Virus record (IMG/VR): IMGVR_UViG_3300025013_000002
Coordinates: 18,562-82,561 of that record
Direction: 5' to 3' (one strand)
Source: a virus
DNA length: 64,000 nucleotides
The position numbers and the translations under genes are program-made. Of the stretch, positions 1 to 64,000 are shown in pieces. A model generated the notes under the pieces. That model was not told the origin of the DNA and did not search any database. It saw only the letters and a program-made list of their open reading frames with translations. Position 1 is the first letter of the stretch, and each line of letters starts with the position of its first letter.

Positions 1-139
1 TTCGGTAGGTGATGAACTTATTGTAGGTCAAGCTCAAGAGCTTCCTGAGATTCGGAGAATCGTTCCTTTTTAAAATCTCAATCTTCTCGTTTCTTGAAGC
101 AGTTTCTTGGATTTGCTGAAAAACTTCGAACTCTTTCAA
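1..139 (-). CDS. ATP-dependent DNA ligase, N-terminal fragment (runs off window)
   Basis: Forty-six codons of the start of a gene that continues past the left edge. The TTG start overlaps the stop of the upstream gene as TTGA and is preceded by GGAGG about 25 nt earlier. The peptide begins LKEFEVFQQIQETASRNEK and continues EILKRN..NLRKLLSLTYNKFI, which matches the N-terminal helical domain of T4-type ATP-dependent DNA ligases (ILNEIAS..KQKQAILEKN..LLKRVYRLTYS). The catalytic lysine motif lies outside the window. It would seal nicks during phage replication, in keeping with the adjacent polymerase, primase and helicase genes. Family call is by remembered similarity. Confidence 0.7.
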   Translation of the reverse strand, partial: MKEFEVFQQIQETASRNEKIEILKRNDSPNLRKLLSLTYNKFITYR

Positions 140-336
140 ATTTGTTCCTCCCTCTTAACCACCGCTACCTGCTCGGGGAATTTATAGAAGATATCCTCTT
201 CGACACTCGACTTGAGCTTGACCTTGTGAGGGGTAATCCCTAAAATCTCAGCCACACAAAGCGAATACAGGTAGCCATTTACGTTCGTCACCACTTGTTG
301 CCCGACTTTCAATTCGTTTCCAACTACGTCTTTCAT
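136..336 (-). CDS. Hypothetical 66-aa protein, SH3-like
   Basis: Start ATG at 336 chosen because GGAGGAG lies 8 nt upstream. The protein (MKDVVGNELKVGQQVV..) has the alternating hydrophobic and glycine pattern of a small beta-barrel (VGQQVVTNVNGYLYSLCVAEILGI) ending in a basic/acidic tail, like the KOW/SH3-type small phage proteins elsewhere in the window. Function unknown. It is translationally coupled to the ligase gene by a TTGA overlap. Confidence 0.7.
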   Translation of the reverse strand: MKDVVGNELKVGQQVVTNVNGYLYSLCVAEILGITPHKVKLKSSVEEDIFYKFPEQVAVVKREEQI

Positions 337-365
337 TAAAAGTTCTCCTCCATAAGCTTCCTCCT

Positions 366-509
366 TTAGCATTCCACGATCACATCCATAATCCGCTCCC
401 AGAACACCGCTTGTCCTGTGTAGGGGCAACAGACTGGAAGCTCGGGATTTTCGTCGTCTACGTCCAGGACGCAGAGGGCATCACAGCAATCACAGATGAA
501 CTCAGTCAT
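366..509 (-). CDS. Small zinc-ribbon-like protein, 47 aa
   Basis: ATG at 509 follows directly on the stop of the DNA polymerase gene (TAAATG). The 47-aa product MTEFICDCCDALCVLDVD.. has CDCC near the N-terminus and CCPY near residue 27, an arrangement able to hold one zinc ion. Its 3' end supplies the ribosome-binding site of the next gene. No specific function recognised. Confidence 0.6.
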   Translation of the reverse strand: MTEFICDCCDALCVLDVDDENPELPVCCPYTGQAVFWERIMDVIVEC

Positions 510-3035
510 TTACGCTGCGTCCTCCATGTCGTCCTCAGATTCCTCCGAGTCTTCCTCTTCGCTCTCAGCCAAAGCGACCCACTCAAGATCGAACTCCTTC
601 AGGTCTGCCCAGGTCTTGCCTACCTCAGCGTCAGCCTTCATCGGGAAGTCCGCAGTCAATCCCTTCGGCCACCTGCTGAGGTGCCTGACGATGAATTCGT
701 GCGCTTCGGAGATCATTGAATCCGGGACTTCCATCTCACACGAATCGTGGATGACGTTGATGATTTTGAAGGGCAACCCACGCTCGTCGATCTCGGCCCA
801 CATGTTGACCAGGCTCTGGAGCATCCCGTCACTGGCTACCGACTGGATGATAAAGTTGTTGGCTTGGCGTTCAGCCCTAGCCCGCAGCCCTTCGTCCTCG
901 GAGTCGATGTGAGGAACCCGCCGTTTCCTTCCAGAGACTGCTACCGCGTAGCCGTGCTCCCTAGCGAACATCACATTTTCCTGAAGCATCTGGCGGATGC
1001 CGTAGTGCTTCGCGAAATATTCCGCGAGATTCTTCTGGGCCTCTTCAACGGAGATCCCAGCGTTCTTCGCAATCAAGGCAGGAGCGGCTCCATACAAAGC
1101 GGCGAATCCTAAAGTCTTGGCGATCTGGCGGTAATTGTTGTACTTCTCCTTGACCTCATGGACTTCGCAGTCGAGCTTGAAAACTTCCCGTGCCGTATTC
1201 GAGTGAGGATCGAGCCCGTTCTTGAAGCCCTCGACCATCGCAGGGTCCTTGCTGATTGCTGCGGTGATCCGCAACTCAGCGTTGGAGAGGTCGGCTACGA
1301 CCAGAGAAGTTCCCTCTTCTGAGATGAAGCATTTTTTGAGCTTCTGTGCTTCCTCGGAGTGCATGGCGATGTTCTGCATGTTAGGGGCTACGCAGCTTAT
1401 ACGTCCGGTCTTTGGTGAGGCTACACGGAACGAGCAGTGAATCCTGCTGTCCACCGAGCGGTTGATGATTGCCAGCACGTAGGTGCTGAGCATCTTCTTT
1501 AGCCCCTCCATCTCCTTTATGACCCGCAAGGCACCAACATCAGGGAATTGTTCGGCCCAAGCCAGGAAGCTCTCTTTGTCCGTCGAGTACTCGCCCTTCT
1601 TCGTCTTTTTTATCTGCGGGAACTTCAGCACGTCCTTGAAGAGGAACCGCTTGTGGTTCACACTGTTCACGAGGAAAACCAGAGGTTTCTTCAGTTCAGT
1701 GATCGCGTTCTTGCGCTTGGCGTTCTCCTTCTCAAGCTGGACTCGGGACAGAAGAGCAACCGCCGTCTGGATCTCAGGCAACGTCTTGAGTTCCTCACCA
1801 AGAGATTCGATCCTTTCCTCAAGCTCGGCTTTGTATCGCTCAGCTTCGGGAAGGTCCACCTTCCAGCCACACTGCTCGATCCTCGCCAGGGCGTAAGCGT
1901 AGGTGCTCACGTCCTTGAAAACCTCAACTTGCTCCTCGATCTCCAACTGCTTGTCGAAGTAGTCCGCAAGTTGGATCGAGGCATCCACGTCCATGCAACT
2001 ATAAGGGAACAGGACTTCCAGCGGGATCAAGTCGTAGGTGAAGTCGGTTTTCTTGATCTTGTGCTCTTTGCAGTACCTGGACTTGAAAAGCTCCAGCGGG
2101 GCATCGTAATCCCCGAAGCCATCCAGAAGAGTGGCCGCGCAGTACTTCAGCGAGTGAGATTCCCTGTTCTCGTCGCAGAGGAAGCTCGCAATTAAAACGT
2201 CGTAGACGTTGTGCTTGCAGAGCTTGGTCTTGTACTTGTACGCGAGGTGCTTGAAGTCGAAGTAGATGTTGGCCCCGATCTTCATTCTGGAATCGTCGTC
2301 GATCAGGTCGTTGCACCCAGTTACGATTTCGGCCCACTCTTGCGCGGTCCAGTTCCCGTGGTAATCCGGAGTCGGAATGCAGTAGCCGTAGTTAGCCTTG
2401 TGCGAGAACTGAATCGTAAGCACTTTTCCTTGATTAAACTGCAGCGCAGAAGTCTCAATGTCCAGTGCGTACCGGAAAACGTTCTCCTTGTAGAAGGCGT
2501 AGAAGGCCCTGAACTTTTCGATGGTGTCCACGAGCGTATAAAATCTAGGCTCGCGTTCTTCCTCGATCAGTTCAGGGAACTGCATTTCCCTCTTAGCCAA
2601 CTCCAAGCACGTCTTGATCGTCCCTACGATGTCCGGGTTGTGCTTCACCATCGAGTAGGGTGGAATCGTCAGGGCCTTCGTCTGGTACTTCTCGCACTGG
2701 ATGATCCTGCCGTAGAACTTCGAGGCACCCTTCGAACCCATGCAAAGCTCGAAGGCTTTGGCTGTAGCGAAGAGCAGGAGGTTCGGAGCGTAGGACCCAA
2801 TGAACTCGTCTACGTACTCGGCCTTCTCCTTGAAACCTGCTGCCTTTCCGTCTGCGTAATCCGACAGGCAGATGACCGAAACATCTTCCAACTCGATCCC
2901 AACTTCGGTGAGGCCCTTCAACAGATCCTTCAGCCCATACTTGTTGATAACCCCGCTGTCGATCCAGTCCTGGTGCTGTGGCTGGTCGTAGATGACCAGT
3001 ACTTTATTATTTGGTGCTTTTCTTGGTGTGATCAA
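510..3035 (-). CDS. Family A DNA polymerase with 3'-5' exonuclease
   Basis: Replicative phage polymerase, 841 aa from the TTG at 3035; this start overlaps the upstream stop as TTGA and has GGAGG about 10 nt upstream. The DEDD exonuclease motifs are visible: Exo I DIET (about 192-195), Exo II GANIYFD (254-260) and Exo III PYSCMDVD (344-351). Polymerase motif A is DLSNAELR (582-589), motif B is KTLGFAALYG (640-649) and motif C is HDSCEMEV (763-770), where the usual HDE is HDS; the metal-binding Asp is kept. Residues 10-150 form an extra N-terminal domain (VLVIYDQP.., APNLLLFATAKAF) that looks like a degenerate uracil-DNA-glycosylase-type fold without its catalytic motifs; that last point is inference. 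The C-terminus is acidic. Confidence 0.95.
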   Translation of the reverse strand: MITPRKAPNNKVLVIYDQPQHQDWIDSGVINKYGLKDLLKGLTEVGIELEDVSVICLSDYADGKAAGFKEKAEYVDEFIGSYAPNLLLFATAKAFELCMGSKGASKFYGRIIQCEKYQTKALTIPPYSMVKHNPDIVGTIKTCLELAKREMQFPELIEEEREPRFYTLVDTIEKFRAFYAFYKENVFRYALDIETSALQFNQGKVLTIQFSHKANYGYCIPTPDYHGNWTAQEWAEIVTGCNDLIDDDSRMKIGANIYFDFKHLAYKYKTKLCKHNVYDVLIASFLCDENRESHSLKYCAATLLDGFGDYDAPLELFKSRYCKEHKIKKTDFTYDLIPLEVLFPYSCMDVDASIQLADYFDKQLEIEEQVEVFKDVSTYAYALARIEQCGWKVDLPEAERYKAELEERIESLGEELKTLPEIQTAVALLSRVQLEKENAKRKNAITELKKPLVFLVNSVNHKRFLFKDVLKFPQIKKTKKGEYSTDKESFLAWAEQFPDVGALRVIKEMEGLKKMLSTYVLAIINRSVDSRIHCSFRVASPKTGRISCVAPNMQNIAMHSEEAQKLKKCFISEEGTSLVVADLSNAELRITAAISKDPAMVEGFKNGLDPHSNTAREVFKLDCEVHEVKEKYNNYRQIAKTLGFAALYGAAPALIAKNAGISVEEAQKNLAEYFAKHYGIRQMLQENVMFAREHGYAVAVSGRKRRVPHIDSEDEGLRARAERQANNFIIQSVASDGMLQSLVNMWAEIDERGLPFKIINVIHDSCEMEVPDSMISEAHEFIVRHLSRWPKGLTADFPMKADAEVGKTWADLKEFDLEWVALAESEEEDSEESEDDMEDAA

Positions 3036-3247
3036 ACCTCGCCATCCTCCCAGCAACTTGCGTGAACCAACTCTTTCCGACTACCAACCCGAAACCTAAC
3101 CGCCACTTTCCCTGAAATAACTTCCCCTGACTTGCTTCGATTCGAGCGACCGCCTGTGACGACCACGAGTGCCCTCACCACGGCTTTGTCCTGCTCCTTG
3201 AACGGCTGGTTACAAACCGCGCAGATGTTATGAAATCCTCCTGCCAT
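3032..3247 (-). CDS. Small zinc-finger protein, 71 aa
   Basis: Starts at ATG 3247 with GGGAGG 6 nt upstream and a motif A palindrome just beyond it. CAVC near residue 9 and HASC near residue 62 give a CxxC...HxxC zinc site around a basic strand-rich core (VVVTGGRSNRSKSGEVISGK). It ends in the TTGA overlap with the polymerase gene. Function unknown; it is likely co-expressed with replication genes. Confidence 0.75.
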   Translation of the reverse strand: MAGGFHNICAVCNQPFKEQDKAVVRALVVVTGGRSNRSKSGEVISGKVAVRFRVGSRKELVHASCWEDGEV

Positions 3248-3258
3248 TTCTACCTCCC

Positions 3259-3272
3259 ATTCAGATGTGAAT
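3259..3272. promoter_or_regulatory. Motif A palindrome
   Basis: ATTCAGATGTGAAT, upstream of the ribosome-binding site of the 3032-3247 gene. Candidate repressor operator. Confidence 0.6.
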
Positions 3273-3276
3273 TTGT

Positions 3277-3573
3277 TTAGTCGCAGATAAACGTGCCGTC
3301 TTTGCGGCCCTCATCCAGGCGAGCCTGCCCTTCCACTTTGGTCTGCAAGCGAGGCCACCACAGCCCGTCCGGTACAGCCAAGCCGGTCATCATCCCAACT
3401 GGGAGAGGCACGATGAAAAGGTAATCCTCGGTGCAGTGCTCAACGGCCTCTTCCTCGGTCTCGAAGAGCCCTTCCAGCATCCAGCCGTTTACCTGCCCAT
3501 CGTCTGCGATACCAGCCATGTGCTGACCCACCGCGTACATTTTCCTGATCTCAGGATTTTCCCACCATTTCAT
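3277..3573 (-). CDS. Hypothetical protein, 98 aa
   Basis: Starts at ATG 3573 with AAGGAG upstream. Begins MKWWENPEIRKMYAVG; the middle (ETEEEAVEHCTEDYLFIVPLPVGMMTG) resembles small alpha/beta phage accessory proteins. No conserved motif recognised and no membrane segment. Lies in the replication-proximal operon, 11 nt from its upstream neighbour. Confidence 0.7.
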   Translation of the reverse strand: MKWWENPEIRKMYAVGQHMAGIADDGQVNGWMLEGLFETEEEAVEHCTEDYLFIVPLPVGMMTGLAVPDGLWWPRLQTKVEGQARLDEGRKDGTFICD

Positions 3574-3583
3574 TTTCGTCTCC

Positions 3584-3877
3584 TTAGAAATCCCACGCTT
3601 TCTCTTCGATCTGAGCGCCCTTGCTCCGCAGGAACGGAATCAGCACGTCCTTGAAGCAATTAGGGCAAATGTCTACGTTCAACTCGGTGCCCCAGCCTCC
3701 CTCCGGATAACTGGAGCCGTCCTTCTGGCGAACCGTCACTTCTACCTCGACTTCGTTCACCTCCCAGGAAGAAGACTCCCAGTTCCCGCGCTTGGCTACC
3801 GCACCGCAGAGATCGCAGGTGGTTTCTGCTAGGTAAGTCTCAACTCCGGTTCTAGGCCGAGTTTCGTACTTCTTCAT
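3584..3877 (-). CDS. Zinc-ribbon protein, 97 aa
   Basis: Starts at ATG 3877 with AAAGGAG upstream. Two CxxC knuckles (CDLC at about residue 21 and CPNC at about 72) flank a beta-rich segment (NEVEVEVTVRQKDGSSYPEGG), the layout of a treble-clef or rubredoxin-like ribbon. Likely a small nucleic-acid or protein-binding adaptor; specific role unknown. Confidence 0.75.
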   Translation of the reverse strand: MKKYETRPRTGVETYLAETTCDLCGAVAKRGNWESSSWEVNEVEVEVTVRQKDGSSYPEGGWGTELNVDICPNCFKDVLIPFLRSKGAQIEEKAWDF

Positions 3878-3889
3878 TTTTCGTCTCCT

Positions 3890-4219
3890 TTAGGCGTGAG
3901 CCAGCGGCTCCCAACCGAACCGGCTCATCCGCTGCAAGTACTCCATCTTGCTCTTGTAGATTTCTAGGCTCGCATAGCAAATCGAATCCCCCAGCATTTC
4001 ATCCCTGACGAACTTCAACTCGATCTTGTCCCACCAGGCGCAATCAGTTACGTCGTACTCGCAGCAAAAAACCCTCCCATCCTCCAGGAGCACGTCGATG
4101 TCCACTTCTTCAGGGCCATACGAGCAACGAAGAATTTCCACCCCACCAAGCTCTCGGATAACCTCTTCAAGCACCGAGGAATACCTCGCACCCTCCGTTG
4201 CTTCTACGATGTCGAGCAT
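3890..4219 (-). CDS. Hypothetical protein, 109 aa
   Basis: ATG 4219 chosen because GGGAGG stands 7 nt upstream; a longer in-frame reading to 4273 has no such site. The product (MLDIVEATEGARYSSVLEEV..) is acidic with one CCEYDV segment near the middle. No family recognised. Only 1 nt separates it from the stop of the upstream gene. Confidence 0.7.
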   Translation of the reverse strand: MLDIVEATEGARYSSVLEEVIRELGGVEILRCSYGPEEVDIDVLLEDGRVFCCEYDVTDCAWWDKIELKFVRDEMLGDSICYASLEIYKSKMEYLQRMSRFGWEPLAHA

Positions 4220-4220
4220 T

Positions 4221-4643
4221 TTAGTTCCTCCCGAGGAAGATGAAAGTTTGGTGCGCGTCTTTGCAGAGGGCACGGTAGAAATCTTCTACGCGAATATCCT
4301 TAAACACCAGCCAAGGCTCGTCTACGTAGATTCGGTTGAATCTTTCAGTCGGGTAAGGAAGATTTCCTGTGGTCCAGTACACCTGTGCGGGAGTTGCTGA
4401 GTACTGAAGGGCTTGCTCGTAACCGCCCACCACAATCAGATCCCCTGCCTTCGCTCTGTCCTTGATGCACTCGGTCTTGCCTGCACGTCGGTTAGGGTTC
4501 ACATGAACCGTAGCAATATCCATCGCGTAACCCACAGGCCCTAGCACACTGAACCACTTTTCGTCCTTGAAGCGCTCCCGAAACTGCTCATTCGCCTCGA
4601 CCAGCAAATCCACCGCACAACAAAATTTTTCGTAATGATCCAA
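4221..4643 (-). CDS. Hypothetical protein, 140 aa
   Basis: Uses a TTG start at 4643 (GGAGGGATAAAAA then TTG), placed immediately after the primase stop. Contains a predicted alpha/beta core (YAMDIATVHVNPNRRAGKTE, AGDLIVVGGYEQALQYS, RIYVDEPWLVFKD). No catalytic motif that I recognise. Translationally close-coupled to primase. Confidence 0.7.
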   Translation of the reverse strand: MDHYEKFCCAVDLLVEANEQFRERFKDEKWFSVLGPVGYAMDIATVHVNPNRRAGKTECIKDRAKAGDLIVVGGYEQALQYSATPAQVYWTTGNLPYPTERFNRIYVDEPWLVFKDIRVEDFYRALCKDAHQTFIFLGRN

Positions 4644-4646
4644 TTT

Positions 4647-5672
4647 TTATCCCTCCGGTTCGTACAACTCGTTTCCACATTTCCCCTTCGCGTTGAAAGG
4701 GCATTTCCATTTTTTGCACTCGGCACCGAACTCGATCTTGAACTCCCAATTTTCGAGGAGACAGGTGGGGAGCTTGATGGTGCCTCTGCCTGCCAGAGCA
4801 AGCTCCAGCCTTTCCCTATCGAGATCCCCAAGATCGTCTCCGGATTCGTAGTACACCGACAAATCAGCCATCGTCACCTTGAACCACGGAGTCAACGCCG
4901 CGCAGATCTTCTGAGCCGCTTGGCACCCAGCTTTGTCGGGATCTGCGACGTAGCAAATCTCCTCAGCGCCAGTAGAGAGCAGCATCATGATTTTGTTAGC
5001 GCTGAAGTTATTTACGCCGAAATAACAAATTGCCGGGAACCCCATCGAGTTGGGCTTGATCGCGTGGAACAAGCCCTCACCTAGCAGGATCATCTTCGGC
5101 TTTTGTTTCTTGACTAAATCAATTGGAAAAAGCCAATTGTGCCGACAGGTGCTGCCCTTGTTCCTTAAATAGCGAGGCTGCTCATCTCCAAGCGCCCTGG
5201 CATCAACCCCGACGAGCTTCCCGTCAACGTAAATTGGAACTGCCAGGCGGTTCGAATACCTTCCCCTTAAAACTTTGACCGCCCCGATCTCCTGGTAGAA
5301 GGAAGCAGGAATTCCTCGGTAATCTTCGTCCCAAATTTCCCCACTCGGAAAAAATATTTCAGGAGCCTCCTCGACAACCGGAACTTCCTCAGTCTTGCTC
5401 AGCCTCGACAAAATTCCTCGTAGCCCGAGCCCAAGCTCCTGCATTTCGTCCAGTTCTTCACCGAGGAGCCATCGGTACATCCCAGCCTGATTTAGCTTAA
5501 ATCCACAAGACCAGCAGTGGCCCACCTGCTTCTCCAAATTAATCTGGAATGAGGGCCTCCCGTCGATTCCGCCTGCGTGGAGGTGCTGGTGAGGACAGGT
5601 GATTGAAATCTCCATGCCCCCTTTAGCTTCGTAGTCGATGCCCCTACTTTCGAGCAGATCAAGGATTTCCAT
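4647..5672 (-). CDS. DnaG-type DNA primase
   Basis: About 341 aa. An N-terminal CHC2-type zinc ribbon (CPHQHLH near 26, HCWSC near 52-56) is followed by a TOPRIM catalytic core with GEGLFH (Glu about 199) and ADPDKAG (DxD about 244-246). The protein is shorter than cellular DnaG and lacks the helicase-interaction domain; a separate DnaB-like helicase is encoded at 9.6-10.9 kb. The C-terminus has a further cysteine group (CKKWKC..GKC). Start: ATG 5672 overlaps the upstream stop as TGATG; GTG 5675 is possible. Confidence 0.9.
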   Translation of the reverse strand: MEILDLLESRGIDYEAKGGMEISITCPHQHLHAGGIDGRPSFQINLEKQVGHCWSCGFKLNQAGMYRWLLGEELDEMQELGLGLRGILSRLSKTEEVPVVEEAPEIFFPSGEIWDEDYRGIPASFYQEIGAVKVLRGRYSNRLAVPIYVDGKLVGVDARALGDEQPRYLRNKGSTCRHNWLFPIDLVKKQKPKMILLGEGLFHAIKPNSMGFPAICYFGVNNFSANKIMMLLSTGAEEICYVADPDKAGCQAAQKICAALTPWFKVTMADLSVYYESGDDLGDLDRERLELALAGRGTIKLPTCLLENWEFKIEFGAECKKWKCPFNAKGKCGNELYEPEG

Positions 5673-5863
5673 CACTCAGGCCGATTAAAGAGGACAAAAA
5701 GTTCCTCGGCGTCAAGCTTCTCAAGCGCCTGCTTGTCCCATTCCCAGTCATCTTCCCCACAGAATTTTGCTAGTTGCTTTTCCTCCAGCATCGCTGCGTC
5801 GGTGGTGCTCAGCATCCCCCTTCCGATTACCGCTGCGACCAGCATTTCCTTGATGTCGCTCAC
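5672..5863 (-). CDS. Hypothetical protein, 63 aa (tandem paralogue 2)
   Basis: GTG start at 5863 directly abuts the stop of the preceding gene, with GGGAGG 6 nt upstream. MSDIKEMLVAAVIGRGMLS.. aligns along its whole length with the neighbouring 5864-6055 product: both have IK..L..AV.G...LS..DA..ME/LE-K, then W.W.K.AL..L..E.L. A tandem duplication of a small helical protein, function unknown. Confidence 0.75.
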   Translation of the reverse strand: MSDIKEMLVAAVIGRGMLSTTDAAMLEEKQLAKFCGEDDWEWDKQALEKLDAEELFVLFNRPE

Positions 5864-6055
5864 CTAAACCTCCCTCATCCACAGCTCCACCAATTGCTCG
5901 GTGCTTAGCGCTCCAAGGGCTTCCTTGTTCCACTTCCAGGAAAATTTGTCGTTGAAAGTAGCGAAGCCCTTATCCTCCATCAGCCTGGCGTCCTCCACAC
6001 TCAAGAACGCCTTGCCCATCACCGCGTCTAAAACGAGTTGCTTGATTTGGTTCAT
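5864..6055 (-). CDS. Hypothetical protein, 63 aa (tandem paralogue 1)
   Basis: Starts at ATG 6055 with AAAGGAGG about 6 nt upstream. Same length as the 5672-5863 product and clearly its paralogue (shared W.W.K/KEAL core). No known domain. A motif A palindrome sits 15 nt upstream of the start. Confidence 0.75.
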   Translation of the reverse strand: MNQIKQLVLDAVMGKAFLSVEDARLMEDKGFATFNDKFSWKWNKEALGALSTEQLVELWMREV

Positions 6056-6069
6056 GCGGCCTCCTTTTT

Positions 6070-6085
6070 AATTCACTTCTGAATT
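6070..6085. promoter_or_regulatory. Motif A palindrome
   Basis: AATTCACTTCTGAATT between the 6099 and 5864 genes, directly upstream of an AAAGGAGG site. Confidence 0.6.
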
Positions 6086-6098
6086 TGTTCAGCCAAAC

Positions 6099-6884
6099 CT
6101 AAGACTTCAAATACTTAACTAACTCATCGACCGTCGTAATCATCCCCGGATCTTCCCATTTCATAGCAACCCCGTTCAATTCGAAGTACCTCTTCTTGAA
6201 CTCCACAGGGTCCAAATGCGAGCAAACTAAAGTCGGCTTGCCTTCCGTCCTTCGGTGCTGGATCAGCATCTGCAAGACGGATTGAGAAAAATCGGTGGTG
6301 TACTCCGTCCCGACCATGTACAGGCAAAGCAACTCCGCTTTGTCGGCTGTGGTTGCTACGTAATTATTCTGATCCCACTTTTTGATCTCTTCGAGGAGCT
6401 TCCCGAAACTCACCATCTTCGCATCAACTCCGGACTTGATAGCCGCTTTGATAATGTTCGAAGCCGCCTGAAGAGCTGCGGATTCAAACCCCGAGTGGAA
6501 GTAGAGGACCAGCGGCTTGTTCAGGATCTTGCCGACAGCACCCAGAATCAAATCGTAGGCGTTCACGGTCTTGACCCCAGCGACCGGAGTTTCGTCATTC
6601 CGGATGTACGGGACTGGCACTCCGGAGGCTTTCAGCTTTTTCTCGAAAAACTCTAATTCTTGCATGAGGCTCCAAAGGTGCTGGTCGATTTTCTCAATCA
6701 AGCCAGGTAATAAAATTGGGACCTCAGTGAGGTCCCTGTAATTTTTAACTATAACCCTTAGGTAGGGCAGAGGGATTCTGAGGTGGTGCTTGAAGATTGA
6801 ATGTTGATTCCATCCGAGGTAACCCAGCGGCTCGATTGGGGATTTGTTGTAGTTAGCCCCTGCCAAAGTAATTCGCCACAGCAT
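6099..6884 (-). CDS. DnaC/IstB-like AAA+ protein with degenerate ATPase motifs
   Basis: 261 aa. Residues about 180-235 (ELLCLYMVGTEYTTDFSQS..LIQHRRTEGKPTLVCSHL) match the Walker B to sensor I stretch of DnaC/DnaI-type helicase loaders (LLILDDLGTE..S..L..LI..RY..GKPTIITSNL). The acidic Walker B pair is replaced by YMV. At the Walker A position (KPLVLYFHSGFESAALQAAS) the GxxGxGKT loop is missing. It may be a helicase-loader-like protein that no longer hydrolyses ATP. It lies between primase and helicase genes, as expected for a loader. Start 6884 overlaps the upstream gene by 32 nt; the exact start is uncertain. Confidence 0.65.
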   Translation of the reverse strand: MLWRITLAGANYNKSPIEPLGYLGWNQHSIFKHHLRIPLPYLRVIVKNYRDLTEVPILLPGLIEKIDQHLWSLMQELEFFEKKLKASGVPVPYIRNDETPVAGVKTVNAYDLILGAVGKILNKPLVLYFHSGFESAALQAASNIIKAAIKSGVDAKMVSFGKLLEEIKKWDQNNYVATTADKAELLCLYMVGTEYTTDFSQSVLQMLIQHRRTEGKPTLVCSHLDPVEFKKRYFELNGVAMKWEDPGMITTVDELVKYLKS

Positions 6885-7134
6885 CCTCTCGGGAGATCTC
6901 CAGCATCTTGAGGCAGTGCTTCAGGAGCTTCTCGTCAACAACATCTTCCTTCCGGCAGAATTTGCAGGAGGATTCTGCATAGGGGTCTTCTTCGTCCTCG
7001 TCTGCCCGAACAAAACCATCCTTCTCAGCACACTCATCGGAGCACCACACGTTCCCGCAGTCGCAGCATTCAAAGTAACCGCAATCCGGGAACGTCTCGC
7101 CACACCTGACACAGGAAAAATAATCAACGCCCAT
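6853..7134 (-). CDS. Cys-rich zinc-binding protein, 93 aa
   Basis: Starts at ATG 7134 with GGAGG 7 nt upstream. Ten cysteines arranged as CVRC, CGYFECCDC, WCSDEC and CKFC, a RING- or treble-clef-like pattern holding two zinc ions, then a short helical tail. Overlaps the loader-like gene at its 3' end. Role unknown. Confidence 0.75.
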   Translation of the reverse strand: MGVDYFSCVRCGETFPDCGYFECCDCGNVWCSDECAEKDGFVRADEDEEDPYAESSCKFCRKEDVVDEKLLKHCLKMLEISREDAVANYFGRG

Positions 7135-7136
7135 CC

Positions 7137-7289
7137 CTAACCTCCAAAATTTACTCGCATCGAAGCGAGGAAGTAATCCATCCCGAACGCGCCGACCCCG
7201 AGGCTGAGCCCCGCGATCCCATAGAGGATGCAGCAGGCGACAATCGAAGTCCCGAGGTCGTTCATGACCTTCCCGATCTTAACCAACAT
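7137..7289 (-). CDS. Small membrane protein, 50 aa
   Basis: ATG 7289 preceded by GGAGGGGAT. MLVKIGKVMNDLGTSIV.. contains one hydrophobic segment of about 25 residues (SIVACCILYGIAGLSLGVGAF), consistent with a single transmembrane helix. Its 3' end contains the ribosome-binding site of the next gene. Overlaps the upstream gene by 11 nt. Confidence 0.65.
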   Translation of the reverse strand: MLVKIGKVMNDLGTSIVACCILYGIAGLSLGVGAFGMDYFLASMRVNFGG

Positions 7290-7506
7290 ATCCCCTCCGC
7301 GCTTCCAGAATGTGAGCCAATCCAGGACGAGCCACAGTCCCAGAATCTCCTACAGGAACCAAGATGCACTTCGGCATGACCCGCTTGAAGCCTTGAGCGT
7401 CCGTGATGACGCGAGACTTGTGCATCTGCCTCGCCAGCTTGATCTCGGCTTTGTCGTTGGAAAGTACTGAGAATCCGCAGTTCTTGCAAAAATAACTAAA
7501 CTTCAT
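7279..7506 (-). CDS. Hypothetical protein with CxxC, 75 aa
   Basis: ATG 7506 chosen for GGAGG 8 nt upstream (inside the preceding gene). MKFSYFCKNCGFSVLSND begins with a CKNC knuckle; the rest is basic (KLARQMHKSRV) with a C-terminal helix. Only one clear CxxC pair is present, so zinc binding would need a partner. Function unknown. Confidence 0.65.
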   Translation of the reverse strand: MKFSYFCKNCGFSVLSNDKAEIKLARQMHKSRVITDAQGFKRVMPKCILVPVGDSGTVARPGLAHILEARRGYVG

Positions 7507-7765
7507 TCGAGATAACCTCCTCGACCATCCAGTCACTGAAGTAGAATTCACAGGCATCATCTTCAGCCTCAAACCAAGTGTGGACTTGAGAATCCTCGTC
7601 TTCTTCGTGTTCCCACACTTTAAACACGGCCAGTTCCACCCCACAGAACTCCCGCATCTCATCAACAAACGAAGGTCCTCTGTTAAGGTTATGGAACTCC
7701 GAGTTCTCCTCCAGCAGTTTCTTCCAACTCTTGATCCTAACTTTGTCTCCAGCTTTAATTTCCAC
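7496..7765 (-). CDS. SH3/KOW-like protein, 89 aa
   Basis: MEIKAGDKVRIKSWKKLLEE opens with the KxGDKVRI signature of small beta-barrel (KOW/SH3-like) domains, followed by an acidic, aromatic C-terminal half (WFEAEDDACEFYFSDWMVEE). Clear GGAGG before ATG 7765. Overlaps the downstream gene by 11 nt. Function unknown. Confidence 0.75.
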   Translation of the reverse strand: MEIKAGDKVRIKSWKKLLEENSEFHNLNRGPSFVDEMREFCGVELAVFKVWEHEEDEDSQVHTWFEAEDDACEFYFSDWMVEEVISNEV

Positions 7766-7777
7766 TTCCTGCCTCCT

Positions 7778-7999
7778 TTAAAATAAGAACCACTTTTTCT
7801 TGAAGTCCGGGCAATCCAGATTTCGGTTTTTACTCGGGTAATCCGCGACGCGCCTCAGGATCTCCTTGCCAGTTCTGGGGTCGTATCCGGTGCCTTCGAA
7901 GCAAGACAGGTGGGAGCACCTCTCGCCTCCGAAGTCCCACTCCCCAGGAGTTACGAAGTGGCTACATCGCTTGCAGACCACCTTCTCCTTAATTTCCAT
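7778..7999 (-). CDS. Zinc-ribbon protein, 73 aa
   Basis: CKRCSHF near residue 9, CSHLSCF near 28 and CPDF near the C-terminus give a CxxC...CxxxC...C site. A CPDF-type C-terminus with a CxxC start is a layout I associate with small phage zinc-finger proteins. Starts at ATG 7999 with GGAGG upstream; overlaps the upstream gene by 11 nt. Confidence 0.7.
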   Translation of the reverse strand: MEIKEKVVCKRCSHFVTPGEWDFGGERCSHLSCFEGTGYDPRTGKEILRRVADYPSKNRNLDCPDFKKKWFLF

Positions 8000-8240
8000 C
8001 TCCTGCCTCCTTAAATGGCCTGAATCCTGTCAGATTCAGGGTTTGCTTGTAGATTCTTCCGGTCGAATTGCAGTCTTTGCATTCGTAGTAGGTGATCTGG
8101 TACTCGTGATGATAGTAATCCACCAACTCCCTGTGCTCGTTCCTCCCTACTCCTGAACACCTCTTACAAAGCGCAAGCTCCTCTTTGATCAAGCCCTCTA
8201 ACGTCAGGTGCTTGATCGCTTCACGTAAATCCGTGATCAA
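7989..8240 (-). CDS. DnaJ-type zinc-finger protein, 83 aa
   Basis: Contains CKRCSGVGRN and CKDCNSTGRI, two CxxCxGxG-like knuckles about 27 residues apart, as in the DnaJ central zinc domain and small phage proteins that carry only this module. Start is TTG 8240, overlapping the upstream stop as TTGA with GGAGGG upstream. No J domain, so co-chaperone activity is not implied. Confidence 0.75.
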   Translation of the reverse strand: MITDLREAIKHLTLEGLIKEELALCKRCSGVGRNEHRELVDYYHHEYQITYYECKDCNSTGRIYKQTLNLTGFRPFKEAGDGN

Positions 8241-8464
8241 ATCCCAACCCTCCTCTTCCTCTTTTTCCTCAGTGATAACGGCACCACCAATTCAGGCGCC
8301 CCATACTTCTCCGTGATTTTTTCCTCAGGCTGAAACTTCAGAAGTTCCTGGTACTTGCGTGAGTACTCCGCACAGCGCGACTTCGTGCCCGTCTTGCACA
8401 TGTAGACGCATACGGTTGCATCCTTGGTCCCTCCGCATTTCAGGAGAGGACATCTCATTTGCAT
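8237..8464 (-). CDS. Cys-rich hypothetical protein, 75 aa
   Basis: Starts at ATG 8464 with GGAGGAG upstream. The N-terminal half has five cysteines (CPLLKC, VCVYMC, RC); the C-terminus is very basic (LRKKRKRR), suggesting nucleic-acid contact. Function unknown. Confidence 0.65.
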   Translation of the reverse strand: MQMRCPLLKCGGTKDATVCVYMCKTGTKSRCAEYSRKYQELLKFQPEEKITEKYGAPELVVPLSLRKKRKRRVGI

Positions 8465-8616
8465 TGGGTCTCCTCCAGATCAGGCAGTGGGCAATCTTCG
8501 GGGAACACGTCCCACTTGATACGATCCCCCGTTTCCACGCAGTACTCAAAGCCTGACCTCACTTCGCAGCTGGGGCAGAAAAGGCAGTTCAAAATTGAGA
8601 CGGTGTAGATTTTCAT
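8455..8616 (-). CDS. Small Cys protein, 53 aa (paralogue of 8712-8867)
   Basis: ATG 8616 with GGAGGCCAC upstream. MKIYTVSILNCLFCPSC.. and the ending DCPLPDLEET closely match the 51-aa product of 8712-8867 (MKIYTEEVWCCYNCPN..HCPLPDLEET). Six cysteines could bind one zinc. Lies just downstream of a helicase-tail remnant, so it looks like half of an old duplication. Confidence 0.7.
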   Translation of the reverse strand: MKIYTVSILNCLFCPSCEVRSGFEYCVETGDRIKWDVFPEDCPLPDLEETQCK

Positions 8617-8628
8617 GTGGCCTCCTTT

Positions 8629-8700
8629 TTAAAAACTTATGTCCAAGAATTTAGCTCGGTCGAAAGCCCGAAGCTGCTTGAAGTTAGACAGAATCTTATT
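8629..8700 (-). pseudogene. Remnant of DnaB-like helicase C-terminus
   Basis: An open 23-codon stretch ending in TAA reads NKILSNFKQLRAFDRAKF then LDISF. The end of the intact helicase gene (9593-10936) reads EPLSDFKELKAFDKAKF then TKISF. The spacing to the following ribosome-binding site is also alike. It has no start codon of its own and is read here as the decayed end of a duplicated helicase gene. Confidence 0.6.
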
Positions 8701-8711
8701 GGGTAGGGCAT

Positions 8712-8867
8712 CTAGGTCTCCTCCAAGTCCGGCAGTGGGCAGTGCCAGGCGATCTCGTTCGTGTTGGGAATGCCCTTTCCACTCGCAGAACAATAATCAG
8801 AGCCATAACCTTTGCTCAGATTAGGGCAGTTGTAGCAGCACCAAACCTCTTCGGTGTAGATTTTCAC
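8712..8867 (-). CDS. Small Cys protein, 51 aa (paralogue of 8455-8616)
   Basis: GTG start at 8867 overlaps the methyltransferase stop as GTGA with GGAGG 4 nt upstream. MKIYTEEVWCCYNCPNLSKG.. ends in CPLPDLEET, as in the nearby 53-aa paralogue. CCYNC, YC and HC could form a zinc site. Function unknown. Confidence 0.7.
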   Translation of the reverse strand: MKIYTEEVWCCYNCPNLSKGYGSDYCSASGKGIPNTNEIAWHCPLPDLEET

Positions 8868-9580
8868 GCAGCCTCCTCAATTCGCCTCTTGGCGATTTCA
8901 AAATAATTCTCATCCAACTCCATCCCGATGAAGTCTCGACCCAAGCGCTTGCAGGCGACCCCTGTAGTTCCCGAGCCCATACAGTTGTCCAGCACAAGAT
9001 CACCTTCATCCGTGTAGGTCCTCAAAAAATATTCCACCAACTCAACCGGTTTCTGCGTCGGGTGAACCCCGTTCTTCTCAACAGAGAACCTCAGGACGCT
9101 TCGTGGGTACCTTTCCACGCTCCCTCCTCCGGAGGAAATGGAATCCGCCTCAGCGTAACAACTGCCCGACCGTCGAGTGTAATAGGAGTTGACCGGCTTG
9201 TGCCCCGTGGTCATCTGCGGGTGATATTTTGGCAACTTCTTGTAGAAAATCAGGATGTTCTCGTGAGCCTTCATCGGAGCTTTCTTCGCATTCAGGTGGC
9301 CCGTTGCCGTGCCCTTCTCCCAAATCCATTCGTACCTGAGCAGCTTCAGGTTGCTGGCTCCGAGCACTTTGTCGAAAGGAGTCTGCGCGTGCAGCGCGAT
9401 CACTCCTCGATCCTTGATTACTCGTTCGTAGTGCTGCCAGAGCCGGTCCAGCGGGATTATCGTGTCCCATTTGCACTGGGTCGTTCCGTAGGGAAGATCC
9501 GCACAAATCATATCAACGCTTTTGTCTGGGACCGACGAAAGCAGTTCAAGGCAATCGCCTTGTATCAGGTGAATCGTGAT
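8864..9580 (-). CDS. DNA adenine/cytosine-N4 methyltransferase (beta class)
   Basis: SAM-dependent DNA amino-methyltransferase. Motif IV is ADLPYGTT (a DPPY variant) near the N-terminus; the SAM-binding motif I, LDNCMGSGTTG, is near the C-terminus, so the order is that of beta-class enzymes. HPTQKPVEL is the usual motif X lead-in. The conserved family start (IHLIQGDCLELLSSVPDKS) lies upstream of the first ATG (9511). The only in-frame region with GGAGGAGGG before it starts with ATC ACG ATT, so a non-standard start (ATC 9580 or ATT 9574) is likely. It would protect phage DNA or mark replication sites; target unknown. Confidence 0.85.
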   Translation of the reverse strand: MTIHLIQGDCLELLSSVPDKSVDMICADLPYGTTQCKWDTIIPLDRLWQHYERVIKDRGVIALHAQTPFDKVLGASNLKLLRYEWIWEKGTATGHLNAKKAPMKAHENILIFYKKLPKYHPQMTTGHKPVNSYYTRRSGSCYAEADSISSGGGSVERYPRSVLRFSVEKNGVHPTQKPVELVEYFLRTYTDEGDLVLDNCMGSGTTGVACKRLGRDFIGMELDENYFEIAKRRIEEAA

Positions 9581-9592
9581 AGGCCCTCCTCC

Positions 9593-10936
9593 CTAAAAAC
9601 TAATTTTCGTGAACTTCGCTTTATCAAAAGCTTTCAACTCCTTGAAGTCGCTCAGAGGCTCCCCCGGAATCGTTTTGTAATTCCTGAATTTCATGAACTG
9701 GTTCGTGACCGTGCCTAGTTCCAGGTCCTCCTTGTCGGTGACCATCGCGATTGCCAAGTCTGCGTCGTTGATGATGTTCTGAGAAAAGCGAATCTTGCCT
9801 TCTTTGGAGTCGAACTGCAGCGGCGTGATGACGATGCAGTTCCCTCTCCTGGCGAACGTCTTCAAGGCCTTGGACATCTCCAGGTACCTCTCCCAGCTCT
9901 GAAGTCCTCGGTGCCCTGCACCAGCCGGGATGATCGTGATGTAGTCACAAACATAAATCCGGACGCCCTTAGTGCTCCGCAGCAGTTCCATCTCCACCAA
10001 GAGGTCATCGAAGTTTGGAGCGTGGTCATAAATATAAAACCCCTCCGGTTTCCGCTCGAATCGCAGAGCCGCTTCCTGGATGAACTCTTCTTCTGATAAA
10101 CCCGCTTCAAGGCTCTCCTCCACAAAATTCACATCTGAATTGATGAAGAGAAATTTCAACTTAGCTGCCCTTAATTTCCCCCGCTCCTCCTTTGTCAATT
10201 CATCAGAAATAATGTTGCCGAGATCCACGTCCGATTCATGGGACCAGATCCTTGCCATGATCTCTTTCTTGCCCTGCTCCCAGCTCCAGTAGGCGACTCC
10301 CTCGCGGTACTTGTTGTACTGGTGGATGCCGATGGAGTGGGCTCGGGTCGATTTCCCCGTCCCGGTGTCGCCGCAGATCAGAACCAGCGAGCCAAGGGAA
10401 ATCCCATTTCTTCGGTCGATGTCCGGAACGCCGGTTGTGCGCCACTCGAAGCTAACATCTGCACCCGCAAGGGTGAGCATGTCGGAATTCAAAATCTCGT
10501 TATCGCCCGTCAGTAGGATCTGCTCATGCAACCCGCTAAAAAGAGCGAAGGCCTTCTCCGTGTCCCTTGCTTCAGCGGCGTGGGCGATATCTTGGAGTCC
10601 CAATAAAAGATGACGCATCTTCACCTGGTCCGTCAGCTCGGTCATTAGCATGTCGTCGGTCAAGCCGTTGATGTCCCGTTCCTGGATCTGATCCAGCAAA
10701 GCCATCAGGTATCGCTGCTTGTCCACCGTCGAGCACTTGGAAGCTACGTTGCTCCTGAGAACGTCCCAGCCGATGAATTGGCCTGTGTCCACGAAGAATC
10801 TCTTGACCAAGGTGAAAAGTTTAGCAAGCTCCTCGTTGCCGAAGTGCCTTGGAGAGAGCCTTACTAGAAGCTCAGGATTTTTGTCTTGAAGCACCTTCTT
10901 GAGCGCGTTGAGTTCCAGTTGAACCGAGGCGCTCAA
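9593..10936 (-). CDS. DnaB-like replicative helicase
   Basis: 447 aa RecA-fold hexameric helicase. Walker A GDTGTGKST (about 189-197) and Walker B IYVCDYITII (Asp about 331) are intact; the C-terminal region has the conserved MKFRNYKT strand. The N-terminal 150 residues are helical, as in phage DnaB/gp4-type helicases without a primase domain. TTG 10936 overlaps the upstream stop as TTGA; GTG 10948 is the alternative. It unwinds DNA ahead of the family A polymerase and works with the separate primase. Confidence 0.93.
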   Translation of the reverse strand: MSASVQLELNALKKVLQDKNPELLVRLSPRHFGNEELAKLFTLVKRFFVDTGQFIGWDVLRSNVASKCSTVDKQRYLMALLDQIQERDINGLTDDMLMTELTDQVKMRHLLLGLQDIAHAAEARDTEKAFALFSGLHEQILLTGDNEILNSDMLTLAGADVSFEWRTTGVPDIDRRNGISLGSLVLICGDTGTGKSTRAHSIGIHQYNKYREGVAYWSWEQGKKEIMARIWSHESDVDLGNIISDELTKEERGKLRAAKLKFLFINSDVNFVEESLEAGLSEEEFIQEAALRFERKPEGFYIYDHAPNFDDLLVEMELLRSTKGVRIYVCDYITIIPAGAGHRGLQSWERYLEMSKALKTFARRGNCIVITPLQFDSKEGKIRFSQNIINDADLAIAMVTDKEDLELGTVTNQFMKFRNYKTIPGEPLSDFKELKAFDKAKFTKISF

Positions 10937-11724
10937 ATTCGTACCCACCCAGTCGCAGGCGGGACATCAATAGTGTCCTCTGCGAGCTTTTTGAGACCAG
11001 TCATAATCGAATCTCCGGTCGTGTGCCTAATCAGAGGCTCGTCGTAGACGTCTTCGTCTGGCCGGGAACCGAATTTATCTCTGTCGAACCAACCAAGATC
11101 GTCCTTGACAGGCTCGTCGTAGGCGTCTTCGAGCCACTTCTTGGTCAAGGGAAAAACCACTTCCTTCTCGATGTCTTCCACGAGATTTTTAGGCTTGAAA
11201 TGCTCCCGGATGTAGGCAGGGCAGAGGCTCTCCGGAATCTCAGCCTTGTCCTCCACAGGTTTCAAGCGGTTGGTTGCACCGAGGTCCAGTTTTTCCTCAG
11301 AATCTTGCGTAGTAAGTATCGGGGGAGTAGACTTACTATGCTGGTTAAAGTCGGAGCAGTAGACGATATGAGCGTCGCATCCTCCATACTCCCCAAAGAA
11401 CGGGGGATTTTTGAGGGGAGGAAGTAGCCCTCCAGTCGCTGGAACATGACTGGTCGATTTGTCTAGCATCTCCTTCATGCAAGCCAAAAAAGCATCTGAC
11501 TTCTCCACAGCCTCCAAGTTGCTGATCTCCCTCTGCAAATACCACAAAGCCTTGCGAAGATCCTCCAGCGTTTTCCCTGAATCCTTCTTCCCCGCTCTCG
11601 AAATGTACTTCACGACGTTGCCGAGGCAGAAGCCAAGGTTCCAATTTTCAATAACTTTAATCGCTTCGTAGGTGTTGTCCTCGCCACCGTAGTGGCTCGG
11701 GTGGTTCACTTGCTCTTGGCTCAT
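10933..11724 (-). CDS. DUF3310 (SaV-like) protein with disordered C-terminus
   Basis: ATG 11724 overlaps the upstream stop (TAATG) and has GTGGAGG 5 nt before it. Residues 1-70 (VNHPSHYGG..YEAIKVIENWN..GNVVKYISRAGKK..LEDLRKALWYL) are the DUF3310 domain common in phage replication modules, of unproven function. Residues 75-263 are low-complexity and acidic, with AYDEPV and VYDEPL repeats that recur at the end of the 43625-44113 product. Confidence 0.85.
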   Translation of the reverse strand: MSQEQVNHPSHYGGEDNTYEAIKVIENWNLGFCLGNVVKYISRAGKKDSGKTLEDLRKALWYLQREISNLEAVEKSDAFLACMKEMLDKSTSHVPATGGLLPPLKNPPFFGEYGGCDAHIVYCSDFNQHSKSTPPILTTQDSEEKLDLGATNRLKPVEDKAEIPESLCPAYIREHFKPKNLVEDIEKEVVFPLTKKWLEDAYDEPVKDDLGWFDRDKFGSRPDEDVYDEPLIRHTTGDSIMTGLKKLAEDTIDVPPATGWVRI

Positions 11725-11918
11725 TAGTCCTCCACAAATTCGATTTCGTCTTCCGCTACATTGTCCCCGTACAGCTTGAGGCTCAAGACATTGCGAAGCT
11801 CGTAGGGGTACTTCACGGCATCCCAGCCCTCGACTACCTCGCAAACCGTCCCTTCCGGAATTCCGTGATCTTCCGAGCCCTTCACCACAACTACCCGATC
11901 TCCTACTTTAAATTTCAT
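11724..11918 (-). CDS. SH3/KOW-like protein, 64 aa
   Basis: MKFKVGDRVVVVKGSEDHGIPEGTVCEV.. is a minimal KOW/SH3-like barrel. First gene after the promoter at 11964-11992; its GGAGG lies 3 nt before ATG 11918. Function unknown. Confidence 0.75.
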   Translation of the reverse strand: MKFKVGDRVVVVKGSEDHGIPEGTVCEVVEGWDAVKYPYELRNVLSLKLYGDNVAEDEIEFVED

Positions 11919-11927
11919 CCTGCCTCC

Positions 11928-11962
11928 AATTCACTTCTTGATTTTTAATTCACATCTGAATT
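11928..11962. promoter_or_regulatory. Two motif A palindromes downstream of promoter
   Basis: AATTCACATCTGAATT (11947-11962) and the weaker AATTCACTTCTTGATT (11928-11943) lie directly after the minus-strand -10 box, where a bound protein would block initiation. Confidence 0.6.
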
Positions 11963-11963
11963 C

Positions 11964-11992
11964 AACTTAGCACGAGCCATGTGGCGTGTCAA
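11964..11992 (-). promoter_or_regulatory. Sigma-70 promoter, minus strand
   Basis: TTGACA (11992-11987), 17 bp, TAAGTT (11969-11964). It lies inside the last codons of the SF2 helicase gene; the TAA stop is part of the -10. It would transcribe the DUF3310, DnaB, primase and polymerase genes. Confidence 0.65.
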
Positions 11993-13316
11993 GAGAAAAA
12001 TCAGGGTTGCCAATAATTTTGTATCCAAGTCCTCGGTACCACCTCAGCCGATTGCCTGCGAACCTCCAGGCCAAATTGCCTCGGTCGTAGAGGTCGTAGA
12101 CGATTGGCGTTGGTTTGCCTTCTAGCGCCCTGACGATTCTGCCTACGAGTTGCGTGACGGTCGCTTCGTTGTTTGTAGGTTTCGAGAGGATCAGGACGTC
12201 CAACGAAGGAATGTCTGTGCCTTTGTCCAGCTTCTTGTCAGCAAAAACCGCCTGCACATTTCCCGAGGCAACCTCGTCCTTCAACGCCTGGTCCTGCTTC
12301 AGAGTGGTCGAGCCTACGTAAAGAGTAGCCGAGCAAAATTCACTCACCTTCGCATGAAGGTAGGTCAGCGACTCAATCCGGGCGCCCACGAAGAGCACTC
12401 GCCTTCCCCGCAGGACCTCCTTTTTTATTAGCTCGATGATAAACTCGTTCCGCTTATCGTTCTGCGAAAGCTCGGTCAGGATCTTCGAGAAGTCGTCCGG
12501 GTTGTTCGAGCACCAGGCAACGTCCGTGGGTAAAAAATGGATCTCCGGGATCATCGTGTTGGAGTCCTTCATCTCCACTGAAATGTCCGCGATCAAGTCA
12601 GTCAAAACTTCGTTCGAAAATCCCTTCTTCATCAGCGTAGCTGTGGTCCCAATCCGGTACTTGTTGTTGAGGGACATCAGGACTTTTTTGTAGGTGGTCG
12701 CCGCTGAAATCTGCATCTCGTCGCAGACGCAGCAGCCGAAGAGGTCCTTCATCTTTTTCAGGATCTCGGGGTTTCGATTCAAAAATTGAAATGTAGAAAT
12801 TACAACATCCGCTTCGAGATCCTTCTCCGACTTCAGGATGGCTGCGTCCTTGTTCCAGACCATCTTGAAAGCCTCCTGCCATTGACCGGCGAGGTTGCCT
12901 TGGTCCACGAGGATCAGCGTCTTTTTCTGGAGGTGGCCTGCGACCCAGGTGTTGACACAACTTTTTCCTGCTCCGCATTGTGCCTTGAGCACTCCGTAGA
13001 AATTTCTTTGGATGAACCTCAGGAACTCCCCGGAGGGGGAGGCTTGATGTTCTCGCAGCGTGAAGCCCGCATTCAAAACAAAAGGCTCCTTCAGCCCAGC
13101 CCCTTTACTTCTCTCATCAACCAGTTCCTGCCCAGTCAACACCGAGACCATCTTCAGCTTGGTTGAATTCAGAGGCAGGAAAGCAACTCCGTCCCGATAA
13201 ATATAATTTTGGATCACCTCCCCGTTTCGATTTTCGTGGCTGTACATCTTCAGGACTTCTAATTTTGTTGAGTCCTGAAGTTCAACTCGGGCCAAATTTC
13301 TTATCAGGATGGGCAT
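11967..13316 (-). CDS. SF2 DNA/RNA helicase (UvsW/RAD25-like)
   Basis: 449 aa; ATG 13316 overlaps the upstream stop as TGATG. Motif I AQCGAGKS, motif II DEMQ (in place of DEAH/DEVH), motif III GTTATL and motif VI QLVGRIVRA are all present, with two RecA-like lobes. An N-terminal segment (NGEVIQNYIYRDGVAFLP) resembles the damage-recognition-type leader of UvsW/XPB-like enzymes. A role in branch migration, recombination-dependent replication or R-loop removal is likely from the family; it is in the replication block. Confidence 0.9.
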   Translation of the reverse strand: MPILIRNLARVELQDSTKLEVLKMYSHENRNGEVIQNYIYRDGVAFLPLNSTKLKMVSVLTGQELVDERSKGAGLKEPFVLNAGFTLREHQASPSGEFLRFIQRNFYGVLKAQCGAGKSCVNTWVAGHLQKKTLILVDQGNLAGQWQEAFKMVWNKDAAILKSEKDLEADVVISTFQFLNRNPEILKKMKDLFGCCVCDEMQISAATTYKKVLMSLNNKYRIGTTATLMKKGFSNEVLTDLIADISVEMKDSNTMIPEIHFLPTDVAWCSNNPDDFSKILTELSQNDKRNEFIIELIKKEVLRGRRVLFVGARIESLTYLHAKVSEFCSATLYVGSTTLKQDQALKDEVASGNVQAVFADKKLDKGTDIPSLDVLILSKPTNNEATVTQLVGRIVRALEGKPTPIVYDLYDRGNLAWRFAGNRLRWYRGLGYKIIGNPDFSLDTPHGSC

Positions 13317-13498
13317 CAGTAGGTGGTCACCTTGGTGAGGGAACTTACTACCAAGGAATCTAACTCTGAACAGGCAAATCCCCTGCCCCACACCTCAATT
13401 TTCACTTGCAGCCCAAGCTCCTTGGCCTTCTCCAGCTTCTGGTTCAACACGAAAATGGCATCTCGGATTTCTTCAGCGAGCTTTTCTTCTTCGTTCAT
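13316..13498 (-). CDS. Hypothetical helical protein, 60 aa
   Basis: Starts at ATG 13498 with GGAG 7 nt upstream. MNEEEKLAEEIRDAIFVLNQKLEKAKELG is a likely helix or coiled coil, followed by a short strand-rich tail. Coupled to the SF2 helicase by TGATG. Function unknown. Confidence 0.7.
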   Translation of the reverse strand: MNEEEKLAEEIRDAIFVLNQKLEKAKELGLQVKIEVWGRGFACSELDSLVVSSLTKVTTY

Positions 13499-13773
13499 TT
13501 TCCCAACTCCTCCCTTTCCTTGTAAGCAGCGACCGAGACTTCCAGTGGCACCACCGGGGTGAGCATCTGTGGCGAAAATGGGTAGCCGAAAGTAAGCTGC
13601 CCGACCCAGATCTTCCGGTGCTTCATGAGGTCCGCGAGATCAGTGTCGTCCAGTTCCCAGCAGGTCCAGACTAACCCCGTTGTGTCCTTGCAAATCAGCG
13701 CAGGAAGATCCAGGTACTCGGGCTGATCCTTGCCTAAAATTACGTTCTGCCCTTTAAAACTCGTGGGTTTCAC
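13495..13773 (-). CDS. Hypothetical protein, 92 aa
   Basis: GTG start at 13773 overlaps the upstream stop as GTGA. The product (MKPTSFKGQNVILGKDQPEY..) has a compact alpha/beta look with WTCWELDDTDLADL and no known motif. Similar small phage proteins next to helicase genes are annotated only as hypothetical. Confidence 0.7.
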   Translation of the reverse strand: MKPTSFKGQNVILGKDQPEYLDLPALICKDTTGLVWTCWELDDTDLADLMKHRKIWVGQLTFGYPFSPQMLTPVVPLEVSVAAYKEREELGK

Positions 13774-13952
13774 TCCTCAAACTCCTTCGCGATAAAGCTC
13801 GCTCTGTAATGTAACTCCAAAAAATTGTTGTCTTCCGGGTGGTTGAGTACGTGGTCCATCAGCCTGTTTAAAATCTGGCTGAAGATTGGGCCTGGCTTCA
13901 GGCCCATCTCAATGAGGTCCGATTCCTTCAAGGCTAAGTCAGCGAAGTTCAT
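13770..13952 (-). CDS. Small protein resembling a CCA-adding enzyme C-terminal segment, 60 aa
   Basis: GLKPGPIFSQILNRLMDHVLNHPEDN matches the GxxPGPxxxxxLxxLxxxVLxxPxxN pattern at the C-terminus of class II tRNA nucleotidyltransferases, but there is no catalytic domain. ATG 13952 has GGAGAGG upstream. It may be a small helical RNA-binding unit; this is inference. Confidence 0.65.
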   Translation of the reverse strand: MNFADLALKESDLIEMGLKPGPIFSQILNRLMDHVLNHPEDNNFLELHYRASFIAKEFEE

Positions 13953-13960
13953 TTCCTCTC

Positions 13961-14119
13961 CTATCCCAAATACCTGTTAGGTGCAGCACCTCTACCCAAA
14001 TTCATCTGCCATTTCAGGTGGCCTCTGGCCCACCAGTCCTTCAACTCTTGGAGGGTAAAATTTCCGGCGAAGCACCCAACGCCCTTCTCCCTCAACCACT
14101 TGACTCGCTTGCCTCTCAT
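13961..14119 (-). CDS. Small basic protein, 52 aa
   Basis: MRGKRVKWLREKGVGCFAGNF.. is strongly basic and Trp-rich (ELKDWWARGHLKWQM). ATG 14119 with GAGGTAG upstream. Possible nucleic-acid binder; unknown function. Confidence 0.6.
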   Translation of the reverse strand: MRGKRVKWLREKGVGCFAGNFTLQELKDWWARGHLKWQMNLGRGAAPNRYLG

Positions 14120-14123
14120 TTTT

Positions 14124-14516
14124 CTACCTCATGCTCTGCACCAAGTTGTGGCTGCAGTAGCCGTTTTTGGCTACGCTGATCGCCTCGCCTGTTGAAATAA
14201 AATACCCGCCCAAATCCCAGTCCTTAACCAGGTCTCGCAAATAACCGTAACTGATTCCTAAAATGTAGGCAGCGTCTTTCCGCGTGTAGCCTTCCGACGC
14301 CACTTGAATAACGTCCTCTTTCGAGACGCAGCGGGAGCTGGCTCTGGTGTGAGGGTACAAGTGGGTCATGCCATTTTTACGAATCACCTCCCCGAAATTC
14401 CTTAAGCTAAGCCCCAACCTCTTAGCAGCAGCACGCTGGTTCAATCCAGCGACTCCAACGCAGTCGGCGTAGGTGATGCCACATTGAGGGAAGAGGATTT
14501 TGTTGGTGTTGGTCAA
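14124..14516 (-). CDS. Helix-turn-helix DNA-binding protein, 130 aa
   Basis: TTG 14516 chosen because GGAGG precedes it; the earlier ATG (14528) lacks one. Two HTH-like units are visible: LNQRAAAKRLGLSLRNFGEVIRK.. (about 25-47) and YTRKDAAYILGISYGYLRDLV (about 77-97). This is a double-HTH architecture typical of phage regulators or small terminase-like proteins. A motif A palindrome lies just upstream. Confidence 0.75.
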   Translation of the reverse strand: MTNTNKILFPQCGITYADCVGVAGLNQRAAAKRLGLSLRNFGEVIRKNGMTHLYPHTRASSRCVSKEDVIQVASEGYTRKDAAYILGISYGYLRDLVKDWDLGGYFISTGEAISVAKNGYCSHNLVQSMR

Positions 14517-14532
14517 AATTTCCTCCATTTCT

Positions 14533-14546
14533 ATTCAGATGTGAAT
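14533..14546. promoter_or_regulatory. Motif A palindrome
   Basis: ATTCAGATGTGAAT upstream of the double-HTH gene. Confidence 0.6.
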
Positions 14547-14549
14547 TTG

Positions 14550-14819
14550 TTAGGGCAAAAGGATTTCCATGTCGTCATCAGGGTGCAGAGGAGTCACCTT
14601 CAAGGCTCCTCTTCCTCCCAAGGTGTCGAGCAAATCCTCGCACCAGAGCCAACTCCTACGACGGCTTCTATACTCCTTCTCGTACCACGCCACCTCCCTC
14701 TCCAACCCTTGGTACGGGTTTTGAATTTTATCGTAGGGAAGTGGAGGGCGCTGAGCGTGAACATCAGCGACTGCTCTTTCCGCCACCTGTTTTCTTAGCA
14801 ACCTACCTGCTTTGCCCAT
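14550..14819 (-). CDS. Hypothetical protein, 89 aa
   Basis: Starts at ATG 14819 with AAGGAG upstream. Basic N-terminus (GKAGRLLRKQVAERAV) and an Arg-rich middle (YEKEYRSRRRSWLWCEDLL). No family recognised. Confidence 0.65.
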   Translation of the reverse strand: MGKAGRLLRKQVAERAVADVHAQRPPLPYDKIQNPYQGLEREVAWYEKEYRSRRRSWLWCEDLLDTLGGRGALKVTPLHPDDDMEILLP

Positions 14820-14833
14820 TTTTTTTTACTCCT

Positions 14834-15139
14834 TTATTTATACCTCACGACGGGCTCTGCGGCGTCCTCTTGGCACTTCATTGGCTGACTGGGTTGATCA
14901 GGATAACCTCCTTTTTGGTTAACCTGAATCACGGTCACGTTGTCCTCGAACCCGTAGTTGCCGTTGTCAGAGGTACTCGTGACCGCCAGAAATTGTAAGC
15001 CGAATTTGCAGAACGGCCTCACAAAAATTGTGGCTTGTGTTCCTCCCTTTTCGGTAGGCACGCGTCGAACCTCGGTCCCTGCCTGGGCTGCTCCAGCGCC
15101 GAGACACCAAACTATAAAAGCTGCTGCGAAAATTCTCAT
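14834..15139 (-). CDS. Predicted secreted/periplasmic protein, 101 aa
   Basis: MRIFAAAFIVWCLGAGAAQA is a textbook Sec signal peptide with an AQA cleavage site before GTEV. The mature part (about 80 aa) is strand-rich with two cysteines that could form a disulphide. An exported phage protein expressed with early genes; a role in envelope modification or superinfection exclusion is possible but not shown. Confidence 0.75.
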   Translation of the reverse strand: MRIFAAAFIVWCLGAGAAQAGTEVRRVPTEKGGTQATIFVRPFCKFGLQFLAVTSTSDNGNYGFEDNVTVIQVNQKGGYPDQPSQPMKCQEDAAEPVVRYK

Positions 15140-15150
15140 TTTTATTTCTC

Positions 15151-16242
15151 CTATTCCGCCGCCTTCACGTTCAATAAAGGCTTGATATGGTCAATCACCC
15201 TCACGGTGACTCCCTCCTGCTTTGCCAGCACGTAATTGATGTCCTTGTAGGCGGCGGGTGCCTCATCTAGGATCGAACGGTCGGTCGAGCAGATGATCCC
15301 GCGCATCCCGTCCTTGAACTCCTGATAATCCAGCGTCTTCTTCGCCTGATTCCTGCCCATGACCCTACCGCAGCCGTGAGACGCCGAGGAGAGATAATGA
15401 GTCTCGCCCAAGCCCTCCGTGATATAAACCCCGTCCCGCATGTTGGCGGGGATTACGCCGAGCTGCCCAAGGTCCGCTGGAGTCGCACCTTTGCGGTGCA
15501 GGACTCCTTCAGCAGTTACAACGGCGTGATTGTGGTTCTCGTTGATGAGGTTCTTCATCAGGAGCTTGGAGACCTGAGAAATCCCAAGCACACCCAGAAC
15601 CGCCTTCATCATCCTCAATCGGTTCTCCAGTGCCCACTCAAGAGCGAAATTCATGTCCTGAAGGTACGCCTGTCCAAGCTCAGATTCAAGCTGGAACATC
15701 CGGCCCTGCTTCATATACCAGCCGCCGATTGTGTGACCTACGTTTCTGGAGCCTGAGTGGATCGTGATGCAGAGACTACCGGCTTGGTTCTCGCCCAACT
15801 CGATGAAATGATTTCCACCACCTAGCGTTCCGAGTTGAGTGCCTACTTTAGCCTGGACCTTCTGGAGTGTATTTTTGTCCAGCGCTTCGGACTTGAATTT
15901 TCTTGAGTAACTTTTCTCCGAAGCATGTGAGGAGAACCCCGTAGGGATTACCTTCAGGATGTCGTTGTAGATGCCACGCAGCGTTGTGACCTCAGCAGCG
16001 ACCATCTGCGTGTCCAAGCAGCACATGCCACACCCGATGTCGTATCCGACGAAACTCGGAGATATCATCCCATCCAGGAGAGCTACCCCTCCAATCGGCA
16101 GGTCGTAACCTGCGTGGACATCAGGCATGATCGCCAGCTTCTTCAGGCAATCCAATTCCAGTACATCAAAAATCTGCTGCTGAGCGGACTGCTCAATTTC
16201 CTCCAGCGGAACCATCGAGAACAACTTGTCGAGCTTACTCAT
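15151..16242 (-). CDS. rtcB: RtcB RNA ligase
   Basis: 363 aa; joins 2',3'-cyclic phosphate (3'-phosphate) and 5'-OH RNA ends using GTP and Mn2+. Signature segments are intact: MPDVHAGYDLPIGGVA, VGYDIGCGM (metal-binding Cys), LGGGNHFIEL, HSGSRNVG, ENHNHAVV, HRKGATPA and SSASHGCGR, which carries the guanylylated His. The protein is shorter than cellular RtcB. In a phage it most likely repairs tRNAs cut by host anticodon nucleases. ATG 16242 has GGAGGGAG upstream and a motif A palindrome before it. Confidence 0.95.
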   Translation of the reverse strand: MSKLDKLFSMVPLEEIEQSAQQQIFDVLELDCLKKLAIMPDVHAGYDLPIGGVALLDGMISPSFVGYDIGCGMCCLDTQMVAAEVTTLRGIYNDILKVIPTGFSSHASEKSYSRKFKSEALDKNTLQKVQAKVGTQLGTLGGGNHFIELGENQAGSLCITIHSGSRNVGHTIGGWYMKQGRMFQLESELGQAYLQDMNFALEWALENRLRMMKAVLGVLGISQVSKLLMKNLINENHNHAVVTAEGVLHRKGATPADLGQLGVIPANMRDGVYITEGLGETHYLSSASHGCGRVMGRNQAKKTLDYQEFKDGMRGIICSTDRSILDEAPAAYKDINYVLAKQEGVTVRVIDHIKPLLNVKAAE

Positions 16243-16254
16243 CTCTCCCTCCTA

Positions 16255-16270
16255 AATTCACTTCCGAATT
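16255..16270. promoter_or_regulatory. Motif A palindrome
   Basis: AATTCACTTCCGAATT, just upstream of the rtcB ribosome-binding site. Confidence 0.55.
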
Positions 16271-16278
16271 CCTACTCC

Positions 16279-16309
16279 AAAAGGAAGCGGCCTCCAAGAA
16301 ACCGCCTCC
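16279..16309 (-). terminator. Rho-independent terminator
   Basis: Minus-strand stem GGAGGCGG / CCGCTTCC (one G-U pair) followed by TTTT, after the MarR-like gene. Confidence 0.65.
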
Positions 16310-16316
16310 CTCCAAA

Positions 16317-16673
16317 TCAACCCTCAATAATATCCGAGATCTCCTTCAGCACTTTCTTCCCCTTCGCCGTCAGATAAACCGCGTTCGCCTTTCGGTCATC
16401 TACGTCGGGGCGCTGTGCAACCAACTCGTAACCAGCTTTCGTTTTATTCCCATTGTCGGATTCTACCAGGTAGACCGAAAGTTTTTTGACGTTTCGAGAA
16501 ACGGTACCTTGGGGCCACCCAAGTTTCTCCGCTATTTTCGGTTGCGTGATCCCATCCTGCTCAGCGATTGCCAGTAAAAGCATGACGTGCTGCAGGGGAA
16601 GTTCTGCGAATATTTTTTCCAGCACATGCTGCGCCTTCTTGAACTTCACGAGACCACTTGTTAATCCAGCCAT
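16317..16673 (-). CDS. MarR-like winged-helix regulator 1, 118 aa
   Basis: Helical N-terminus, then a winged helix: DGITQPKIAEKLGWPQGTVSRNVKKL (recognition helix about 62-74) and the wing/terminal RKANAVYLTAKGKKVLKEI. These are the MarR-family features. Dimers of this family bind 16-20 bp palindromes, so it is a candidate for the motif A or B sites. GGAGG is 7 nt before ATG 16673; two motif A-like sites lie upstream, suggesting autoregulation. Paralogous to 16766-17122. Confidence 0.85.
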   Translation of the reverse strand: MAGLTSGLVKFKKAQHVLEKIFAELPLQHVMLLLAIAEQDGITQPKIAEKLGWPQGTVSRNVKKLSVYLVESDNGNKTKAGYELVAQRPDVDDRKANAVYLTAKGKKVLKEISDIIEG

Positions 16674-16714
16674 TTTGTTTTCCTCCTTGTTTTGGTTTTA
16701 TTTTCTAAGCCAGC

Positions 16715-16748
16715 AATTCAAATTAGAATTTACATTCGATTGTGAATT
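16715..16748. promoter_or_regulatory. Two motif A-like palindromes
   Basis: AATTCAAATTAGAATT (16715-16730) and ATTCGATTGTGAATT (16734-16748) upstream of MarR-like gene 1. Confidence 0.5.
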
Positions 16749-16765
16749 GCCTAACTCAAAAATTT

Positions 16766-17122
16766 TTAAGCTGAGGATTCCACGATGGACCTCAACTCCT
16801 TGAAAATCTGCCTTCCTCTAATCGACAGGACCACTTCTCGTTCACGGCGGTTCTCCAAGCTGATTCTCAAATTGATCAGCCCGTAGCCCATTTTCACCGT
16901 CCTCTTGGAATCTATAGCGACCAAATAAGATGGACCCAGCAGCCTCAACATATTTGTTAAGGTGGCTCTGCCCAGCTTAGAAAGGTCCTTCAAATCCGAG
17001 ATTGTGATTCCTTCTTGCTCAGCTACCAGCAAGAATAGGTTTATCAACGAGGACGAAATGCCTTTAAATCTCTCTCCGTACAACTCCTGGAATCGCTCAG
17101 CGTAAGCAGGGTCGAGAGGCAT
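16766..17122 (-). CDS. MarR-like winged-helix regulator 2, 118 aa
   Basis: ATG 17122 has GGAG 5 nt upstream; a longer reading from TTG 17182 is rejected because that TTG is the promoter -35 box. HTH region GITISDLKDLSKLGRATLTNML and a wing/terminal segment REREVVLSIRGRQIFKELR match MarR-type proteins. Same length as regulator 1 and probably its duplicate. Its own promoter has a motif A-like sequence in the spacer. Confidence 0.8.
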   Translation of the reverse strand: MPLDPAYAERFQELYGERFKGISSSLINLFLLVAEQEGITISDLKDLSKLGRATLTNMLRLLGPSYLVAIDSKRTVKMGYGLINLRISLENRREREVVLSIRGRQIFKELRSIVESSA

Positions 17123-17153
17123 GTCGTCTCCAGTTGGTATCCATTTGTGATTA

Positions 17154-17182
17154 AGAATACACATCTGATCCGAGAGTGTCAA
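17154..17182 (-). promoter_or_regulatory. Sigma-70 promoter with embedded motif A-like site
   Basis: TTGACA (17182-17177), 17 bp, TATTCT (17159-17154). The spacer and -10 contain TCAGATGTGTATTC, a one-sided match to motif A. Drives MarR-like gene 2. Confidence 0.65.
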
Positions 17183-17225
17183 GCGGTTTGACTCAGATTT
17201 TCAAAACAAGGAGGTTTGAATTGTT

Positions 17226-17984
17226 CTACTCGGCCACCTCGATGTCGTCGAAGCAACCAGGAAACCTCGCTTGCATCAACCTGAGAAGCGGCATTGAAAC
17301 CTCTCGCATTTGCGGATGTGCTGCTTTCGCCGTCCTGAGTTTGAAGAACAGGCGCCACTCTCGGAGATTTGCGGTCATTACGAGTTCTGTTTTTAGGCTG
17401 TTGGGGAGGACCGAACGGGCTTGCTCGGGACGCTCACCAAGGTGGCGTTGGCGCAAGTAGTTGTCCTCAGCCAGTTGCATTGAATAAAGCCAGCCGGTCA
17501 TCGGGTCGCCTAATTCTTCCAGCGTGGCTCTTGCTGCGTCGTCAGTCGCGATGCTTGCTTCGCCCGGCAGCAACTGAGGATACCAAGGCGGTATCATGAA
17601 CCCCAAGCTCTGAGGTAGCCACTCCGCATCACAAGCAGGGCAAGTAACCTCCGCGTACCTAGCCTCCATAGACCCACCACAAGCGCCACATACCACTCGT
17701 GCGGCGTAATCACAATAGCGAGTCGATTCCTGACTGAAGCTCGCGATCCGGTGTCGCACAAGCTCGTGCGAGACACCCCGGGCACACACAAACCTAACCG
17801 AAGCTGCAGCATGTTCTAAAACAGACTCGTGGCCGCGCTTCAGGATCATCGCTACGAACTTCTCTGCGGAGTCCTCGGTGATCTTGTCCTCTGACTTGTA
17901 GCAGGTCCTGCCTGCGAGTTCGATCAGCTTCAGGGCGTCCGGGGTGGAGGATATGATTTCTACTGAGGGTTTTATAAGTCTCAC
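17226..17984 (-). CDS. thyX: Flavin-dependent thymidylate synthase ThyX
   Basis: 252 aa from GTG 17984 (GTGA overlap, GAGGAG upstream). Makes dTMP from dUMP with FAD and methylene-tetrahydrofolate. The ThyX motif is RHRIASFSQESTRY, and NLREWRLFFKLR near the C-terminus is the second conserved block. Between them sits an extra CGAC...CPAC zinc-ribbon insert (about 105-125), which most ThyX proteins lack. Supplies thymidylate for phage DNA synthesis. Confidence 0.95.
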   Translation of the reverse strand: MRLIKPSVEIISSTPDALKLIELAGRTCYKSEDKITEDSAEKFVAMILKRGHESVLEHAAASVRFVCARGVSHELVRHRIASFSQESTRYCDYAARVVCGACGGSMEARYAEVTCPACDAEWLPQSLGFMIPPWYPQLLPGEASIATDDAARATLEELGDPMTGWLYSMQLAEDNYLRQRHLGERPEQARSVLPNSLKTELVMTANLREWRLFFKLRTAKAAHPQMREVSMPLLRLMQARFPGCFDDIEVAE

Positions 17985-18268
17985 GCGGCCATCTCCTCTT
18001 CGATCCCCACAGGACTCACCGACCACTCGCGATCATCAGAGCCGATTTCGTAATTCAGGTCAATCCACTTTTTGAATCTTGCTGCCAAGACTTCTCCAAA
18101 GTGGTGCATCAGAATCCGCTGTCCGGTCAGGATCACCGAACTGTGGCTGAAGGATCGTCTGATTTCATCCAGCATCCCTGGGGCGTACATCTTTATCTCC
18201 CAGTGACAGTTTCCCGCAGCCAAAACTTCCTCGATCTCCACAGCGAACTTTTTGATGTCGATAAGCAT
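17981..18268 (-). CDS. Hypothetical protein, 95 aa
   Basis: Starts at ATG 18268 with AGGAGG upstream. Helical protein (IDIKKFAVEIEEVLAAGN.., LDEIRRSFSHSSVILTGQ) with an acidic tail. Coupled to thyX by GTGA. No family recognised. Confidence 0.7.
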   Translation of the reverse strand: MLIDIKKFAVEIEEVLAAGNCHWEIKMYAPGMLDEIRRSFSHSSVILTGQRILMHHFGEVLAARFKKWIDLNYEIGSDDREWSVSPVGIEEEMAA

Positions 18269-18282
18269 TTACTTCCTCCTAG

Positions 18283-18297
18283 ATTCAGATGTGAATT
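18283..18297. promoter_or_regulatory. Motif A palindrome
   Basis: ATTCAGATGTGAATT upstream of the 17981-18268 gene. Confidence 0.6.
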
Positions 18298-18304
18298 CAT
18301 TGAA

Positions 18305-18910
18305 TTAAAAATGTCGATATTCCCTAGCCAATTTTAAAACTTTCCTCACGTATTTCGGATTCCTCTTGCCTCTGCTGAAAGCCCCAGTGCCTAAATTATA
18401 AACCTGAAGCCCGTTCCGGACCCCATACTTCGTCACGTACTCCTTCAGGATTTCAGCAGAGCACCTGATGTTAACCTCGGGATCGTACTTTTCAGACTCC
18501 TTCGTAATTAAGGGGAACCGGTCGGCGTGGGCTTTGAAGTCCACCTGCCCAGAGCCCTTCGCACCGGTCCTACTTCTAGCGAAGGGGTAGCCCTCGGACT
18601 CAGCAGTGATGACCCCGACTAAAAGGCTCAGGTCCAGGCGTTGCTCTTTCGCCGCAGCAATGGTAGCTGCTGCCTGGTACTCAGCCAGCTCAGGCCAAAG
18701 CCGCTCGTTCTTCTCCATGTACCACAGCGTCAGCCGCTGGGTTGCTGCGTTGACTTCCTGCTTTTTACCTTCGACCAAAACTTGGGCTTTCTGATCCACC
18801 TTCTGGACTTCCAAGAGCGCCTTGGTTGCGACCGCAGTTGCCGCTGCTGTTAAAATCACCAGCACAACTCCGATCTGGGCCAGGTGAGCCACCCGGATTT
18901 TAAGCCTCAT
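18305..18910 (-). CDS. Membrane-anchored lytic transglycosylase
   Basis: 201 aa. Residues 8-30 form one N-terminal transmembrane or signal-anchor segment; 35-65 is a charged linker helix. The SLT (goose-lysozyme-like) domain follows: LLVGVITAESEGYPFARS with the catalytic Glu, GAKGSGQV, and VYNLGTGAFSRG. Cleaves peptidoglycan glycan strands. The signal anchor suggests a secreted endolysin or a host-wall remodelling enzyme. Overlaps the RHH gene upstream by 11 nt. Confidence 0.85.
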   Translation of the reverse strand: MRLKIRVAHLAQIGVVLVILTAAATAVATKALLEVQKVDQKAQVLVEGKKQEVNAATQRLTLWYMEKNERLWPELAEYQAAATIAAAKEQRLDLSLLVGVITAESEGYPFARSRTGAKGSGQVDFKAHADRFPLITKESEKYDPEVNIRCSAEILKEYVTKYGVRNGLQVYNLGTGAFSRGKRNPKYVRKVLKLAREYRHF

Positions 18911-19055
18911 TTGCTGCTCCTTTTCTCAAAACGTACTCCTTGTCGATCAACTCTCTGAGGATCAGGGATTTGTTGGATTTCCCTGTTCCTAATCTGACGA
19001 GTTCCTCTAGTTTTTTAGTAGTGTCCTCGTCGAGTGCGATGCAGTGCTTGACCAT
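18900..19055 (-). CDS. Ribbon-helix-helix (CopG-type) DNA-binding protein, 51 aa
   Basis: MVKHCIALDEDTTKKLEELV then NKSLILRELIDKEY fits the RHH pattern: an N-terminal strand with alternating residues and two helices around a turn. GGAGGTG lies upstream; GTG 19058 is an alternative start. Such dimers bind short palindromes, so it is another candidate binder for the repeated operators. Confidence 0.7.
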   Translation of the reverse strand: MVKHCIALDEDTTKKLEELVRLGTGKSNKSLILRELIDKEYVLRKGAANEA

Positions 19056-19076
19056 CACTTTTTAAATCACCTCCTT

Positions 19077-19256
19077 TTATTTGATATCCTGAGCGGTTCC
19101 TACAATTTTTACCCTCGATGTGTCGCCCCACCTAGCGATGGCAGATCCGCTTTGCTGAAGGCTCAGTTTAATTTGGTATGCCTCCCAACGCATCCCCAAC
19201 ATAAAAATAATCCCCATCAACGCGGACGATACCACCAACACAAACAAAATTTTCAT
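19077..19256 (-). CDS. Small membrane protein, 59 aa
   Basis: ATG 19256 with GGAGG 9 nt upstream. MKILFVLVVSSALMGIIFML is a single hydrophobic helix, followed by a charged 35-residue tail (WEAYQIKLSLQQSGSAIARW). First gene after the 19291-19319 promoter. Precedes the RHH and transglycosylase genes; possibly part of a lysis or envelope module. Confidence 0.65.
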   Translation of the reverse strand: MKILFVLVVSSALMGIIFMLGMRWEAYQIKLSLQQSGSAIARWGDTSRVKIVGTAQDIK

Positions 19257-19290
19257 TTCAATCCACCTCCTTTATTTAAATTCAGATCTG

Positions 19291-19319
19291 AGTATATACC
19301 ATCTCACCTACCAAGTCAA
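19291..19319 (-). promoter_or_regulatory. Sigma-70 promoter with flanking motif A sites
   Basis: TTGACT (19319-19314), 17 bp, TATACT (19296-19291). AATTCAGATCTGAG (19279-19292) covers the start region and another motif A site lies just upstream. Confidence 0.7.
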
Positions 19320-19325
19320 GATAAA

Positions 19326-19341
19326 AATTCACTTGTGAATT
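19326..19341. promoter_or_regulatory. Motif A palindrome
   Basis: AATTCACTTGTGAATT, 7 bp upstream of the -35 box of the 19291-19319 promoter. Confidence 0.65.
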
Positions 19342-19355
19342 CCAACCGGAATAGC

Positions 19356-19378
19356 AAGGGCCTCATTAAGAGGCCCTT
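19356..19378 (-). terminator. Hairpin terminator
   Basis: AAGGGCCTC / GAGGCCCTT perfect 9-bp stem with a 5-nt loop after the 19427-19582 gene. The T-tract is poor. Confidence 0.5.
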
Positions 19379-19426
19379 CAGGAAGCTTGGATATTTAATT
19401 GTGGCCCTACTTCAAACAAATGCTAC

Positions 19427-19582
19427 TCACTCCAGGGGATCGTTAGGACAGGCGCCGTCTTCGTGATCGTCACACAAGGCAGCTTGCAGCGCGTCCCGGT
19501 GATCTTCCGTGAGCATTTCTGCTACGGCTTGGAGTTGGTTGAGGTGACGAGGGCAATTTTCGCAGTTAGGCAAGTGGGGCAT
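19427..19582 (-). CDS. Small Cys protein, 51 aa
   Basis: ATG 19582 with AGGAGAG upstream. MPHLPNCENCPRHLNQLQAV carries CENC; the C-terminal half has C...CP (ALCDDHEDGACP), giving a possible zinc site around a helix. Transcribed alone from the 19632-19659 promoter. Unknown function. Confidence 0.6.
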   Translation of the reverse strand: MPHLPNCENCPRHLNQLQAVAEMLTEDHRDALQAALCDDHEDGACPNDPLE

Positions 19583-19898
19583 TAAATCTCTCCTGTGTTC
19601 CATGGAATTTGTGGTTGAAAGACCACAACGTAAATTACTAAAAATAAATGAAAGGTCAATCGGTTTTGCTTTGTTTTTACCTATTCAGAAGCGTATTACT
19701 TTTCAGGTGAAAAGGCAAGGGAAAACTTGGGTTCGGAGCAACTTTTCTTAGCGCTAACTTAAAGATCTAATGATTACTTGGCCTTGCAACAAGACCAGAT
19801 TAGTGATGTTGAATCTGGATTGTATAGTTGACTAATTTACTAAACAACACTCAAATTAAAACCACATCTGAGCGATACAGTATACTCAAACCCACTAA
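19583..19898. other. AT-rich intergenic region
   Basis: About 315 bp without a gene, following the serine recombinase and preceding the 51-aa Cys gene. Contains a TTGTGGT/ACCACAA hairpin (about 19609-19628), the promoter below and two degenerate motif A sequences (about 19683 and 19863). I see no open reading frame with a ribosome-binding site. Confidence 0.5.
19632..19659 (-). promoter_or_regulatory. Probable promoter, minus strand
   Basis: TTGACC (19659-19654), 16 bp, TAATTT (19637-19632), upstream of the 51-aa Cys gene. Confidence 0.45.
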
Positions 19899-20582
19899 TT
19901 AAACAGGACCAATCCTCACCAAGAGATTCTTGACGCCCTGCGAGGTCCAAACCTTTTTCTTCCTGGGAGTCTGGATTCCTGCTTCGGTCAATTGCTGAGC
20001 CAGCGCCGTTAAAGATGTGATGCCCTGACTCTGAAATTTGAGGATCTCGGGCTTCAACTTCTCGGCTCTGAGATCCGCCTTTGTTCGGTTTTTCAGGGAG
20101 CCTTGGATTCTGCCATCACTGAACTTCTCGGAATCTCTATTCAAGTGGCAGGCCTTGCCCAACTGAACTCCCTTCGCCTTAGCCGCTTTCAGGCCGTTCT
20201 TGGTCCTCTCCCTGATCCTCTCCAGCTCGTACTCAGCTACGCACCCGAGCACGTTCAGGACGAATCTGGAAGCGTTGGGGAAATCGCAGATGATGATCTC
20301 GACTCCGGAATCCAGGATCGCCCCGAGAAACGAGAGGCTTCTGGAGAGACGATCAAGTCTTGCTGTGATCAGCCTGCAGCCGGTCAACTCGCAGTAGTTC
20401 AGGGCCTCCTTCAAGACCGGTCTTGAAGGAGGCCCGCCGGATTCGACTTCTACAAATTCCTTGATGACTACGAGATTGTTCCTAGCAGCATATTCCGCCC
20501 GAATAGTCCTCTGCGCGTCAAGGCCATGCCTTTCCGACTGAGATTTAGTGCTCACCCTATCGTAGCTGACCACGCGCTCCAT
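19899..20582 (-). CDS. Small serine recombinase (resolvase/invertase family)
   Basis: 227 aa from ATG 20582 (AAGGAGG upstream). YDRVSTKSQSERHGLDAQ holds the catalytic Ser in YxRVSTxxQ; ITARLDRLSRS and ELERIRERTKNGL (long E helix) complete the domain. The C-terminus (SLTALAQQLTEAGIQTPRKK) is a recombinase-type HTH. No large zinc/coiled-coil domain, so it is a resolvase/invertase rather than a large serine integrase. Encoded with, but far from, the tyrosine integrase at 45.4 kb. No inverted target segment found nearby. Confidence 0.9.
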   Translation of the reverse strand: MERVVSYDRVSTKSQSERHGLDAQRTIRAEYAARNNLVVIKEFVEVESGGPPSRPVLKEALNYCELTGCRLITARLDRLSRSLSFLGAILDSGVEIIICDFPNASRFVLNVLGCVAEYELERIRERTKNGLKAAKAKGVQLGKACHLNRDSEKFSDGRIQGSLKNRTKADLRAEKLKPEILKFQSQGITSLTALAQQLTEAGIQTPRKKKVWTSQGVKNLLVRIGPV

Positions 20583-20583
20583 T

Positions 20584-20871
20584 TCAGACCTCCTTGAACT
20601 CGCCTTCCTTGGTTCTTGAAATGAATCCATTCTCCAGCACAGTGAAGCGCACCTTGGCTCCACTTACAAATTTCAGTACGATGTCGCAGTCATATATCTC
20701 AGCATCTCCTAGCGAAAAAGCCGCAGCAAAGTCCCTTTCAATATCCTCCCGACCCCTTGGGGTATGATCGCTTTCCCAAGTAACCACCCACGCATCCTGC
20801 ACCAATCCTCCGAAAATTTCATTGGCGGCTTCGAGCAGATTCTTGTCCCTTCTGATCAAGTCAAACGACAT
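20584..20871 (-). CDS. Hypothetical protein, 95 aa
   Basis: ATG 20871 fits GGGAGG better than GTG 20877. Alpha/beta product (MSFDLIRRDKNLLEAANEIF..) with strand-rich end KVRFTVLENGFISRTKEG. Unknown; ends 1 nt before the recombinase start. Confidence 0.65.
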   Translation of the reverse strand: MSFDLIRRDKNLLEAANEIFGGLVQDAWVVTWESDHTPRGREDIERDFAAAFSLGDAEIYDCDIVLKFVSGAKVRFTVLENGFISRTKEGEFKEV

Positions 20872-20873
20872 TT

Positions 20874-21077
20874 TCACTCCTCCCTGATAAATTTCTGCAG
20901 GAGCAACACGATCTGCCCCGCTTGCTCCTTGGTGATCTCGATGCTGGTTTCAGTGTCGCTATGCCAGTGGTCCGCGCTGTGCTCCGTGTACTCCAGCAAG
21001 AGGTGCATAGGGAATACCTCGTATTCATGCAAGACGAACGCGCAGGTTGGTATTAATTCAAGCTTGGTTTCTCTCAT
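20874..21077 (-). CDS. Hypothetical protein, 67 aa
   Basis: ATG 21077 with GGGAGAAGG upstream. MRETKLELIPTCAFVLHEYEV.. ends in a helix (TKEQAGQIVLLLQKFIREE). Strand-helix layout, His/Asp-rich middle (HSADHWHSD). No family recognised. Confidence 0.65.
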   Translation of the reverse strand: MRETKLELIPTCAFVLHEYEVFPMHLLLEYTEHSADHWHSDTETSIEITKEQAGQIVLLLQKFIREE

Positions 21078-21079
21078 TT

Positions 21080-21271
21080 TTAGGCCCTTCTCCCGTTGAA
21101 ATAAAGAATCCTGTCTCGGCAACATGGGCACACGATGGTCGGTACGTAGTCCCTAGCAACCCAAGCGGCGATCTCTGTGTTGATATTTCCGTCTTCGTCC
21201 ACAATATCTGGCTTCTCGATTCTGCTAAGATCCAGGACCACTCCGCAATTCTCGCACGAAATTAGGTTCAT
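21080..21271 (-). CDS. Zinc-ribbon protein, 63 aa
   Basis: CENC near residue 6 and CPCC near 48 give a clear two-knuckle ribbon. ATG 21271 with AAGGAAA upstream. Function unknown. Confidence 0.7.
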   Translation of the reverse strand: MNLISCENCGVVLDLSRIEKPDIVDEDGNINTEIAAWVARDYVPTIVCPCCRDRILYFNGRRA

Positions 21272-21432
21272 GATTTGGTTTCCTTGTTCTGGACCGCGCT
21301 GACCGTTGGGTACTTCCCATACTCGGCACGCCAATCCTTAGCAGCTTTATTGATCGCGGCTTCTCTGCCGGATGCCTTCACTTCGTACATCGTTCGGTTG
21401 ACCTGCTCGAAAAACACCTCATAAGTTTTCAC
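21268..21432 (-). CDS. Hypothetical protein, 54 aa
   Basis: GTG 21432 overlaps the upstream stop as GTGA with GGAGG before it. MKTYEVFFEQVNRTMYEVKA then an amphipathic helix (REAAINKAAKDWRAEYG): the beta-beta-alpha layout of small phage proteins of unknown role. Confidence 0.65.
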   Translation of the reverse strand: MKTYEVFFEQVNRTMYEVKASGREAAINKAAKDWRAEYGKYPTVSAVQNKETKS

Positions 21433-21824
21433 TTCTCCTCCCTCCGTTTCTCCCACCACTCATCAAAGGCTTCGCTCATACTACCTGCAGGGTTGTTGCA
21501 GCACCAGCGGAAGAACTCGCAGGCGACTTGTTTGTGGGTCAATTTGTCAGCGGAGGCAAGTTGATCGGGGTTGGTTATGGCTTCGCGGATATCTTCTTCA
21601 ATAAGTGTGGCCGTTCTGTCACATGCGTCATCGTAGTGGCTCTCGCACCGCGCAATCTTGTACCCCGCTGCGATCCGTGCAGCACACTCCATCCCTATTG
21701 CCTCTCCGAGGGCAAGGGCCTTGTCCCACGCAGCCCTAGCTACTTCTTTATGGCTGATTCGCTCGCTGACTGCGAAATCATACTGGTAATTAAAAGCTGC
21801 GTACCACTTCTCAAAGTCGTCCAT
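21429..21824 (-). CDS. Hypothetical helical protein, 131 aa
   Basis: Starts at ATG 21824 with GGGAGGGAG upstream. Contains two related helical segments, each with ISHKEVARAAWDKA / LTHKQVACEFFRWC, suggesting an internal duplication. HxxxC-rich middle (CESHYDDACDRTATLI). Unknown function. Confidence 0.65.
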   Translation of the reverse strand: MDDFEKWYAAFNYQYDFAVSERISHKEVARAAWDKALALGEAIGMECAARIAAGYKIARCESHYDDACDRTATLIEEDIREAITNPDQLASADKLTHKQVACEFFRWCCNNPAGSMSEAFDEWWEKRREEK

Positions 21825-21825
21825 T

Positions 21826-21999
21826 TTATTTCTCCCTCCCGCAGTTCAAGCATTCGTATTCAGGTTCCCTCACTCCAGACCCTTCACCGATCACAGCAAA
21901 CGAGATCAAGGAAGCGGCTACTTGGGTGAAGAACCCGGTTTTCGGTAATTTTCTGTGGATTGTAGCAGTCTTGCATACGGGGCAGAATTGGGTGGTCAT
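21826..21999 (-). CDS. Zinc-ribbon protein with hydrophobic segment, 58 aa
   Basis: CPVC near residue 6 and CLNC near the end flank a hydrophobic stretch (QVAASLISFAVIGEG). Either a ribbon with a long insert or a ribbon tied to the membrane. ATG 21999 with AGGGG upstream. Confidence 0.65.
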   Translation of the reverse strand: MTTQFCPVCKTATIHRKLPKTGFFTQVAASLISFAVIGEGSGVREPEYECLNCGREK

Positions 22000-22556
22000 T
22001 TGGTAGCCCCTCTGAGTTCTTTGCAGTCGTGGCAATTCATATCTTGCCTACCGCAGCCTGCTGCTCCACAATCTGGAAACCGAATCATCTCGCGAAGCCT
22101 GTTCGTCTCACTGTTGAGCCGGTCCCGTTCAACCTCCAGCTTCCTGTACTCCTCCGCGTTCGCAGCCAAAGCCCGATCTTTTTGCTCCAGGTGAATCTTG
22201 AATCTCACAGCTTCGGCTTTGAGTTCATCTCGCTCGGCCTCCATAGCGTAGTAGGCGTTCGACCAGTATTTGCGGGTTGCCTCTTCGTCGCGCTCCAGCT
22301 CCTTAATCCGCTCCTGCAGTTCACCCCTCTCCTTAACCAGCCCCTCTACAACTTCAACTAGCCGGTCAACCTGGCACCCTGCTATTTTCTGGATCAGGGC
22401 GATGGTAGACTGAGCGGCGGCGAGGTCGGCACGGAGGGTTGTGAGTTCACTGGTTGACTCGCCAGGGAACTTTGCGTTACATCCCGTACACCAATCTTCG
22501 TCAGCGTTAAACATGACAACGCTTGTGCTCCCACACTCAGGACAATTTCGTCTCAT
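21996..22556 (-). CDS. Zinc-ribbon and coiled-coil protein, 186 aa
   Basis: ATG 22556 (GGAGG 6 nt upstream). Order: zinc ribbon (CPECG.., CTGC, residues 5-28), long coiled coil (about 35-150, rich in L/E/R), then a Cys-rich tail CGAAGCGRQDMNCHDC. Architecture recalls small phage scaffolding or adaptor proteins. Unknown partner. Confidence 0.7.
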   Translation of the reverse strand: MRRNCPECGSTSVVMFNADEDWCTGCNAKFPGESTSELTTLRADLAAAQSTIALIQKIAGCQVDRLVEVVEGLVKERGELQERIKELERDEEATRKYWSNAYYAMEAERDELKAEAVRFKIHLEQKDRALAANAEEYRKLEVERDRLNSETNRLREMIRFPDCGAAGCGRQDMNCHDCKELRGATK

Positions 22557-22714
22557 TCTCCACCTCCTGCCGCTCTTGCTTTGAGCGCGTAACGCTTGAA
22601 CCACTGCCATTGAAGGCACAGCCACCCGCCATGTTGCATGTACCGGAAGGGTTGCCAGTTGCCTATCGCAAAGTAAACCCAGCCACCTTGCTTTGTGTGA
22701 AAAAAGACCTTCAC
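22553..22714 (-). CDS. Trp-rich small protein, 53 aa
   Basis: GTG 22714 with GGAGGTGGG upstream. VKVFFHTKQGGWVYFAIG..GGWLCLQWQWFKRYALK is highly aromatic and basic at its end. ATGA/GTGA overlaps on both sides. No family known. Confidence 0.6.
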   Translation of the reverse strand: MKVFFHTKQGGWVYFAIGNWQPFRYMQHGGWLCLQWQWFKRYALKARAAGGGE

Positions 22715-22854
22715 TCCCCCACCTCCGATGCCGCAGCCCTTGGCTCCCACCGGCAGGTTGTCTCGCAGCCTCTACACTCCTCAGATTCGCCTTCATCGTG
22801 GGCGCAATCATCGCACCCATGCTCATCACAGTTTTTCTTGTAGCACTCTGTCAT
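22711..22854 (-). CDS. Cys-rich protein, 47 aa (paralogue of 41601-41780)
   Basis: ATG 22854 with GGAGGTG upstream. NCDEHGCDDCAHDEG..CRGCETTCRW is nearly the same pattern as NCASHGCEDCTHDS..CTYCSDGICQW in the plus-strand protein at 41.6 kb: HGCxDCxHD-x6-CxxCxxxxCxW. Zinc-binding by inference. Function unknown. Confidence 0.7.
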   Translation of the reverse strand: MTECYKKNCDEHGCDDCAHDEGESEECRGCETTCRWEPRAAASEVGE

Positions 22855-23441
22855 TACAGCACCTCCGATGCCACAGCGAGGGCGGCTTTTGTCTCGACAA
22901 GGGCGCATGAGCATTCGCGGCCCACAAATTCCCCGGTATAGCAGGCACAGGATTTCAGATGCCATGCGTAGAACTCCATAGCCTCTAGTGCTCTCTCCCT
23001 CAACCCCTTCTCGCGCTGCTCGGATTCTTTAAGAAGATCCTGTAATTCACCGCACCTTATATCAGTTTCCTGCCAGTGGGCGTAGGCTTCCTTCTCGCGC
23101 TGCTCGGCGGATTCAGCGCGGGCTAAGAGTTTCTCCACAATCTCCCTCATGTTGGTAACACGATACATTTCACAGCAATGTGCTCGTTGACGCTTCACCT
23201 CCTCCCTTGCTTGGGATAGGGCGGATTCGGCTTTCAATCTCTCCTCGCGTTCATCCTGCCACGCTGTAAACGGAAAGGTCTCTTTCTCCTTGAACAATCT
23301 CAGGTCTGCTTTCTCTCTCCCCCGCTCCTCACAGAGTTGGGTGAGGCGAGTATGTTCTTTTAAGAGTGTCTGCATCATCTTTACCGTGGGTTTGTAATCT
23401 TGGGTCATCGCAGCCCTGATATCTTCTATTGATAAATCCAT
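22854..23441 (-). CDS. Coiled-coil protein, 195 aa
   Basis: ATG 23441 fits GGGAGG 7 nt upstream better than 23462. Mostly heptad-rich helices (EERLKAESALSQAREEVKRQ.., EQREKEAYAHW) with a Cys-rich end (SCACYTGEFVGRECSC). Similar architecture to 21996-22556. Unknown function. Confidence 0.7.
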   Translation of the reverse strand: MDLSIEDIRAAMTQDYKPTVKMMQTLLKEHTRLTQLCEERGREKADLRLFKEKETFPFTAWQDEREERLKAESALSQAREEVKRQRAHCCEMYRVTNMREIVEKLLARAESAEQREKEAYAHWQETDIRCGELQDLLKESEQREKGLRERALEAMEFYAWHLKSCACYTGEFVGRECSCALVETKAALAVASEVL

Positions 23442-23471
23442 CTTCCATCCTCCCTGCGACATTTTAAGTCG

Positions 23472-24158
23472 CTACTTGTTCCAATCCGATAAAACCCCGT
23501 GAACAAATCCTTTAAAATAGTCGCCTGAAATCCCACTTCCAGGTGCCGACATTTCCCTGAGCTTGGACAAAAGTTCCTCGGTGGTCAGGCCAGAGAGTTC
23601 AGCAGGAGGAACCTCTTCATCTAAGCCAGCATCACTTTTGGGCTCCTCAGCCTCAACCACCAAATCCTCCTTCACCGAAACTCCGATGGCTCCCATCTCG
23701 CGCATTTTGGTTTCGATGATAGCTAAAAAATCCAGAATATCCGACTCCACGACAAACCTCGGATAGAGCGCCTGGAAGACTTTCCAATGAGCAGAACGAG
23801 CGCCTCCTCTTTCTTTAAACGGGTCTTTTCCTTTCTTGTAGGCCACGAGTACACCTTCTCGATAAATGTCCTCTGTAGACCCCTTGAGGGCTTCAGAATC
23901 ACCTAATGAGAAGATGTAATGGTTGCCTAGAGGATCTCTGACTTTAGCCAGGATCAATTCCTGGATTGGCTTCGCTTCCATGTCGTACTCCTTCGGGTGC
24001 CCAATGTGGTAGCTCCCGCAGATTTCACATTTGTAGGGCTCAATTCGTTCTCCTGATTTCTCGGAGGATTGCTCCGCTTTCTTCTGAGCAGTCGAGAGCA
24101 GTGCGTACTTAATTTTGGGCTTGCACATTCTTAAAGCCCTTTGTTGGAGTTCGGTCAT
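23472..24158 (-). CDS. Hypothetical protein with zinc knuckle, 228 aa
   Basis: Residues 42-55 form CEICGSYHIGH (CxxC...HxxH), preceded by a basic helix (KPKIKYALLSTAQKKAEQ). The C-terminal 70 residues are acidic and helical (EELLSKLREMS). RBS GAGGAG at ATG 24158. Not recognised as any known enzyme. Confidence 0.7.
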   Translation of the reverse strand: MTELQQRALRMCKPKIKYALLSTAQKKAEQSSEKSGERIEPYKCEICGSYHIGHPKEYDMEAKPIQELILAKVRDPLGNHYIFSLGDSEALKGSTEDIYREGVLVAYKKGKDPFKERGGARSAHWKVFQALYPRFVVESDILDFLAIIETKMREMGAIGVSVKEDLVVEAEEPKSDAGLDEEVPPAELSGLTTEELLSKLREMSAPGSGISGDYFKGFVHGVLSDWNK

Positions 24159-24346
24159 TTTAGGACTCCTCGTAGGCTGTGCAGGAGAATTATCAGCATG
24201 AACATCAGGATTCCGAAGGGGATTCCTAAGAGCCCGTAGACACGGTACCCGGAATCAAAGCGAGGAGGCGCCCAATCCTTCTTCGGCTCCTCTTCGAGGC
24301 TGCGGTAAATGGCATTAGCTTTTTCGGTCAGTTTAGGGTTGTTCAT
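24155..24346 (-). CDS. Small membrane protein, 63 aa
   Basis: One C-terminal transmembrane helix (YGLLGIPFGILMFMLIILLH) after a charged 35-residue N-terminus; probably a tail-anchored protein. ATG 24346 with AAAGGAG upstream; ATGA overlap downstream. Confidence 0.7.
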   Translation of the reverse strand: MNNPKLTEKANAIYRSLEEEPKKDWAPPRFDSGYRVYGLLGIPFGILMFMLIILLHSLRGVLK

Positions 24347-24347
24347 T

Positions 24348-24647
24348 TTAATTCTCCTTTGGTTCTAAGCCTCGCTCAACCAAGTGAGCGTAGAATGCTA
24401 GGTAATCGTCCACTACGTTCGACCTTCCGATCTTCACAACCCCGTGATTCTTATGCACTAATATCGCTCCTCCACATGATGCCTTACGCAGGAAGCCTTG
24501 CTCGGCAGCGAGTGTTTCAAGTTCCTGAGGATAAACCCCTGACCTAAAGAACGGATGGGAGCAATTAGGACAGCGCCTAAATGACAGCCTTTCCTGCGGG
24601 AGACCTTCCCAGCCACATAAGTAGCAGGTTATTTTAGCTTCGAACAT
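24348..24647 (-). CDS. Zinc-ribbon protein, 99 aa
   Basis: CYLC near residue 8 and CPNC near 26 form a ribbon; the rest (LETLAAEQGFLRKASCGGAI..) is alpha/beta. Clear GGAGGAAG before ATG 24647. Unknown function. Confidence 0.7.
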   Translation of the reverse strand: MFEAKITCYLCGWEGLPQERLSFRRCPNCSHPFFRSGVYPQELETLAAEQGFLRKASCGGAILVHKNHGVVKIGRSNVVDDYLAFYAHLVERGLEPKEN

Positions 24648-24659
24648 TTCTTCCTCCTA

Positions 24660-24938
24660 TCAATATTCGCTCGGCCTGAGCACGGTCGTAGAACTCCTGT
24701 CCCCTTCCGTCACAATCCACACGACCCCAAACTCCTCCGACTTGTAGACCGAGAAGATCCGGTCTCCTCTCCAAAGAGCTGCCTCGTTCATCTCCTTGTC
24801 CTCGGCGCAGGTGTCGCCCCAATCTCCGTCGAGGTGCCTGTGGATGCAAGACTGGACGAAGATTTCAAACTTCGGATTTTCAGTAGATTCCTCAAAGATG
24901 CTCCTGGTTTGGACTAGCTGACCCGCTTTGAATTTCAT
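24660..24938 (-). CDS. Conserved plasmid/phage hypothetical protein, 92 aa
   Basis: HLDGDWGDTCAEDKEMNEAAL..RIFSVYKS..VWIVTEGDRSSTTVLRPSEY is a widespread small family on plasmids and phages recognised by its GDWG and TE.DRS.TT signatures; function unknown. First gene of an operon behind the 24969-24997 promoter. Confidence 0.8.
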   Translation of the reverse strand: MKFKAGQLVQTRSIFEESTENPKFEIFVQSCIHRHLDGDWGDTCAEDKEMNEAALWRGDRIFSVYKSEEFGVVWIVTEGDRSSTTVLRPSEY

Positions 24939-24968
24939 TTTGAACCCCCATTTCCTAGATTAACGTGG

Positions 24969-24997
24969 ATTTTAATTCACTTCTGAATTTTTGTCAA
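24969..24997 (-). promoter_or_regulatory. Sigma-70 promoter with motif A in the spacer
   Basis: TTGACA (24997-24992), 17 bp, TAAAAT (24974-24969). The spacer is almost entirely AATTCAGAAGTGAATT (24974-24989), so a bound dimer would exclude RNA polymerase. Confidence 0.75.
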
Positions 24998-24998
24998 G

Positions 24999-25172
24999 CT
25001 AAAAATCCCAGTTCCTACCCTTGTCCTCGTCCAGGACGAAGAGGATTTCAAGCTCTGCCCCACACTCCGGGCAGTCCTGATCCGCCGAAATGAAGGAGCA
25101 ATCCGAAGCAAGCTCCAGGTTTATATTAACGTAGTACCAATCAATCGCGTGACCGCAGTTAGAGCATTTCAT
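24999..25172 (-). CDS. Zinc-ribbon protein, 57 aa
   Basis: MKCSNCGHAIDWYYV.. with CPEC near residue 34: two-knuckle ribbon. ATG 25172 with AGGAGG upstream. Its stop touches the promoter at 24969-24997. Confidence 0.7.
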   Translation of the reverse strand: MKCSNCGHAIDWYYVNINLELASDCSFISADQDCPECGAELEILFVLDEDKGRNWDF

Positions 25173-25202
25173 ACAACCTCCTGTTTTACTTAGGTTTTAA
25201 GT

Positions 25203-25219
25203 GGGATTTCACATTTCAC
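25203..25219. promoter_or_regulatory. Motif B-like palindrome
   Basis: GGGATTTCACATTTCAC upstream of the 24999-25172 gene. In the minus-strand sense it is reversed relative to most motif B copies. Confidence 0.4.
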
Positions 25220-25248
25220 TAAATTAAAGAATTATAATAAAAAAAGAC

Positions 25249-25278
25249 TTGACAAACTCTTAGAAATCATGGTATCCT
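25249..25278 (+). promoter_or_regulatory. Plus-strand promoter, cassette A
   Basis: TTGACA (25249-25254), 18 bp, TGG then TATCCT (25273-25278), an extended -10. Opposes the early operon. Confidence 0.6.
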
Positions 25279-25284
25279 AAAACC

Positions 25285-25380
25285 GGCGCTAGCCGATGAA
25301 GTATAGATTAATACCCCAATTAACTAGGTAGGGTTTTAGGTACCATTTTGGCTGATAATAGTTGACTAGAAAGGTAGGGA
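25285..25380 (+). ncRNA. Putative small structured RNA, cassette A
   Basis: Non-coding stretch after the promoter. Contains hairpin CGGC-GCTA-GCCG, a GTAT/ATAC stem, and the block TTAATACCCC..CTAGGTAGGGTTT shared with cassette B. The promoter region ATGGTATCCTAAAACC (25269-25284) is mirrored by GGTTTTAGGTACCAT (25332-25346). No terminator with a T-run is clear, and no open reading frame follows on this strand. It might act as an antisense to the 25381-25686 gene or as a structure in the opposite transcript. Confidence 0.45.
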
Positions 25381-25686
25381 TTAAATCTCAAATTCCTTTC
25401 TCGCTGCAGCACCCATCTTGTCCGGATAAACACCCTCCTCGTCCGATATGACCTCCCAGCCATACTCGAACGATGTTAGGTTTTCGTAATCCTCCCTTGG
25501 AGTCTCGGAATTGCCCTCCCAGTCTTCGGTGCCTTCACCCATTCTGAGACGCCCGATGCAGTCGCTTAGGGTATCTTTGTCAAACTCGAATCCGCTGTGG
25601 AAGTAGATGCATTCGCCTGCCTCATTGAAAACTGCCAGATGGAGCCCACCGCCATTGTCCTCGATTGCCTGGAACGTCGTTTTCAT
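25381..25686 (-). CDS. Conserved hypothetical protein, 101 aa
   Basis: AIEDNGGGLHLAVFNEAGECIYFHSGFE..GRLRMGEGTEDWEGN follows a pattern I recall from a family of mobile-element proteins (NGGGL, W.GN) of unknown function. Acidic. Strong AAAGGAGG before ATG 25686. Confidence 0.75.
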   Translation of the reverse strand: MKTTFQAIEDNGGGLHLAVFNEAGECIYFHSGFEFDKDTLSDCIGRLRMGEGTEDWEGNSETPREDYENLTSFEYGWEVISDEEGVYPDKMGAAARKEFEI

Positions 25687-25704
25687 TTCTTGCCTCCTTT
25701 AGTT

Positions 25705-26043
25705 TTAATCCCTCGCTACCGAGTAGCAAACCGATTCCCAGTTGAAGGTTAATTCGAGTTCCATCGCTCCACTTTCCCAGGTCCAGAACTTGAGCTGGAA
25801 TCCTCCGACGCCCAGCCGATTGTATGGCAGATGACCCGGCTCGGCAAGGAGTTCTTTCAGCCTGGAGAACATCGAGCAGCAAGAGGACCTCATCGAGCTG
25901 ATAGTAGGAACCATGTGCCCCGGACCCTCGTTCGCCCAAGTCCAACCATTAATCAGCATCAGGGCTCGCACCTTCTCGAAGTCGAATTTCTCCATGATTT
26001 CTTGGAAGGTTTCTTCAATATTCTGGAGTTGCGCTGCGTTCAT
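25705..26043 (-). CDS. Hypothetical protein, 112 aa
   Basis: Starts at ATG 26043 with GAGGAGG upstream. Amphipathic N-terminal helix (LQNIEETFQEIMEKFDFEKV), then an alpha/beta domain (GGFQLKFWTWESGAMELELTF). No known motif. Confidence 0.7.
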   Translation of the reverse strand: MNAAQLQNIEETFQEIMEKFDFEKVRALMLINGWTWANEGPGHMVPTISSMRSSCCSMFSRLKELLAEPGHLPYNRLGVGGFQLKFWTWESGAMELELTFNWESVCYSVARD

Positions 26044-26044
26044 G

Positions 26045-26359
26045 CTAGGCCTCCTCAGCTTTTTTGACTGCCTGCTCTGCGATTACCAGCAGGTCCTCGA
26101 TGGTGTTGGTGCTCATCGGGCCGAAGTGCTTAATACCCGAAAGCCGGTCGTGAATGTCCTTCAGGGCATCCAAGAGAGCAGGGGCCTGGGAGATCAGCCT
26201 GCAATTTGCCTCGTCGATTTCTACTCTCTCCTCTAAGGTCAGCGTGCATTCCTCGTCCTCAGGGTCCAACTCGATCTGCGCCCCGAGTATTTTGTAGTAG
26301 CCGTCTAGGTAGCCAGTCACGTTCCAAGGCCCCTTCGTGTGCTTCGATTCGATTTTCAT
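26045..26359 (-). CDS. HTxGPW-type conserved phage protein, 104 aa (copy 1)
   Basis: HTKGPWNVTGYLDGYYKILGA.. and EANCRLISQAPALLDALKDI are the two signatures of a very common small phage family (HTPGPW...AN..LI..AP.LL.AL), unknown function. Paralogues at 28151-28435 and 28425-28718. Confidence 0.8.
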   Translation of the reverse strand: MKIESKHTKGPWNVTGYLDGYYKILGAQIELDPEDEECTLTLEERVEIDEANCRLISQAPALLDALKDIHDRLSGIKHFGPMSTNTIEDLLVIAEQAVKKAEEA

Positions 26360-26402
26360 TTCCTACCCCCAATTATTAGAGAAAAATAATTTAATTTACC
26401 AC

Positions 26403-26430
26403 TTGACAAATCCCAAAAGTATGGTACACT
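26403..26430 (+). promoter_or_regulatory. Plus-strand promoter, cassette B
   Basis: TTGACA (26403-26408), 16 bp, TGG then TACACT (26425-26430). Upstream ATTATTAGAGAAAAATAAT (26373-26391) recurs with one change before cassette C. Confidence 0.6.
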
Positions 26431-26436
26431 TAAAAT

Positions 26437-26526
26437 CGCCGCGAGGCAAAAAGGATTATAGTTAATACCCCTACTATCTAGGTAGGGTTTAGCGAGGATT
26501 TGGTTCCTACTAAACCCTACCTTTTT
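26437..26526 (+). ncRNA. Putative small RNA with terminator, cassette B
   Basis: About 90 nt from the predicted start to a T-run. Hairpins: GCC-GCGA-GGC, ATTA-TAGT-TAAT, then CCCTAC/GTAGGG (26468-26473 with 26482-26487). The GTAGGG arm is also part of the terminator stem, so the two pairings exclude each other, as in attenuators. Shares TTAATACCCC..CTAGGTAGGGTTT with cassette A. No plus-strand gene follows before the convergent 26548-26742 gene. Confidence 0.55.
26480..26526 (+). terminator. Rho-independent terminator of cassette B
   Basis: AGGTAGGGTTTAG (26480-26492) pairs perfectly with CTAAACCCTACCT (26510-26522), followed by TTTT. Confidence 0.75.
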
Positions 26527-26547
26527 AGTGGGACAATTATTCCTGGG

Positions 26548-26742
26548 TTAGCCCACCACGTTGAGCCCAATGAAATCCGGCTTAGCCAGCCTCTTTAATT
26601 CGTCATACACTTCCTCCGATCCGAACTCATGGGTGAAAACAGGCCGACCGAAAAGCTCCTCGGCATAAGCGTGCATGTCTGCGAAGTCTCCGAGCATGAA
26701 TCCTGTGTAGGCTGAAACGATTGCTGCTTCCCTTTTGGTCAT
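26548..26742 (-). CDS. Conserved phage protein, 64 aa
   Basis: MTKREAAIVSAYTGFMLGDFADMHAYAEELFGRPVFTHE..DELKRLAKPDF is a small conserved phage protein (TKREAAIV, GRPVFTHE signatures). Function unknown. ATG 26742 (AAGGAG upstream). Confidence 0.8.
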   Translation of the reverse strand: MTKREAAIVSAYTGFMLGDFADMHAYAEELFGRPVFTHEFGSEEVYDELKRLAKPDFIGLNVVG

Positions 26743-26805
26743 CTTCAAATCTCCTTTTCCACATCCTCTGTGGATAACTCCTGTTAAATTTGTTAGTAAA
26801 GTTAG

Positions 26806-26824
26806 GCGCCCTGTGGTAGGGCGC
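26806..26824 (-). terminator. Hairpin terminator
   Basis: GCGCCCT / AGGGCGC stem, 5-nt loop, just after the 26842-27210 gene; weak T-tract (TAACTTT). Confidence 0.5.
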
Positions 26825-26841
26825 GGTGAATAGCGGATTGC

Positions 26842-27210
26842 TTAGGATTTGTGCTTGAGCTTGTCGAGGACCGCCTGAGCCTTATAAACGTGGCAAGTGC
26901 AGTAGCGCTCCGGATTAGCGGTACGTTCTCCTCTACACTTGCAGGCAGGGTGATGAATGGAGGCAGCGGAATGCTCAAGCGCAGCCACCATTTCCTCGTG
27001 GTAGTTCAGGGCCAGCGCGATCAACTTGGCTCTCGCTTCGTCTTGCTCCTCAAGACCGTAGGCCAGCTTGTGCACCGTGGTGTTAGTAGTGGCAACCCAG
27101 TCAATCCCGGCTTCCGCAGTCTTGCCAAGCACGGAGTAAACGGTGGTCTTATGCGCTGCTACCGGAAACTTGATGTTGGCTTGCTCGATTAATTCGGCGT
27201 AGGACTTCAT
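26842..27210 (-). CDS. Hypothetical protein with Cys/His cluster, 122 aa
   Basis: Helical protein; near residue 87 it has HHPACKCRG and then YCTCHV, a possible zinc cluster within a loop. Starts at ATG 27210 with AAAGGAGG upstream. Unknown function. Confidence 0.7.
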   Translation of the reverse strand: MKSYAELIEQANIKFPVAAHKTTVYSVLGKTAEAGIDWVATTNTTVHKLAYGLEEQDEARAKLIALALNYHEEMVAALEHSAASIHHPACKCRGERTANPERYCTCHVYKAQAVLDKLKHKS

Positions 27211-27211
27211 G

Positions 27212-27508
27212 TTATGCCTCCTTTTTGTTCAGATTCAAAACTCCCAGTGTCCGGTCGTAGGTTTTCTGTAGTCCCTCGCCTAGAGGGTGATTCAGCAGGT
27301 GGTGGGCGTATTCGTTCAGGAGGCCCAGCAACTCCTCCCTCTCGTTCACGGCATCGCAGATCGTCTTAGCGATCTCCCTCGTTTCCTCATTCGTCTTGCC
27401 CTGGACCTCCGCGATGACTTCCATGTTATCAGTCAGGATCTGCGTGGAGTCTACGAGGGTCTCGGCTATCATGACGAAATGAAGCGGCATTGAAATGTGA
27501 GATTTCAT
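27212..27508 (-). CDS. Hypothetical helical protein, 98 aa
   Basis: ATG 27508 with AGGAGG and an A-run upstream. The first codons (MKSHISM) are written by a motif B element, so the element overlaps the start. Remainder helical (DNMEVIAEVQGKTNEETREI). Unknown function. Confidence 0.65.
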   Translation of the reverse strand: MKSHISMPLHFVMIAETLVDSTQILTDNMEVIAEVQGKTNEETREIAKTICDAVNEREELLGLLNEYAHHLLNHPLGEGLQKTYDRTLGVLNLNKKEA

Positions 27509-27511
27509 TTT
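27493..27511. promoter_or_regulatory. Motif B overlapping a start codon
   Basis: Plus-strand AAATGTGAGATTTCATTTT covers the ATG of the 27212-27508 gene. Confidence 0.5.
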
Positions 27512-27524
27512 TTTTTTATTCCTC

Positions 27525-27590
27525 CTAGTTGAGCAGGCAAGCCTGCAAGAGTTCAACCAAAATTCTGAGTTGTTCAGGGTCGAGGTTCAT
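27525..27590 (-). CDS. Possible 21-aa peptide
   Basis: MNLDPEQLRILVELLQACLLN, starting ATG 27590 with GGGAG upstream and an ATGA overlap with the preceding stop. A short amphipathic helix. Plausible from its signals only. Confidence 0.4.
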   Translation of the reverse strand: MNLDPEQLRILVELLQACLLN

Positions 27591-27790
27591 TTTTGGATCT
27601 CCCCTGTCGAGTAATAAACCTGGCCGTCGATCACGATCTGGTAGCTTTTGAGACCTTCGGCATCGGCCAGTTGCCTCATGTAAGCCTTAATCTGCTCGGT
27701 GCTCGAAATGTTGAACTCTCCACTGAATGGAACCCAGTTGTACTCACCAGGATCTCCGAGTATTTCGACGTAAGCGTAATGCTTGACCAT
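27587..27790 (-). CDS. Hypothetical protein, 67 aa
   Basis: ATG 27790 with AAAGGAGAG upstream. MVKHYAYVEILGDPGEYNWV.. with helix QIKAYMRQLADAEGLKS and C-terminal strands (YQIVIDGQVYYSTGE). Unknown. Confidence 0.65.
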   Translation of the reverse strand: MVKHYAYVEILGDPGEYNWVPFSGEFNISSTEQIKAYMRQLADAEGLKSYQIVIDGQVYYSTGEIQK

Positions 27791-27879
27791 TTGGCACTCT
27801 CCTTTACCTTGTTCTGAGAGCAAGGCACCCTCTTCCGGGGCTGTTTATCCACAAGTGAATGGGAATGTATATGTGAATT

Positions 27880-28065
27880 TTAGTTTGGCCTTTGTAGGGC
27901 ATCCTCGTTCGATTCAGCCCAAATCCTTTGCAGGTCGAACCTGCTCCTGTACCAAGCCAGATCCTCGATCCTGGTCATGCTGACTCCGGTGGCTTGGTTC
28001 TTCCTCGGTTGATCGTAGACGCAGAGCTTGCCGTCCTCGATCTCGTACCAGCGTTGAGCTTTCAT
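27880..28065 (-). CDS. Hypothetical protein, 61 aa
   Basis: ATG 28065 with GGAGG upstream. KAQRWYEIEDGKLCVYDQPR..MTRIEDLAWYRSRFDL is an aromatic, basic small protein; the WYEI.DGKL start is shared by small phage proteins I have seen annotated as hypothetical. Confidence 0.65.
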   Translation of the reverse strand: MKAQRWYEIEDGKLCVYDQPRKNQATGVSMTRIEDLAWYRSRFDLQRIWAESNEDALQRPN

Positions 28066-28154
28066 TGATCCTCCCAATCCTGGTACACTTTCCAAAGCGC
28101 CCAGAGTGTAGCTGCTACGATGACGAAGAAGATGAGGTGGATGGTTTGGGTCAT
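28062..28154 (-). CDS. Small membrane protein, 30 aa
   Basis: MTQTIHLIFFVIVAATLWALWK.. is one transmembrane helix with a short charged tail. GGAGGG upstream of ATG 28154, ATGA overlap with the previous gene. Confidence 0.6.
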   Translation of the reverse strand: MTQTIHLIFFVIVAATLWALWKVYQDWEDQ

Positions 28155-28435
28155 TTCGAGCCCTCCTTGGCTTTTCTGATTGCTTCGCGAGCTTTGCGCC
28201 AATCAGATGCTAGAGGCGGGTTGTTCCCGGTGTCCTGCCAGCGCACCAGATTTTCCAACGCCTCCAGCAATTCCGGAGCAGCCGCCATCAAATCCGCATT
28301 TGCCTGATATTCCTCCTCGTAGCGGTTGTAGACCAAGGCGATGTCGTAATCCCGTTCATCCGAAACGATTCCTTGGCTGTGATCTCCAGCGTGGTTGACT
28401 AGGCGCCAAGGACCTGGGGAAAATTTATTTTTCAT
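28151..28435 (-). CDS. HTxGPW-type conserved phage protein, 94 aa (copy 2)
   Basis: FSPGPWRLVNHAGDHSQGIVSD and QANADLMAAAPELLEALENL show the family signatures. The most typical of the three copies in this window. RBS AAAGGAG at ATG 28435, inside the end of copy 3. Confidence 0.8.
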   Translation of the reverse strand: MKNKFSPGPWRLVNHAGDHSQGIVSDERDYDIALVYNRYEEEYQANADLMAAAPELLEALENLVRWQDTGNNPPLASDWRKAREAIRKAKEGSK

Positions 28436-28718
28436 TTTGAACTCCTTTTGCTTTGGCTACGACCCGGCGAGCCTCTTCCCAGGATGCTGTGTCAGGTAAG
28501 CCCCAAATCGTGATTAGATCCTCCAGCGCTGCGAGAAGTTCTGGAGCTGCTGAGATCAAGGCACAATTTGCCTCGTCGATTTCCGTTACCTGCTCACTGG
28601 TGAGGTGGGGAAGTACGTCTTCAGGATCGAGTTGAATTTGGGCTCCAAGAATCTTGTAGAATCCGTCCCTGTAGCCCTCCACGTTCCAGGGCATAGGTGT
28701 AAATTTATTGGTGCTCAT
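28425..28718 (-). CDS. HTxGPW-type conserved phage protein, 97 aa (copy 3)
   Basis: ATG 28718 (GGGAGG upstream). FTPMPWNVEGYRDGFYKILGAQIQLDPED.. is very close to copy 1 at 26045-26359 (KGPWNVTGYLDGYYKILGAQIELDPED), so these two diverged more recently than copy 2. Confidence 0.8.
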   Translation of the reverse strand: MSTNKFTPMPWNVEGYRDGFYKILGAQIQLDPEDVLPHLTSEQVTEIDEANCALISAAPELLAALEDLITIWGLPDTASWEEARRVVAKAKGVQNEK

Positions 28719-28813
28719 ATCTTCCTCCCAGCCGCTATCAAAATAAAAGCGGCGAATGCTCCGGTTAATGTTAGAAGCTGCAGGGCTCCGATGGTTTGGT
28801 CGAAGAGGGTCAT
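28715..28813 (-). CDS. Small membrane protein, 32 aa
   Basis: MTLFDQTIGALQLLTLTGAF then AAFILIAAGRKI: one hydrophobic helix with a basic end. GGAGG upstream, ATGA overlap. Confidence 0.6.
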   Translation of the reverse strand: MTLFDQTIGALQLLTLTGAFAAFILIAAGRKI

Positions 28814-29025
28814 TTTTGGACCTCCAATTCCTTCCTGATCCAAGCCGCGAGGTCATCTGGTCTGCAACCAGCGGAAGGCCAATTTTTGACCATCCGGTCG
28901 AACTCGCGGATCTTCATTTCTTGGTTTTGCTGGATTACTTCGCTCGCTTCCAGACCCATCTCCCTATAAATGTGACTGGCGTTGTCGCCAGTGTTCTTGG
29001 CACTGACGGATTTGTCTGTGGCCAA
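28810..29025 (-). CDS. Hypothetical protein, about 71 aa, start uncertain
   Basis: Open frame ending WIRKELEVQK with no ribosome-binding site at its first TTG (29025). The same frame runs upstream through an amber codon (29044-29046) into a short peptide that does have a start and GGAGG. The gene may therefore be the 3' part of a longer, interrupted gene. Helical content (SEVIQQNQEMKIREFDRMV). Confidence 0.5.
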   Translation of the reverse strand: MATDKSVSAKNTGDNASHIYREMGLEASEVIQQNQEMKIREFDRMVKNWPSAGCRPDDLAAWIRKELEVQK

Positions 29026-29043
29026 ATCGGTCCAGGTAAAGGC

Positions 29044-29115
29044 CTAATAGCGGTTGCAGTAGGTGTCCGCTTTGGAATTGTAGATGGTGATTTGGGCTTT
29101 GATTTGTCGGATCAT
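29044..29115 (-). pseudogene. 5' fragment of amber-interrupted gene, 23 codons
   Basis: ATG 29115 with GGAGG upstream; MIRQIKAQITIYNSKADTYC.. stops at TAG (29044-29046) and is in the same frame as the 28810-29025 reading frame. Confidence 0.45.
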
Positions 29116-29131
29116 TTTAGGCCTCCTCTTG

Positions 29132-29776
29132 TTAGTCCCCGCTCGGAAAGTTCTTGCAAACCTGGATGTGCCTGGTCTTAATCTGTTCGTCTGACATGAC
29201 TGCTCTTGGTCCGCGACGGTAAATCTGCAGCGCCAAGTTAAGTGCAGCGCCCCACTGAGATCCAGATAAGCCTAGAGCCTCAATCCGTTTGTTCGCAAAT
29301 CCTGCAGCTTTAATTTCCTTCTGGTTCCTCTGCCAAGTCTCTTGGTCCTCCCAGGCTGAATAGTCGTAGCCCCTCTCAAGCAAATGCCTAAGAATCTCAG
29401 CGGTTGTAATTTGGATAGCTTGCTCGTACCCAGGACCAAACCCTCCCATCGAAATTGACCGGACTGATTTTCCTTTGTCCCATCTGTTCAACCAGTCAGC
29501 AGCATCAGTGCCGTAGATCTCGATCTGGCCGTGCTCTTTGTCCTCTGCTTCGGTGCGATAGAAAACTTTCTTTCCGTCAAGGAACACTCCGCGCACCACA
29601 AAGCCTATCCCACGACCGTAGAATCTTATTTCCATACCTTCCTCTGGAATCACAGGGGAGGAACTAGGGATGAAGAAACCCCACCCGTCATGCTTGGTAA
29701 TCTCCCATCCATTACCTACGGCGTTAACTTTTTTGATTGTGGCTACTTCGAACTGCAAGTCATTTTCCGGGAACAT
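29132..29776 (-). CDS. Conserved phage hypothetical protein, 214 aa
   Basis: Beta-rich first half (WGFFIPSSSPVIPEEGMEIRFYG.) and a helical second half with GYEQAIQITTAEILRHLLERG and GLSGSQWGAALNLALQIYRR. The second half resembles a family frequent in phages of diverse hosts; no activity known to me. Motif B lies upstream. Confidence 0.75.
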   Translation of the reverse strand: MFPENDLQFEVATIKKVNAVGNGWEITKHDGWGFFIPSSSPVIPEEGMEIRFYGRGIGFVVRGVFLDGKKVFYRTEAEDKEHGQIEIYGTDAADWLNRWDKGKSVRSISMGGFGPGYEQAIQITTAEILRHLLERGYDYSAWEDQETWQRNQKEIKAAGFANKRIEALGLSGSQWGAALNLALQIYRRGPRAVMSDEQIKTRHIQVCKNFPSGD

Positions 29777-29790
29777 AATTTTTCTCCTTT

Positions 29791-29809
29791 AAATGTGAAA
29801 TCTCACTTT
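29791..29809. promoter_or_regulatory. Motif B element
   Basis: AAATGTGAAATCTCACTTT, ending 15 nt from ATG 29776 and next to its AAAGGAG. Confidence 0.6.
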
Positions 29810-29812
29810 TCT

Positions 29813-29836
29813 GGGAGACTCCCGAAGGAGCCTCCC
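29813..29836 (-). terminator. Hairpin terminator with TTCG loop
   Basis: Minus-strand GGGAGGCTCC-TTCG-GGAGTCTCCC (one G-U pair) after the 29848-30450 gene. Confidence 0.6.
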
Positions 29837-29847
29837 TCCTTCATAAC

Positions 29848-30450
29848 CTACTCCCCGAAGTAGAAGCAGCGGCAGTATTCAAGCACGATCTCTTCCTCCT
29901 CGGAAGTCAATTCAAGAGGTTCCCAAGGAGTGAACCAGTCCTGGTAGAAGATCTCGGCGGACTCGGGCTGGTTCCACTGACCGAGTTCCCCCTCGATCTT
30001 AACCGCAGGTCCTCCGGTGCAGAGTAGGATCTGGAACTCTTCGGCGGAGTGATCCTCCGAGCCGGGGCAATACCAACCCGAGCGGACCTGAACCGAGAGG
30101 GGATCTTCGTTGATACGCTGGCGAGCGTCGTCGGCGTCTTTGCACTCGCCTGCTTCGGCTTCGAGTTCGTCGAGTTCCTCCTGATTTTCTTCTTCCCAAT
30201 CCGAGAGTGCTTTTTCCGCCTCGTCGTTAGCCTCCTTCAATTCGAGGTAGCTGGCAGCCCTGAGGTTGCAGTTGTCCGCGTAATCCTTGAGATCTCTTGC
30301 AGCGGTTGTGAGTGTGTCGCGGAGATCCTTCTTCTCCTCCCTCAACTCCTCCAGCCGATCCCAATCCAAATTCAACGCCGCCACCATTTCCTTAATGGAT
30401 TCAAACTGCGCTCGGGCCTGGTCTTTCGCTCTTTCGTTGTCGTTGCTCAT
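29848..30450 (-). CDS. Conserved phage/plasmid hypothetical protein, 200 aa
   Basis: N-terminal 110 residues are coiled coil. The C-terminal domain (PLSVQVRSGWYCPGSE..EFQILLCTGGPAVKIEGELGQ..EIFYQDWFTPWE) is a known small domain of mobile elements (S.W, LL.TGGPAV, L.YQDW.TPW), function unknown. Motif B lies upstream of the ribosome-binding site. Confidence 0.8.
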   Translation of the reverse strand: MSNDNERAKDQARAQFESIKEMVAALNLDWDRLEELREEKKDLRDTLTTAARDLKDYADNCNLRAASYLELKEANDEAEKALSDWEEENQEELDELEAEAGECKDADDARQRINEDPLSVQVRSGWYCPGSEDHSAEEFQILLCTGGPAVKIEGELGQWNQPESAEIFYQDWFTPWEPLELTSEEEEIVLEYCRCFYFGE

Positions 30451-30471
30451 TTTGTTGCCTCCTTGTTTAGG

Positions 30472-30490
30472 AAATGTGAAATCTCACTTT
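30472..30490. promoter_or_regulatory. Motif B element
   Basis: AAATGTGAAATCTCACTTT, 22 nt upstream of ATG 30450. Confidence 0.6.
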
Positions 30491-30533
30491 CCTATTGTTA
30501 GAGAAAAATAATGGATATACTCAAAGATTTTAC

Positions 30534-30563
30534 TTGACACGGGGCCAGCACTCGTGGTATAAT
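30534..30563 (+). promoter_or_regulatory. Plus-strand promoter, cassette C
   Basis: TTGACA (30534-30539), 18 bp, TGG then consensus TATAAT (30558-30563). Best promoter in the window. Upstream ATTGTTAGAGAAAAATAAT (30496-30514) matches the element before cassette B. Confidence 0.75.
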
Positions 30564-30565
30564 GC

Positions 30566-30613
30566 GGCTACTTTTCCGAAAGGAAAATAATATATAGTAC
30601 TTATATAGCCACG
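30566..30613 (+). ncRNA. Putative structured RNA, cassette C
   Basis: TTTTCC-GAAA-GGAAAA (30572-30587) and ATATA/TATAT hairpins enclosed by GGCTA (30566-30570) and TAGCC (30606-30610). CGTGGTATA of the promoter is mirrored by TATAGCCACG. No plus-strand gene follows. Confidence 0.45.
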
Positions 30614-30615
30614 AT

Positions 30616-30732
30616 TTAAGCCTCCCTGATTCCCTCCTCTTCCTGCTCTAGCAGACACTCCGGACAAATGCAACCTGGATTTTTGGTTGTTTGGTGGAAA
30701 TGCCTGTCGCATAGGACGCATTCGGTGGTCAT
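30616..30732 (-). CDS. Zinc-ribbon protein, 38 aa
   Basis: MTTECVLCDRHFHQTTKN.. with CICPEC: CxxC...CxC-PxC ribbon. ATG 30732 with GGAGG upstream. Confidence 0.65.
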   Translation of the reverse strand: MTTECVLCDRHFHQTTKNPGCICPECLLEQEEEGIREA

Positions 30733-30744
30733 TGGTGGGCCTCC

Positions 30745-31374
30745 TTATCCCTGATAAATTTTCCCGTCGTCTCCGACGTACAAGTCCACTTCCCCGAATC
30801 GCTTAGAAGAAGATGTCAGCCGCTCGCCAGCATCTTTAGGCCAATCCCCATCCCAGAATCCACAGCCGTGTCCGTTCCGGGTGAGCCAGAAGTCGTGTCC
30901 TGCCTTGGTGAAATCCAGGCCGATGTCCTCCCAATTCTCGTTGATGAAGCGGGCGCAGTCCTCGTCCATTTTTTGAAACGTCTCTGGCGCGAGGTCTGAG
31001 ATTCCGTAGTTGTAGTCGAGCGGAATGTCCTGGTCGTCTGTGGAAGACCACAGCGTGGCCTCAATATAAGCCGTTAGAAATTCGTTGATCGAGGGGATCT
31101 CCTCCGCATTAGGGAAGATCTCTTTGAATTTCATCCTAGCCTCATTCCAATCAGCAGCCCTCAAAAATGCCGCCTGCTCCTCGTCGTCTCCATCTCCCCA
31201 GGCTACGAAGAGAGGTTCACCACAGCCCCAGTAAGCACCGCCTGGGTCGTACCCCTCGTGGAGCGGGACCTGCTCGATGTTGATCCGAGTGACGGAATCG
31301 GCTTCCTGGAGCGAGTCAGGTCGGCCCATTTGGGCTCCAGCAGTTGAATATGCTTTCGTGTAGTTGAATTTCAT
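30745..31374 (-). CDS. Conserved phage hypothetical protein, 209 aa
   Basis: EFLTAYIEATLWSSTDD and AGHDFWLTRNGHGCGFWDGDW, then LYVGDDGKIYQ, are the conserved blocks of a phage family I recognise by pattern but whose function is unknown. The N-terminal 60 residues are less typical. GGAGG at ATG 31374. Confidence 0.8.
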   Translation of the reverse strand: MKFNYTKAYSTAGAQMGRPDSLQEADSVTRINIEQVPLHEGYDPGGAYWGCGEPLFVAWGDGDDEEQAAFLRAADWNEARMKFKEIFPNAEEIPSINEFLTAYIEATLWSSTDDQDIPLDYNYGISDLAPETFQKMDEDCARFINENWEDIGLDFTKAGHDFWLTRNGHGCGFWDGDWPKDAGERLTSSSKRFGEVDLYVGDDGKIYQG

Positions 31375-31622
31375 TTCATCCTCCGAAATGTTGTATAGCT
31401 TTGTCCGTTCGCATAGCAGCGATGCGAGACAGCGCCGGTAATGTCATCCCCGCACTTAGGGCAGCAGGCTTTATAGGGAGGCTTCGGTACCTCAACGAAG
31501 GAATTTTCGTGGGCGTACCCTGTGTACTCCCGCCCACAGTAGGAGCAACTTAGTTCTACTGTGACCCCACTGCCCAGGATCACTTTGTCCTCCCGAAGAG
31601 GCATTCCGCATTTGCAGGTCAT
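31371..31622 (-). CDS. Zinc-ribbon protein, 83 aa
   Basis: Four cysteine pairs: CKCG, CSYC, CCPKC and a final HRC. Two ribbons are possible. GGGGAGG upstream of ATG 31622; ATGA overlap downstream. Confidence 0.7.
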   Translation of the reverse strand: MTCKCGMPLREDKVILGSGVTVELSCSYCGREYTGYAHENSFVEVPKPPYKACCPKCGDDITGAVSHRCYANGQSYTTFRRMK

Positions 31623-31626
31623 GGAT

Positions 31627-32088
31627 TTAGTCCTCCCCTAGTATGGCGAATCGAGTCCTGCTCCCTGCCAAGTAGGTCCCACAGCAGTCGCAGTCACTCG
31701 TAGAGAATTCGTCTTCTCCGTGCTCTCTTTCACTGAGTTCCGCGCTGGAGCAATGAGGGCAACCAGGGACTTCTTCGGGCTCGCTGCAGTCGGAGCACTC
31801 CAGCCCTTCCTCTACTTGCCAAGTGCATCCTTCGCAGTCCGGGTTTTTCACCTTGATCAAGTTGCTCTCCAGCAGGTACTCTCCGCAGTCGTAGCAGGTG
31901 AACTCCTTTTCGTCGGTGCAGTCTAAGACTAGGTGAGGGCCTAGATCCGCCAGTCCTCTGTCGATAGCTTCGATCTTGGCGTCAAGCTCCTTCCCATCCA
32001 GGTAATAACCCAAGCCAGAGTAATCGGCGTTGACTGCTACCATCGTGCAGTCGGCGCAGAGCCAGATGTCGCGGTGAAGAACTTTCAT
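31627..32088 (-). CDS. Multi-zinc-ribbon protein, 153 aa
   Basis: ATG 32088 (GGAGG upstream). At least five CxxC pairs: CADC, CYDC, CEGC, CSDC, CPHC, CDCC. Acidic between knuckles. Probably binds several zinc ions; unknown role. Confidence 0.75.
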   Translation of the reverse strand: MKVLHRDIWLCADCTMVAVNADYSGLGYYLDGKELDAKIEAIDRGLADLGPHLVLDCTDEKEFTCYDCGEYLLESNLIKVKNPDCEGCTWQVEEGLECSDCSEPEEVPGCPHCSSAELSEREHGEDEFSTSDCDCCGTYLAGSRTRFAILGED

Positions 32089-32103
32089 TTCATCCTCCAA
32101 AAA

Positions 32104-32121
32104 AAATGTGAGATTTCACTT
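32104..32121. promoter_or_regulatory. Motif B element
   Basis: AAATGTGAGATTTCACTT, 16 nt upstream of ATG 32088. Confidence 0.6.
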
Positions 32122-32653
32122 AGTAGCCAAGCGTCTCTTCCTCGTCGCCGCCCAAGCACGCTTCTTCGCGCTCGTCCTCTTCCTCCTGGTATTCGCGCTC
32201 CTTCTCGGCAGCATCTTCTGCCAACGAATCGGCAGCGTAGGCCGCGCTAACTTCGTCGTCGTAGATGTGGTCCGTCTCGACGGAAGTAGCCATGCCTTCA
32301 CCCATCGACCAGCCCACGATAAAACCTCTGTCGTGGTTAAGCCGGATCACGATTCCTCGGATTTTATCGCTGTCGCCGTACTCGTCGGTGTACCAGCCGG
32401 TGTGCCCAATCGAGGCGTCCGCCACCTCATCGCACCATTTCCAGCGGTGGATAGGATTCGAGAAGTCGCTGTCGAGGTAGCAGGAGAACCCATCGGCGTT
32501 AGGCGTCGGCGCCGAGTAATAACCTCCGGTGTGCTTGTATCGCTCCTGGCGCTGCTTCTTGGTTCCCTTCGGTAACTCACTCAGGTATTTAGGGAAATTG
32601 AATCCGGCGAAGGTGAATTCCGTTTCAAGCTTGCGTTGGCGTCCTTTTAACAT
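32120..32653 (-). CDS. Hypothetical protein, 177 aa
   Basis: ATG 32653 with AAGGAGG upstream. Conserved-looking block WYTDEYGDSDKIRGIVIRLN and GFIVGWSMGEGMAT, then a very acidic tail (EEEDEREEACLGGDEEE). No family recognised. Confidence 0.7.
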   Translation of the reverse strand: MLKGRQRKLETEFTFAGFNFPKYLSELPKGTKKQRQERYKHTGGYYSAPTPNADGFSCYLDSDFSNPIHRWKWCDEVADASIGHTGWYTDEYGDSDKIRGIVIRLNHDRGFIVGWSMGEGMATSVETDHIYDDEVSAAYAADSLAEDAAEKEREYQEEEDEREEACLGGDEEETLGY

Positions 32654-32676
32654 GGGGTGCCTCCTTAAATGTGAAT

Positions 32677-32691
32677 ATTCACTTCTGAATT
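32677..32691. promoter_or_regulatory. Motif A fused to a motif B-like half
   Basis: ATTCACTTCTGAATT; the preceding AAATGTGAATATTCACT shares its left arm, so motifs A and B overlap here. Confidence 0.55.
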
Positions 32692-32693
32692 GA

Positions 32694-32870
32694 TTAGCGC
32701 CAAACCTGGAGGTCAAATTTTGAATCCTCCGGGAACCTCTGCTTCATTTTTTGAACTGCCTCTTCCTCCGAAGCGGCGTCGATGTAATACCCTTGTCTTG
32801 CTGAAGGATCTTTGTGTCCGGGGCATCCTGGCTCGTAAAGATCGGGACGGGTTAGGCGGAATTGAGGCAT
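32694..32870 (-). CDS. Hypothetical protein, 58 aa
   Basis: ATG 32870 with AAGGAGG upstream. MPQFRLTRPDLYEPGCPGHK.. GYYIDAASEEEAVQKMKQRFPED: strand-helix-strand small protein of unknown role. Confidence 0.7.
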   Translation of the reverse strand: MPQFRLTRPDLYEPGCPGHKDPSARQGYYIDAASEEEAVQKMKQRFPEDSKFDLQVWR

Positions 32871-32873
32871 GGT

Positions 32874-33188
32874 TTAGTCCTCCTTCTGGGTGCTCAGTTT
32901 GTCAAGTGCTGCACCCCACTTTGTGAGCCTGTCCTCTTCAACTTTGAGGGATGCCCGCTGCCTTTCGATGCTCTCAGCAGCACTTTTGATTTCTGCCTGA
33001 GCCTCAACCAGAGCGGATTCCAGGTCAGGGTGGTACATATCAACTCCACAGCGAGCAACCCTACCGTCGCCATATCGAATCTTGAGGGAGGGTAACCTGC
33101 ATCCCGGCAAAATGCCCTCTTCAAGTACGGTTATCGTTTCAATCGAGATGGTACCATTGTCGTTAAAATGGATGTCATAGCGTTTCAT
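32874..33188 (-). CDS. Hypothetical coiled-coil protein, 104 aa
   Basis: ATG 33188 (GGGAGG upstream). Beta N-terminus (YDIHFNDNGTISIETITV) then a C-terminal coiled coil (AEIKSAAESIERQRASLKVEE). Unknown. Confidence 0.7.
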   Translation of the reverse strand: MKRYDIHFNDNGTISIETITVLEEGILPGCRLPSLKIRYGDGRVARCGVDMYHPDLESALVEAQAEIKSAAESIERQRASLKVEEDRLTKWGAALDKLSTQKED

Positions 33189-33204
33189 CTTGTCCTCCCT
33201 CGTA

Positions 33205-33223
33205 AAATGTGATATTTCACTTT
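33205..33223. promoter_or_regulatory. Motif B element
   Basis: AAATGTGATATTTCACTTT, 17 nt upstream of ATG 33188. Confidence 0.6.
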
Positions 33224-33600
33224 TTGCTTCGTTCACTCAACTCATCGACCGCCAGAATATTGCTGAAGTAATCCCCTTCGTTCCCTGCGGAGGAATACTT
33301 CTCGTTCACGAAATCATCCTCCTCAAATCCCTGCTCCAGAGCGTCCTTCCTGAGTTCCTCGATATAATCCGGATCTGCGAAGTAGCCTTTGTACCCCTTG
33401 TCCTTGCAGTAGTCGGCTATGGCGTCGTGGCAGGCGCCTAGATCCGAGTTCCCGTGAATCAAAAATCCTGCCGAGACATAGCAGCCGGTGTCGAGCCAGA
33501 TGATGTAGGTATTGGGCCAGAAGTGCTTGTCTGAAGGATTCACGTAGTCGATGGATTTGCGGCACTCCCGGAGCCACTTGGCGAATTCAGTTCGTTCCAT
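33217..33600 (-). CDS. Hypothetical protein, 127 aa
   Basis: Starts at ATG 33600 with AGGAGG upstream. Alpha/beta protein (YIIWLDTGCYVSAGFLIHG, ACHDAIADYCKDKGYKGYF). No motif recognised. Its stop lies within a motif B element. Confidence 0.7.
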   Translation of the reverse strand: MERTEFAKWLRECRKSIDYVNPSDKHFWPNTYIIWLDTGCYVSAGFLIHGNSDLGACHDAIADYCKDKGYKGYFADPDYIEELRKDALEQGFEEDDFVNEKYSSAGNEGDYFSNILAVDELSERSKK

Positions 33601-33615
33601 TTCCTACCTCCTAAA

Positions 33616-33634
33616 AAATGTGAGATTTCACTTT
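33616..33634. promoter_or_regulatory. Motif B element
   Basis: AAATGTGAGATTTCACTTT, 16 nt upstream of ATG 33600. Confidence 0.6.
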
Positions 33635-33637
33635 TTA

Positions 33638-33778
33638 CTACCTAAACATCCAGCTACACATCACCAAGCCGCAGACAGCAACCAAACAAACCAAGATCCT
33701 CCCTACGGCGGCTTCAGTTTCCCTTTTCTGTTCGAATTGGGCTCTCTGTTTGAGGACGGTGGTGGAGACGTAGTTCAC
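33638..33778 (-). CDS. Small membrane protein, 46 aa
   Basis: GTG 33778 overlaps the upstream stop as GTGA with GGAGG before it. Basic coiled N-terminus (LKQRAQFEQKRETEAAVGR) and one helix (ILVCLVAVCGLVMCSWMF). Tail-anchored by appearance. Confidence 0.6.
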   Translation of the reverse strand: MNYVSTTVLKQRAQFEQKRETEAAVGRILVCLVAVCGLVMCSWMFR

Positions 33779-33915
33779 GAAACCACCTCCACTCTCTCCA
33801 TCCTGAGATCGACCCAAGCCAATCCATCGTTAAACTGCACCAGGACCATATCCGCCAATTCTTCAAGGCAGTGACCAATTCCGGTTCCGATTACGTAAAC
33901 TTTTTGATTTTTCAT
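33775..33915 (-). CDS. Hypothetical protein, 46 aa
   Basis: ATG 33915 with AAAGGAGCC upstream. MKNQKVYVIGTGIGHCLEEL.. then VDLRMERVEVVS. Strand-helix-strand; too small to classify. Confidence 0.6.
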   Translation of the reverse strand: MKNQKVYVIGTGIGHCLEELADMVLVQFNDGLAWVDLRMERVEVVS

Positions 33916-33936
33916 TTTGTGGCTCCTTTTCCCGTA

Positions 33937-33955
33937 AAATGTGAGAATTCACTTT
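33937..33955. promoter_or_regulatory. Motif B element
   Basis: AAATGTGAGAATTCACTTT, 22 nt upstream of ATG 33915. Confidence 0.55.
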
Positions 33956-33964
33956 TCCATCAAG

Positions 33965-33978
33965 ATTCACTTCTGAAT
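33965..33978. promoter_or_regulatory. Motif A palindrome
   Basis: ATTCACTTCTGAAT, beside the motif B copy at 33937-33955. Confidence 0.55.
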
Positions 33979-33981
33979 ACC

Positions 33982-34098
33982 TTAAGCCACCAAAATCCTC
34001 ACCACGTAAGGATGGCCGTAGTTCATGAACCAGTCCCAGGTCGTTTTGATCCTTCTTGTCTTGCCTGATTTAGTTCTGACTTCGCAGATGATCGTCAT
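33982..34098 (-). CDS. Small basic protein, 38 aa
   Basis: MTIICEVRTKSGKTRRIKTT then WDWFMNYGHPYVVRILVA; ATG 34098 with GGAGG upstream. Likely a tiny beta-rich protein; unknown. Confidence 0.6.
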   Translation of the reverse strand: MTIICEVRTKSGKTRRIKTTWDWFMNYGHPYVVRILVA

Positions 34099-34101
34099 GG
34101 C

Positions 34102-34518
34102 TTAGTCCTCCTTTTCTGGCGCCGTATTGCGCGCATCGCAGATTTCCCATTCATTCAAGCTTTCGTCCACCACATGGACCATCTCAGCGACAGCCACCCT
34201 TTTCCCGCAGGAGTCGCAGGCTCTCATCGTGGGGTCCTCTAAATACATCCCTTCCCCACAACAAGGGCAGCGCTCGCCGTTGTCTTCGATTTCCCCTCGC
34301 TTAGACTTTTGCTCACAATCGGGGCACTTTATTTCCTCGCCTCTAGCCTCCCGTTCGATTTCATGCTCGATGTACTCTTCTGCCAGGGTCTCGGAGCGAA
34401 ATGCGGAAACGTGGCCATACCTACCAAGCAACTCGTTCCACCTCTCGACAGCTACCCAGCCAATCCCGGTTTGCCCTGCAGGCACAATTCTGTAAAATGG
34501 GATTTTGATGAATTTCAT
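34102..34518 (-). CDS. Zinc-ribbon protein, 138 aa
   Basis: Three CxxC pairs in the middle (CPDC, CPCC, CDSC) after a basic N-terminal domain (IPFYRIVPAGQTGIGW). Two motifs could share a treble-clef site. AAAGGAG at ATG 34518. Confidence 0.7.
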   Translation of the reverse strand: MKFIKIPFYRIVPAGQTGIGWVAVERWNELLGRYGHVSAFRSETLAEEYIEHEIEREARGEEIKCPDCEQKSKRGEIEDNGERCPCCGEGMYLEDPTMRACDSCGKRVAVAEMVHVVDESLNEWEICDARNTAPEKED

Positions 34519-34536
34519 TTTGTGGCTCCTTTCGTA

Positions 34537-34555
34537 AAATGTGAAGTTTCACTTT
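34537..34555. promoter_or_regulatory. Motif B element
   Basis: AAATGTGAAGTTTCACTTT, 19 nt upstream of ATG 34518 and overlapping the previous stop. Confidence 0.6.
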
Positions 34556-34845
34556 TTACCTTTCAGCCATTCCCTAATCCGAATCATCCCCTCGCTGCTA
34601 ATCTGCCAGACCGGAACTCCACCATCCAGATAAAGGCCCCTCTCTTGGTCGCCTTCCATTAAAGTGCTTAGGTAGTACCTGGACACGAACTGACCGAAGT
34701 CCGTATGATCGTAACGGCAGTCATAGAATTCGACCGTCGGATCATCTTGGTCGTGCTCCAGGCAGAAATTGAGTCCGTATTTATCACCTTTTTGTACGAT
34801 CCGGACGAGCCAGATCATTCCTTGGTCGTTGAATATTTTGATCAT
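34549..34845 (-). CDS. Conserved mobile-element hypothetical protein, 98 aa
   Basis: WLVRIVQKGDKYGLNFCLEHD, VEFYDCRYDHTDFGQFVSRYY and GGVPVWQIS are the conserved blocks of a small family common on plasmids and phages. Function unknown. Confidence 0.8.
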   Translation of the reverse strand: MIKIFNDQGMIWLVRIVQKGDKYGLNFCLEHDQDDPTVEFYDCRYDHTDFGQFVSRYYLSTLMEGDQERGLYLDGGVPVWQISSEGMIRIREWLKGKK

Positions 34846-34981
34846 TTTTGAGCCCTCCTACCGCACCATTTTCGATGAAGAAGTTGTTCGGGTACTTCAG
34901 CTCCAGGCAGTAGACGATGGTTTCCAGTGGGAATCCTCTGTTGACCAGTTGCTGCACGTAGGCTTGCCAAGGCAGTTTCAT
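34784..34981 (-). CDS. Hypothetical protein, 65 aa, overlapping its neighbour
   Basis: ATG 34981 with AAGGAGG upstream. MKLPWQAYVQQLVNRGFPLE.. is a compact helical start; the last 21 codons overlap the 34549-34845 gene in another frame. The overlap is long for this phage, so the end may be less constrained. Confidence 0.55.
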   Translation of the reverse strand: MKLPWQAYVQQLVNRGFPLETIVYCLELKYPNNFFIENGAVGGLKNDQNIQRPRNDLARPDRTKR

Positions 34982-34996
34982 TTTTAACCTCCTTCT

Positions 34997-35054
34997 GACC
35001 GCAGGTTTCCTCAGGTTGATTGCTTCGCAGGAGAACATGAGGAAACCTGCGGTC
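34997..35054. repeat. Long hairpin repeat R1
   Basis: 17-bp perfect inverted repeat (34997-35013 with 35038-35054; arm GACCGCAGGTTTCCTCA) around a 24-nt loop containing TGC-TTC-GCA. Near-identical to R2 at 39420-39483 with paired substitutions in stem and inner loop. Confidence 0.75.
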
Positions 35055-35065
35055 CAACTATCAAG

Positions 35066-35275
35066 CTACTCAGCCCACATTACCAGATCCGAGAAAAGAC
35101 CCTCGGCCTCTGGGAGTTCCCACAGCCCGTCTTTGTTCCTGGAGGCTATTATCGTGTCTCCGTCAGGTCCGCTCCTCAGTTCTCCGTAGGTTATTTGCAT
35201 GTAATCCGAGAAGGGGCCTAAGTCCTCACTCATGGTCGAGGTAGCAACATTTTCACCGCGTACATAGTAATTCAT
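35066..35275 (-). CDS. Hypothetical protein, 69 aa
   Basis: ATG 35275 with AAAAGGAG upstream. MNYYVRGENVATSTMSEDLG.. is beta-rich with Gly/Asp turns (ELRSGPDGDTIIASRNKDG). Unknown. Confidence 0.65.
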   Translation of the reverse strand: MNYYVRGENVATSTMSEDLGPFSDYMQITYGELRSGPDGDTIIASRNKDGLWELPEAEGLFSDLVMWAE

Positions 35276-35322
35276 TTTATTCTCCTTTTGGTTGATGGTG
35301 GTTGAACTCGGTCGATTCAAAT

Positions 35323-35342
35323 AAATGTGAAATTTCACTTTT
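35323..35342. promoter_or_regulatory. Motif B element
   Basis: AAATGTGAAATTTCACTTTT upstream of the 35066-35275 gene, here about 48 nt from the start codon. Confidence 0.55.
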
Positions 35343-35406
35343 ACGAAAACCTCAGTAAGATAGCCGTCGCCCAAACAACTCCGAGCCAAACTATAGGTGC
35401 CATCAT
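35341..35406 (-). CDS. Possible 21-aa membrane peptide
   Basis: MMAPIVWLGVVWATAILLRF, hydrophobic, with GGAGGG upstream and overlapping the preceding stop. One short membrane helix. Confidence 0.45.
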   Translation of the reverse strand: MMAPIVWLGVVWATAILLRFS

Positions 35407-35699
35407 ATCGTCCCTCCGTGCTTTCGGATAATCTCCCGGACAACTTCCAGAGGGACGTATGAATAAACGGGAGAACCTTCGTAGGTATGATAAGGAGCCA
35501 AAAGTTCTTCTGGTTTGTTAGGGAACCCAACCTCGACATCCGAGTACAAAGCGAGCTTGAAGAAGTCCATTGTCTTAGGACAACAAGCGTGACGATCGCT
35601 TGCCTGGACACTCATCATAAACCCGTCTTTGCACACGATCTGAGGGAATAAAACTCCCTGGGTCCTTGTGGGAAGTTTGATTTCAATTTTGGTGGACAT
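35403..35699 (-). CDS. Hypothetical protein, 98 aa
   Basis: First gene of the leftward accessory operon, 88 nt after the 35787-35815 promoter. MSTKIEIKLPTRTQGVLFPQ.. mixed alpha/beta with CC (HACCPKTMDFF). AAAGGAG at ATG 35699. Unknown. Confidence 0.7.
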   Translation of the reverse strand: MSTKIEIKLPTRTQGVLFPQIVCKDGFMMSVQASDRHACCPKTMDFFKLALYSDVEVGFPNKPEELLAPYHTYEGSPVYSYVPLEVVREIIRKHGGTI

Positions 35700-35786
35700 T
35701 TGGATCTCCTTTGTAATTACGGGCTATTTCCGAAATGGGCGGATAGGGATGAGGGGAAAGAACTTTATAAAACCTTTGTCTTGGCG

Positions 35787-35815
35787 TTTATAGCGGGTTT
35801 GGATCTTTTCGTCAA
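35787..35815 (-). promoter_or_regulatory. Sigma-70 promoter, minus strand
   Basis: TTGACG (35815-35810), 17 bp, TATAAA (35792-35787). Motif A-like and motif B elements lie directly upstream. Probable main promoter of the 35.7 to about 29.8 kb operon. Confidence 0.7.
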
Positions 35816-35822
35816 GCATTTT

Positions 35823-35838
35823 AATTCACATGTGTATT
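35823..35838. promoter_or_regulatory. Motif A-like palindrome
   Basis: AATTCACATGTGTATT, 8 bp upstream of the -35 box at 35810-35815. Confidence 0.5.
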
Positions 35839-35846
35839 TAAATTGG

Positions 35847-35863
35847 AATGTGAAACCTCACTT
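35847..35863. promoter_or_regulatory. Motif B element
   Basis: AATGTGAAACCTCACTT upstream of the 35787-35815 promoter. Confidence 0.5.
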
Positions 35864-36128
35864 TTATGGTTTATTTGACGGGCGAATCAGGTAAACTACG
35901 CAAACTTTGCATAGCTGGTGTAAAACCTTATTAAATACGCAGGTTTAGTCAGGTTTCTAGCGGAGCTTGGATATTGAGTTATGCCTGCGGTGGATTAGGG
36001 AGGATGCAGGATCAGTCAATTTTCCAGCGAAGCTTTAATCATGAGGAAACCTGCGGTTGAATTGGGAGCTTCGCAGGTTTCCTCAATTTTAATGCGAAGC
36101 TGGTTGGCTTGAGGCGGACTGCGAGGTA
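35864..36128. other. Non-coding repeat-rich region
   Basis: About 265 bp with scattered pieces of the R1/R2 repeat (GCAGGTTT, TGCGGT, GCGAAGCT) and the R3 hairpin. No open frame with a ribosome-binding site seen on either strand. Confidence 0.5.
36042..36085. repeat. Hairpin repeat R3
   Basis: TGAGGAAACCTGCG (36042-36055) pairs with CGCAGGTTTCCTCA (36072-36085). Same arms as R1/R2 but in the opposite order, with a 16-nt loop. Confidence 0.65.
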
Positions 36129-36311
36129 TTAAAGCACTTCTTTCTCCGTGACGAAGTATTCGCGCTCGAAACCTTCGGGAGCGTTGATCTGCCATTCCTG
36201 GCCTTTGGCGTGCGCCTTTTCGCTGGAGGAAAAGAGGAAGGTTTCAACCCAGCGATCATCCGAGTAGGGCTCAAGGGTGTCTTCAATCTGCGCGAGTTCA
36301 TAGACGATCAT
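36129..36311 (-). CDS. Hypothetical protein, 60 aa
   Basis: ATG 36311 with AAAAGGAG upstream. MIVYELAQIEDTLEPYSDDR.. EGFEREYFVTEKEVL: an acidic strand-helix protein. Isolated between non-coding regions. Unknown. Confidence 0.6.
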   Translation of the reverse strand: MIVYELAQIEDTLEPYSDDRWVETFLFSSSEKAHAKGQEWQINAPEGFEREYFVTEKEVL

Positions 36312-36415
36312 TTTAATTTCTCCTTTTTCTCGTTTCCCCAAGTTCCAACGCGTTTCCCTTCCTAGATCAAAAAGGATATACGCGCCGGTCCTGGGGGTTT
36401 TTAGGTAGTTCGTTT

Positions 36416-36445
36416 AGGCGCTATGTGAAATTTCACATAGCGCCT
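36416..36445. repeat. 30-bp perfect palindrome containing motif B
   Basis: AGGCGCTATGTGAAA followed directly by its reverse complement, with no loop. Confidence 0.75.
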
Positions 36446-36537
36446 CTCAAGGTCGAGCTACGATCCGCGCCCTGGACCTGCAGGGCACCTCTTTTGCTCC
36501 ATCTAAAGACTGCGAACATCCGTTTGCAGAGTTTAGA

Positions 36538-36556
36538 AAATGTGAAATATCACTTT
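36538..36556. promoter_or_regulatory. Motif B element
   Basis: AAATGTGAAATATCACTTT in the non-coding region. Confidence 0.5.
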
Positions 36557-36588
36557 TATTTGTTCCATTATGTAACACATCCTGGATG

Positions 36589-36608
36589 AAATGTGAATTT
36601 TCATATTT
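36589..36608. promoter_or_regulatory. Degenerate motif B element
   Basis: AAATGTGAATTTTCATATTT just before the 36618-36653 terminator. Confidence 0.45.
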
Positions 36609-36617
36609 TCTAAATAG

Positions 36618-36653
36618 AGCGGGACCGGCTCGATGCTTTGGGCCGGTCCCGCT
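36618..36653 (+). terminator. Strong hairpin terminator
   Basis: AGCGGGACCGGC / GCCGGTCCCGCT perfect 12-bp stem, 12-nt loop, then TTTGTT on the plus strand. It could also stop leftward transcripts. Confidence 0.7.
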
Positions 36654-36664
36654 TTGTTGCCTCA

Positions 36665-36685
36665 AAAATGTGAACTTCACATTTT
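36665..36685. promoter_or_regulatory. Motif B palindrome
   Basis: AAAATGTGAA-C-TTCACATTTT, symmetric form. Confidence 0.5.
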
Positions 36686-37118
36686 TAATGAGCTTTTCTT
36701 TAACCAGTGAACCGATTGCCTCATGCCTCGCCTTTCTTATCAGCGACACAACTATTAGCAGGACGGTCAGTATCTGGCGTTTAAACGGCCCTTCTGTTTA
36801 GATGTATGGTAGCACCTCCCCCGCTTCTTATCTCTCGACTATAAGGGGATATTCCGCCTTTCCAATCTGTTACCTTGTACCGTCAGGCAGACTCCCATAG
36901 TTGGGGCCTCTGTCTGCAGTCATTTGGATTGATACAAGTCAAGGATCGAACGCGCTAAATCTTGTGCTGATCCTGTCGGCAATAGGTGACAGGTTCTAAG
37001 GTTTCGTGCCCTATAGCGGGACACTACTTTCTCCGTTTGGCATTTTGCTAGAATGCCTGTACAGGTGTCAAGCTGTACACGTCATGCCTCAATAGTCTCA
37101 ATGAGCGGGGAAATGATA

Positions 37119-37179
37119 CAAGGGTCTTGCTCTGTAGCTTCTAGATCCTACACCTAGAAGCTACAGAGCAAGACCCTTG
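37119..37179. repeat. 26-bp perfect inverted repeat
   Basis: 37119-37144 pairs base for base with 37154-37179 around a 9-nt loop. The right arm overlaps the left arm of the 37174-37195 hairpin, so only one of the two can form. Confidence 0.85.
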
Positions 37180-37195
37180 CCGGTTAGGGCAAGGG
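37174..37195 (-). terminator. Hairpin after 37205-37639 gene
   Basis: CCCTTGCC / GGCAAGGG with a 6-nt loop; T-rich bases (TCTTGCTCT) follow on the minus strand. Confidence 0.5.
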
Positions 37196-37204
37196 CCTTT
37201 GGCG

Positions 37205-37639
37205 CTAGGCAGAGGCACCGGCCTTTTTAGCCTCTTTCATGGCTTTTTCCAGAGCTGCGAAAAGCCCCTCATTCCCTGCACATTTCGTCATGACGGCCTT
37301 AACGTAGCTGTCAACGTTGAACTCTTTGGTGCAGTTGGAGTTATCACCGCTGTTCCTGATGAAGTCATACAGCCTCTTGAGGAAGCGCCCACACTCGCCT
37401 TTGTCCTGAATAGCCTCGGTGTATTTCTCGGGAACGTCGCGGCCAGCCTGCAGCATGGCGTTGTGTACCGTGTGAACGTAGCCGGTTGCCTTTTCCGGCA
37501 CGCCGAAGTGCGTTTCGATGGTGGAGATGGTATCCATCATGCGGGTCTGTTGCGAGGCGTAGGCTTTGCTCTCTGCGTCAACGGTTTTCAGAATGGCGGT
37601 TCTAGCTTTGATACCCATGGACTCGATTTGCTTTTTCAT
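37205..37639 (-). CDS. Hypothetical protein, 144 aa
   Basis: ATG 37639 with AGGGG 7 nt upstream; ATG 37714 is an upstream in-frame choice without such a site. Mostly helical (AILKTVDAESKAYASQQTRM.., KRLYDFIRNSGDN), ending in a Lys/Ala-rich helix. Single gene with its own promoter and terminator between non-coding regions, and with little sign of the tight coupling seen elsewhere. No family recognised; possibly an independently acquired cargo gene. Confidence 0.75.
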   Translation of the reverse strand: MKKQIESMGIKARTAILKTVDAESKAYASQQTRMMDTISTIETHFGVPEKATGYVHTVHNAMLQAGRDVPEKYTEAIQDKGECGRFLKRLYDFIRNSGDNSNCTKEFNVDSYVKAVMTKCAGNEGLFAALEKAMKEAKKAGASA

Positions 37640-37723
37640 GATATACCCCTTTGGCCTATGGCCGGTTGTGGTGCAAGGCACCGTGTATGCTTCCCAGGTG
37701 AGCCGTTCGTTCATGTTGATACA

Positions 37724-37752
37724 GTTATAACAGCTACCTTGTTTCAAGTCAA
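37724..37752 (-). promoter_or_regulatory. Sigma-70 promoter, minus strand
   Basis: TTGACT (37752-37747), 17 bp, TATAAC (37729-37724) for the 37205-37639 gene. No clear motif A in it. Confidence 0.65.
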
Positions 37753-37831
37753 CACTATTTTTCACATTTATTTTAAAATAATTATTCTTGTGTAAAACAA
37801 GGTACTTAGGCTGTTAATTCATATTAGGTAG

Positions 37832-37939
37832 CTCCCCTCGGTCGATCCCTACGACCTCCCCTCGGTCGATCCCTACGACCTCCCCTCGGTCGATCCCTAC
37901 GACCTCCCCTCGGTCGATCCCTACGACCTCCCCTCGGTC
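37832..37939. repeat. 24-bp tandem repeats (4.5 copies)
   Basis: CTCCCCTCGGTCGATCCCTA-CGAC repeated exactly at 37832, 37856, 37880 and 37904, then a half copy at 37928. No unique spacers, so not CRISPR. Lies between divergent promoters; iteron-like. Confidence 0.85.
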
Positions 37940-38010
37940 ACTGGGGGCGGGGTGAAAGTTTTAATGAGAGCCAGGCTCCCTTACCCATTCACACACACGC
38001 TACGAGTTAA

Positions 38011-38025
38011 AATTCAGATGTACAT
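38011..38025. promoter_or_regulatory. Motif A-like palindrome
   Basis: AATTCAGATGTACAT, 9 bp upstream of the -35 box at 38035. Confidence 0.45.
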
Positions 38026-38034
38026 ACTTTTATC

Positions 38035-38063
38035 TTGACACGTAGCGAGTAAAGTGTTAAGGT
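38035..38063 (+). promoter_or_regulatory. Sigma-70 promoter, plus strand
   Basis: TTGACA (38035-38040), 17 bp, TAAGGT (38058-38063), upstream of the 38094 gene. Confidence 0.55.
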
Positions 38064-38093
38064 TCAATACAGGCAAAACAAAGGAGAAATAAA

Positions 38094-38420
38094 ATGGAAC
38101 GAGTAAAAATTGGAGATAAATTTCACGCTTGGACAGTGATAGCAGGCCCCATCATGAAGGGCAAAGGTCTCAAGTATTGGACATGCCAATGTGCTTGTGG
38201 GACTCAGAAGGAGATCCAGCAGTACTCCCTACTGAATGACCGCACCCATAGTTGTGGGTGCCAGAAGGTTTTCTCCGAGGAAACTAGAAAGCTCCTGTCC
38301 GAACTCAGGAAACAGCGGCCCGCCCCAAGAGCTAAGGGGTTCACCCAGACTGAAGAGACGAGGGCGAAGATAAGCCAGGGTGCCAAACAAAGGTGGGAGG
38401 AGAGGAAGGCGCAGCCATGA
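38094..38420 (+). CDS. Zinc-ribbon/NUMOD3-type DNA-binding protein, 108 aa
   Basis: N-terminal domain IGDKFHAWTVIAG..WTCQCACGTQKEI..HSCGC is the CxCxC...SCGC zinc module seen in phage HNH and AP2-type proteins. The C-terminus FTQTEETRAKISQGAKQRW is a NUMOD3-like DNA-binding helix. No HNH or GIY-YIG nuclease domain is present, so it looks like the DNA-binding part of a homing endonuclease. AAAGGAG at ATG 38094. Confidence 0.75.
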   Translation: MERVKIGDKFHAWTVIAGPIMKGKGLKYWTCQCACGTQKEIQQYSLLNDRTHSCGCQKVFSEETRKLLSELRKQRPAPRAKGFTQTEETRAKISQGAKQRWEERKAQP

Positions 38421-38594
38421 CCCTACCCTACCTGCTTCGCACTGTTACCAGGGGTTCTACTCAAATTAGCCCACAGGGTTCCTCAATCCAGCCTGCTTCG
38501 CACTGATCCTGACCGGTACCTGTGGTCCAACTAGACGAGCCTGTGGCTGCACCGGGATAAACAAAATACCAGCGCCAACCCAAGAGGAGTTAAA
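38421..38594. other. Intergenic region with direct repeats
   Basis: CCTGCTTCGCACTG occurs at 38431-38444 and 38492-38505. A 29-codon frame (38417-38506) lacks convincing signals and is not called. Confidence 0.5.
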
Positions 38595-38975
38595 ATGAAG
38601 ACGATCATACGGAATCACCCAGCAACTTCCCAGGAAGCTATCCAGTTCACCCAGCACCTCCTCCAGTCCTTCCCCATCACCACCAGAAGGCAGATCACCA
38701 TCGAGTTCAGGTCTACTAACTCTATTGGGAGGGGGAATTGGGGCATGGCGCACGATTACAAATTCAACAACACGCTCTTTCTGGAACTGGCCCTTGGGAC
38801 TTCCAAGGAACGCAGAGATCTCCAGGATCTCCTCCACACAATTGCCCACGAGTACTGCCACGCGCTCCAATACGACCAGGAGAAGCCTGCATCCTGCACT
38901 GAGGCGGACCTCTTCGGAGACAAAGAGGTGCCCAAGTTTCTGGAGGAGAACCTGCGGATGAAAAAGGCTGCTTAA
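38595..38975 (+). CDS. Zincin-like metallopeptidase, 126 aa
   Basis: LLHTIAHEYCHALQYD holds the HExxH zinc site (about residues 88-92); CTEADLFGDKEV may supply a third ligand Glu about 15 residues later. Size and layout resemble phage SprT/ImmA-like zincins. Substrate unknown; could cleave a host regulator. AGAGGAG at ATG 38595. Confidence 0.8.
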   Translation: MKTIIRNHPATSQEAIQFTQHLLQSFPITTRRQITIEFRSTNSIGRGNWGMAHDYKFNNTLFLELALGTSKERRDLQDLLHTIAHEYCHALQYDQEKPASCTEADLFGDKEVPKFLEENLRMKKAA

Positions 38976-38994
38976 AATTTAACAGGAGGAACAA

Positions 38995-39174
38995 ATGACC
39001 AAAATTTACTACGAGATCGACATCACCAAGGCACCGGTAGGACCGCCTGTGCGCTTATTTAGGGAAGGCTTCGATACGCGCCGTCTGAATGAAGAGCGCC
39101 TGGAGGACTACTACCGGTACATTGAGGAGTTCAAGAGGCAGCGGGAGTTAGCCCGGTCCAAACCCAGCAGCTAG
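38995..39174 (+). CDS. Hypothetical protein, 59 aa
   Basis: ATG 38995 with AGGAGG upstream. MTKIYYEIDITKAPVGPPVR.. then a basic helix (LEDYYRYIEEFKRQRELARS). Unknown. Confidence 0.65.
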   Translation: MTKIYYEIDITKAPVGPPVRLFREGFDTRRLNEERLEDYYRYIEEFKRQRELARSKPSS

Positions 39175-39598
39175 AGCACCTCTCCCCTATTGTACCTGGG
39201 GTAATGCTCCATATATGATACGTTAAGCCTAAAAATATGACTTAATGATTCATATTTGATACGTTAAGAGGGCAAAAGTAATGTGGGATTTGAACCGGAG
39301 GTTGGATTTTGGGATTGCTAAAATTTTGGGGATGTGGGTTCAGAAAGGATATACTTTGGGGAAATGCAAAAATGTCAACTAATGGTTTACAAATTTGTGG
39401 ATTTTCAATTTGTTACCTAGCGAACCACAGGTTTCCTCAGGTGGATCGCTTCGCGGGAGAACATGAGGAAACCTGTGGTTCGCCTAAGCCGTGCTCTTGT
39501 GGTCCCAGTAACGTTAAGCAAAATTTACAAAACCTACCTGAAATGTAAATTTTATTTTACGATAGCCACTTTAAAATTCACGCAGCGAAGCGAAGTGC
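39175..39598. other. Non-coding AT-rich region
   Basis: About 420 bp with direct repeats ATRTATGATACGTTAAG-like (39213-39227 and 39253-39267) and the R2 hairpin. No supported open frame. Confidence 0.5.
39420..39483. repeat. Long hairpin repeat R2
   Basis: 20-bp perfect inverted repeat (39420-39439 with 39464-39483) and a 24-nt loop with CGC-TTC-GCG. Differs from R1 by G-C to A-T in the stem and T-A to C-G in the inner loop, both compensated. Confidence 0.75.
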
Positions 39599-39614
39599 AT
39601 TCACATCTGAATTT
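39599..39614. promoter_or_regulatory. Motif A-like palindrome
   Basis: ATTTCACATCTGAATT, 6 bp upstream of the -35 at 39621. Confidence 0.55.
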
Positions 39615-39620
39615 TTCTCT

Positions 39621-39649
39621 TGACAAATATTCAGAAGTGAATTACGATG
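39621..39649 (+). promoter_or_regulatory. Sigma-70 promoter with motif A in the spacer
   Basis: TTGACA (39621-39626), 17 bp, TACGAT (39644-39649). ATTCAGAAGTGAATT (39630-39644) fills the spacer, as in the 24969-24997 promoter. Drives the 39.7-45.3 kb operon. Confidence 0.75.
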
Positions 39650-39668
39650 CAGTTCAACAAGAGGTCTG

Positions 39669-39697
39669 CCTGCCGCTAACGGGAGAGGCCTTTTGTT
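39669..39697 (+). terminator. Leader terminator/attenuator
   Basis: CCT-G-CCG-CTAA-CGG..AGG stem-loop followed by TTTTGTTTT, about 15 nt after the predicted transcription start and before the first gene. Confidence 0.55.
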
Positions 39698-39708
39698 TTA
39701 GCAGGACA

Positions 39709-39724
39709 AATTCAGATGTGAATT
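39709..39724. promoter_or_regulatory. Motif A palindrome
   Basis: AATTCAGATGTGAATT, directly before AAGGAG of the 39737 gene. Confidence 0.65.
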
Positions 39725-39736
39725 AAGGAGACCATT

Positions 39737-39997
39737 TTGACCGTTAAAGAGTTGATCGAGGAACTGAAGGACCTGCCGCAGGACGCTGAGATAATCATGC
39801 AGAAAGACACCGAGGGGAATGGCTACAGCCCTTTGTCTGTAGTTGATCCAGACGCGATTTACGTTCCGGACAGCACCTGGAGCGGAGATGTTTATTCGCT
39901 GGATTGGACAGCGGAGGATTGCTGTTTGCAGGAGGACGACTGGGAGGAAATGAAGGCCAACCATCCGAGGTGCGTAGTTCTGGCACCAATAAATTAA
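39737..39997 (+). CDS. Conserved phage protein, 86 aa
   Basis: TTG start with AAGGAG upstream. TVKELIEELKDLPQDAEIIMQKDTEGNGYSPLS..YVPDSTWSGDVY is a well-spread small phage family (helix then acidic beta region). Function unknown. Confidence 0.8.
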   Translation: MTVKELIEELKDLPQDAEIIMQKDTEGNGYSPLSVVDPDAIYVPDSTWSGDVYSLDWTAEDCCLQEDDWEEMKANHPRCVVLAPIN

Positions 39998-40007
39998 GGA
40001 GAACATT

Positions 40008-40484
40008 TTGACGATCACGATCAAAGAAAGTAAGACAGCGGATTCCCGGACCTGCGGAGATCCGACGAAGGTGACCAAGGAAATCTTGGTCGCTTCCACA
40101 GTGCAGCACATCGAGGACGTAGGGAAGGGCATCGAGTTTATTCAGGGAGCCTTAGGCGAGGCCATAAAGTGGCACGACTTCGACAAACTGACCTGCCTCG
40201 ACCAATTCCACTCCGACTTCCAGACGGGTTTTAGTGAGCATAGCTGGTGGGACTCCCACAAGATCTGCTCCAGGCACCATCTTTTAACTGAAGAAGGTGT
40301 GCCAGAAGACGTTGACCTGATCGACGTGCTGGAGTTCATCGTCGATTGTGTCATGGCGGGGATGGCTCGAAGCGGAGCTGTTTATGACTTGGAGCTTCCA
40401 GATGAACTGCTGCAGCGAGCCTTTAGGAACACGGTGGACCTTTTAAAGGACGCGGTGGTGGTGGAGGTCTCCGATGAGCCTTAA
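40008..40484 (+). CDS. DUF5662-like protein (HD-type), 158 aa
   Basis: TTG 40008 with AAGGAG upstream. AIKWHDFDKL and WWDSHKICSRHHL place conserved His/Asp residues as in the phage DUF5662 family, which resembles HD-domain metal-dependent phosphohydrolases. Activity is inferred only. Overlaps the next gene by 11 nt. Confidence 0.75.
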   Translation: MTITIKESKTADSRTCGDPTKVTKEILVASTVQHIEDVGKGIEFIQGALGEAIKWHDFDKLTCLDQFHSDFQTGFSEHSWWDSHKICSRHHLLTEEGVPEDVDLIDVLEFIVDCVMAGMARSGAVYDLELPDELLQRAFRNTVDLLKDAVVVEVSDEP

Positions 40485-40656
40485 GCCCTACTGGGTCAAG
40501 CACCCGGTTCAACTTCGTCTAGCAGCATTACTCGCGATCCTGACTTCACCGCTCGCGGTTTGCTGGTTCGTCTGCGAGAGCATTTGGGAGCAGCGTGGCG
40601 GTATTGCTAGAGCCTACAAGGAAGCTTGGGGCTACGTGATTAAGGGAGGTGGGTGA
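40474..40656 (+). CDS. Small membrane protein, 60 aa
   Basis: ATG 40474 with GGAGGTC upstream. One membrane helix (LRLAALLAILTSPLAVCWFV) and a charged tail ending in glycine. Unknown; possibly envelope-related with the following membrane genes. Confidence 0.7.
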   Translation: MSLKPYWVKHPVQLRLAALLAILTSPLAVCWFVCESIWEQRGGIARAYKEAWGYVIKGGG

Positions 40657-40715
40657 TGTTTCAATTGGCAGATTTTTTATTTATAACATCGGGCGCCACC
40701 ATCGTGGGTTTTTGA
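40656..40715 (+). CDS. Possible 19-aa hydrophobic peptide
   Basis: MFQLADFLFITSGATIVGF with GGGAGG 6 nt upstream and TGATG overlap. Too short to be sure. Confidence 0.35.
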   Translation: MFQLADFLFITSGATIVGF

Positions 40716-40806
40716 GACCAACTGGATGCTAGGCATCGCGACTTGGCTCATAGCAACTGCCTGCAAGTCAGGCAGCAACTACAGATAAAATAAAAGGAGA
40801 TCAAAA

Positions 40807-41187
40807 ATGGAATGGTATCACGTTTATTTGTTCACGAGGTTGGATGGTCTGAGTGGTGCGTTTTGTTTTTCTGGGATTTTGTTGGGCGTCATCACGGTGA
40901 TAGCTTTAGCTTTCCTGCCCATTTTAGCCCACGAGGTGGAGGACACAGCAATCCTCAAAAAGATTTATGGCGTGCTTGTCGGGACCGCCCTCTTCTTCAG
41001 CGCAGGCGCCCTAGCAATCCCAACTCAAAAAGAAGCAGCCGCGATTTACCTGCTGCCGAAGCTGGCAAAGTCCGAGTTCGCTTCTGAGGCATCGAAGATT
41101 CCTACGGACGCTGCTAAGCTTTTGAGGTTGAAGCTGGAGCAGTACATCGCGGACATCGACCCGGTGAAGGAGGCAGAGAAGAAATGA
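40807..41187 (+). CDS. Two-helix membrane protein, 126 aa
   Basis: MEWYHVYLFTRLDGLSGAFC.. has two membrane helices (about 18-42 and 56-75) and a soluble C-terminus beginning TQKEAAAIYLLPKL. The YLFTRLD and QKEAAAIY-PK signatures mark a membrane protein family common in phages; function unknown. AAAGGAG at ATG 40807. Confidence 0.8.
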   Translation: MEWYHVYLFTRLDGLSGAFCFSGILLGVITVIALAFLPILAHEVEDTAILKKIYGVLVGTALFFSAGALAIPTQKEAAAIYLLPKLAKSEFASEASKIPTDAAKLLRLKLEQYIADIDPVKEAEKK

Positions 41188-41372
41188 TCTGGCTTATAAG
41201 ATTTGGATTGGGCACGGCTTATTTCGGGTTCGCTTGGTGCGGAGTAGTTTTTTACCTGGATATGCTCTGCGGCAAATATGGCCTCGCCCTGTCGATGCTT
41301 TTGTGCCTCGCAATCAACGCTGTTAATGTCGCGCTGTACCACAAGATGTTAGGCGAGGAGGCCCAAAAGTGA
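41184..41372 (+). CDS. Two-helix membrane protein, 62 aa
   Basis: MIWLIRFGLGTAYFGFAWCG and LALSMLLCLAINAVNVALYH are two likely membrane helices. ATGA overlap with the preceding membrane gene, suggesting a pair. Unknown. Confidence 0.7.
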   Translation: MIWLIRFGLGTAYFGFAWCGVVFYLDMLCGKYGLALSMLLCLAINAVNVALYHKMLGEEAQK

Positions 41373-41599
41373 CCAAATGTACTTGGGTCGATTGCCTTGC
41401 TCAAGGAATCAACCCACAGTTTTCTAAAGATGGCGAAGAGTGGGCCTGCCTGTGCGACGAGCATCACGAGAAGTTGGAAGGGGTGTTGGAATCGGCGAGG
41501 AGAGTAGGTTCGGACGCGGTGCTGCCCACTTGGGCCAATATTTTAGACGTGTGGGCTAAAGCTCAGGGTGGGGCTGCGGAAGCGGCGAGGAGGATTTGA
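41369..41599 (+). CDS. Zinc-finger protein, 76 aa
   Basis: GTG start overlapping the previous stop (GTGA). CTWVDC near residue 4 and CLCDEHH near 27 fit a CxxxxC...CxxxH site, as in small phage proteins with a helical tail. Unknown. Confidence 0.7.
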   Translation: MTKCTWVDCLAQGINPQFSKDGEEWACLCDEHHEKLEGVLESARRVGSDAVLPTWANILDVWAKAQGGAAEAARRI

Positions 41600-41600
41600 G

Positions 41601-41780
41601 ATGACCCACATCGAAAAAGAAGTAATGGAAAAGATAAAGGACGAGCCTTGGTTTGAGGGGCGGGATTGTCAGTACGAAAACTGTGCCTCTCACGGGTGTG
41701 AAGACTGTACCCACGATAGCAAAGATTACGCAGGCTGCACCTACTGCTCTGACGGAATTTGTCAGTGGAAACAAGCATAG
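41601..41780 (+). CDS. Cys-rich protein, 59 aa (paralogue of 22711-22854)
   Basis: ATG 41601 with GGAGG upstream. N-terminal helix (IEKEVMEKIKDEPWF), then NCASHGCEDCTHDS and CTYCSDGICQW, matching the minus-strand protein at 22.7 kb residue for residue in spacing. Zinc binding likely. Confidence 0.7.
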   Translation: MTHIEKEVMEKIKDEPWFEGRDCQYENCASHGCEDCTHDSKDYAGCTYCSDGICQWKQA

Positions 41781-41793
41781 GAGCTAAAAAAAA

Positions 41794-41973
41794 ATGGAAC
41801 CCCACAATTTCGTCAAGCTCTATCGAAGCATACCTTGGCTGGTTTGCAGCAAATGTGGGCTCGTAAGACTCAGGAACCCGTTCACCGATTGGTGCGTCCG
41901 GAATGGCTGCGATGCAGACGAGAGACCGGACTACAAGAAAATGCGAGATAAATTAACTCGACAGGAGGTTTAA
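41794..41973 (+). CDS. Zinc-ribbon protein, 59 aa
   Basis: ATG 41794 with AGGAG upstream. CSKC near residue 18 and WCVRNGC near 34 form one site; basic C-terminus (YKKMRDKLTRQ). Confidence 0.65.
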   Translation: MEPHNFVKLYRSIPWLVCSKCGLVRLRNPFTDWCVRNGCDADERPDYKKMRDKLTRQEV

Positions 41974-41975
41974 AA

Positions 41976-42275
41976 ATGGAAGTGATTTGTGATCACGGTA
42001 AGGAGAGTTGCGGGAGTTGTATACACAGCGCACCGCATGAAAGGTATATAATTGGTTGCAGTTGCGAGACCTGTGGTAGCACAGGTGAATGGGTCCAATG
42101 CATTCCGGTCGAGGCTAAAAAGGACTGCGACAACCTGCTGGGGAGGCTCAAGGGTCAGATCGAAAAGATAGCCGAGAACACCCCATACAAGAACGAGGTG
42201 GATGTAGCGGGGCGCCTGCTGGGGAACCAGATGGTTATCATGGAAGCTCTTGTGGCTTTGCTGGAGGCGAGATGA
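41976..42275 (+). CDS. Cys-rich/helical protein, 99 aa
   Basis: N-terminal half with CDHGKESCGSC and CSCETC (zinc-binding), C-terminal half a helix (LLGRLKGQIEKIAENTPY). ATG 41976 sits 2 nt after the previous stop with GGAGG upstream. Unknown. Confidence 0.7.
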   Translation: MEVICDHGKESCGSCIHSAPHERYIIGCSCETCGSTGEWVQCIPVEAKKDCDNLLGRLKGQIEKIAENTPYKNEVDVAGRLLGNQMVIMEALVALLEAR

Positions 42276-42538
42276 GTTGGACTGACTGCGTTTGTGTCGA
42301 AAACGAGAACCACAACGGTGAATACGCCGAGTGCCTCATGTGTGAGATCGAGCGACTAGGTGAATACGCCGAGGACTTGAGTAGTGAGGTCGAGAGGAGT
42401 CACGAGGAGAACCGGCTTCTAAGAGACCAGGTTGCTCGGCTGCAGGCCTCAACAGGTGCATCTGTGATGCGCGGGAAGAACCAGAGGATTGAGGCGTTGG
42501 AGGAGCAGATAGAGGAACTCAGGATTCTTGCGTTTTAA
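42272..42538 (+). CDS. Zinc-knuckle and coiled-coil protein, 88 aa
   Basis: CVCVENENHNGEYAECLMC then a coiled coil (VERSHEENRLLRDQVARLQ). Same architecture as the 21996-22556 and 22854-23441 products. ATGA overlap with the preceding gene. Confidence 0.7.
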   Translation: MSWTDCVCVENENHNGEYAECLMCEIERLGEYAEDLSSEVERSHEENRLLRDQVARLQASTGASVMRGKNQRIEALEEQIEELRILAF

Positions 42539-42540
42539 CA

Positions 42541-42556
42541 AATTCAGATGTGAATT
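42541..42556. promoter_or_regulatory. Motif A palindrome
   Basis: AATTCAGATGTGAATT, immediately before AAAGGAG of the methyltransferase-like gene. Confidence 0.65.
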
Positions 42557-42569
42557 CAAAGGAGATAAT

Positions 42570-43220
42570 TTGAGCAGAGGAGAAAAGCTCCGGGTCTTAG
42601 TTGCCTGTGAGTACAGCGGAATTGTTCGCGATGCCTTTATCGCAAGAGGACACGACGCAATGAGTTGCGACCTGCTTCCAACTGAGAAGCTCGGTCCACA
42701 TTACCAAGGAGATGTTCGGGACATTCTCGATCAGGGCTGGGACCTACTGATCGCCCACCCAGACTGCACGTACATAACCAGCAGCGCGGAGTGGGCCTAC
42801 GGCGATGGCCCTTACCACCAGAAGGTTAAGCCCGAGACCTTAGTTGGTGCTGCTAGGAGGGCCGCGAGGGAGGATGCGCTTGATTTCGTCAGGCTGCTTC
42901 TCGCTGCGCCGATCTGTATGAAGTGCATCGAGAACCCTGCACGGGGGGCCATTAATACGAGGGTCAGGAAGCCGGATCAAATCATCCAGCCTTGGCAGTT
43001 CGGTCACGACGCGAGCAAGGCGACTGGGCTCTGGCTTGAGGAGCTTCCTCACTTGTTGCCGACTTGTTTGGTGCTTCCTCGAATGGTAGGGGCGCTCCCG
43101 AGGTGGGGCAATCAGACGGACAGTGGGCAGAACAAGCTGACTCCGGGAAAAGACAGATGGAAAGAACGAGCCCGCACCTACCAAGGTTGGGCTGACGCTA
43201 TGGCGGATCAATGGGGATAA
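42570..43220 (+). CDS. DNA cytosine methyltransferase-like protein, 216 aa
   Basis: TTG 42570 with GGAGATAAT upstream. RVLVACEYSGIVRDAFIARGHDA (SAM-binding loop), then CDLLPTE, YQGDVRDIL and WDLLIAHPDCTYI match a phage family usually annotated as DNA (cytosine) methyltransferase. The catalytic PC motif is read as HPDC, so the activity may be altered. It may modify phage DNA or a nucleotide. Confidence 0.8.
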   Translation: MSRGEKLRVLVACEYSGIVRDAFIARGHDAMSCDLLPTEKLGPHYQGDVRDILDQGWDLLIAHPDCTYITSSAEWAYGDGPYHQKVKPETLVGAARRAAREDALDFVRLLLAAPICMKCIENPARGAINTRVRKPDQIIQPWQFGHDASKATGLWLEELPHLLPTCLVLPRMVGALPRWGNQTDSGQNKLTPGKDRWKERARTYQGWADAMADQWG

Positions 43221-43231
43221 GGAGCTAGAAA

Positions 43232-43624
43232 ATGTCAAGTTTTACGAAGCAGGGCCTTTCTTTAAACGAAGGTGACAAGGTGAAGTGGGATGGTCTCCCG
43301 GCACTGGTTGTAGCGGTAGCTGAGGAGGACACGGAGTGCCCGTACAGGGTATTCAGCGAAGGACACGAGGTGTCCGGGTGGGTGAGTGGGGAGGTGCTGG
43401 AGTTGGTGGAGATGGCTACCTACGAAGAGTTCCTGAACGAGGAACTTTTAAAGGTCGGGGATTTTGTGCGCACGCGACATGGAAGAGGGGTTTTAATCCA
43501 GATAGACCAGGATGACGACAGCATACCCTACTTTGTGGGCGTGTTTGGCTCAGAAGGGCGCTGGATTGAATATGACGAGGAAATCACCTTCATCTCCCGC
43601 CCTGACTACGGGGAGGTGGTTTAG
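43232..43624 (+). CDS. SH3/KOW-like protein, 130 aa
   Basis: LNEGDKVKWDGLPALVVAVA and LKVGDFVRTRHGRGVLIQI are two successive beta-barrel-like units, so the protein looks like a tandem repeat. Followed by a related protein at 43625. Unknown function. Confidence 0.75.
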   Translation: MSSFTKQGLSLNEGDKVKWDGLPALVVAVAEEDTECPYRVFSEGHEVSGWVSGEVLELVEMATYEEFLNEELLKVGDFVRTRHGRGVLIQIDQDDDSIPYFVGVFGSEGRWIEYDEEITFISRPDYGEVV

Positions 43625-44113
43625 ATGAAACCTGAAATTGGGGATAAGGTTCGGGTAGATGATTGGTCGGGTCAGCACGAAGGGGTCGTGTTCAGGCTCC
43701 CGACAGAAACCGTTCCGGAATACTATGTGGGTCGTGAGACTGGCTCTGTGATCTATACCAAAGAAGACAAAATCACAGTCCTTTTCAGGCCTCGTTACGA
43801 GTACGTCAACCAGAATCCGTTCAAGGTTGGCGACCTGGTGACTTGGTATGGCGAGAGGTGCTTGGTGGTTGGGCAGGTGGATGAGGGTGAGTGGAACTAC
43901 CGAGTTTCTCGGCTGAACTACGAAGGGGATTTAACCTCTGTAAGGGAGCAGGATCTTACGCTGGTTCACGCCGCAGGGCATCCGGAGGAGAAGGTTTCGG
44001 TTCAGGACGTTGAGCCTGAAGGTTGGTACGGGTACCCGGATGAGGTGCCTGTGGAAGAACCCAGCAAGCCCTTCAATTTTGAGGAGGTGTACGATGAGCC
44101 AATCCCATTTTAA
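43625..44113 (+). CDS. SH3/KOW-like protein with YDEP tail, 162 aa
   Basis: EIGDKVRVDDWSGQHEGVV and FKVGDLVTWYGERCLVVGQ are two beta-barrel-like units as in its neighbour. The C-terminus ends FEEVYDEPIPF; the same YDEP motif occurs twice in the DUF3310 protein (10933-11724). ATG follows the previous stop by one base. Confidence 0.75.
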   Translation: MKPEIGDKVRVDDWSGQHEGVVFRLPTETVPEYYVGRETGSVIYTKEDKITVLFRPRYEYVNQNPFKVGDLVTWYGERCLVVGQVDEGEWNYRVSRLNYEGDLTSVREQDLTLVHAAGHPEEKVSVQDVEPEGWYGYPDEVPVEEPSKPFNFEEVYDEPIPF

Positions 44114-44297
44114 CCTGCTTCCCTGCCCCTTCTGCGGCTCTCCTGCAGAACTGGATGTGATGGAAGACCACCACGGCGAGTACTTTAACTTGGGTTGCTT
44201 GGACAATGGATGCCCCGCTCGCTGGATCTACTACACGACCGCCTCTGAGGATATCTCGGTCGAAGAAGCAGTTGCAAAATGGAACGGGAGGGTTTGA
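44094..44297 (+). CDS. Lar-like zinc-ribbon protein, 67 aa
   Basis: ATG 44094 with GGAGG upstream. LLPCPFCGSPAEL..GCLDNGCPA..VEEAVAKWNGRV has the Lar/restriction-alleviation layout (CPFCG, C...C, AV..WN.R). Lar relieves host type I restriction in prophage Rac; the role here is inferred from family membership. Overlaps the previous gene by 20 nt. Confidence 0.8.
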   Translation: MSQSHFNLLPCPFCGSPAELDVMEDHHGEYFNLGCLDNGCPARWIYYTTASEDISVEEAVAKWNGRV

Positions 44298-44479
44298 TGA
44301 GCGGAGACAGATTTTGCAACTGCGACTTCACCATCTCCCGCCTACAGGCCCAACTGGAGCTGGCTCACAAACGCGAGTCAGAGCTTGAGGAGTTGCTGAG
44401 GGAGGCCAAGGAATTAGCAGAAACCTACCGCGTTTTTACGCGGAGAACAATTCAGACAAAAGGAGCAGAAAATGTTTAG
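44297..44479 (+). CDS. Coiled-coil protein, 60 aa
   Basis: ATG 44297 (GGGAGG upstream). CNC near the start, then a coiled coil (ISRLQAQLELAHKRESELEE). Unknown; overlaps the next gene by 8 nt. Confidence 0.65.
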   Translation: MSGDRFCNCDFTISRLQAQLELAHKRESELEELLREAKELAETYRVFTRRTIQTKGAENV

Positions 44480-44897
44480 AGATGTGAAAGTAGGAGATCG
44501 AGTTTGGGATATCAGATTTGGGTGGGGCACAGTGAGGCACGTAAGTCCTCTTGGGTTCTTCCCTCTTCATGTAGAAATGGACCTTCGTGACGAAGGCGAG
44601 GCTATTTTTGAGGAGTACACTTGGGAGGGCTACGTGATCCCGCAGCCACTCAACCCAACCCTCTTCTGGGACGAGATCGTAATCAAGGCGCCTGAGAAGC
44701 CTGTGAGGTTGGTCGAGAGAACGTTTGAGGGTTGGGTGAATTTGTATGAGGTAGGCGACCCCTGTTTCCATAGTACCAAGAATGGAGCGGACCTTGCTGA
44801 TTCTGGCAGGCTGGGTGTGTTCAGTGTGTCCTTGGTAATCAAAGAAGTGCCTGAATGTGTTGCCCTGTGTCTGGAGGGCTTCAATGAACTCGCGTAA
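44472..44897 (+). CDS. Conserved phage protein, 141 aa
   Basis: FRDVKVGDRVWDIRFGWGTV.. and YVIPQPLNPTLFWDEIVI resemble a phage family with a GDRVW..GWG beta-barrel start and a PTLFW motif; function unknown. The C-terminal half is novel to me. AAAGGAG at ATG 44472. Confidence 0.75.
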   Translation: MFRDVKVGDRVWDIRFGWGTVRHVSPLGFFPLHVEMDLRDEGEAIFEEYTWEGYVIPQPLNPTLFWDEIVIKAPEKPVRLVERTFEGWVNLYEVGDPCFHSTKNGADLADSGRLGVFSVSLVIKEVPECVALCLEGFNELA

Positions 44898-45336
44898 CAT
44901 CGCAAAATGTGCCATCTGCTGCGACATCATCGAGTCCACGTACCGCCACCATTTTATTACCTGCAAGTGTGGCGCGATCAGCCTGGATGGTGGAGATGAT
45001 TATCAGAGAGGTGTAGGTGAGCCGAAGGATTTCCTTCAGCTTAGCGAAGAAGAAATCGCTGCGTGGGATTCGGTGCCTACTGGAAGGCTGGAGGATTGGG
45101 CTTACGTGGGTGGAGTCATCTACGGGGCCGTCTTCGACGACAAGCTGAAGCGTTTTCGTGATGGAACCGAGATCCACACTTCCTCGGTGGCATCACCCGC
45201 GAAGGACCGGAAGGAGGGGAAGGTGATCCAGACCAGAGGTAGCACCTATTTACTAGGCAAAAAGTTCGAGCCGAGGAAGGATTGGACTGCTGAGGTCGTG
45301 GAGGTAGCGGCTGAGGTTGGAGTTGGTGCGTTTTAA
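44884..45336 (+). CDS. Conserved phage zinc-ribbon protein, 150 aa
   Basis: ATG 44884 with GGAGGG upstream. N-terminal CAICCDIIESTYRHHFITCKCGAI..DGGDDYQR is a small phage domain (KC..C.D.IES..HDF..C.CG.I..DGG.DY). The C-terminal part (YLLGKKFEPRKDW) is unrelated. Last gene of the plus-strand accessory operon. Confidence 0.8.
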   Translation: MNSRNIAKCAICCDIIESTYRHHFITCKCGAISLDGGDDYQRGVGEPKDFLQLSEEEIAAWDSVPTGRLEDWAYVGGVIYGAVFDDKLKRFRDGTEIHTSSVASPAKDRKEGKVIQTRGSTYLLGKKFEPRKDWTAEVVEVAAEVGVGAF

Positions 45337-45340
45337 ATCA

Positions 45341-45366
45341 AAGCCCTTGGGTCTTCCCAAGGGCTT
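45341..45366. terminator. Bidirectional terminator
   Basis: AAGCCCTTGGG-TCTT-CCCAAGGGCTT, perfect 11-bp stem with T-runs both sides, between convergent genes. Confidence 0.85.
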
Positions 45367-45371
45367 TTCGT

Positions 45372-46610
45372 TTATTCAAATTGCTCCCCAAATTTATCTG
45401 CGTCCTTCCTCTTTTGCTCCCTATCGACGAACGCATATTTCCTCGACATGTTGATGTCGCTGTGATCGAGGAAATCTGCGGTCTTCCTGATGTCCTGCGT
45501 AGCTTGGTAGTAGAAGGTCCCGGCTGAGTGCTTGGTGTCGTGGAAGCGCTTGTCTTCGAGCCCTGCTTCCTTTTTGACCTTCTGGAAAATGTTGTCCCAG
45601 TAGGATCTGGAGATGGGCACTTCCGGAGTCTCACCGCAGAAGAGCCAAGGGCTTTCCTGCTCCTTCTTGGTTAGCCCCTCTAGGTAGGAATCCAGCAGGC
45701 TCCTGAGCTTTGGGATCATGTCCAGATAATGTGTGTAGTCGCCCTGCTTCCTTTTGCTTGCTGGGATGGATACGAGATTTTCCTGGAGGTTCAGGTATTC
45801 CTTTTTTAATGAGCATATGGTTTTCCTCCTGAGCCCACCGAACGCGCCCATCCCTATAATGAGTGGAGCCCTCTTGTCTACCAGCTCCGCTGCTTCCAGA
45901 AGCCTATTCAATTCACCCACCGTGTAAAATTTATCCTCCCTGGAATCGTTCTCGGGCCAAGCAGGTACCACCTGAAGCTGATTGTATTCGAGGTACCGCG
46001 TGTTGTCTGGAGCTACGATCTTGGATTTCACGAAGCAGTTGATCATGTTGATGAGGGTGGTCCTGGCCCGGTTCACAGTCGAGTTCGAGTGACCTAGATC
46101 ATCCCGGCAGTAGACCATGTATGCTTGGAGGTGCTGCGGGAGTAGATCCTGAATGAAAACTGGGAGCCGGTCTGATAACTGGCGTGGCAAGGGCTTGTCG
46201 GTCTTCCAGGAGAACTCTCGGAAGAAGGGAGTCAGGTTTCGGTCTAGGCGTTGGAGGTAGAAGGCTCGTGTGTCGGCGTTGGAGAGCCCTTCGAGGTGGG
46301 TTTTGTAAAGCTCTGCGGCTCGATCCCAGGTCAATTTTTCCCGCTTCTGGTTCAGCTTGAAGCGGTCGTCCACGATCTGACCCAGGACCTGGTTAAGCCG
46401 ATCCTCGGCTTGTTTCTTGTGGATGCTGATCTGCTCCGCGATCTGCTTCCCATCGAAGGAGTAGGAGATGCTCCAGAATTTATCAGCCTCGTTTGTGGTG
46501 CTTCCACACTTTTTGCACGGAGGCATCTTCTTGGGAGGATCGGTGAAGCGCTTCCTGGCCCCACACTCGTAGCATCGGACCACCTTGAAAATCGAACCCT
46601 TTTCTCGCAT
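45372..46610 (-). CDS. int: Tyrosine-family integrase
   Basis: 412 aa site-specific recombinase. N-terminal zinc ribbon (CYEC, CKKC), a core-binding SAM-like domain (about 90-205) and a catalytic domain with GGLRRKTI (Arg I), SKRKQGD (Lys), HDTKH, LDHSDI (His) and the nucleophile in SRKYAFVD. The motif usually HxxR reads HDTK, i.e. Lys in place of Arg II. Own promoter (46631-46659) with a motif A site in the spacer; the tRNA-Gln half at 46942-46980 is the likely attP. Confidence 0.93.
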   Translation of the reverse strand: MREKGSIFKVVRCYECGARKRFTDPPKKMPPCKKCGSTTNEADKFWSISYSFDGKQIAEQISIHKKQAEDRLNQVLGQIVDDRFKLNQKREKLTWDRAAELYKTHLEGLSNADTRAFYLQRLDRNLTPFFREFSWKTDKPLPRQLSDRLPVFIQDLLPQHLQAYMVYCRDDLGHSNSTVNRARTTLINMINCFVKSKIVAPDNTRYLEYNQLQVVPAWPENDSREDKFYTVGELNRLLEAAELVDKRAPLIIGMGAFGGLRRKTICSLKKEYLNLQENLVSIPASKRKQGDYTHYLDMIPKLRSLLDSYLEGLTKKEQESPWLFCGETPEVPISRSYWDNIFQKVKKEAGLEDKRFHDTKHSAGTFYYQATQDIRKTADFLDHSDINMSRKYAFVDREQKRKDADKFGEQFE

Positions 46611-46630
46611 GAGCTTTCCTCCTTGGTCAG

Positions 46631-46659
46631 AATATAATTCAGACGTGAATGGAAGTCAA
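46631..46659 (-). promoter_or_regulatory. Integrase promoter with motif A in the spacer
   Basis: TTGACT (46659-46654), 17 bp, TATATT (46636-46631); AATTCAGACGTGAAT (46636-46650) fills the spacer. Confidence 0.75.
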
Positions 46660-46765
46660 GCCCTTCGCTGCAATATTTGAGCAATAATTGAAATTTCCTG
46701 ACTCTTCCCGATTAGGGCTAAGTGGTGGGATTTGGTAATTTTATTTTATGTATTAGGTAGTTATA

Positions 46766-46780
46766 AATTCAGACGTGATT
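46766..46780. promoter_or_regulatory. Motif A-like palindrome
   Basis: AATTCAGACGTGATT within the integrase arm region. Confidence 0.5.
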
Positions 46781-46860
46781 TTAAATGCTGGATGTGATTT
46801 AAGGAAGTCTTTATGGATTAGGTAGTTGTGAGATTTGAGGCTTTTTAGTTGATATAGCAA

Positions 46861-46885
46861 AGGCCCTCTTGGTTAAGGAGAGCCT
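46861..46885 (-). terminator. Hairpin terminator
   Basis: Minus-strand AGGCTCTC / GAGGGCCT stem (one G-U pair) then TTG; between the tRNA half and the integrase promoter. Confidence 0.45.
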
Positions 46886-46930
46886 AGTTATAACTAGCTG
46901 ATTCTATTGTACAAATAGGTGCATGCAAAT

Positions 46931-46945
46931 AATTCACTTGTGAGT
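46931..46945. promoter_or_regulatory. Motif A palindrome at attP edge
   Basis: AATTCACTTGTGAGT; its right end overlaps the last bases of the tRNA-Gln half. Confidence 0.5.
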
Positions 46946-46980
46946 CAGAGTCCGTTGCCTTACCGCTTGGCGACACCCCA
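46942..46980 (-). other. attP candidate: 5' half of tRNA-Gln(CUG)
   Basis: Minus-strand 39 nt: acceptor strand TGGGGTG, TC, D-arm GCCAAGCGGTAAGGC, ACGGA, anticodon loop CTCTGAC, then TC. Identity to tRNA-Gln stops after the loop; no T-arm or 3' half follows. Integration by recombination here would rebuild the host tRNA gene with a phage-supplied 5' half. A promoter lies just upstream. Confidence 0.75.
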
Positions 46981-46998
46981 ATTTCAACTACTTACGAG

Positions 46999-47028
46999 AT
47001 TTTATTTTCCTTAGCAATAGTCTGTCAA
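46999..47028 (-). promoter_or_regulatory. Promoter aimed at the tRNA-Gln half
   Basis: TTGACA (47028-47023), 18 bp, TAAAAT (47004-46999). Predicted start about 11 nt before the tRNA 5' end. Confidence 0.65.
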
Positions 47029-47054
47029 TTTTTGAATCCGGAATGCTGCTAAAG

Positions 47055-47100
47055 AAAATGCCCTGTCTCGCGTCAGGTGGACCGCAAGATAGGGCATTTT
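47055..47100. terminator. Bidirectional terminator
   Basis: AAAATGCCCTGTCT pairs with AGATAGGGCATTTT (one G-U); A/T-runs on both ends. Ends the 48.0-47.1 kb operon. Confidence 0.8.
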
Positions 47101-47105
47101 GAAAT

Positions 47106-47459
47106 TCAAGTCAACATTCTTTTTCGTCTTTTTTTGGGCTGAGGATCTTGTTTGGAAACTTGGTGGAGCGCCTTGATTTCGTCGAGGAGGATTGAGGGGT
47201 CGATCTGCCACCTACCTTTAGGCCCAGTCTTCCAGCCTGTAAGTTCGCCAAGTTCCAGCTTTCCCTTCAGCCATCTGTCGGACTTGTTGATTTTGATTGA
47301 GGCTTGTTTGAGGCCGATCAGGAGAGGCTCTGGTCGATTTGGGCTAAGCGCTTCGATGGCCGCTTGGAGAATTTTTAATGTCGCGGCATGGACCTCGGCT
47401 TGGGCCTGGAGAAGCCTGAGTAACGATGCTGGGTCCGTGGAAATGGCTTGGGTCTGCAC
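47106..47459 (-). CDS. Excisionase-like winged-helix protein, 117 aa
   Basis: GTG 47459 with GGAGGG upstream. N-terminal helix (SLLRLLQAQAEVHAATLKIL) then a MerR/excisionase-type segment: LIGLKQASIKINKSDRWLKGK..LTGWKTGPKGRWQID, with a basic tail (KKRRKRM). Position next to the attP candidate and integrase supports an Xis role, but this is inference. Confidence 0.65.
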   Translation of the reverse strand: MQTQAISTDPASLLRLLQAQAEVHAATLKILQAAIEALSPNRPEPLLIGLKQASIKINKSDRWLKGKLELGELTGWKTGPKGRWQIDPSILLDEIKALHQVSKQDPQPKKRRKRMLT

Positions 47460-47520
47460 TGGGAAACGCCCTCCTGCAATAGTCTTGCAATTATTGAACT
47501 GGATTTCGAAATGATTCTAC

Positions 47521-47673
47521 CTACTTCCAAGGCCACTTGAATATCGGGGTCGAATAATTCTCCCTGAAAAACTTCCACGAGGCGAAGTGCGACCGGCAGC
47601 AAAAGTGCAGGCCGTACTTCTTGGAGTAGATCCCCTTGTGGCTGAATTCTGAGTGACACCAGGCGCAGGTCAT
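47521..47673 (-). CDS. Zinc-finger protein, 50 aa
   Basis: MTCAWCHSEFSHKGIYSKKY.. with FCCRSHF: CxxC...CCxxH, then a basic aromatic tail. ATG 47673 with GGAG upstream. Confidence 0.65.
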   Translation of the reverse strand: MTCAWCHSEFSHKGIYSKKYGLHFCCRSHFASWKFFRENYSTPIFKWPWK

Positions 47674-47694
47674 TTTCGGTCTCCTGAGTTGATC

Positions 47695-47868
47695 CTACTC
47701 CTGACCTTCGTAAGTAACAAGTTGGAAGCATCTTTTCGGATTCCTAATACAGGTAACGTCGGGAGTCTCTGCAACGCACTCAGATTGCGACCTACAGAAG
47801 TAGCAGCAGGTCTGATTCTCCTTGAAAGGGTCGTAGGGACAACATGTGGATTTGCATCTGGCGATCAT
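47695..47868 (-). CDS. Cys-rich protein, 57 aa
   Basis: MIARCKSTCCPYDPFKENQT then CCYFC and single cysteines near 31, 40 and 47: nine in all. ATGA overlap with the FmdB-like gene upstream. Metal-binding or disulphide-rich; unknown. Confidence 0.65.
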   Translation of the reverse strand: MIARCKSTCCPYDPFKENQTCCYFCRSQSECVAETPDVTCIRNPKRCFQLVTYEGQE

Positions 47869-48047
47869 CTCCCACCTCCGTACAAATCCTTAGCCCACCC
47901 AGAGCCCTTCAAGACAAATGAAGGCGAAGCTACGGTTCGGTGCATCGGATGACCACATTCACAAAGCTGAATTCCCGGTGAGTTGAAGGCCTCCCGGACC
48001 TCCCTTGATTTTTCACATTTGCTGCATTTGTACTCGTACAGAGGCAT
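47865..48047 (-). CDS. FmdB-family zinc-ribbon protein, 60 aa
   Basis: MPLYEYKCSKCEKSREVREA.. CECGHPMHRTVASPSFVLKGSGW is the FmdB/CxxC_CxxC regulatory zinc-ribbon pattern, including the KGSGW end. These are small putative regulators widespread in bacteria and phages. First gene of the operon driven by the 48131-48159 promoter. Confidence 0.85.
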   Translation of the reverse strand: MPLYEYKCSKCEKSREVREAFNSPGIQLCECGHPMHRTVASPSFVLKGSGWAKDLYGGGR

Positions 48048-48062
48048 TTTAGAAAATCTCCT

Positions 48063-48077
48063 ATTCGGATATGAATT
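48063..48077. promoter_or_regulatory. Motif A-like palindrome
   Basis: ATTCGGATATGAATT upstream of the FmdB-like gene. Confidence 0.5.
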
Positions 48078-48130
48078 GATTGGGTAAAACGAAAGGCCCC
48101 GCTAAAGCCCCTTTTCACCTTTTGACGAGG

Positions 48131-48159
48131 ATGTTACGTCAGGTCGGGCTCGGTGTCAA
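48131..48159 (-). promoter_or_regulatory. Leftward promoter of the divergent pair
   Basis: TTGACA (48159-48154), 17 bp, TAACAT (48136-48131). Faces away from the late promoter at 48191. Confidence 0.65.
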
Positions 48160-48165
48160 GAAAAT

Positions 48166-48180
48166 AATTCATATCTGAAT
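48166..48180. promoter_or_regulatory. Motif A palindrome between divergent promoters
   Basis: AATTCATATCTGAAT, lying between the two -35 boxes at 48154 and 48191. Confidence 0.65.
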
Positions 48181-48190
48181 AAAAATTCAC

Positions 48191-48218
48191 TTGACAAATG
48201 ACGAAAGTGTGATACAAT
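48191..48218 (+). promoter_or_regulatory. Late operon promoter
   Basis: TTGACA (48191-48196), 16 bp, extended -10 TGATACAAT (TACAAT 48213-48218). A GAGGG/CCCTC hairpin (48226-48241) follows in the leader. Confidence 0.7.
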
Positions 48219-48244
48219 TTTTAATGAGGGAGTGTACCCTCAAC

Positions 48245-48259
48245 AATTCAGATGTGAAT
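48245..48259. promoter_or_regulatory. Motif A palindrome
   Basis: AATTCAGATGTGAAT in the late leader, 10 nt before the first start codon. Confidence 0.65.
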
Positions 48260-48269
48260 GGGAGAACGA

Positions 48270-48659
48270 ATGGGAGATTGGATTGAGATCAAACCGGAGC
48301 AAGTAAGGAAGGACAACAGCAACCTGTGGCGCATGGAGGGGGAGGGCACCTACATCAATGAGGAGTTAAAGAAATTGAAATTCAAAAAGGTTGAGCCTGA
48401 GCACATTGACCGGCTGAGAAACTGGGTGGCAGTCACTGGCTATGGAATTGCCCATCCTTACGAGGACTTGGATGCTCAATTGGATCTGCAGACTTTTATC
48501 GCGAGGCTAACCGAAGTAGATGCTGAAATTTTTGAACTGTTTCTGGAGAACTACTCGGTCAAGGAAATAGCTGCTGAGGTAAACCGAAATACCAAAACTG
48601 TGTACCGCAGGTTGAGCGGAATTATCGACCAGTACAAGACCTACTACCTGGAGGAATAA
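48270..48659 (+). CDS. Sigma-region-4-like HTH regulator, 129 aa
   Basis: ATG 48270 has GGGAGAACGA upstream; ATG 48258 has none. The C-terminus IFELFLENYSVKEIAAEVNR then NTKTVYRRLSGIIDQYKTY is a region-4-type helix-turn-helix, like RinA/ArpU-type late regulators. First gene of the late operon, directly before terminase, as these regulators often are. Confidence 0.75.
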   Translation: MGDWIEIKPEQVRKDNSNLWRMEGEGTYINEELKKLKFKKVEPEHIDRLRNWVAVTGYGIAHPYEDLDAQLDLQTFIARLTEVDAEIFELFLENYSVKEIAAEVNRNTKTVYRRLSGIIDQYKTYYLEE

Positions 48660-49174
48660 TGGAAGAAGATAAAATACTTGGCACCAAATCAATCGTACCA
48701 AAGGACACCGACGCTTTCGAATTAGCGGATTTTGAAACACCGCTTTCAACCTCAGCAGTACCAAATGTCTTGTGGAGTATCGAGAAGCATAAAGTTGCTC
48801 AACTACTGGCTTTGTCTGGGCTATCTAAAGCTCAGATCAGTCGAGAAACAAAGGTTCCGCTCGGAGCCATCAAGAAGTGGCAGGAAAGCCAGGAGTTCCG
48901 TGACTACGTAAACCAGTTAGTCCTCGAATCAGCAAATCTCATGAAGGCCACCCGCCTGCAGATCCTGACCAAAATCCTGAACGCCAGAATTGACGAAGCG
49001 GAAAAAACTGACGACTACGCCCGCCTATCTAAAGCCGACACGGTAGACATCATCAACGCGATCCGGAAAGAGACGGTCGAGGATGAGGAGAAGAAGGAGT
49101 CGAAGTACGTTCAGATCCTGGAGAAGATGGTTGAACTGACCCACCAACCCAGGACCTTGGAGCTTCCTAAATAA
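48659..49174 (+). CDS. Terminase small subunit (probable)
   Basis: Helix-turn-helix KHKVAQLLALSGLSKAQISRETKVPLGAIKKW at about 40-72, then a helical oligomerisation region (TRLQILTKILNARIDEAEK). This layout and position just upstream of TerL fit a small terminase subunit, which would bind pac/cos DNA. TAATG coupling to the preceding gene. Confidence 0.75.
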   Translation: MEEDKILGTKSIVPKDTDAFELADFETPLSTSAVPNVLWSIEKHKVAQLLALSGLSKAQISRETKVPLGAIKKWQESQEFRDYVNQLVLESANLMKATRLQILTKILNARIDEAEKTDDYARLSKADTVDIINAIRKETVEDEEKKESKYVQILEKMVELTHQPRTLELPK

Positions 49175-49206
49175 ACTGTCTAAATGAGAATTTAGATAGC
49201 CTACCA

Positions 49207-49250
49207 CCCCAATAAGGTATTGAGAACAAAATTCAATATCTTTTATGGGG
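49207..49250 (+). other. Leader hairpin
   Basis: CCCCAATAAGGTATTGA pairs imperfectly with TCAATATCTTTTATGGGG just before ATG 49258. It could restrict translation of the membrane gene. Confidence 0.45.
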
Positions 49251-49257
49251 TCCTTAA

Positions 49258-49659
49258 ATGAATGCTTTTTTAGCCAAGATATTCGGCAACAGGCCTGGAG
49301 TTATTTTCAGGCTGTACATGGCAGCGGTGCTTTTTCAGTTTTCACTCCTCAGTTTCGCCTCAGTTGATCTGGCGGCTACGAATGATTTCTGCTTGGGTCC
49401 CTTCAACATGGTGCTGGATATATCCTTCTGGCTCGGCGTGTTTTCGTCGCTGGGCGCCTGCAGTTTGGCTTTTAGAAGCAAATACGTGAACTGGCCGCTA
49501 GGTACCCTACTCAGTGAATCAGCCGCAGTCCTCGCCTTCGTCGTCCTCAGCTTTGACTACTTGACCCGCAAGCCTCCGATCATCGCAGGTAGCGTTCTCT
49601 CCGTAACCGCAGCTATTTTCCTGATTGGAGGCCTTATCTATGAGCGAAGAAATCCTTAA
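49258..49659 (+). CDS. Four-helix membrane protein, 133 aa
   Basis: Hydrophobic segments at about 15-37, 50-75, 82-103 and 110-128. Possible holin or membrane protein of the lysis module because it precedes an XhlA-like gene; no holin family match recognised. Weak Shine-Dalgarno, with a hairpin directly upstream. Confidence 0.65.
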   Translation: MNAFLAKIFGNRPGVIFRLYMAAVLFQFSLLSFASVDLAATNDFCLGPFNMVLDISFWLGVFSSLGACSLAFRSKYVNWPLGTLLSESAAVLAFVVLSFDYLTRKPPIIAGSVLSVTAAIFLIGGLIYERRNP

Positions 49660-49879
49660 TTACAAAATTGAGCAACTCGTAGATCGAGTAGAGAAATTGG
49701 AGGAGCACGAATCAAGGTGCTCACAGCCGGAAGAAGGAACTCTGGCTTTGATGAAGACGAGCTTGAAGGAGGACATAGGCAAGGTGGAGTCGAAGCTGAA
49801 TTGGCTCATCACCTTGATTCTGACTACTGTGTTGGGCGCCCTAGTGACGATTTTTTTATCGAAGATGGGGTTTAATTGA
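49640..49879 (+). CDS. XhlA-like coiled-coil/membrane protein, 79 aa
   Basis: ATG 49640 with GGAGG upstream. Coiled coil (LNYKIEQLVDRVEKLEEHE..LKEDIGKVESKLNW) followed by one C-terminal membrane helix (LITLILTTVLGALVTIFL). This is the architecture of XhlA/hemolysin-type holin accessory proteins. Overlaps the previous gene by 20 nt. Confidence 0.75.
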   Translation: MSEEILNYKIEQLVDRVEKLEEHESRCSQPEEGTLALMKTSLKEDIGKVESKLNWLITLILTTVLGALVTIFLSKMGFN

Positions 49880-50514
49880 TGATTGAGAAAATAAGAAAAT
49901 GCAGAACGTGTGGTTGTATGTCAACAGAAGTAGATTTCGTTAAGAACCAGAATTGGTGCAAGCCGTGCCAGAGTGATTACAACAGGACCTACTCAAAAGG
50001 GTGGAGAGCAGATAATCAAGAGAAGATCAAAGAGGATAGGAGCGAGTACTACGCAGAAAACGGTGACGAGATTAGACGTAAATCTAAAGAGTACCATGCA
50101 GCCCACCCAGAGCAGAAGAAGCAAGCGGATAAGAAGTGGAGGGATGCTAATGCAGAAAGAAAAAAAGAGAATGATAAAAACTGGCGGATAGAGAATGGAG
50201 TACGTAAGTATAAGCACGAAAAGAAGCGCAGGCAGAGGAAGGCTGAGATCCCAGGTGTCTGCACCGACAAAGACGTTGATGCTTTGTATGCTAAGCAGGG
50301 AGGACGCTGTACCTATTGTCAGGAAAAACTTGGCGATTTTCATGTGGACCACATCATCCCTGTTGTAGTTGAGGGATGTACCCATTGGCCCTCCAATCGC
50401 CAGTTGCTCTGCCCTTTTTGTAACGTGAGTAAGGGCAAGAAGAGCCACGAGGAATATTTGGAGTACCGCAGGATTGTAGGCCTCCCGGTGTTTGACAATC
50501 AGGAGGCTGCGTAA
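49879..50514 (+). CDS. HNH endonuclease
   Basis: 211 aa. N-terminal zinc ribbon (CRTCGC..WCKPC), a middle of repeated Tyr/Asn/Glu-rich units (SEYYAENGDEIRRK.., KWRDANAERKK..) and an HNH core: CTYCQEKLGDFHVDHIIP then NRQLLCPFCNVSKGKKS. Either a homing endonuclease inserted before TerL or a packaging-associated HNH nuclease; the repeated middle favours a homing type. TGATG overlap upstream, TAATG with terL. Confidence 0.9.
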   Translation: MIEKIRKCRTCGCMSTEVDFVKNQNWCKPCQSDYNRTYSKGWRADNQEKIKEDRSEYYAENGDEIRRKSKEYHAAHPEQKKQADKKWRDANAERKKENDKNWRIENGVRKYKHEKKRRQRKAEIPGVCTDKDVDALYAKQGGRCTYCQEKLGDFHVDHIIPVVVEGCTHWPSNRQLLCPFCNVSKGKKSHEEYLEYRRIVGLPVFDNQEAA

Positions 50515-52109
50515 TGGATGCCAGAACAAAAGGTAGAAAGCTCACCAGAAAGAAGCCTGAAGTAGTCGAATACATGAAGTTTAAGGGACGCCTCAGCGTC
50601 CCTGCATTTGTCGAGATATTGGCAAATTCGGGCATAGAGTTGTTCCCGCATGAGGGCCAGTGGCAAGTTATAGACGCCTACGAAGAGCGGGTCCCTCCTT
50701 CGGAGGCGGTCCTTCAGATGGCAGCAGAAAATGGCATAACTCTGGATTTTGAGTACGCCTATAGAACCCTTGTGGTTGCGGCGGGCCGGAGATGGGGCAA
50801 GAGCGTGGTTGCCAGTCTCTTCGGGGCGCAGGAGATGTTGGTGCCTAATGCCCGCGTCTTGATTGTTTCCTACGCCCTTTCCAACTGCGAGGTCATTTAT
50901 GACTACGTGCGTAAGCTCTTGGTGGCGCTGTTGGGCCAGGACGAGATTGTAGCTGATAGACAGCAGGCGATGGAGTTGATCCTGAAGAATGGGTCGGAAC
51001 TTAGGGTCGCATCAAACGACAACGTCCAGACCCGACTTGGTAAGGCCGTAAGTTTGTTGATCATTGATGAAGCTGTCCTCTTTTCAGAGAAAATGCACTC
51101 CCAGGTCCTCAAGCCCATGTTGTTTGATTACGCGCCGTTCAGTAGGTCGGTGCTGATTTCATCTCCGAGGGCAGGTTGGTTTGAATCTGCCTACCTCAAG
51201 GGCGCTAACCCGGACTTCCCCAAACACTGGTCGATCAATCTCCCTACACATACCAACCCAACAATTCCAAAGGAAGAACTCGCGCAGATGGAAAAGGAGC
51301 TTCCCAGGGACCTTTACGAACAAGAGGTCCTTGGTCTCTTCACCTCCAATGCCGGGTTGGTTTGCCGCGAGTTCACCAAAGAGAGGAACACGTATAAACC
51401 AGAGGAGTACCCATTCCTCTACGAGTGGCTCCATTCCGGGAACGTCATCATCAACATGATCGACTCAGGATACTCGCACTATTTTGCGTCGGTCTGGGTC
51501 ATGTACGTAGAGGAACTGGACACCTACTTCGCCTTCGCTGAGTATGCCAAGAATAAGACCTTGACTTCCGAGCACGCACGCTACATCAACGAGTTCGAGG
51601 CCGAGAATGATCTCCAGGTTGACATCCGGTTTGCCGACCCAGCCGCCAGTCAACAGTTGGCGGACTTCACGGAGTATGACCTCTACTTCAACAAGGCTGC
51701 GAAAGTATTAAGGGAAACCATCAATAATCTCAACACGCTTTTCTTCCAGACCAGCGAGATCACAGGGAAACCAAGGCTCTTAGTAAGCACTGAGTGCCCC
51801 GAACTAATCCGGCAGCTTTCCTCGGTCATCTGGAAGACTGGCAAAGAAGATGAGCAGACCAAAGAGCAGTCGGCTCAGGGAATCAAGCCTTTCATCCCGG
51901 ACAAGGAAGGTCCTGTTGGAGGTGGCAACAAAACTGACTGGGACCTCTTCGACGCCTTTCGTTATGGCCTCTTTTCATTCATCAAAAATACTAGGGTTGA
52001 TGCAACGATCATTACAACCGAGACCGGGACTCAACGGGACGCCTCTGAAGATGAATTCGACGAGATGCTGTACTCCCAGGGCTGGTTCCGGATGAGTGAC
52101 GCCGTTTAA
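50514..52109 (+). CDS. terL: Terminase large subunit
   Basis: 531 aa packaging motor. ATPase: Walker A AAGRRWGKS (about 88-96), Walker B LLIIDEAV (about 182-189), coupling SSPRAG. RNase H-like nuclease: Asp in NMIDSGYSH, RFADPAA and DWDLFDAFRYG. It drives DNA into the prohead through the portal encoded next and cuts concatemers. Confidence 0.95.
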   Translation: MDARTKGRKLTRKKPEVVEYMKFKGRLSVPAFVEILANSGIELFPHEGQWQVIDAYEERVPPSEAVLQMAAENGITLDFEYAYRTLVVAAGRRWGKSVVASLFGAQEMLVPNARVLIVSYALSNCEVIYDYVRKLLVALLGQDEIVADRQQAMELILKNGSELRVASNDNVQTRLGKAVSLLIIDEAVLFSEKMHSQVLKPMLFDYAPFSRSVLISSPRAGWFESAYLKGANPDFPKHWSINLPTHTNPTIPKEELAQMEKELPRDLYEQEVLGLFTSNAGLVCREFTKERNTYKPEEYPFLYEWLHSGNVIINMIDSGYSHYFASVWVMYVEELDTYFAFAEYAKNKTLTSEHARYINEFEAENDLQVDIRFADPAASQQLADFTEYDLYFNKAAKVLRETINNLNTLFFQTSEITGKPRLLVSTECPELIRQLSSVIWKTGKEDEQTKEQSAQGIKPFIPDKEGPVGGGNKTDWDLFDAFRYGLFSFIKNTRVDATIITTETGTQRDASEDEFDEMLYSQGWFRMSDAV

Positions 52110-52126
52110 ACCCAAAAGGACACCAA

Positions 52127-53506
52127 ATGGGATGGTTCTTCAAAGAGAAAGCTGCATCGCAGCCTAGCCTAGCTGTATATTCAACCCCTCCTCGCCCGCC
52201 GATTGATTATTCAGGCAAGGAAAACCCCGCAGATAAAATCACGTACACCGGCATCGGCCAAACGAAGTACGCTTCAGGACTTCCGCCTTCCATCTTCGAC
52301 AACCCGATTACGGCAGTCAGGTCGTACCCTGTTGTCTACTCCGTCATCTCTGCGATCTCCGATGCTATCGCCGGGTTGAACGTCAAGGTCTACCAGCTTA
52401 AAGGGGGTCAACGAACCGAGGCGATGGACCACCCCTTCTACAAGGTATTCTCGAACCCCAATCCCTATCAAGGATCGTTCGAGTTCCTCGAAGAACTTGA
52501 GCAGGGCTTGGATACTTGCGGGAACGTCTACATCCTGAAGGAGCCTGGGCCAAACGGGGTCGAGCTTTACATCCTCAATCCGAAGTATGTCGCGATCCTC
52601 CCCGACCCTACCATCAAGGTCAAAGGCTACCGCTACTACATCAACGGGCAGTCGATGGATTTCCCGCCTGAGTCTGTAATCCACATCAAGTACAACGACG
52701 TGGACGATCCGTACTACGGGATGCCTCCTCTGGCGACCGCAGTAGACGTGATCACTTTTGAGAAAAACCGCATCGCGTTTGCCAATCAGTACTTTATCAA
52801 TGGCGCGATTCCAGTCGGGGTCCTTGAGACCGAGCAGGTTCTCGGTGAGACTCTCCTGAAGAAGCTCAGGAAAGAATGGAGCGGGATTCACCAAGGAGTA
52901 TCGAATGCGCATAAGGTAGGGATTCTTCAGGGCGGGTTGAAGTACAAGCCGATCACCTCCCCCATCAAGGATTTAGATTTCCCTGGGCTCAAGAAGATGT
53001 CCCGAGAAGATATTCTGGCAATCTTTAAAGTGCCTGAGTCCATTCTAGGTAGCCAGGAAGGTACCGGCGCCAAAGAAGGCAAGGACGCTGTGGTCGCCTT
53101 CTGGCGCCAGTGCATTATACCTAGATTGAGAAGGATCGAAAGCGGCCTGAATCGCGGGCTCCAGATTGAGATGTTCGGACAGGGCACGTTCGTCTTTGAA
53201 TTTAATTTGAAAGATGTCGTAGCTTTGCAGGATGACAGGGAATCATTAAGCAAATACCTTCAGACTCTGGTTGGTAGCTCCATCATGACCGCCAACGAAG
53301 CTCGTGCAGTCATCGGACTCCCGTTAAGCAAAGACCCCACCGCAGATGTCCTCATGGTCAACAACAGCCAATTCGGGAACGCCCTGATGCCGGTTGGAGA
53401 CGTAGGAAATCAAGGCGCAGGCTCCAACGACAAGAAGCCTGGAGCAAAACCTGGAGGGACGAAACCGGTGAACGGAGAGAAGCCAAAGGCTAAACCTACG
53501 GCTTAA
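52127..53506 (+). CDS. Portal protein
   Basis: 459 aa, HK97/phage_portal family by its core: FEFLEELEQGLDTCGNVYIL, VIHIKYNDVDDPYYGMPPL, AFANQYFINGAIPVGVLE, and the crown region ending in a Lys/Pro-rich, disordered tail. Forms the dodecameric DNA channel. AAAAGGA at ATG 52127. Confidence 0.95.
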   Translation: MGWFFKEKAASQPSLAVYSTPPRPPIDYSGKENPADKITYTGIGQTKYASGLPPSIFDNPITAVRSYPVVYSVISAISDAIAGLNVKVYQLKGGQRTEAMDHPFYKVFSNPNPYQGSFEFLEELEQGLDTCGNVYILKEPGPNGVELYILNPKYVAILPDPTIKVKGYRYYINGQSMDFPPESVIHIKYNDVDDPYYGMPPLATAVDVITFEKNRIAFANQYFINGAIPVGVLETEQVLGETLLKKLRKEWSGIHQGVSNAHKVGILQGGLKYKPITSPIKDLDFPGLKKMSREDILAIFKVPESILGSQEGTGAKEGKDAVVAFWRQCIIPRLRRIESGLNRGLQIEMFGQGTFVFEFNLKDVVALQDDRESLSKYLQTLVGSSIMTANEARAVIGLPLSKDPTADVLMVNNSQFGNALMPVGDVGNQGAGSNDKKPGAKPGGTKPVNGEKPKAKPTA

Positions 53507-53509
53507 AGT

Positions 53510-53523
53510 ATTCACGTGTGAAT
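53510..53523. promoter_or_regulatory. Motif A palindrome
   Basis: ATTCACGTGTGAAT between portal and protease genes. Confidence 0.6.
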
Positions 53524-53594
53524 AAAAATTTAACATTGTTGAGAATTATCGTATGAAATCGACCCAATACCCATAATGAAGCATAAGGAGAATT

Positions 53595-54593
53595 ATGGAA
53601 AATAAAACGTTCAACCTCTTGACCAAATTTGAGGTCAAAGCATCGACATCCCCTCCTCACGATCCCAATTCCGTAGACACTGGAGATTCCGAAGTAATCA
53701 AAATTGCTGGCTACGCAAACTTTGCAGGGGCTGTAGAAGAAGGTGCCCCGATGGTAGACCTCTCCGGCGACGTGATCGTCCCCTCAGGGATAGACGTGTC
53801 TGTCTGGAAGAAAAACCCTCAGATCCTCTGGCAGCACGATAGGCACTGCACTATTGGTCGAGGTATCTCCGTAGTCAAGAAGAAGGACGGTCTTTACATC
53901 GAAGCCGAAATCCATAAGGGCGCGATGGAGGACGAAGACTTCTACCGGATCAAGTCTGGGTTGATCTCCTACTTCTCTGTTGGCTTTCGCACGATGGCGG
54001 GTGAATTCAAGAAGGTTGGGGATCGCCAGGTTTACTTCATCACTAAGTGCCTCCTTTTGGAGGTATCCGCCGTTGGAATCCCCTGTTGCTCCGACGCATC
54101 CTTCCAAATCATCAAATCCCTCCCCGACGATGGAGGTTTTTACGCAGGTGAACTAACAGGAAAAATTTGTCCCACCATTGAAAATGAAATTCAAGAACAA
54201 AAAGGAGTAGCAATGAAATTCGTTTCTACACTCAGAGACACCCTGCCCGAGGCAGAGGTCAAACGCCTGGAGGCCCTCGGGATGGGCGCAAAGCTTGAGG
54301 AGGAAATCGAGGTCGATGCCAAAGCATACATCGGTGAGATTGTCTCCAGAGCAACCGCCGAATTCACCGATGCAATGAAGGCCCTTCAGGAAGAAATAGC
54401 CAAGCTTCAGGACCAACTCAAAGAGGTTCCTGTGGAGGAACCTGCGGAAGCTACTGAAGAGGAAAAAGAAGCTCCCGCTGAAGAGACCGAGGAAAAAGAG
54501 GCACCTGCTGAAGATGAACTCAGCGAGGAAGACGTGACTACCATCAAAGGACTGCTTGAGCAGCTCGCAGAAATCAAAAAGGCGCTCGACTAA
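53595..54593 (+). CDS. Prohead protease fused to scaffold
   Basis: 332 aa. N-terminal 190 residues are an HK97-type (U35) prohead protease: ILWQHDRHCTIGRG with the catalytic His, and ISYFSVGFR with the Ser. From residue 207 a separate, acidic coiled-coil domain follows (FTDAMKALQEEIAKLQDQ, then EEPAEATEEEKEAPAEE), typical of internal scaffolds. An internal start makes that part separately (54213). Confidence 0.93.
   Translation: MENKTFNLLTKFEVKASTSPPHDPNSVDTGDSEVIKIAGYANFAGAVEEGAPMVDLSGDVIVPSGIDVSVWKKNPQILWQHDRHCTIGRGISVVKKKDGLYIEAEIHKGAMEDEDFYRIKSGLISYFSVGFRTMAGEFKKVGDRQVYFITKCLLLEVSAVGIPCCSDASFQIIKSLPDDGGFYAGELTGKICPTIENEIQEQKGVAMKFVSTLRDTLPEAEVKRLEALGMGAKLEEEIEVDAKAYIGEIVSRATAEFTDAMKALQEEIAKLQDQLKEVPVEEPAEATEEEKEAPAEETEEKEAPAEDELSEEDVTTIKGLLEQLAEIKKALD
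54213..54593 (+). CDS. Nested scaffold protein, in-frame internal start
   Basis: ATG 54213 is in the protease frame and preceded by AAAAGGAGTAGCA. The 126-aa product (MKFVSTLRDTLPEAEVKRLE..) is acidic and helical. Same logic as lambda C/Nu3, where a nested scaffold is made from the 3' end of the protease gene. Confidence 0.6.
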   Translation: MKFVSTLRDTLPEAEVKRLEALGMGAKLEEEIEVDAKAYIGEIVSRATAEFTDAMKALQEEIAKLQDQLKEVPVEEPAEATEEEKEAPAEETEEKEAPAEDELSEEDVTTIKGLLEQLAEIKKALD

Positions 54594-54624
54594 GAGCACA
54601 AAACCACACAGGAGATTCAAACAC

Positions 54625-55977
54625 ATGAGTAAAGAAATTCTTGAGCAGCTCCAGGGCGAAGTCGCCAACATCACCAAATCTCTGGCTGATAAAGTCAACG
54701 CAGGCCAGGCCGCAGAAGTCAAAGAGCTTAGCGATAAGCTGACCGCTCTCCAGGCTCAGGTGTCCGAGAAGCGTCACCAGTTCGCTGTTGACCAGCACGT
54801 AGTCAAGGAGAAGGACGTAGCGGTAGAGCGCAAGATGGATGAGCTTCTGATCGCGTCCACCCTTATGCGTACCAAGTCGGGCCACCTCACCGATGCCTAC
54901 GGTAGGCTTGTCGCCACCCCGGAGTATCGTGATGCGCTTAAAGCTGCTGGCTTCACCGCAGATCCCATGACCACCGGGGCTGCTACCAACGGCGCTGAGT
55001 TTATTCCCACCGCCTTCTCCAGCACCCTGCAGGAAGAGATCTTCCTGAAGCTGGAAATTGCCGACTTGTTCGGGCGCATGAATATGCCTTCTCCGAACTA
55101 CGTGCTGCCGTTCTCGCCGGGCCGTACCATCGCCCAGGGTGTTGCGGAGTCTGGTGAGCCCACCAAGGTCAAAGCGAAAACCGCAAAGATCACCTTCGAC
55201 GCACAGAAGATCATGAGCAACATTGAGTTCACCGACGAGTTCGAGCAGGACTCCATCGTCGCCGTGCTTCCGTTCATCCGCAAGCAGCTCATCGACGGCT
55301 TCGCGCTCGCGCAGGAAACCATGTCCCTGAACGGCGATATCAACGGCGATCTGCTTGCCAACGGTGCTTACGGCGCCACTGACTGCCGTAAGCTGGTCGC
55401 AGGTATCCGTGCCGACGCCACCAACGCAGCCGCAGGTAACGCCGCTGTTTCGTTCGCCTCTGGCGGGTTCACAGCGGATAACCTGCGTTCCCTCCGTACC
55501 GCGATGGGCAAGTATGGCAAAACCCCGTCTGACCTCGCAATCATAGTGAGCATGGCTGACTACAACAAGATGCTGGCGACCGCCTGGAACAGCGGGGCAT
55601 TCCAGATGCTCTACTCCTACGGCGCGGGTGCTACCCTCCTGAAAGGTGAAATGGGCCGCTTCGACAACATCCCGATCATTGTCTCCGAACTGGTCCCGCT
55701 GGCTAACGCAGCTTCCACCGCTGACCTGTCGGATGCACTCGGGGGCCTGAACGCTTCCGGTCAGCACGACTACACCACCGCAGGCAACAACACCAAGACC
55801 ACCTGCGTGCTGGTCAACAAAAACGCCTACATGTGGGGTGATCGCAAAGAGTTCAGCCTGGAGACCTTCCGCAACCCGTACAACCAGACCCTGAGCCTGA
55901 TCGGTTCGCAGCGCCTCGACTTCCAGAAAGTCCTGTCCGCTACCTCCCCGACCTGCGCGGTAGGCATCAACTACTAA
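54625..55977 (+). CDS. Major capsid protein (HK97 fold)
   Basis: 450 aa from ATG 54625 (GGAGATT upstream). Residues 1-60 are a coiled-coil delta domain (LEQLQGEVANITKSLADKV), likely removed by the protease. The rest has HK97-fold traits: GAEFIPTAFSSTLQEEIF (N-arm), NIEFTDEFEQDSI, ETMSLNGDINGDLLANGAYG (A-domain side) and GRFDNIPIIVSELVP. C-rich codon use and length are typical of an abundant virion protein. Confidence 0.95.
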   Translation: MSKEILEQLQGEVANITKSLADKVNAGQAAEVKELSDKLTALQAQVSEKRHQFAVDQHVVKEKDVAVERKMDELLIASTLMRTKSGHLTDAYGRLVATPEYRDALKAAGFTADPMTTGAATNGAEFIPTAFSSTLQEEIFLKLEIADLFGRMNMPSPNYVLPFSPGRTIAQGVAESGEPTKVKAKTAKITFDAQKIMSNIEFTDEFEQDSIVAVLPFIRKQLIDGFALAQETMSLNGDINGDLLANGAYGATDCRKLVAGIRADATNAAAGNAAVSFASGGFTADNLRSLRTAMGKYGKTPSDLAIIVSMADYNKMLATAWNSGAFQMLYSYGAGATLLKGEMGRFDNIPIIVSELVPLANAASTADLSDALGGLNASGQHDYTTAGNNTKTTCVLVNKNAYMWGDRKEFSLETFRNPYNQTLSLIGSQRLDFQKVLSATSPTCAVGINY

Positions 55978-55982
55978 AATCT

Positions 55983-55996
55983 ATTCAGATGTGAAT
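55983..55996. promoter_or_regulatory. Motif A palindrome
   Basis: ATTCAGATGTGAAT immediately before the capsid-gene terminator. Confidence 0.6.
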
Positions 55997-56024
55997 AGGG
56001 CGGGGGCCTTAGCTCCCCCGCCCT
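55997..56024 (+). terminator. Terminator after capsid gene
   Basis: AGGGCGGGGG / CCCCCGCCCT 10-bp stem, 8-nt loop, then TTTCTC. Probably partial, since late genes continue. Confidence 0.75.
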
Positions 56025-56048
56025 TTCTCATAGGGATATAGGAGATTT

Positions 56049-56420
56049 ATGGAACTCGCAGCTAAACAAACCTACAGGGAGCCGTCTTTCGAGATTTGGC
56101 CTGGAGGTGACACCATTGGCTTGGACATCTCTGAGGAGCACAAAGCGCAGATGCTGGCTGACTTCCCCGAGAAGCTCGAAGTGATCGAGGACGTTGAGGC
56201 TTACACCAAGGAGAAGACCGCAAGGCTCGCTGCAGCGGCTGAAAAGTACATGCAGGAGATCCTGGCTCAGTATGAAGATCCTGCGAGCATCTTCAAATCT
56301 GATCCCATGACCAGCAAAGACTCTTTCGAGAAGGAAAAGGATTTCGAGCCCGAGACCAAAGAAGATGCCCTTGAGATTGAGACTCCGGAAGCCAAGCAGC
56401 CCAAAGGCAAAAGGAAATAA
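56049..56420 (+). CDS. Acidic head-region protein, 123 aa
   Basis: MELAAKQTYREPSFEIWPGG.. then helical, Lys/Glu-rich C-terminal half (KTARLAAAAEKYMQEIL). Position between capsid and connector suggests a head-completion or decoration-associated protein. No family recognised. AGGAG at ATG 56049. Confidence 0.7.
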   Translation: MELAAKQTYREPSFEIWPGGDTIGLDISEEHKAQMLADFPEKLEVIEDVEAYTKEKTARLAAAAEKYMQEILAQYEDPASIFKSDPMTSKDSFEKEKDFEPETKEDALEIETPEAKQPKGKRK

Positions 56421-56423
56421 TCC

Positions 56424-57002
56424 ATGAGCTTTACCACGGTAGAAAATGTGAAGACCTTCCTGAACCAGGATGTACTCACCACGGGACAGACCAGCACCAT
56501 CTCGGCGTTGATTCTGTTCATCGATGGGGTGATCAGCAACTACTGTGGCTGGGCGATGCTGGCTAAGGATTACACAGCGAAGAAGTTCAACGGCAATAGC
56601 GACACCGAATTGGACCTGGGCGTTTACCCAATTAACTCGGTTGAAGAAGTTCTGATCTACGAAGATTTGACCTACACCACGTTCGAGGATGTGACTTCCG
56701 ATGTCACGGCAGCGGAGGACGAAGGAATCCTGCTCTTCAAAGACGGAAGCACCTTATTTACCTCGGGGAGGCGAAATGTCTCGATTACGTTCAATGCGGG
56801 GTTCGCTGAAGAAGAGATGCCGGACGACCTCAAGTATGCGGCATCTTACTTGGTCGCCATTGAGTATACCAAGATCGACAAAGAGACTTTGGGCGTATCG
56901 GCCCAGAAGTTCAACAACCTCGAAGAAAAGTTCGAAAGCGATGATCTTCCCATGCTGGTTAAAAGGGTTCTGGACCGCTATCGTAAAATTCTGGTGCTTT
57001 AA
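56424..57002 (+). CDS. Head-tail connector (adaptor) protein, 192 aa
   Basis: VENVKTFLNQDVLTTGQTSTISALI..ISNYCG at the start and ..PDDLKYAASYLVAIEYTK near the end give the helix-beta-helix outline of gp6/SPP1 gp15-type adaptors that bind below the portal. Central beta hairpin (LDLGVYPINSVEEVLIYED). Weak Shine-Dalgarno AAGGAAA. Confidence 0.8.
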   Translation: MSFTTVENVKTFLNQDVLTTGQTSTISALILFIDGVISNYCGWAMLAKDYTAKKFNGNSDTELDLGVYPINSVEEVLIYEDLTYTTFEDVTSDVTAAEDEGILLFKDGSTLFTSGRRNVSITFNAGFAEEEMPDDLKYAASYLVAIEYTKIDKETLGVSAQKFNNLEEKFESDDLPMLVKRVLDRYRKILVL

Positions 57003-57017
57003 AAAGGAGGATCTTGG

Positions 57018-57641
57018 ATGAGCAAATTTGCAGCAAGGTTATCCGCCAGAATCCTGAGAACTCGGACAGGGACGATTGATGGTGAGCCCCGGATCATAAA
57101 TCTGGATCGCAACGAGAGCTTCTACGGCTACGTCGAGATCAACACCCAAGCCACCTCCCCTGTCGCCCGAATCAAGACTCACAAAGCCTGGTTCATGCCA
57201 GATGCTCCTGTCGGGGATGGGGAACTGATTCAGGACCGAGCAGACGATAAAAAGTACTTGGTCATGTCGCTGAAGAAGGAAGTGGATGGTGGGGTCTGCG
57301 CCTACATTGACGGCACGGTTTATTTTGTGAACGTCACCTGCAACATCGAGAGATTTTCTTCCTCAACCAGGAACTCCTTCGGCAGGGCTACAGAAGCTGA
57401 AGGCACCATCGTCGCCTACGACATCCCGATCATGACCTCCTCGATGAACATGAACGTCAACGAACAGAAGGACCAGAATCTGGCTCAGGAGAAGATCAAG
57501 GTCGTGATCCAGAGCAAGGTTGAGGCCCAGATAAATGACCGCCTGATTTGTAGTTCAGGCAGCGTGTACAAAGTCAACAGCATCAACCGGGACGACCTGG
57601 TTGGGCTTTGGGTCCTGCACGTAGACGTGGACGTGCGCTAA
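57018..57641 (+). CDS. Head closure/stopper-like protein, 207 aa
   Basis: Beta-rich protein after the adaptor, with DDKKYLVMSLKKEVDGGVCA and SGSVYKVNSINRDDLVGLWV resembling the stopper fold twice, so the protein may be a duplicated domain. AAAGGAGG at ATG 57018. Assignment mainly from position. Confidence 0.65.
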   Translation: MSKFAARLSARILRTRTGTIDGEPRIINLDRNESFYGYVEINTQATSPVARIKTHKAWFMPDAPVGDGELIQDRADDKKYLVMSLKKEVDGGVCAYIDGTVYFVNVTCNIERFSSSTRNSFGRATEAEGTIVAYDIPIMTSSMNMNVNEQKDQNLAQEKIKVVIQSKVEAQINDRLICSSGSVYKVNSINRDDLVGLWVLHVDVDVR

Positions 57642-58243
57642 TGATTACTTCGATCAAATTCAAACAATCCGATATGGACCGGATCACCCAAAAAATCAAG
57701 AAACTCGAATCCAACGTGATGGACATCAAGAAGCTCTACTTCGTGATCGAGCACTACGCAAGGGCGTACAGACATGGGGTGGTCAAGGCCATAGGGACTG
57801 TAGCAGCTTCGACGGACATGGAGGGAGGCGGGCACGCTTACCCGGTTATCTCCTTCATGGATTTGTCCGCTTCTCCTGTGGGAGGCTGGGAACCCCTCTC
57901 ACCACAAGCAGTCAACAGCAAGATAAAGCGCGGAGGCAGGGTCACCTTTTGGTACCAGACTGGTACCACCTTCGATGCAGTCTCAGGTGCAACTCTAGTT
58001 GGCTCCTACAGCACCAACAGGACCGCTACGGTGTTCGCTGGGATTGATAGGGCGCGGGATGCAGAGGCGTACAAGCACGCGATCCTAACTGAGTTCGGAG
58101 GAGTGAACGAGAAGAACAAACGAGTTCCGGCCCGAGCCCTCTTCACAATCGCCAACGAACTTTTCAAAACCAAAAGAAACGAAATCGAGAAAGCGGTTAT
58201 GACCGCAGTTTTAGAGGGCGTCAACTGGGGAGGGGCTAAATGA
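57641..58243 (+). CDS. Tail completion/neck protein (HK97 gp10-like), 200 aa
   Basis: ATG 57641 overlaps the previous stop (TAATG). MDRITQKIKKLESNVMDIKK.. and a C-terminal HAILTEFGGVNEKNKRVPARALFTIAN match the gp10-like family (E.G....+VPARP.F). Sits between head closure and tail terminator genes as in lambdoid phages. Confidence 0.8.
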   Translation: MITSIKFKQSDMDRITQKIKKLESNVMDIKKLYFVIEHYARAYRHGVVKAIGTVAASTDMEGGGHAYPVISFMDLSASPVGGWEPLSPQAVNSKIKRGGRVTFWYQTGTTFDAVSGATLVGSYSTNRTATVFAGIDRARDAEAYKHAILTEFGGVNEKNKRVPARALFTIANELFKTKRNEIEKAVMTAVLEGVNWGGAK

Positions 58244-58662
58244 CACTGACCGACGTAGAAGCGTCCTTCTTCCGGTACCTCTACGAGCAACTCGAAGTGC
58301 CATTTGGCATCCGAGTGTTCGAGGACATTACCTTGGAGGAATACGCAGATTTAGAAAAGTGGGTCGTCATCGAAACCCTGACCAACGTAACCGGCTACCA
58401 GCCGAAGCAATTATGGTTCCTCCACATGGCGACCCAAAACAACGGCAAGCAGTCGAAAGAGGTGCTGATCAGGTTGGTCGATCAGGTCATGCAGGTGGTC
58501 AACAAAGGGACGACCATTGTGGTCTACGACTACGATGACGGACAAGAAATAGGTGGGATGGAGGTTCAAGAAACTAGCCTCAGCCCTGTAATGCCCCACT
58601 TCAGCGGCGGGGCTTTTCGCAGCTTAACAGTCGGCGTAACTTACGCCGCTGAAAACAACTAA
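58240..58662 (+). CDS. Tail terminator protein, 140 aa
   Basis: Alpha-beta protein with SKEVLIRLVDQVMQVVNKGT.. helix and a beta-sheet end (GGAFRSLTVGVTYAAE), like gpU/gp17 tail terminators that cap the tube. ATGA overlap with the gp10-like gene. Call from size and position. Confidence 0.7.
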   Translation: MTLTDVEASFFRYLYEQLEVPFGIRVFEDITLEEYADLEKWVVIETLTNVTGYQPKQLWFLHMATQNNGKQSKEVLIRLVDQVMQVVNKGTTIVVYDYDDGQEIGGMEVQETSLSPVMPHFSGGAFRSLTVGVTYAAENN

Positions 58663-58674
58663 GGAGATGCACAA

Positions 58675-59766
58675 ATGGCCGTATTAGGAAAAGATTATCA
58701 GCCGATTGTTAAAAATGTAGATGGCGTTTTGGCGGGAGTTGCGCAGGTCCGACTAGGTAAGTCGTCTTATCGCCGAGTCGGAACTGCTGCGGTGGGTACT
58801 CCGGCAGCAGCTTCTAAATCCGAAATCATCATTGATGAATCTGACGGAGTTACTCCTGTGGTTGCGCCCATCTCGGGGCTTCCATCTGACGTGGTTAACA
58901 CTTGGGCGGGTCAGCCTGTAACCGTGATAGGCACATACACCGGTAGATACGATGGCTGCTTCATTGTCCGTGCTGGTGCTTACAACGACACACTCGGGGA
59001 GGTTCTGGCTGCTACTGGGAAGGTCGAAGTATTCGCCCCGAACGGATTCCGGACTCAGCTTACTCTCGTAGCTGGTGCCGTAGCAGCTACTGAGATCGAC
59101 TTGAATGATGAGGTATCTGCTACCACGTCTGGCCTGAGTTTTGCTCTGAACTTCGGGGCATCCCCCACCACACAGGTAGGTGACACTTGGGTGGTTCCGG
59201 TTTGGTCTGGGGTTGCGATAGACAGAACCCAGACATGCATTGTTACCCCCTTCTCGATGTTCAGGGGTGCTAACGAGTCCGTAGGTGGTCTGACTGATGC
59301 AGCTTTCACCCCGAATATAGAAGCCATTGCCCAGCTTGAGTCAGGCTTCCCTGCTGTAGTAATGGACAGGATCGTGACCAAGACCAGTGGGCAAATCACG
59401 TTTGATGCTCAGGAATTCATAAACGAGCGGATTCAGATTATCAAGGACATGGTTTCTCAAATTATCAATAAGGCCAAACTGTCCGCGTGCCCTGTTGAGG
59501 TTGTTATGCGCAGTCGCGGTAACGTTCAGGTCTCCTTTTGGATTCCTAACGCGGGCATTACCAAAGGACCAACCTACAACCCCAAGAATGATTATTCGAC
59601 ATTCCCTTGGGAGATGGAAGCGATCAATCAGACGGAGGTTTCCAAGAATGGGGATTTCGCTGATCTGCCCTCTTCTGGGGACCCCGCTTCTCCGAAAGAG
59701 TACGAAACGTTCCAAGCGTGGTTGAGGAACATCCCGCTTTATAGCGAGTTGTATTACAAGCACTAA
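58675..59766 (+). CDS. Major tail tube protein, 363 aa
   Basis: MAVLGKDYQPIVKNVDGVLA.. large beta-rich protein just before the tail chaperones; the position identifies the tail tube. At 363 aa it is longer than simple tubes (about 140-250), so it probably carries an extra domain (about 45-190, with TYTGRYDGCFIVRAGAYND). AAGGAG at ATG 58675. Confidence 0.8.
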   Translation: MAVLGKDYQPIVKNVDGVLAGVAQVRLGKSSYRRVGTAAVGTPAAASKSEIIIDESDGVTPVVAPISGLPSDVVNTWAGQPVTVIGTYTGRYDGCFIVRAGAYNDTLGEVLAATGKVEVFAPNGFRTQLTLVAGAVAATEIDLNDEVSATTSGLSFALNFGASPTTQVGDTWVVPVWSGVAIDRTQTCIVTPFSMFRGANESVGGLTDAAFTPNIEAIAQLESGFPAVVMDRIVTKTSGQITFDAQEFINERIQIIKDMVSQIINKAKLSACPVEVVMRSRGNVQVSFWIPNAGITKGPTYNPKNDYSTFPWEMEAINQTEVSKNGDFADLPSSGDPASPKEYETFQAWLRNIPLYSELYYKH

Positions 59767-59786
59767 GTTATTGATTTACTTAAACT

Positions 59787-59802
59787 AATTCAGATGTGAA
59801 TT
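59787..59802. promoter_or_regulatory. Motif A palindrome
   Basis: AATTCAGATGTGAATT before the tail-tube terminator. Confidence 0.6.
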
Positions 59803-59809
59803 TAAAATC

Positions 59810-59841
59810 AGAGGGCGAGGTTGATCTCAGCCTCGCCCTCT
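59810..59841 (+). terminator. Terminator after tail tube gene
   Basis: AGAGGGCGAGG / CCTCGCCCTCT perfect 11-bp stem, 10-nt loop, then TGTTT. Confidence 0.8.
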
Positions 59842-59871
59842 TGTTTCACGCGACATTCTCTTGGAGGAGAA

Positions 59872-60276
59872 ATGGCTAAGGCTAAAGTAGAACCTAAAGA
59901 AACCTGGAAACAACTCTCGGACAGAAAATACCAACGACTCAACGCCGAAGGCGAGTGGGTCACCCTCGACGTTCCCTACGGCAAAATCGAGATGCTCCTC
60001 TCGGAGTTCCTCGGCAAGAATGGGATCATCGACCCGGCCACCGGGATCGTAAAAACCGACCTGATGACGCTCATATCCAACTTTGGGACCATCGGTGACA
60101 TCATGCTGACCGAGTTTGATGAGCAGGGCAAAGTGAAGGCCCAAGGCAACGTCAAGAATCTCTCGATGACCGAAGTTCCTGCTCTCTTCACGATGGCGGT
60201 CCACATCATCGAAACTTTTATCAACGCGGTATCCTCGATGCAGGGAGCGGGGATGACCGCAGCGGAAAACGAGTAA
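59872..60276 (+). CDS. Tail assembly chaperone (gpG-like), 134 aa
   Basis: ATG 59872 with GGAGGAG upstream. Begins MAKAKVEPKETWKQLSDRKY; helical bundle around LMTLISNFGTIGDIMLTEFD and MAVHIIETFINAV. Lies between tube and tape measure, where phages encode the G/GT chaperone pair. Ends at TAA 60274 near a slippery G-GAA-AAC. Confidence 0.8.
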   Translation: MAKAKVEPKETWKQLSDRKYQRLNAEGEWVTLDVPYGKIEMLLSEFLGKNGIIDPATGIVKTDLMTLISNFGTIGDIMLTEFDEQGKVKAQGNVKNLSMTEVPALFTMAVHIIETFINAVSSMQGAGMTAAENE

Positions 60277-60623
60277 GAAAAAAGGCTCCCGAGGAAGAAG
60301 ACGATCCTCTCACCATCAACGACCTGCTTCATCTCCTCTCAGAATTCAACCCCCTCTCAGTCATCTACTACAAGTGGAATTACTCCTGGGACGAAATCAA
60401 ACGACTTTACCAAGTCAAGACGAAGGATTGGGCTTCCAAAAGAAAGCTCGATTACGAGTTCCTGATTGACCTCGCAAGCGCAGCTTTGGGAGGCAAGAAA
60501 AAAGGGGAGGGGGAATACGGGCTGGACGAAGGAGATGGGCTGGATGAGATGACGCCGGAACAAGAGCAGGATTGGCGTGAGATTTTGGGTGATGCTGAGT
60601 TCGAGCGTCTGTACGGAAAATAA
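60264..60623 (+). CDS. Tail chaperone frameshift extension (gpT-like)
   Basis: The -1 frame is open from GGA (60264) to TAA (60621-60623) and has no start codon of its own. It encodes KAPEEEDDPLTINDLLHLLS.. VIYYKWNYSWDEIKRL.., helical and highly charged, as expected for the T part of a GT fusion. A shift at or near GGAAAAC (60264-60270) would give a product of about 250 aa. Confidence 0.65.
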   Translation, partial: GKRVRKKAPEEEDDPLTINDLLHLLSEFNPLSVIYYKWNYSWDEIKRLYQVKTKDWASKRKLDYEFLIDLASAALGGKKKGEGEYGLDEGDGLDEMTPEQEQDWREILGDAEFERLYGK

Positions 60624-60632
60624 AGCAATCGG

Positions 60633-60677
60633 AATAGCGGGTTGAACTGGGTTAAGCCTCAAGTTTAACCCGCTATT
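60633..60677 (+). other. Hairpin before tape measure gene
   Basis: AATAGCGGGTT (60633-60643) pairs with AACCCGCTATT (60667-60677); an alternative GGGTTAA/TTAACCC pairing overlaps it. Confidence 0.55.
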
Positions 60678-60695
60678 TCCGTATGGAGAGCATTT

Positions 60696-63600
60696 ATGTC
60701 GCAGAATGAAAAACTGGGAATTGAGATAGTTATTGATCTGAGTGGGGCTAAAAAACAACTCGAAGATCTGAATAAGATCCTAGCCAACGCAGGCAAGGGA
60801 TTTAAAGCTGAAGATTTCGCCAAGTCGTTTGCGTCTGCTTTCGCGAAGGCGTTCAGTAATATCGAGAAGCAGGCTGCACAATCTGCTGAGAAGATCAGCA
60901 AGATCGCCAAGAAACTCGCTGACGCCAATGCCAACGGCCTAACCACAGGGGCTGAAGCACAATCAGCGATAAAACAGTCCACTTTCAACAAGCAGATGGC
61001 AGCGGCCTCCAAAACTATTCAGGATTATTCAAGGCTCGTCCTGAATGCTGATGGGGTTTTGGTGTCGTTTGTCAAGAACCAGAAGGAACTTGCGGCTGCT
61101 GCTGAACGTGCTGCGAAGGCTCTTGTTTCCCAGCAGCGCTCTCAAACCAAGGGCTTCGAGTACATTGACCCCGCAGATAAAAACAAGGGCTACTCCAGAT
61201 CCTCAGTTATTAAGGACCAGAGCATTGCGTTTGACCAAGCGCTTATCGAGAAGGCCACCAGGGAATCCTCCGCAGCCAACAAAGCTCTCTCTGATACCAA
61301 CAAAGCAGCGGCAGCTTCTGCGCGGGAAACTGCAAGAGCAGAACTCGACAGAGCCAGAGCCCACAGGGAAGCAGCTAGAGCAGCGAGGGAGGCCGAGAAG
61401 CCTACAGGAATCCTGGCTGTCTCCTTGAGCAAGCTGACCACCAGGATAGCCGAATTCTACACGATCCGAACTGCCTTATTTGCAGTAACGAACCAGATTC
61501 GTGAGGCAGTAGGCGCATCCATATCCTTGAATCAGTCGATGTACGACATCGCCGCTATTGCAGGGGCACCTGTGGACAGCGTGAACGTGTTCAGTGATGC
61601 CATTTTAACTATCGCCAAGAACTCCAGGTTCACCGCTGATGAAGTCTCTGGGCTCATGAAGGTGCTCGCTCAGGCAGGCGTGAAGATGGAGCAGTTGCCT
61701 GCAGTTTCCGCAGCGGTTGGCATGTTTGCTACAGCCACAGGCTCCAGCCCCGCAGTTTCCGCAGATCTCACCACCACCGCGATGAACGTGTTTGGGATCA
61801 CAGCGGAAAATGTAGCGAAAATAACGAATTCGATGACAGCCGCCTTGAACGAGTCCAAACTCTCTACTGAAGGTTTGGCTACGGCTTTCAACTATCTGGC
61901 TCCTCAAGCCGCGCAATTAGGACTGTCCCTTGAGCAGACCCTCGGGATGATAGCAACCCAAGCCCAGGCGGGCATCAAGCCTTCTACGATTGGTACAGGC
62001 TTGTCCCAGTTGCTGAAGGACTTGGCTGCTCCTAAGCCTCGCCTCAAGAAACTTCTTGAAGTTTATGGGATCGACCAAGATTCCATCGACACGACCAAGC
62101 ACACCCTGGACGAAGTAGCCGACGTATTCAAAAACCACAATGTCAAGGTTCAGGACCTCATGGCTGCAATGGACACTCGTGTGGGTCGTGCGATGATCAC
62201 CTCCATAACCCTCGGGGGAGATGCGTTCCGCCTGATGACCGAGAACGTCACAGGCACCAACGCGACAATGATCGCCTTCGATAAATCCATGCAGGGCGCC
62301 CAAGCACGCCTCAACGTGATCAAGCAGACCTTCGCTAGCACGGTGGTAACTTTAGGACAAGGCGGTTTAGGTGGTGCTTTGTCAGCCATCACTGACGGGA
62401 TTACTTCGTTCGTCAGAGGGCTAGAATCGGCTCCTGGGCAGATAATGCTGGTTGCTACTGGGGTTGGTACCCTAGTGCTGGCTATCAAGGCTCTGTCAGG
62501 CAGTTTGGCTCTTCTGGGTATAGCGGCGAGCGTAGGCCAGATTGGTTTGCTGCTTGGGGCTTTAACCCTGCTGGGTGCTGGAGTAGCAGCAGTCGGCAAC
62601 CACCTCCACAAAGAGGAGGATGCACTCAAGGCCAGCAACGAAGCCTTGGTCAAAAAGAGGACTGTCACTGGTGAATACGTGAAGCTCCTGAATCGTGCTG
62701 CTGTCGAGAACTCTGCGTACAACGAGTCGATGAAGGAGGCCGCTAGGCTTTATCGGGAAGAAGGTGAACTCGCTCTACCCAAAATAGCTAAACTTAAGGG
62801 GCAGGACATCACGCTGACGGCTGAACTCAGGACCGAGATTGCTAAATTTGCTGCGAAGCACCCTGCCTACGTAGAGCTTCTGAACAAGGAAAAAATCAGC
62901 TTGACCGAGTTGTATGAAATCAGAGTCAAGCTCAACAAGGAAAGCCAAGCCGACGACATCTCCAGGATGAACGAGGCGAATAGCATCAACCGAAATATCG
63001 CTACCTTGCAGGCCACGTTGGAGGCCCTAGAGCGCCAGAAAGCTAATCCTAGTAAAGGCAGAACAAAGCGCAGCGTTGATGATGAATTCGAGTCCGAAGA
63101 TTCTCTCATTCAGCGGAAAATAGACAAGGCCAAGCAGACCATCCAGCAGTTGAAAGTGCTGCGCTCCGAAACCCTGAAGCCGGTTCAAATGCCCTACGCC
63201 GCCGATGAGTTGAACCAGGTTCGCCCAATATTCGATAAGGCCAAACCCGAGGCAACAAAAGGCCCGGACATGGGTGGCTCGTCTACAGCAGCGGAAAGTG
63301 CTGCGGATGTGCTCAAGCGGATCAAGAATCGCGAAGAGAAAAACCGGGAGCAGCTTAAGCAGGAAGCTCTCCAGCAGGCCCGCCTCACTGGTGAAGCAGA
63401 GCTGCAGGCGCTTCAAAAGGCAGGCGAAGAAACCAAAGATAAAAAGCTTGCCGTCGAGAAGCAACTTGATGATGAATTCGCTGCCCGGAGGAAAGCAGAG
63501 CGTGCTGCTGCTTTCACGCAACTGGCTGACGACTTCGGCGGCTCTGCTCAGTTGAACGCAGACGGGTCCTACGGAATCACCGGGTACGATAAAAAGTTCA

Positions 63601-64000
63601 AGCCGGGTCAAGTTAAGGCAGGTCTTGCTGAGGTAGCAAGGACTCAACAGCAACAAGAGTTGGCTGATCTTGCTAGGTATACCAAGGAGAAGGCCGAAAT
63701 TGCTAAGATGGCTGAGCCCAAAAAGCCTGATCTTGAACTCCCTACTCTTGACGCAGCCAAACGCGAGAAGCAACTAGATCTTGAACTCCGTACTACCCAG
63801 CAGGTTGCCTCGATCAAGAAGGAGGAGACCTACGCAGCTTCTGAGATCTACAAGATCGAGGAGGAGACCCTCCACAAGACCATTGAGGTAGGGAAGCAAA
63901 AAGTCAAAAATCTTGAAAGTGACAATGAAGAAATTGAGAAGTGGATCGAACTGAACGAAGGCAAAGAGGAAGCCAAACAAAAGCTTGAAGATTTGAGAAG
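60696..64000 (+). CDS. Tape measure protein, partial (no stop in window)
   Basis: At least 1101 codons from ATG 60696 (GGAGAG upstream). Long helical protein with alanine-rich coiled coils. Residues about 270-520 (SLNQSMYDIAAIAGAP.., FTADEVSGLMKVLAQAGVKM, LTTTAMNVFGI) form the TP901-type tape-measure core. A hydrophobic stretch near 590-630 (IMLVATGVGTLVLAIKAL..) could insert in the host membrane. Determines tail length. Confidence 0.93.
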   Translation, partial: MSQNEKLGIEIVIDLSGAKKQLEDLNKILANAGKGFKAEDFAKSFASAFAKAFSNIEKQAAQSAEKISKIAKKLADANANGLTTGAEAQSAIKQSTFNKQMAAASKTIQDYSRLVLNADGVLVSFVKNQKELAAAAERAAKALVSQQRSQTKGFEYIDPADKNKGYSRSSVIKDQSIAFDQALIEKATRESSAANKALSDTNKAAAASARETARAELDRARAHREAARAAREAEKPTGILAVSLSKLTTRIAEFYTIRTALFAVTNQIREAVGASISLNQSMYDIAAIAGAPVDSVNVFSDAILTIAKNSRFTADEVSGLMKVLAQAGVKMEQLPAVSAAVGMFATATGSSPAVSADLTTTAMNVFGITAENVAKITNSMTAALNESKLSTEGLATAFNYLAPQAAQLGLSLEQTLGMIATQAQAGIKPSTIGTGLSQLLKDLAAPKPRLKKLLEVYGIDQDSIDTTKHTLDEVADVFKNHNVKVQDLMAAMDTRVGRAMITSITLGGDAFRLMTENVTGTNATMIAFDKSMQGAQARLNVIKQTFASTVVTLGQGGLGGALSAITDGITSFVRGLESAPGQIMLVATGVGTLVLAIKALSGSLALLGIAASVGQIGLLLGALTLLGAGVAAVGNHLHKEEDALKASNEALVKKRTVTGEYVKLLNRAAVENSAYNESMKEAARLYREEGELALPKIAKLKGQDITLTAELRTEIAKFAAKHPAYVELLNKEKISLTELYEIRVKLNKESQADDISRMNEANSINRNIATLQATLEALERQKANPSKGRTKRSVDDEFESEDSLIQRKIDKAKQTIQQLKVLRSETLKPVQMPYAADELNQVRPIFDKAKPEATKGPDMGGSSTAAESAADVLKRIKNREEKNREQLKQEALQQARLTGEAELQALQKAGEETKDKKLAVEKQLDDEFAARRKAERAAAFTQLADDFGGSAQLNADGSYGITGYDKKFKPGQVKAGLAEVARTQQQQELADLARYTKEKAEIAKMAEPKKPDLELPTLDAAKREKQLDLELRTTQQVASIKKEETYAASEIYKIEEETLHKTIEVGKQKVKNLESDNEEIEKWIELNEGKEEAKQKLEDLR

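Follow-up and report, generated by a model that had tools for sequence, protein, structure and literature searches.

This virus record most probably belongs to a temperate phage with its attP upstream of the integrase gene; the phage's tyrosine integrase would act on the anticodon-loop portion of a tRNA-Gln(CTG) gene in the host, so that the promoter and 5′ half of that gene are replaced with the phage's own (we put the probability of this reading, made from sequence, at roughly 0.87). The source sequence is a linear IMG/VR virus record (G000) of 82,561 bp, possibly incomplete, whose final 64,000 bases make up the window analysed. The window carries 39 nt of tRNA-Gln (TGGGGTGTCGCCAAGCGGTAAGGCAACGGACTCTGACTC, 46980–46942, minus strand), which start at tRNA nt 1 and take in the acceptor 5′ strand, the D arm, the 5′ anticodon strand, the loop CTCTGAC (with CTG as anticodon) and the two bases that follow the loop in the 3′ anticodon strand; past TC, the phage reads ACAAG where the tRNA needs CCGT. 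A preliminary description of this DNA had the coordinates, the promoter TTGACA-18-TAAAAT and the 39-nt length of the tRNA half right, and its proposal that this is an attP carrying the 5′ half of tRNA-Gln is well supported by the adjacent integrase gene, the conservation of the half, the candidate arm repeats, the absence of a complete tRNA-Gln from the record and the identical half found in bacterial tRNA genes. Features of the region are collected in Table 1.

Table 1. Features of the putative attP region, in window coordinates
Feature	Position	Strand	Basis or remark
Tyrosine integrase (int), 412 aa	45372..46610	-	PF00589, E 5.8e-21; phrog_1 integrase, E 3.6e-36
int promoter TTGACT-17-TATATT, operator in spacer	46631..46659	-	Promoter scan; TTGACTTCC-ATTCACGTCTGAAT-TATATT
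Exact operator copy inside int promoter	46637..46650		Pattern search
Candidate arm-type repeat AACTACCTAATACATAAA	46745..46762	-	Partly conserved in relatives; putative role
Operator copy, one mismatch	46767..46780		Pattern search
Candidate arm-type repeat AACTACCTAATCCATAAA	46810..46827	-	Partly conserved in relatives; putative role
Terminator-like hairpin between att core and int	46861..46885	-	Sequence and alignment
Operator-like palindrome ATTCACTTGTGAGT astride 3′ end of tRNA half	46932..46945		One mismatch; putative function
Putative attP core, 5′ half of tRNA-Gln(CTG), 39 nt	46942..46980	-	Sequence and exact 38-mer match
Candidate arm-type site CAACTACTTA, inverted relative to int-side pair	46985..46994	+	Between −10 and tRNA nt 1; putative role
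Sigma-70 promoter TTGACA-18-TAAAAT of tRNA half, without operator	46999..47028	-	11/12 consensus positions
Strong stem-loop between upstream ORF and tRNA promoter	47055..47100		Inverted repeat; −25.2 kcal/mol, z −5.7
Conserved 117-aa ORF beyond attP	47106..47459	-	86–92% identical in relatives

The tRNA-Gln 5′ half

The 38-nt core, from tRNA nt 2 onward, was matched with zero mismatches in 3/398 Bacillota genomes by pattern search (G344, G030 and G303), and all three matches sit in complete tRNA-Gln(CTG) genes; the half is therefore not a chance resemblance. The matching tRNA suggests Bacillota, the only group sampled, as a candidate host. At the native attP neither ARAGORN nor the Rfam tRNA model called a tRNA, and a single SCARNA7 match in an Rfam scan of the half was set aside as chance. 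When the phage half was joined in silico to a natural 3′ half (that of L014), ARAGORN called tRNA-Gln(ctg), in keeping with the earlier suggestion that a rebuilt tRNA gene would receive a phage promoter and 5′ half. Annotated phages matching the tRNA half mostly do so in annotated tRNA-Gln genes; L014, considered as a sixth carrier of the half, was rejected, as it has a complete tRNA-Gln.

The integrase is common to five more viral records (100, 96, 90, 91 and 91% identity), and these five and the present record contain one copy each of the tRNA half, in the same place beside int. All six are unintegrated or incomplete contigs. An alignment-based scan for more distant viral relatives and a pattern search for the att junction each returned only those five records again, and INPHARED and PLSDB yielded integrase relatives that were remote only (~22–28% identity). 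The only tRNA gene in G000 is a complete tRNA-Thr(TGT) (L025, 10049–10124, minus strand), and none was found in the five relatives.

Conservation follows the half closely. In a five-sequence alignment, 36/39 of its columns (92%) were invariant, as were 15/16 of the next columns past it (94%); beyond these, invariance drops to 55%. The three changes in the half, all in L006–L008, are T1 to A plus a C-to-T exchange at each of loop positions 32 and 38; these variants occur in natural Bacillota tRNA-Gln genes (A1 in L030 and L032; GGATTCTGATTC in L030), so that the half appears to track tRNA sequence rather than to drift. It is very improbable that the half is the remnant of a once complete phage tRNA-Gln gene whose 3′ half has been lost, even though a promoter precedes it and the phage has another tRNA (the tRNA-Thr): the relatives show three changes at most in the half, against 55% invariance in neighbouring non-coding DNA, the changes, which include loop positions 32 and 38 alike, yield variants seen in natural tRNAs, and the half is always in the same place beside int, with the 3′ half in no record. 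A complete tRNA-Gln elsewhere in the phage, named in the preliminary description as a finding that would speak for decay, was absent from the available sequence of this possibly incomplete record, and the Rfam tRNA model found one in 0/6 viral records (one of them 102.7 kb in size).

Integrase and flanking sites

The tRNA half lies 330 bp upstream of int. Residues 357–360 of Int are HDTK (45531–45542, minus strand), against HxxR in XerA and other relatives, and this exchange of HxxR for HxxK is kept in all five related integrases. A passage in PMC4499138 describes the arginine pair as normally highly conserved in the tyrosine integrase class; with lysine in place of the second catalytic arginine, Int activity is therefore not guaranteed, though the residue is conserved. 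The predicted structure of Int was poor (pLDDT 46), and a fold search with it gave no match. Departure from the HxxR motif, together with the presence of a resolvase-type serine recombinase (PF00239; 19899–20663, minus strand), would be in keeping with a phage that integrates elsewhere, by Int or by the serine recombinase, the tRNA half being irrelevant. This is very improbable, however, given that the serine recombinase has 254 aa and a weak match to the Recombinase domain, whereas the tyrosine integrase and the adjoining tRNA half are conserved in six records.

Between core and int, a candidate arm-type repeat AACTACCTAATNCATAAA occurs twice. A third candidate site, inverted, stands on the promoter side, and among the candidate arm-type repeats it alone (CAACTACTTA) was invariant in all records of a five-record alignment. 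Repeats on both sides of the core are candidate features of a lambda-type attP. The hairpin between core and int (46885–46861) is a perfect 14-bp inverted repeat in L006–L008 (AAAGGCCCTCTTGA/TCAAGAGGGCCTTT); the window's copy folds weakly (z −1.2).

On the other side of the core, the −10 of the tRNA-half promoter ends 18 nt before tRNA nt 1. This promoter is good in the window, L005 and L006 (10–11/12 consensus positions) but weak in L007 and L008 (8/12). The stem-loop upstream of it, for which the scanner gave no T-tailed terminator call, is possibly a transcription insulator. The conserved ORF beyond had no family assignment, and a fold search with its low-confidence model (pLDDT 58) came back empty; that it encodes an excisionase-type protein is speculative.

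A strong promoter directly before a half that ends close to the anticodon loop could also be understood if the transcribed half had a role as RNA, for instance by serving a phage RtcB-type ligase as substrate in the repair of cleaved tRNA-Gln. RtcB-type RNA ligases are typically tRNA repair enzymes, and the phage does encode one (15151–16242, minus strand; phrog_1075, E 1.2e-100). Nevertheless, the half stops two bases into the stem, which is not a usual anticodon cleavage point, and its position beside int and its att-like context already account for it; we consider an RNA role highly improbable.

An operator-like palindrome

A 14-bp palindrome, ATTCANNNNTGAAT, is present in 26 exact copies in the 82.6-kb record, compared with ~0.05 expected from shuffles, and a reversed-pattern control gave 0 in the same record; the five relatives have 9–32 exact copies each. 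Many copies immediately precede ORFs, structural genes included, and several fall between a −35 and a −10 (examples in the window are at 24975, 39599, 39629, 39710, 46637, 48167, 48246, 53510, 55983 and 59788). To judge from its sequence and distribution, the palindrome appears to be a phage repressor's operator within a stoperator-type regulon; among the ORFs scanned, a subset of the total, no helix-turn-helix repressor gene was found. Mycobacteriophages L5 and Bxb1 have stoperators, dozens of repressor-type sites throughout the genome and mostly intergenic (PMC3029335), and the present phage resembles them in having many copies of one site, mostly intergenic. L5 sites are, however, 13-bp, asymmetric and in one orientation with respect to transcription, whereas here the site is a 14-bp palindrome often located in promoters. 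A gene for a small protein resembling sigma-70 region 4 (PF08281, E 1e-8; 48258–48659, plus strand), a possible late-gene activator, immediately follows operator copies and precedes the terminase genes.

The int promoter has an operator copy and the tRNA-half promoter has none, as would suit a promoter needed in the lysogen. The palindrome astride the junction, where the half reaches its 3′ end, is perfect in L006–L008 (ATTCACAAATGAAT); most of one arm is tRNA sequence, and the single mismatch in the window therefore comes from the window's tRNA variant. At a site density of ~1 per 3.2 kb, we estimate the probability of chance overlap with the junction at roughly 0.4%. A tentative reading, which we think has the odds against it, is that the tRNA half doubles in a regulatory switch, in which the operator would be half tRNA and half phage sequence at the crossover boundary, such that bound repressor would block transcription from the host tRNA promoter into int at attL and recombination would strip the operator from the tRNA gene at attR. 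An integrase core site would explain the 16 conserved bases past the half equally well.

Predicted integration and known systems

The anticodon loop is one of three known tRNA crossover subsites (PMC8371274), and crossover is most likely to occur there because the shared segment ends just past the loop. Int would exchange strands within the shared anticodon loop, giving at attR the phage promoter, the phage 5′ half and the host 3′ half, a rebuilt complete tRNA-Gln gene, and at attL the host promoter and host 5′ half joined to phage DNA (ACAARTGAATTATTTG) and facing int. As its promoter is without the phage operator, the rebuilt tRNA would be expected to be transcribed constitutively while repressor silences other phage promoters. 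Of the two ends, attL would retain the junction operator, upstream of int, and the rebuilt tRNA at attR would be without it; acting with the hairpin and the int-promoter operator, this copy may keep the displaced host tRNA promoter off int in the lysogen. In several Bacillota genomes (L030, L032–L035) tRNA-Gln(CTG) lies within a tRNA array, and there the phage promoter would have to serve downstream tRNAs too.

Neither a lysogen nor an attL or attR was recovered: an integrase scan of genome contigs gave two Clostridia recombinases at 23–25% identity, and searches of 43 + 391 Bacillota genomes found no lysogen; these are weak negatives, Bacillota being only a candidate host. The preliminary description had gone further than the promoter arrangement allows in placing the host tRNA under ‘phage control’, given that the tRNA promoter is without an operator, the int promoter has one, and expression looks constitutive. 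Nor is there support for calling the tRNA ‘essential’: a genome can have tRNA-Gln(TTG) as well as tRNA-Gln(CTG), as in L029, where the two are side by side.

The arrangement, presented in the same description as exceptional, is a recognised minority. In the Islander survey, 159/3919 islands had 5′ tDNA fragments and 3760 had 3′ fragments (PMC4383910). Islands of the 5′-fragment kind share with the present case a tyrosine integrase, an att in the anticodon region of the tRNA and an element that brings the 5′ part; here, by comparison, there are free phage contigs only, the displaced fragment and rebuilt gene are predictions, and the operator at the tRNA junction is extra. On its sequence, the putative phage attP fits this known, uncommon 5′-fragment class, with the tRNA-junction operator as an added detail. 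A passage in PMC8371274, citing Williams 2002, describes use of the 5′ half as seldom met in bacteria. In Archaea, the att of pTN3-type integrases is a tRNA 5′ half, 41 bp long in the case of tRNA-Leu; integration parts the rebuilt gene from its original promoter, and it is then expressed from that of the element (PMC8371274, PMC5495485). The pTN3-type integrase gene holds attP and is split on integration, whereas in this bacterial tailed phage int would stay whole, with att upstream of it; a suicidal integrase of the pTN3/SSV type was rejected, as the core (46942–46980) is outside int (45372–46610).

The usual tRNA-targeting phages, such as Boilgate and Omega, have a core of 30–45 bp and supply the 3′ half, the host promoter being kept (PMC10865867). 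As in these phages, a tyrosine integrase would here rebuild the tRNA gene at one junction, and the core is of similar length; unlike in them, the promoter would be replaced. There is next to no chance that the phage instead relies on tRNA-dependent lysogeny, in which the core is ~10 bp and integration destroys the host tRNA, which is not rebuilt (PMC10865867) and is replaced by a phage tRNA of matching isotype: the phage does seem to target a tRNA gene and does encode a tRNA, but the shared segment is 38–39 nt reaching to the tRNA end rather than a ~10-bp core, tRNA-Gln was found in 0/6 records, and the phage tRNA, a tRNA-Thr, is of another isotype.

Under the favoured reading, that of an attP carrying the promoter and 5′ half of tRNA-Gln(CTG), a group of bacterial phages, their anatomy conserved across six metagenomic records, would join the uncommon elements that put their own promoter and 5′ half in place of those of the tRNA gene they target. 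Such a layout poses a testable question, namely how the host tRNA would be kept expressed while other phage promoters are silenced, and a second, how the displaced host tRNA promoter would be kept from driving int.
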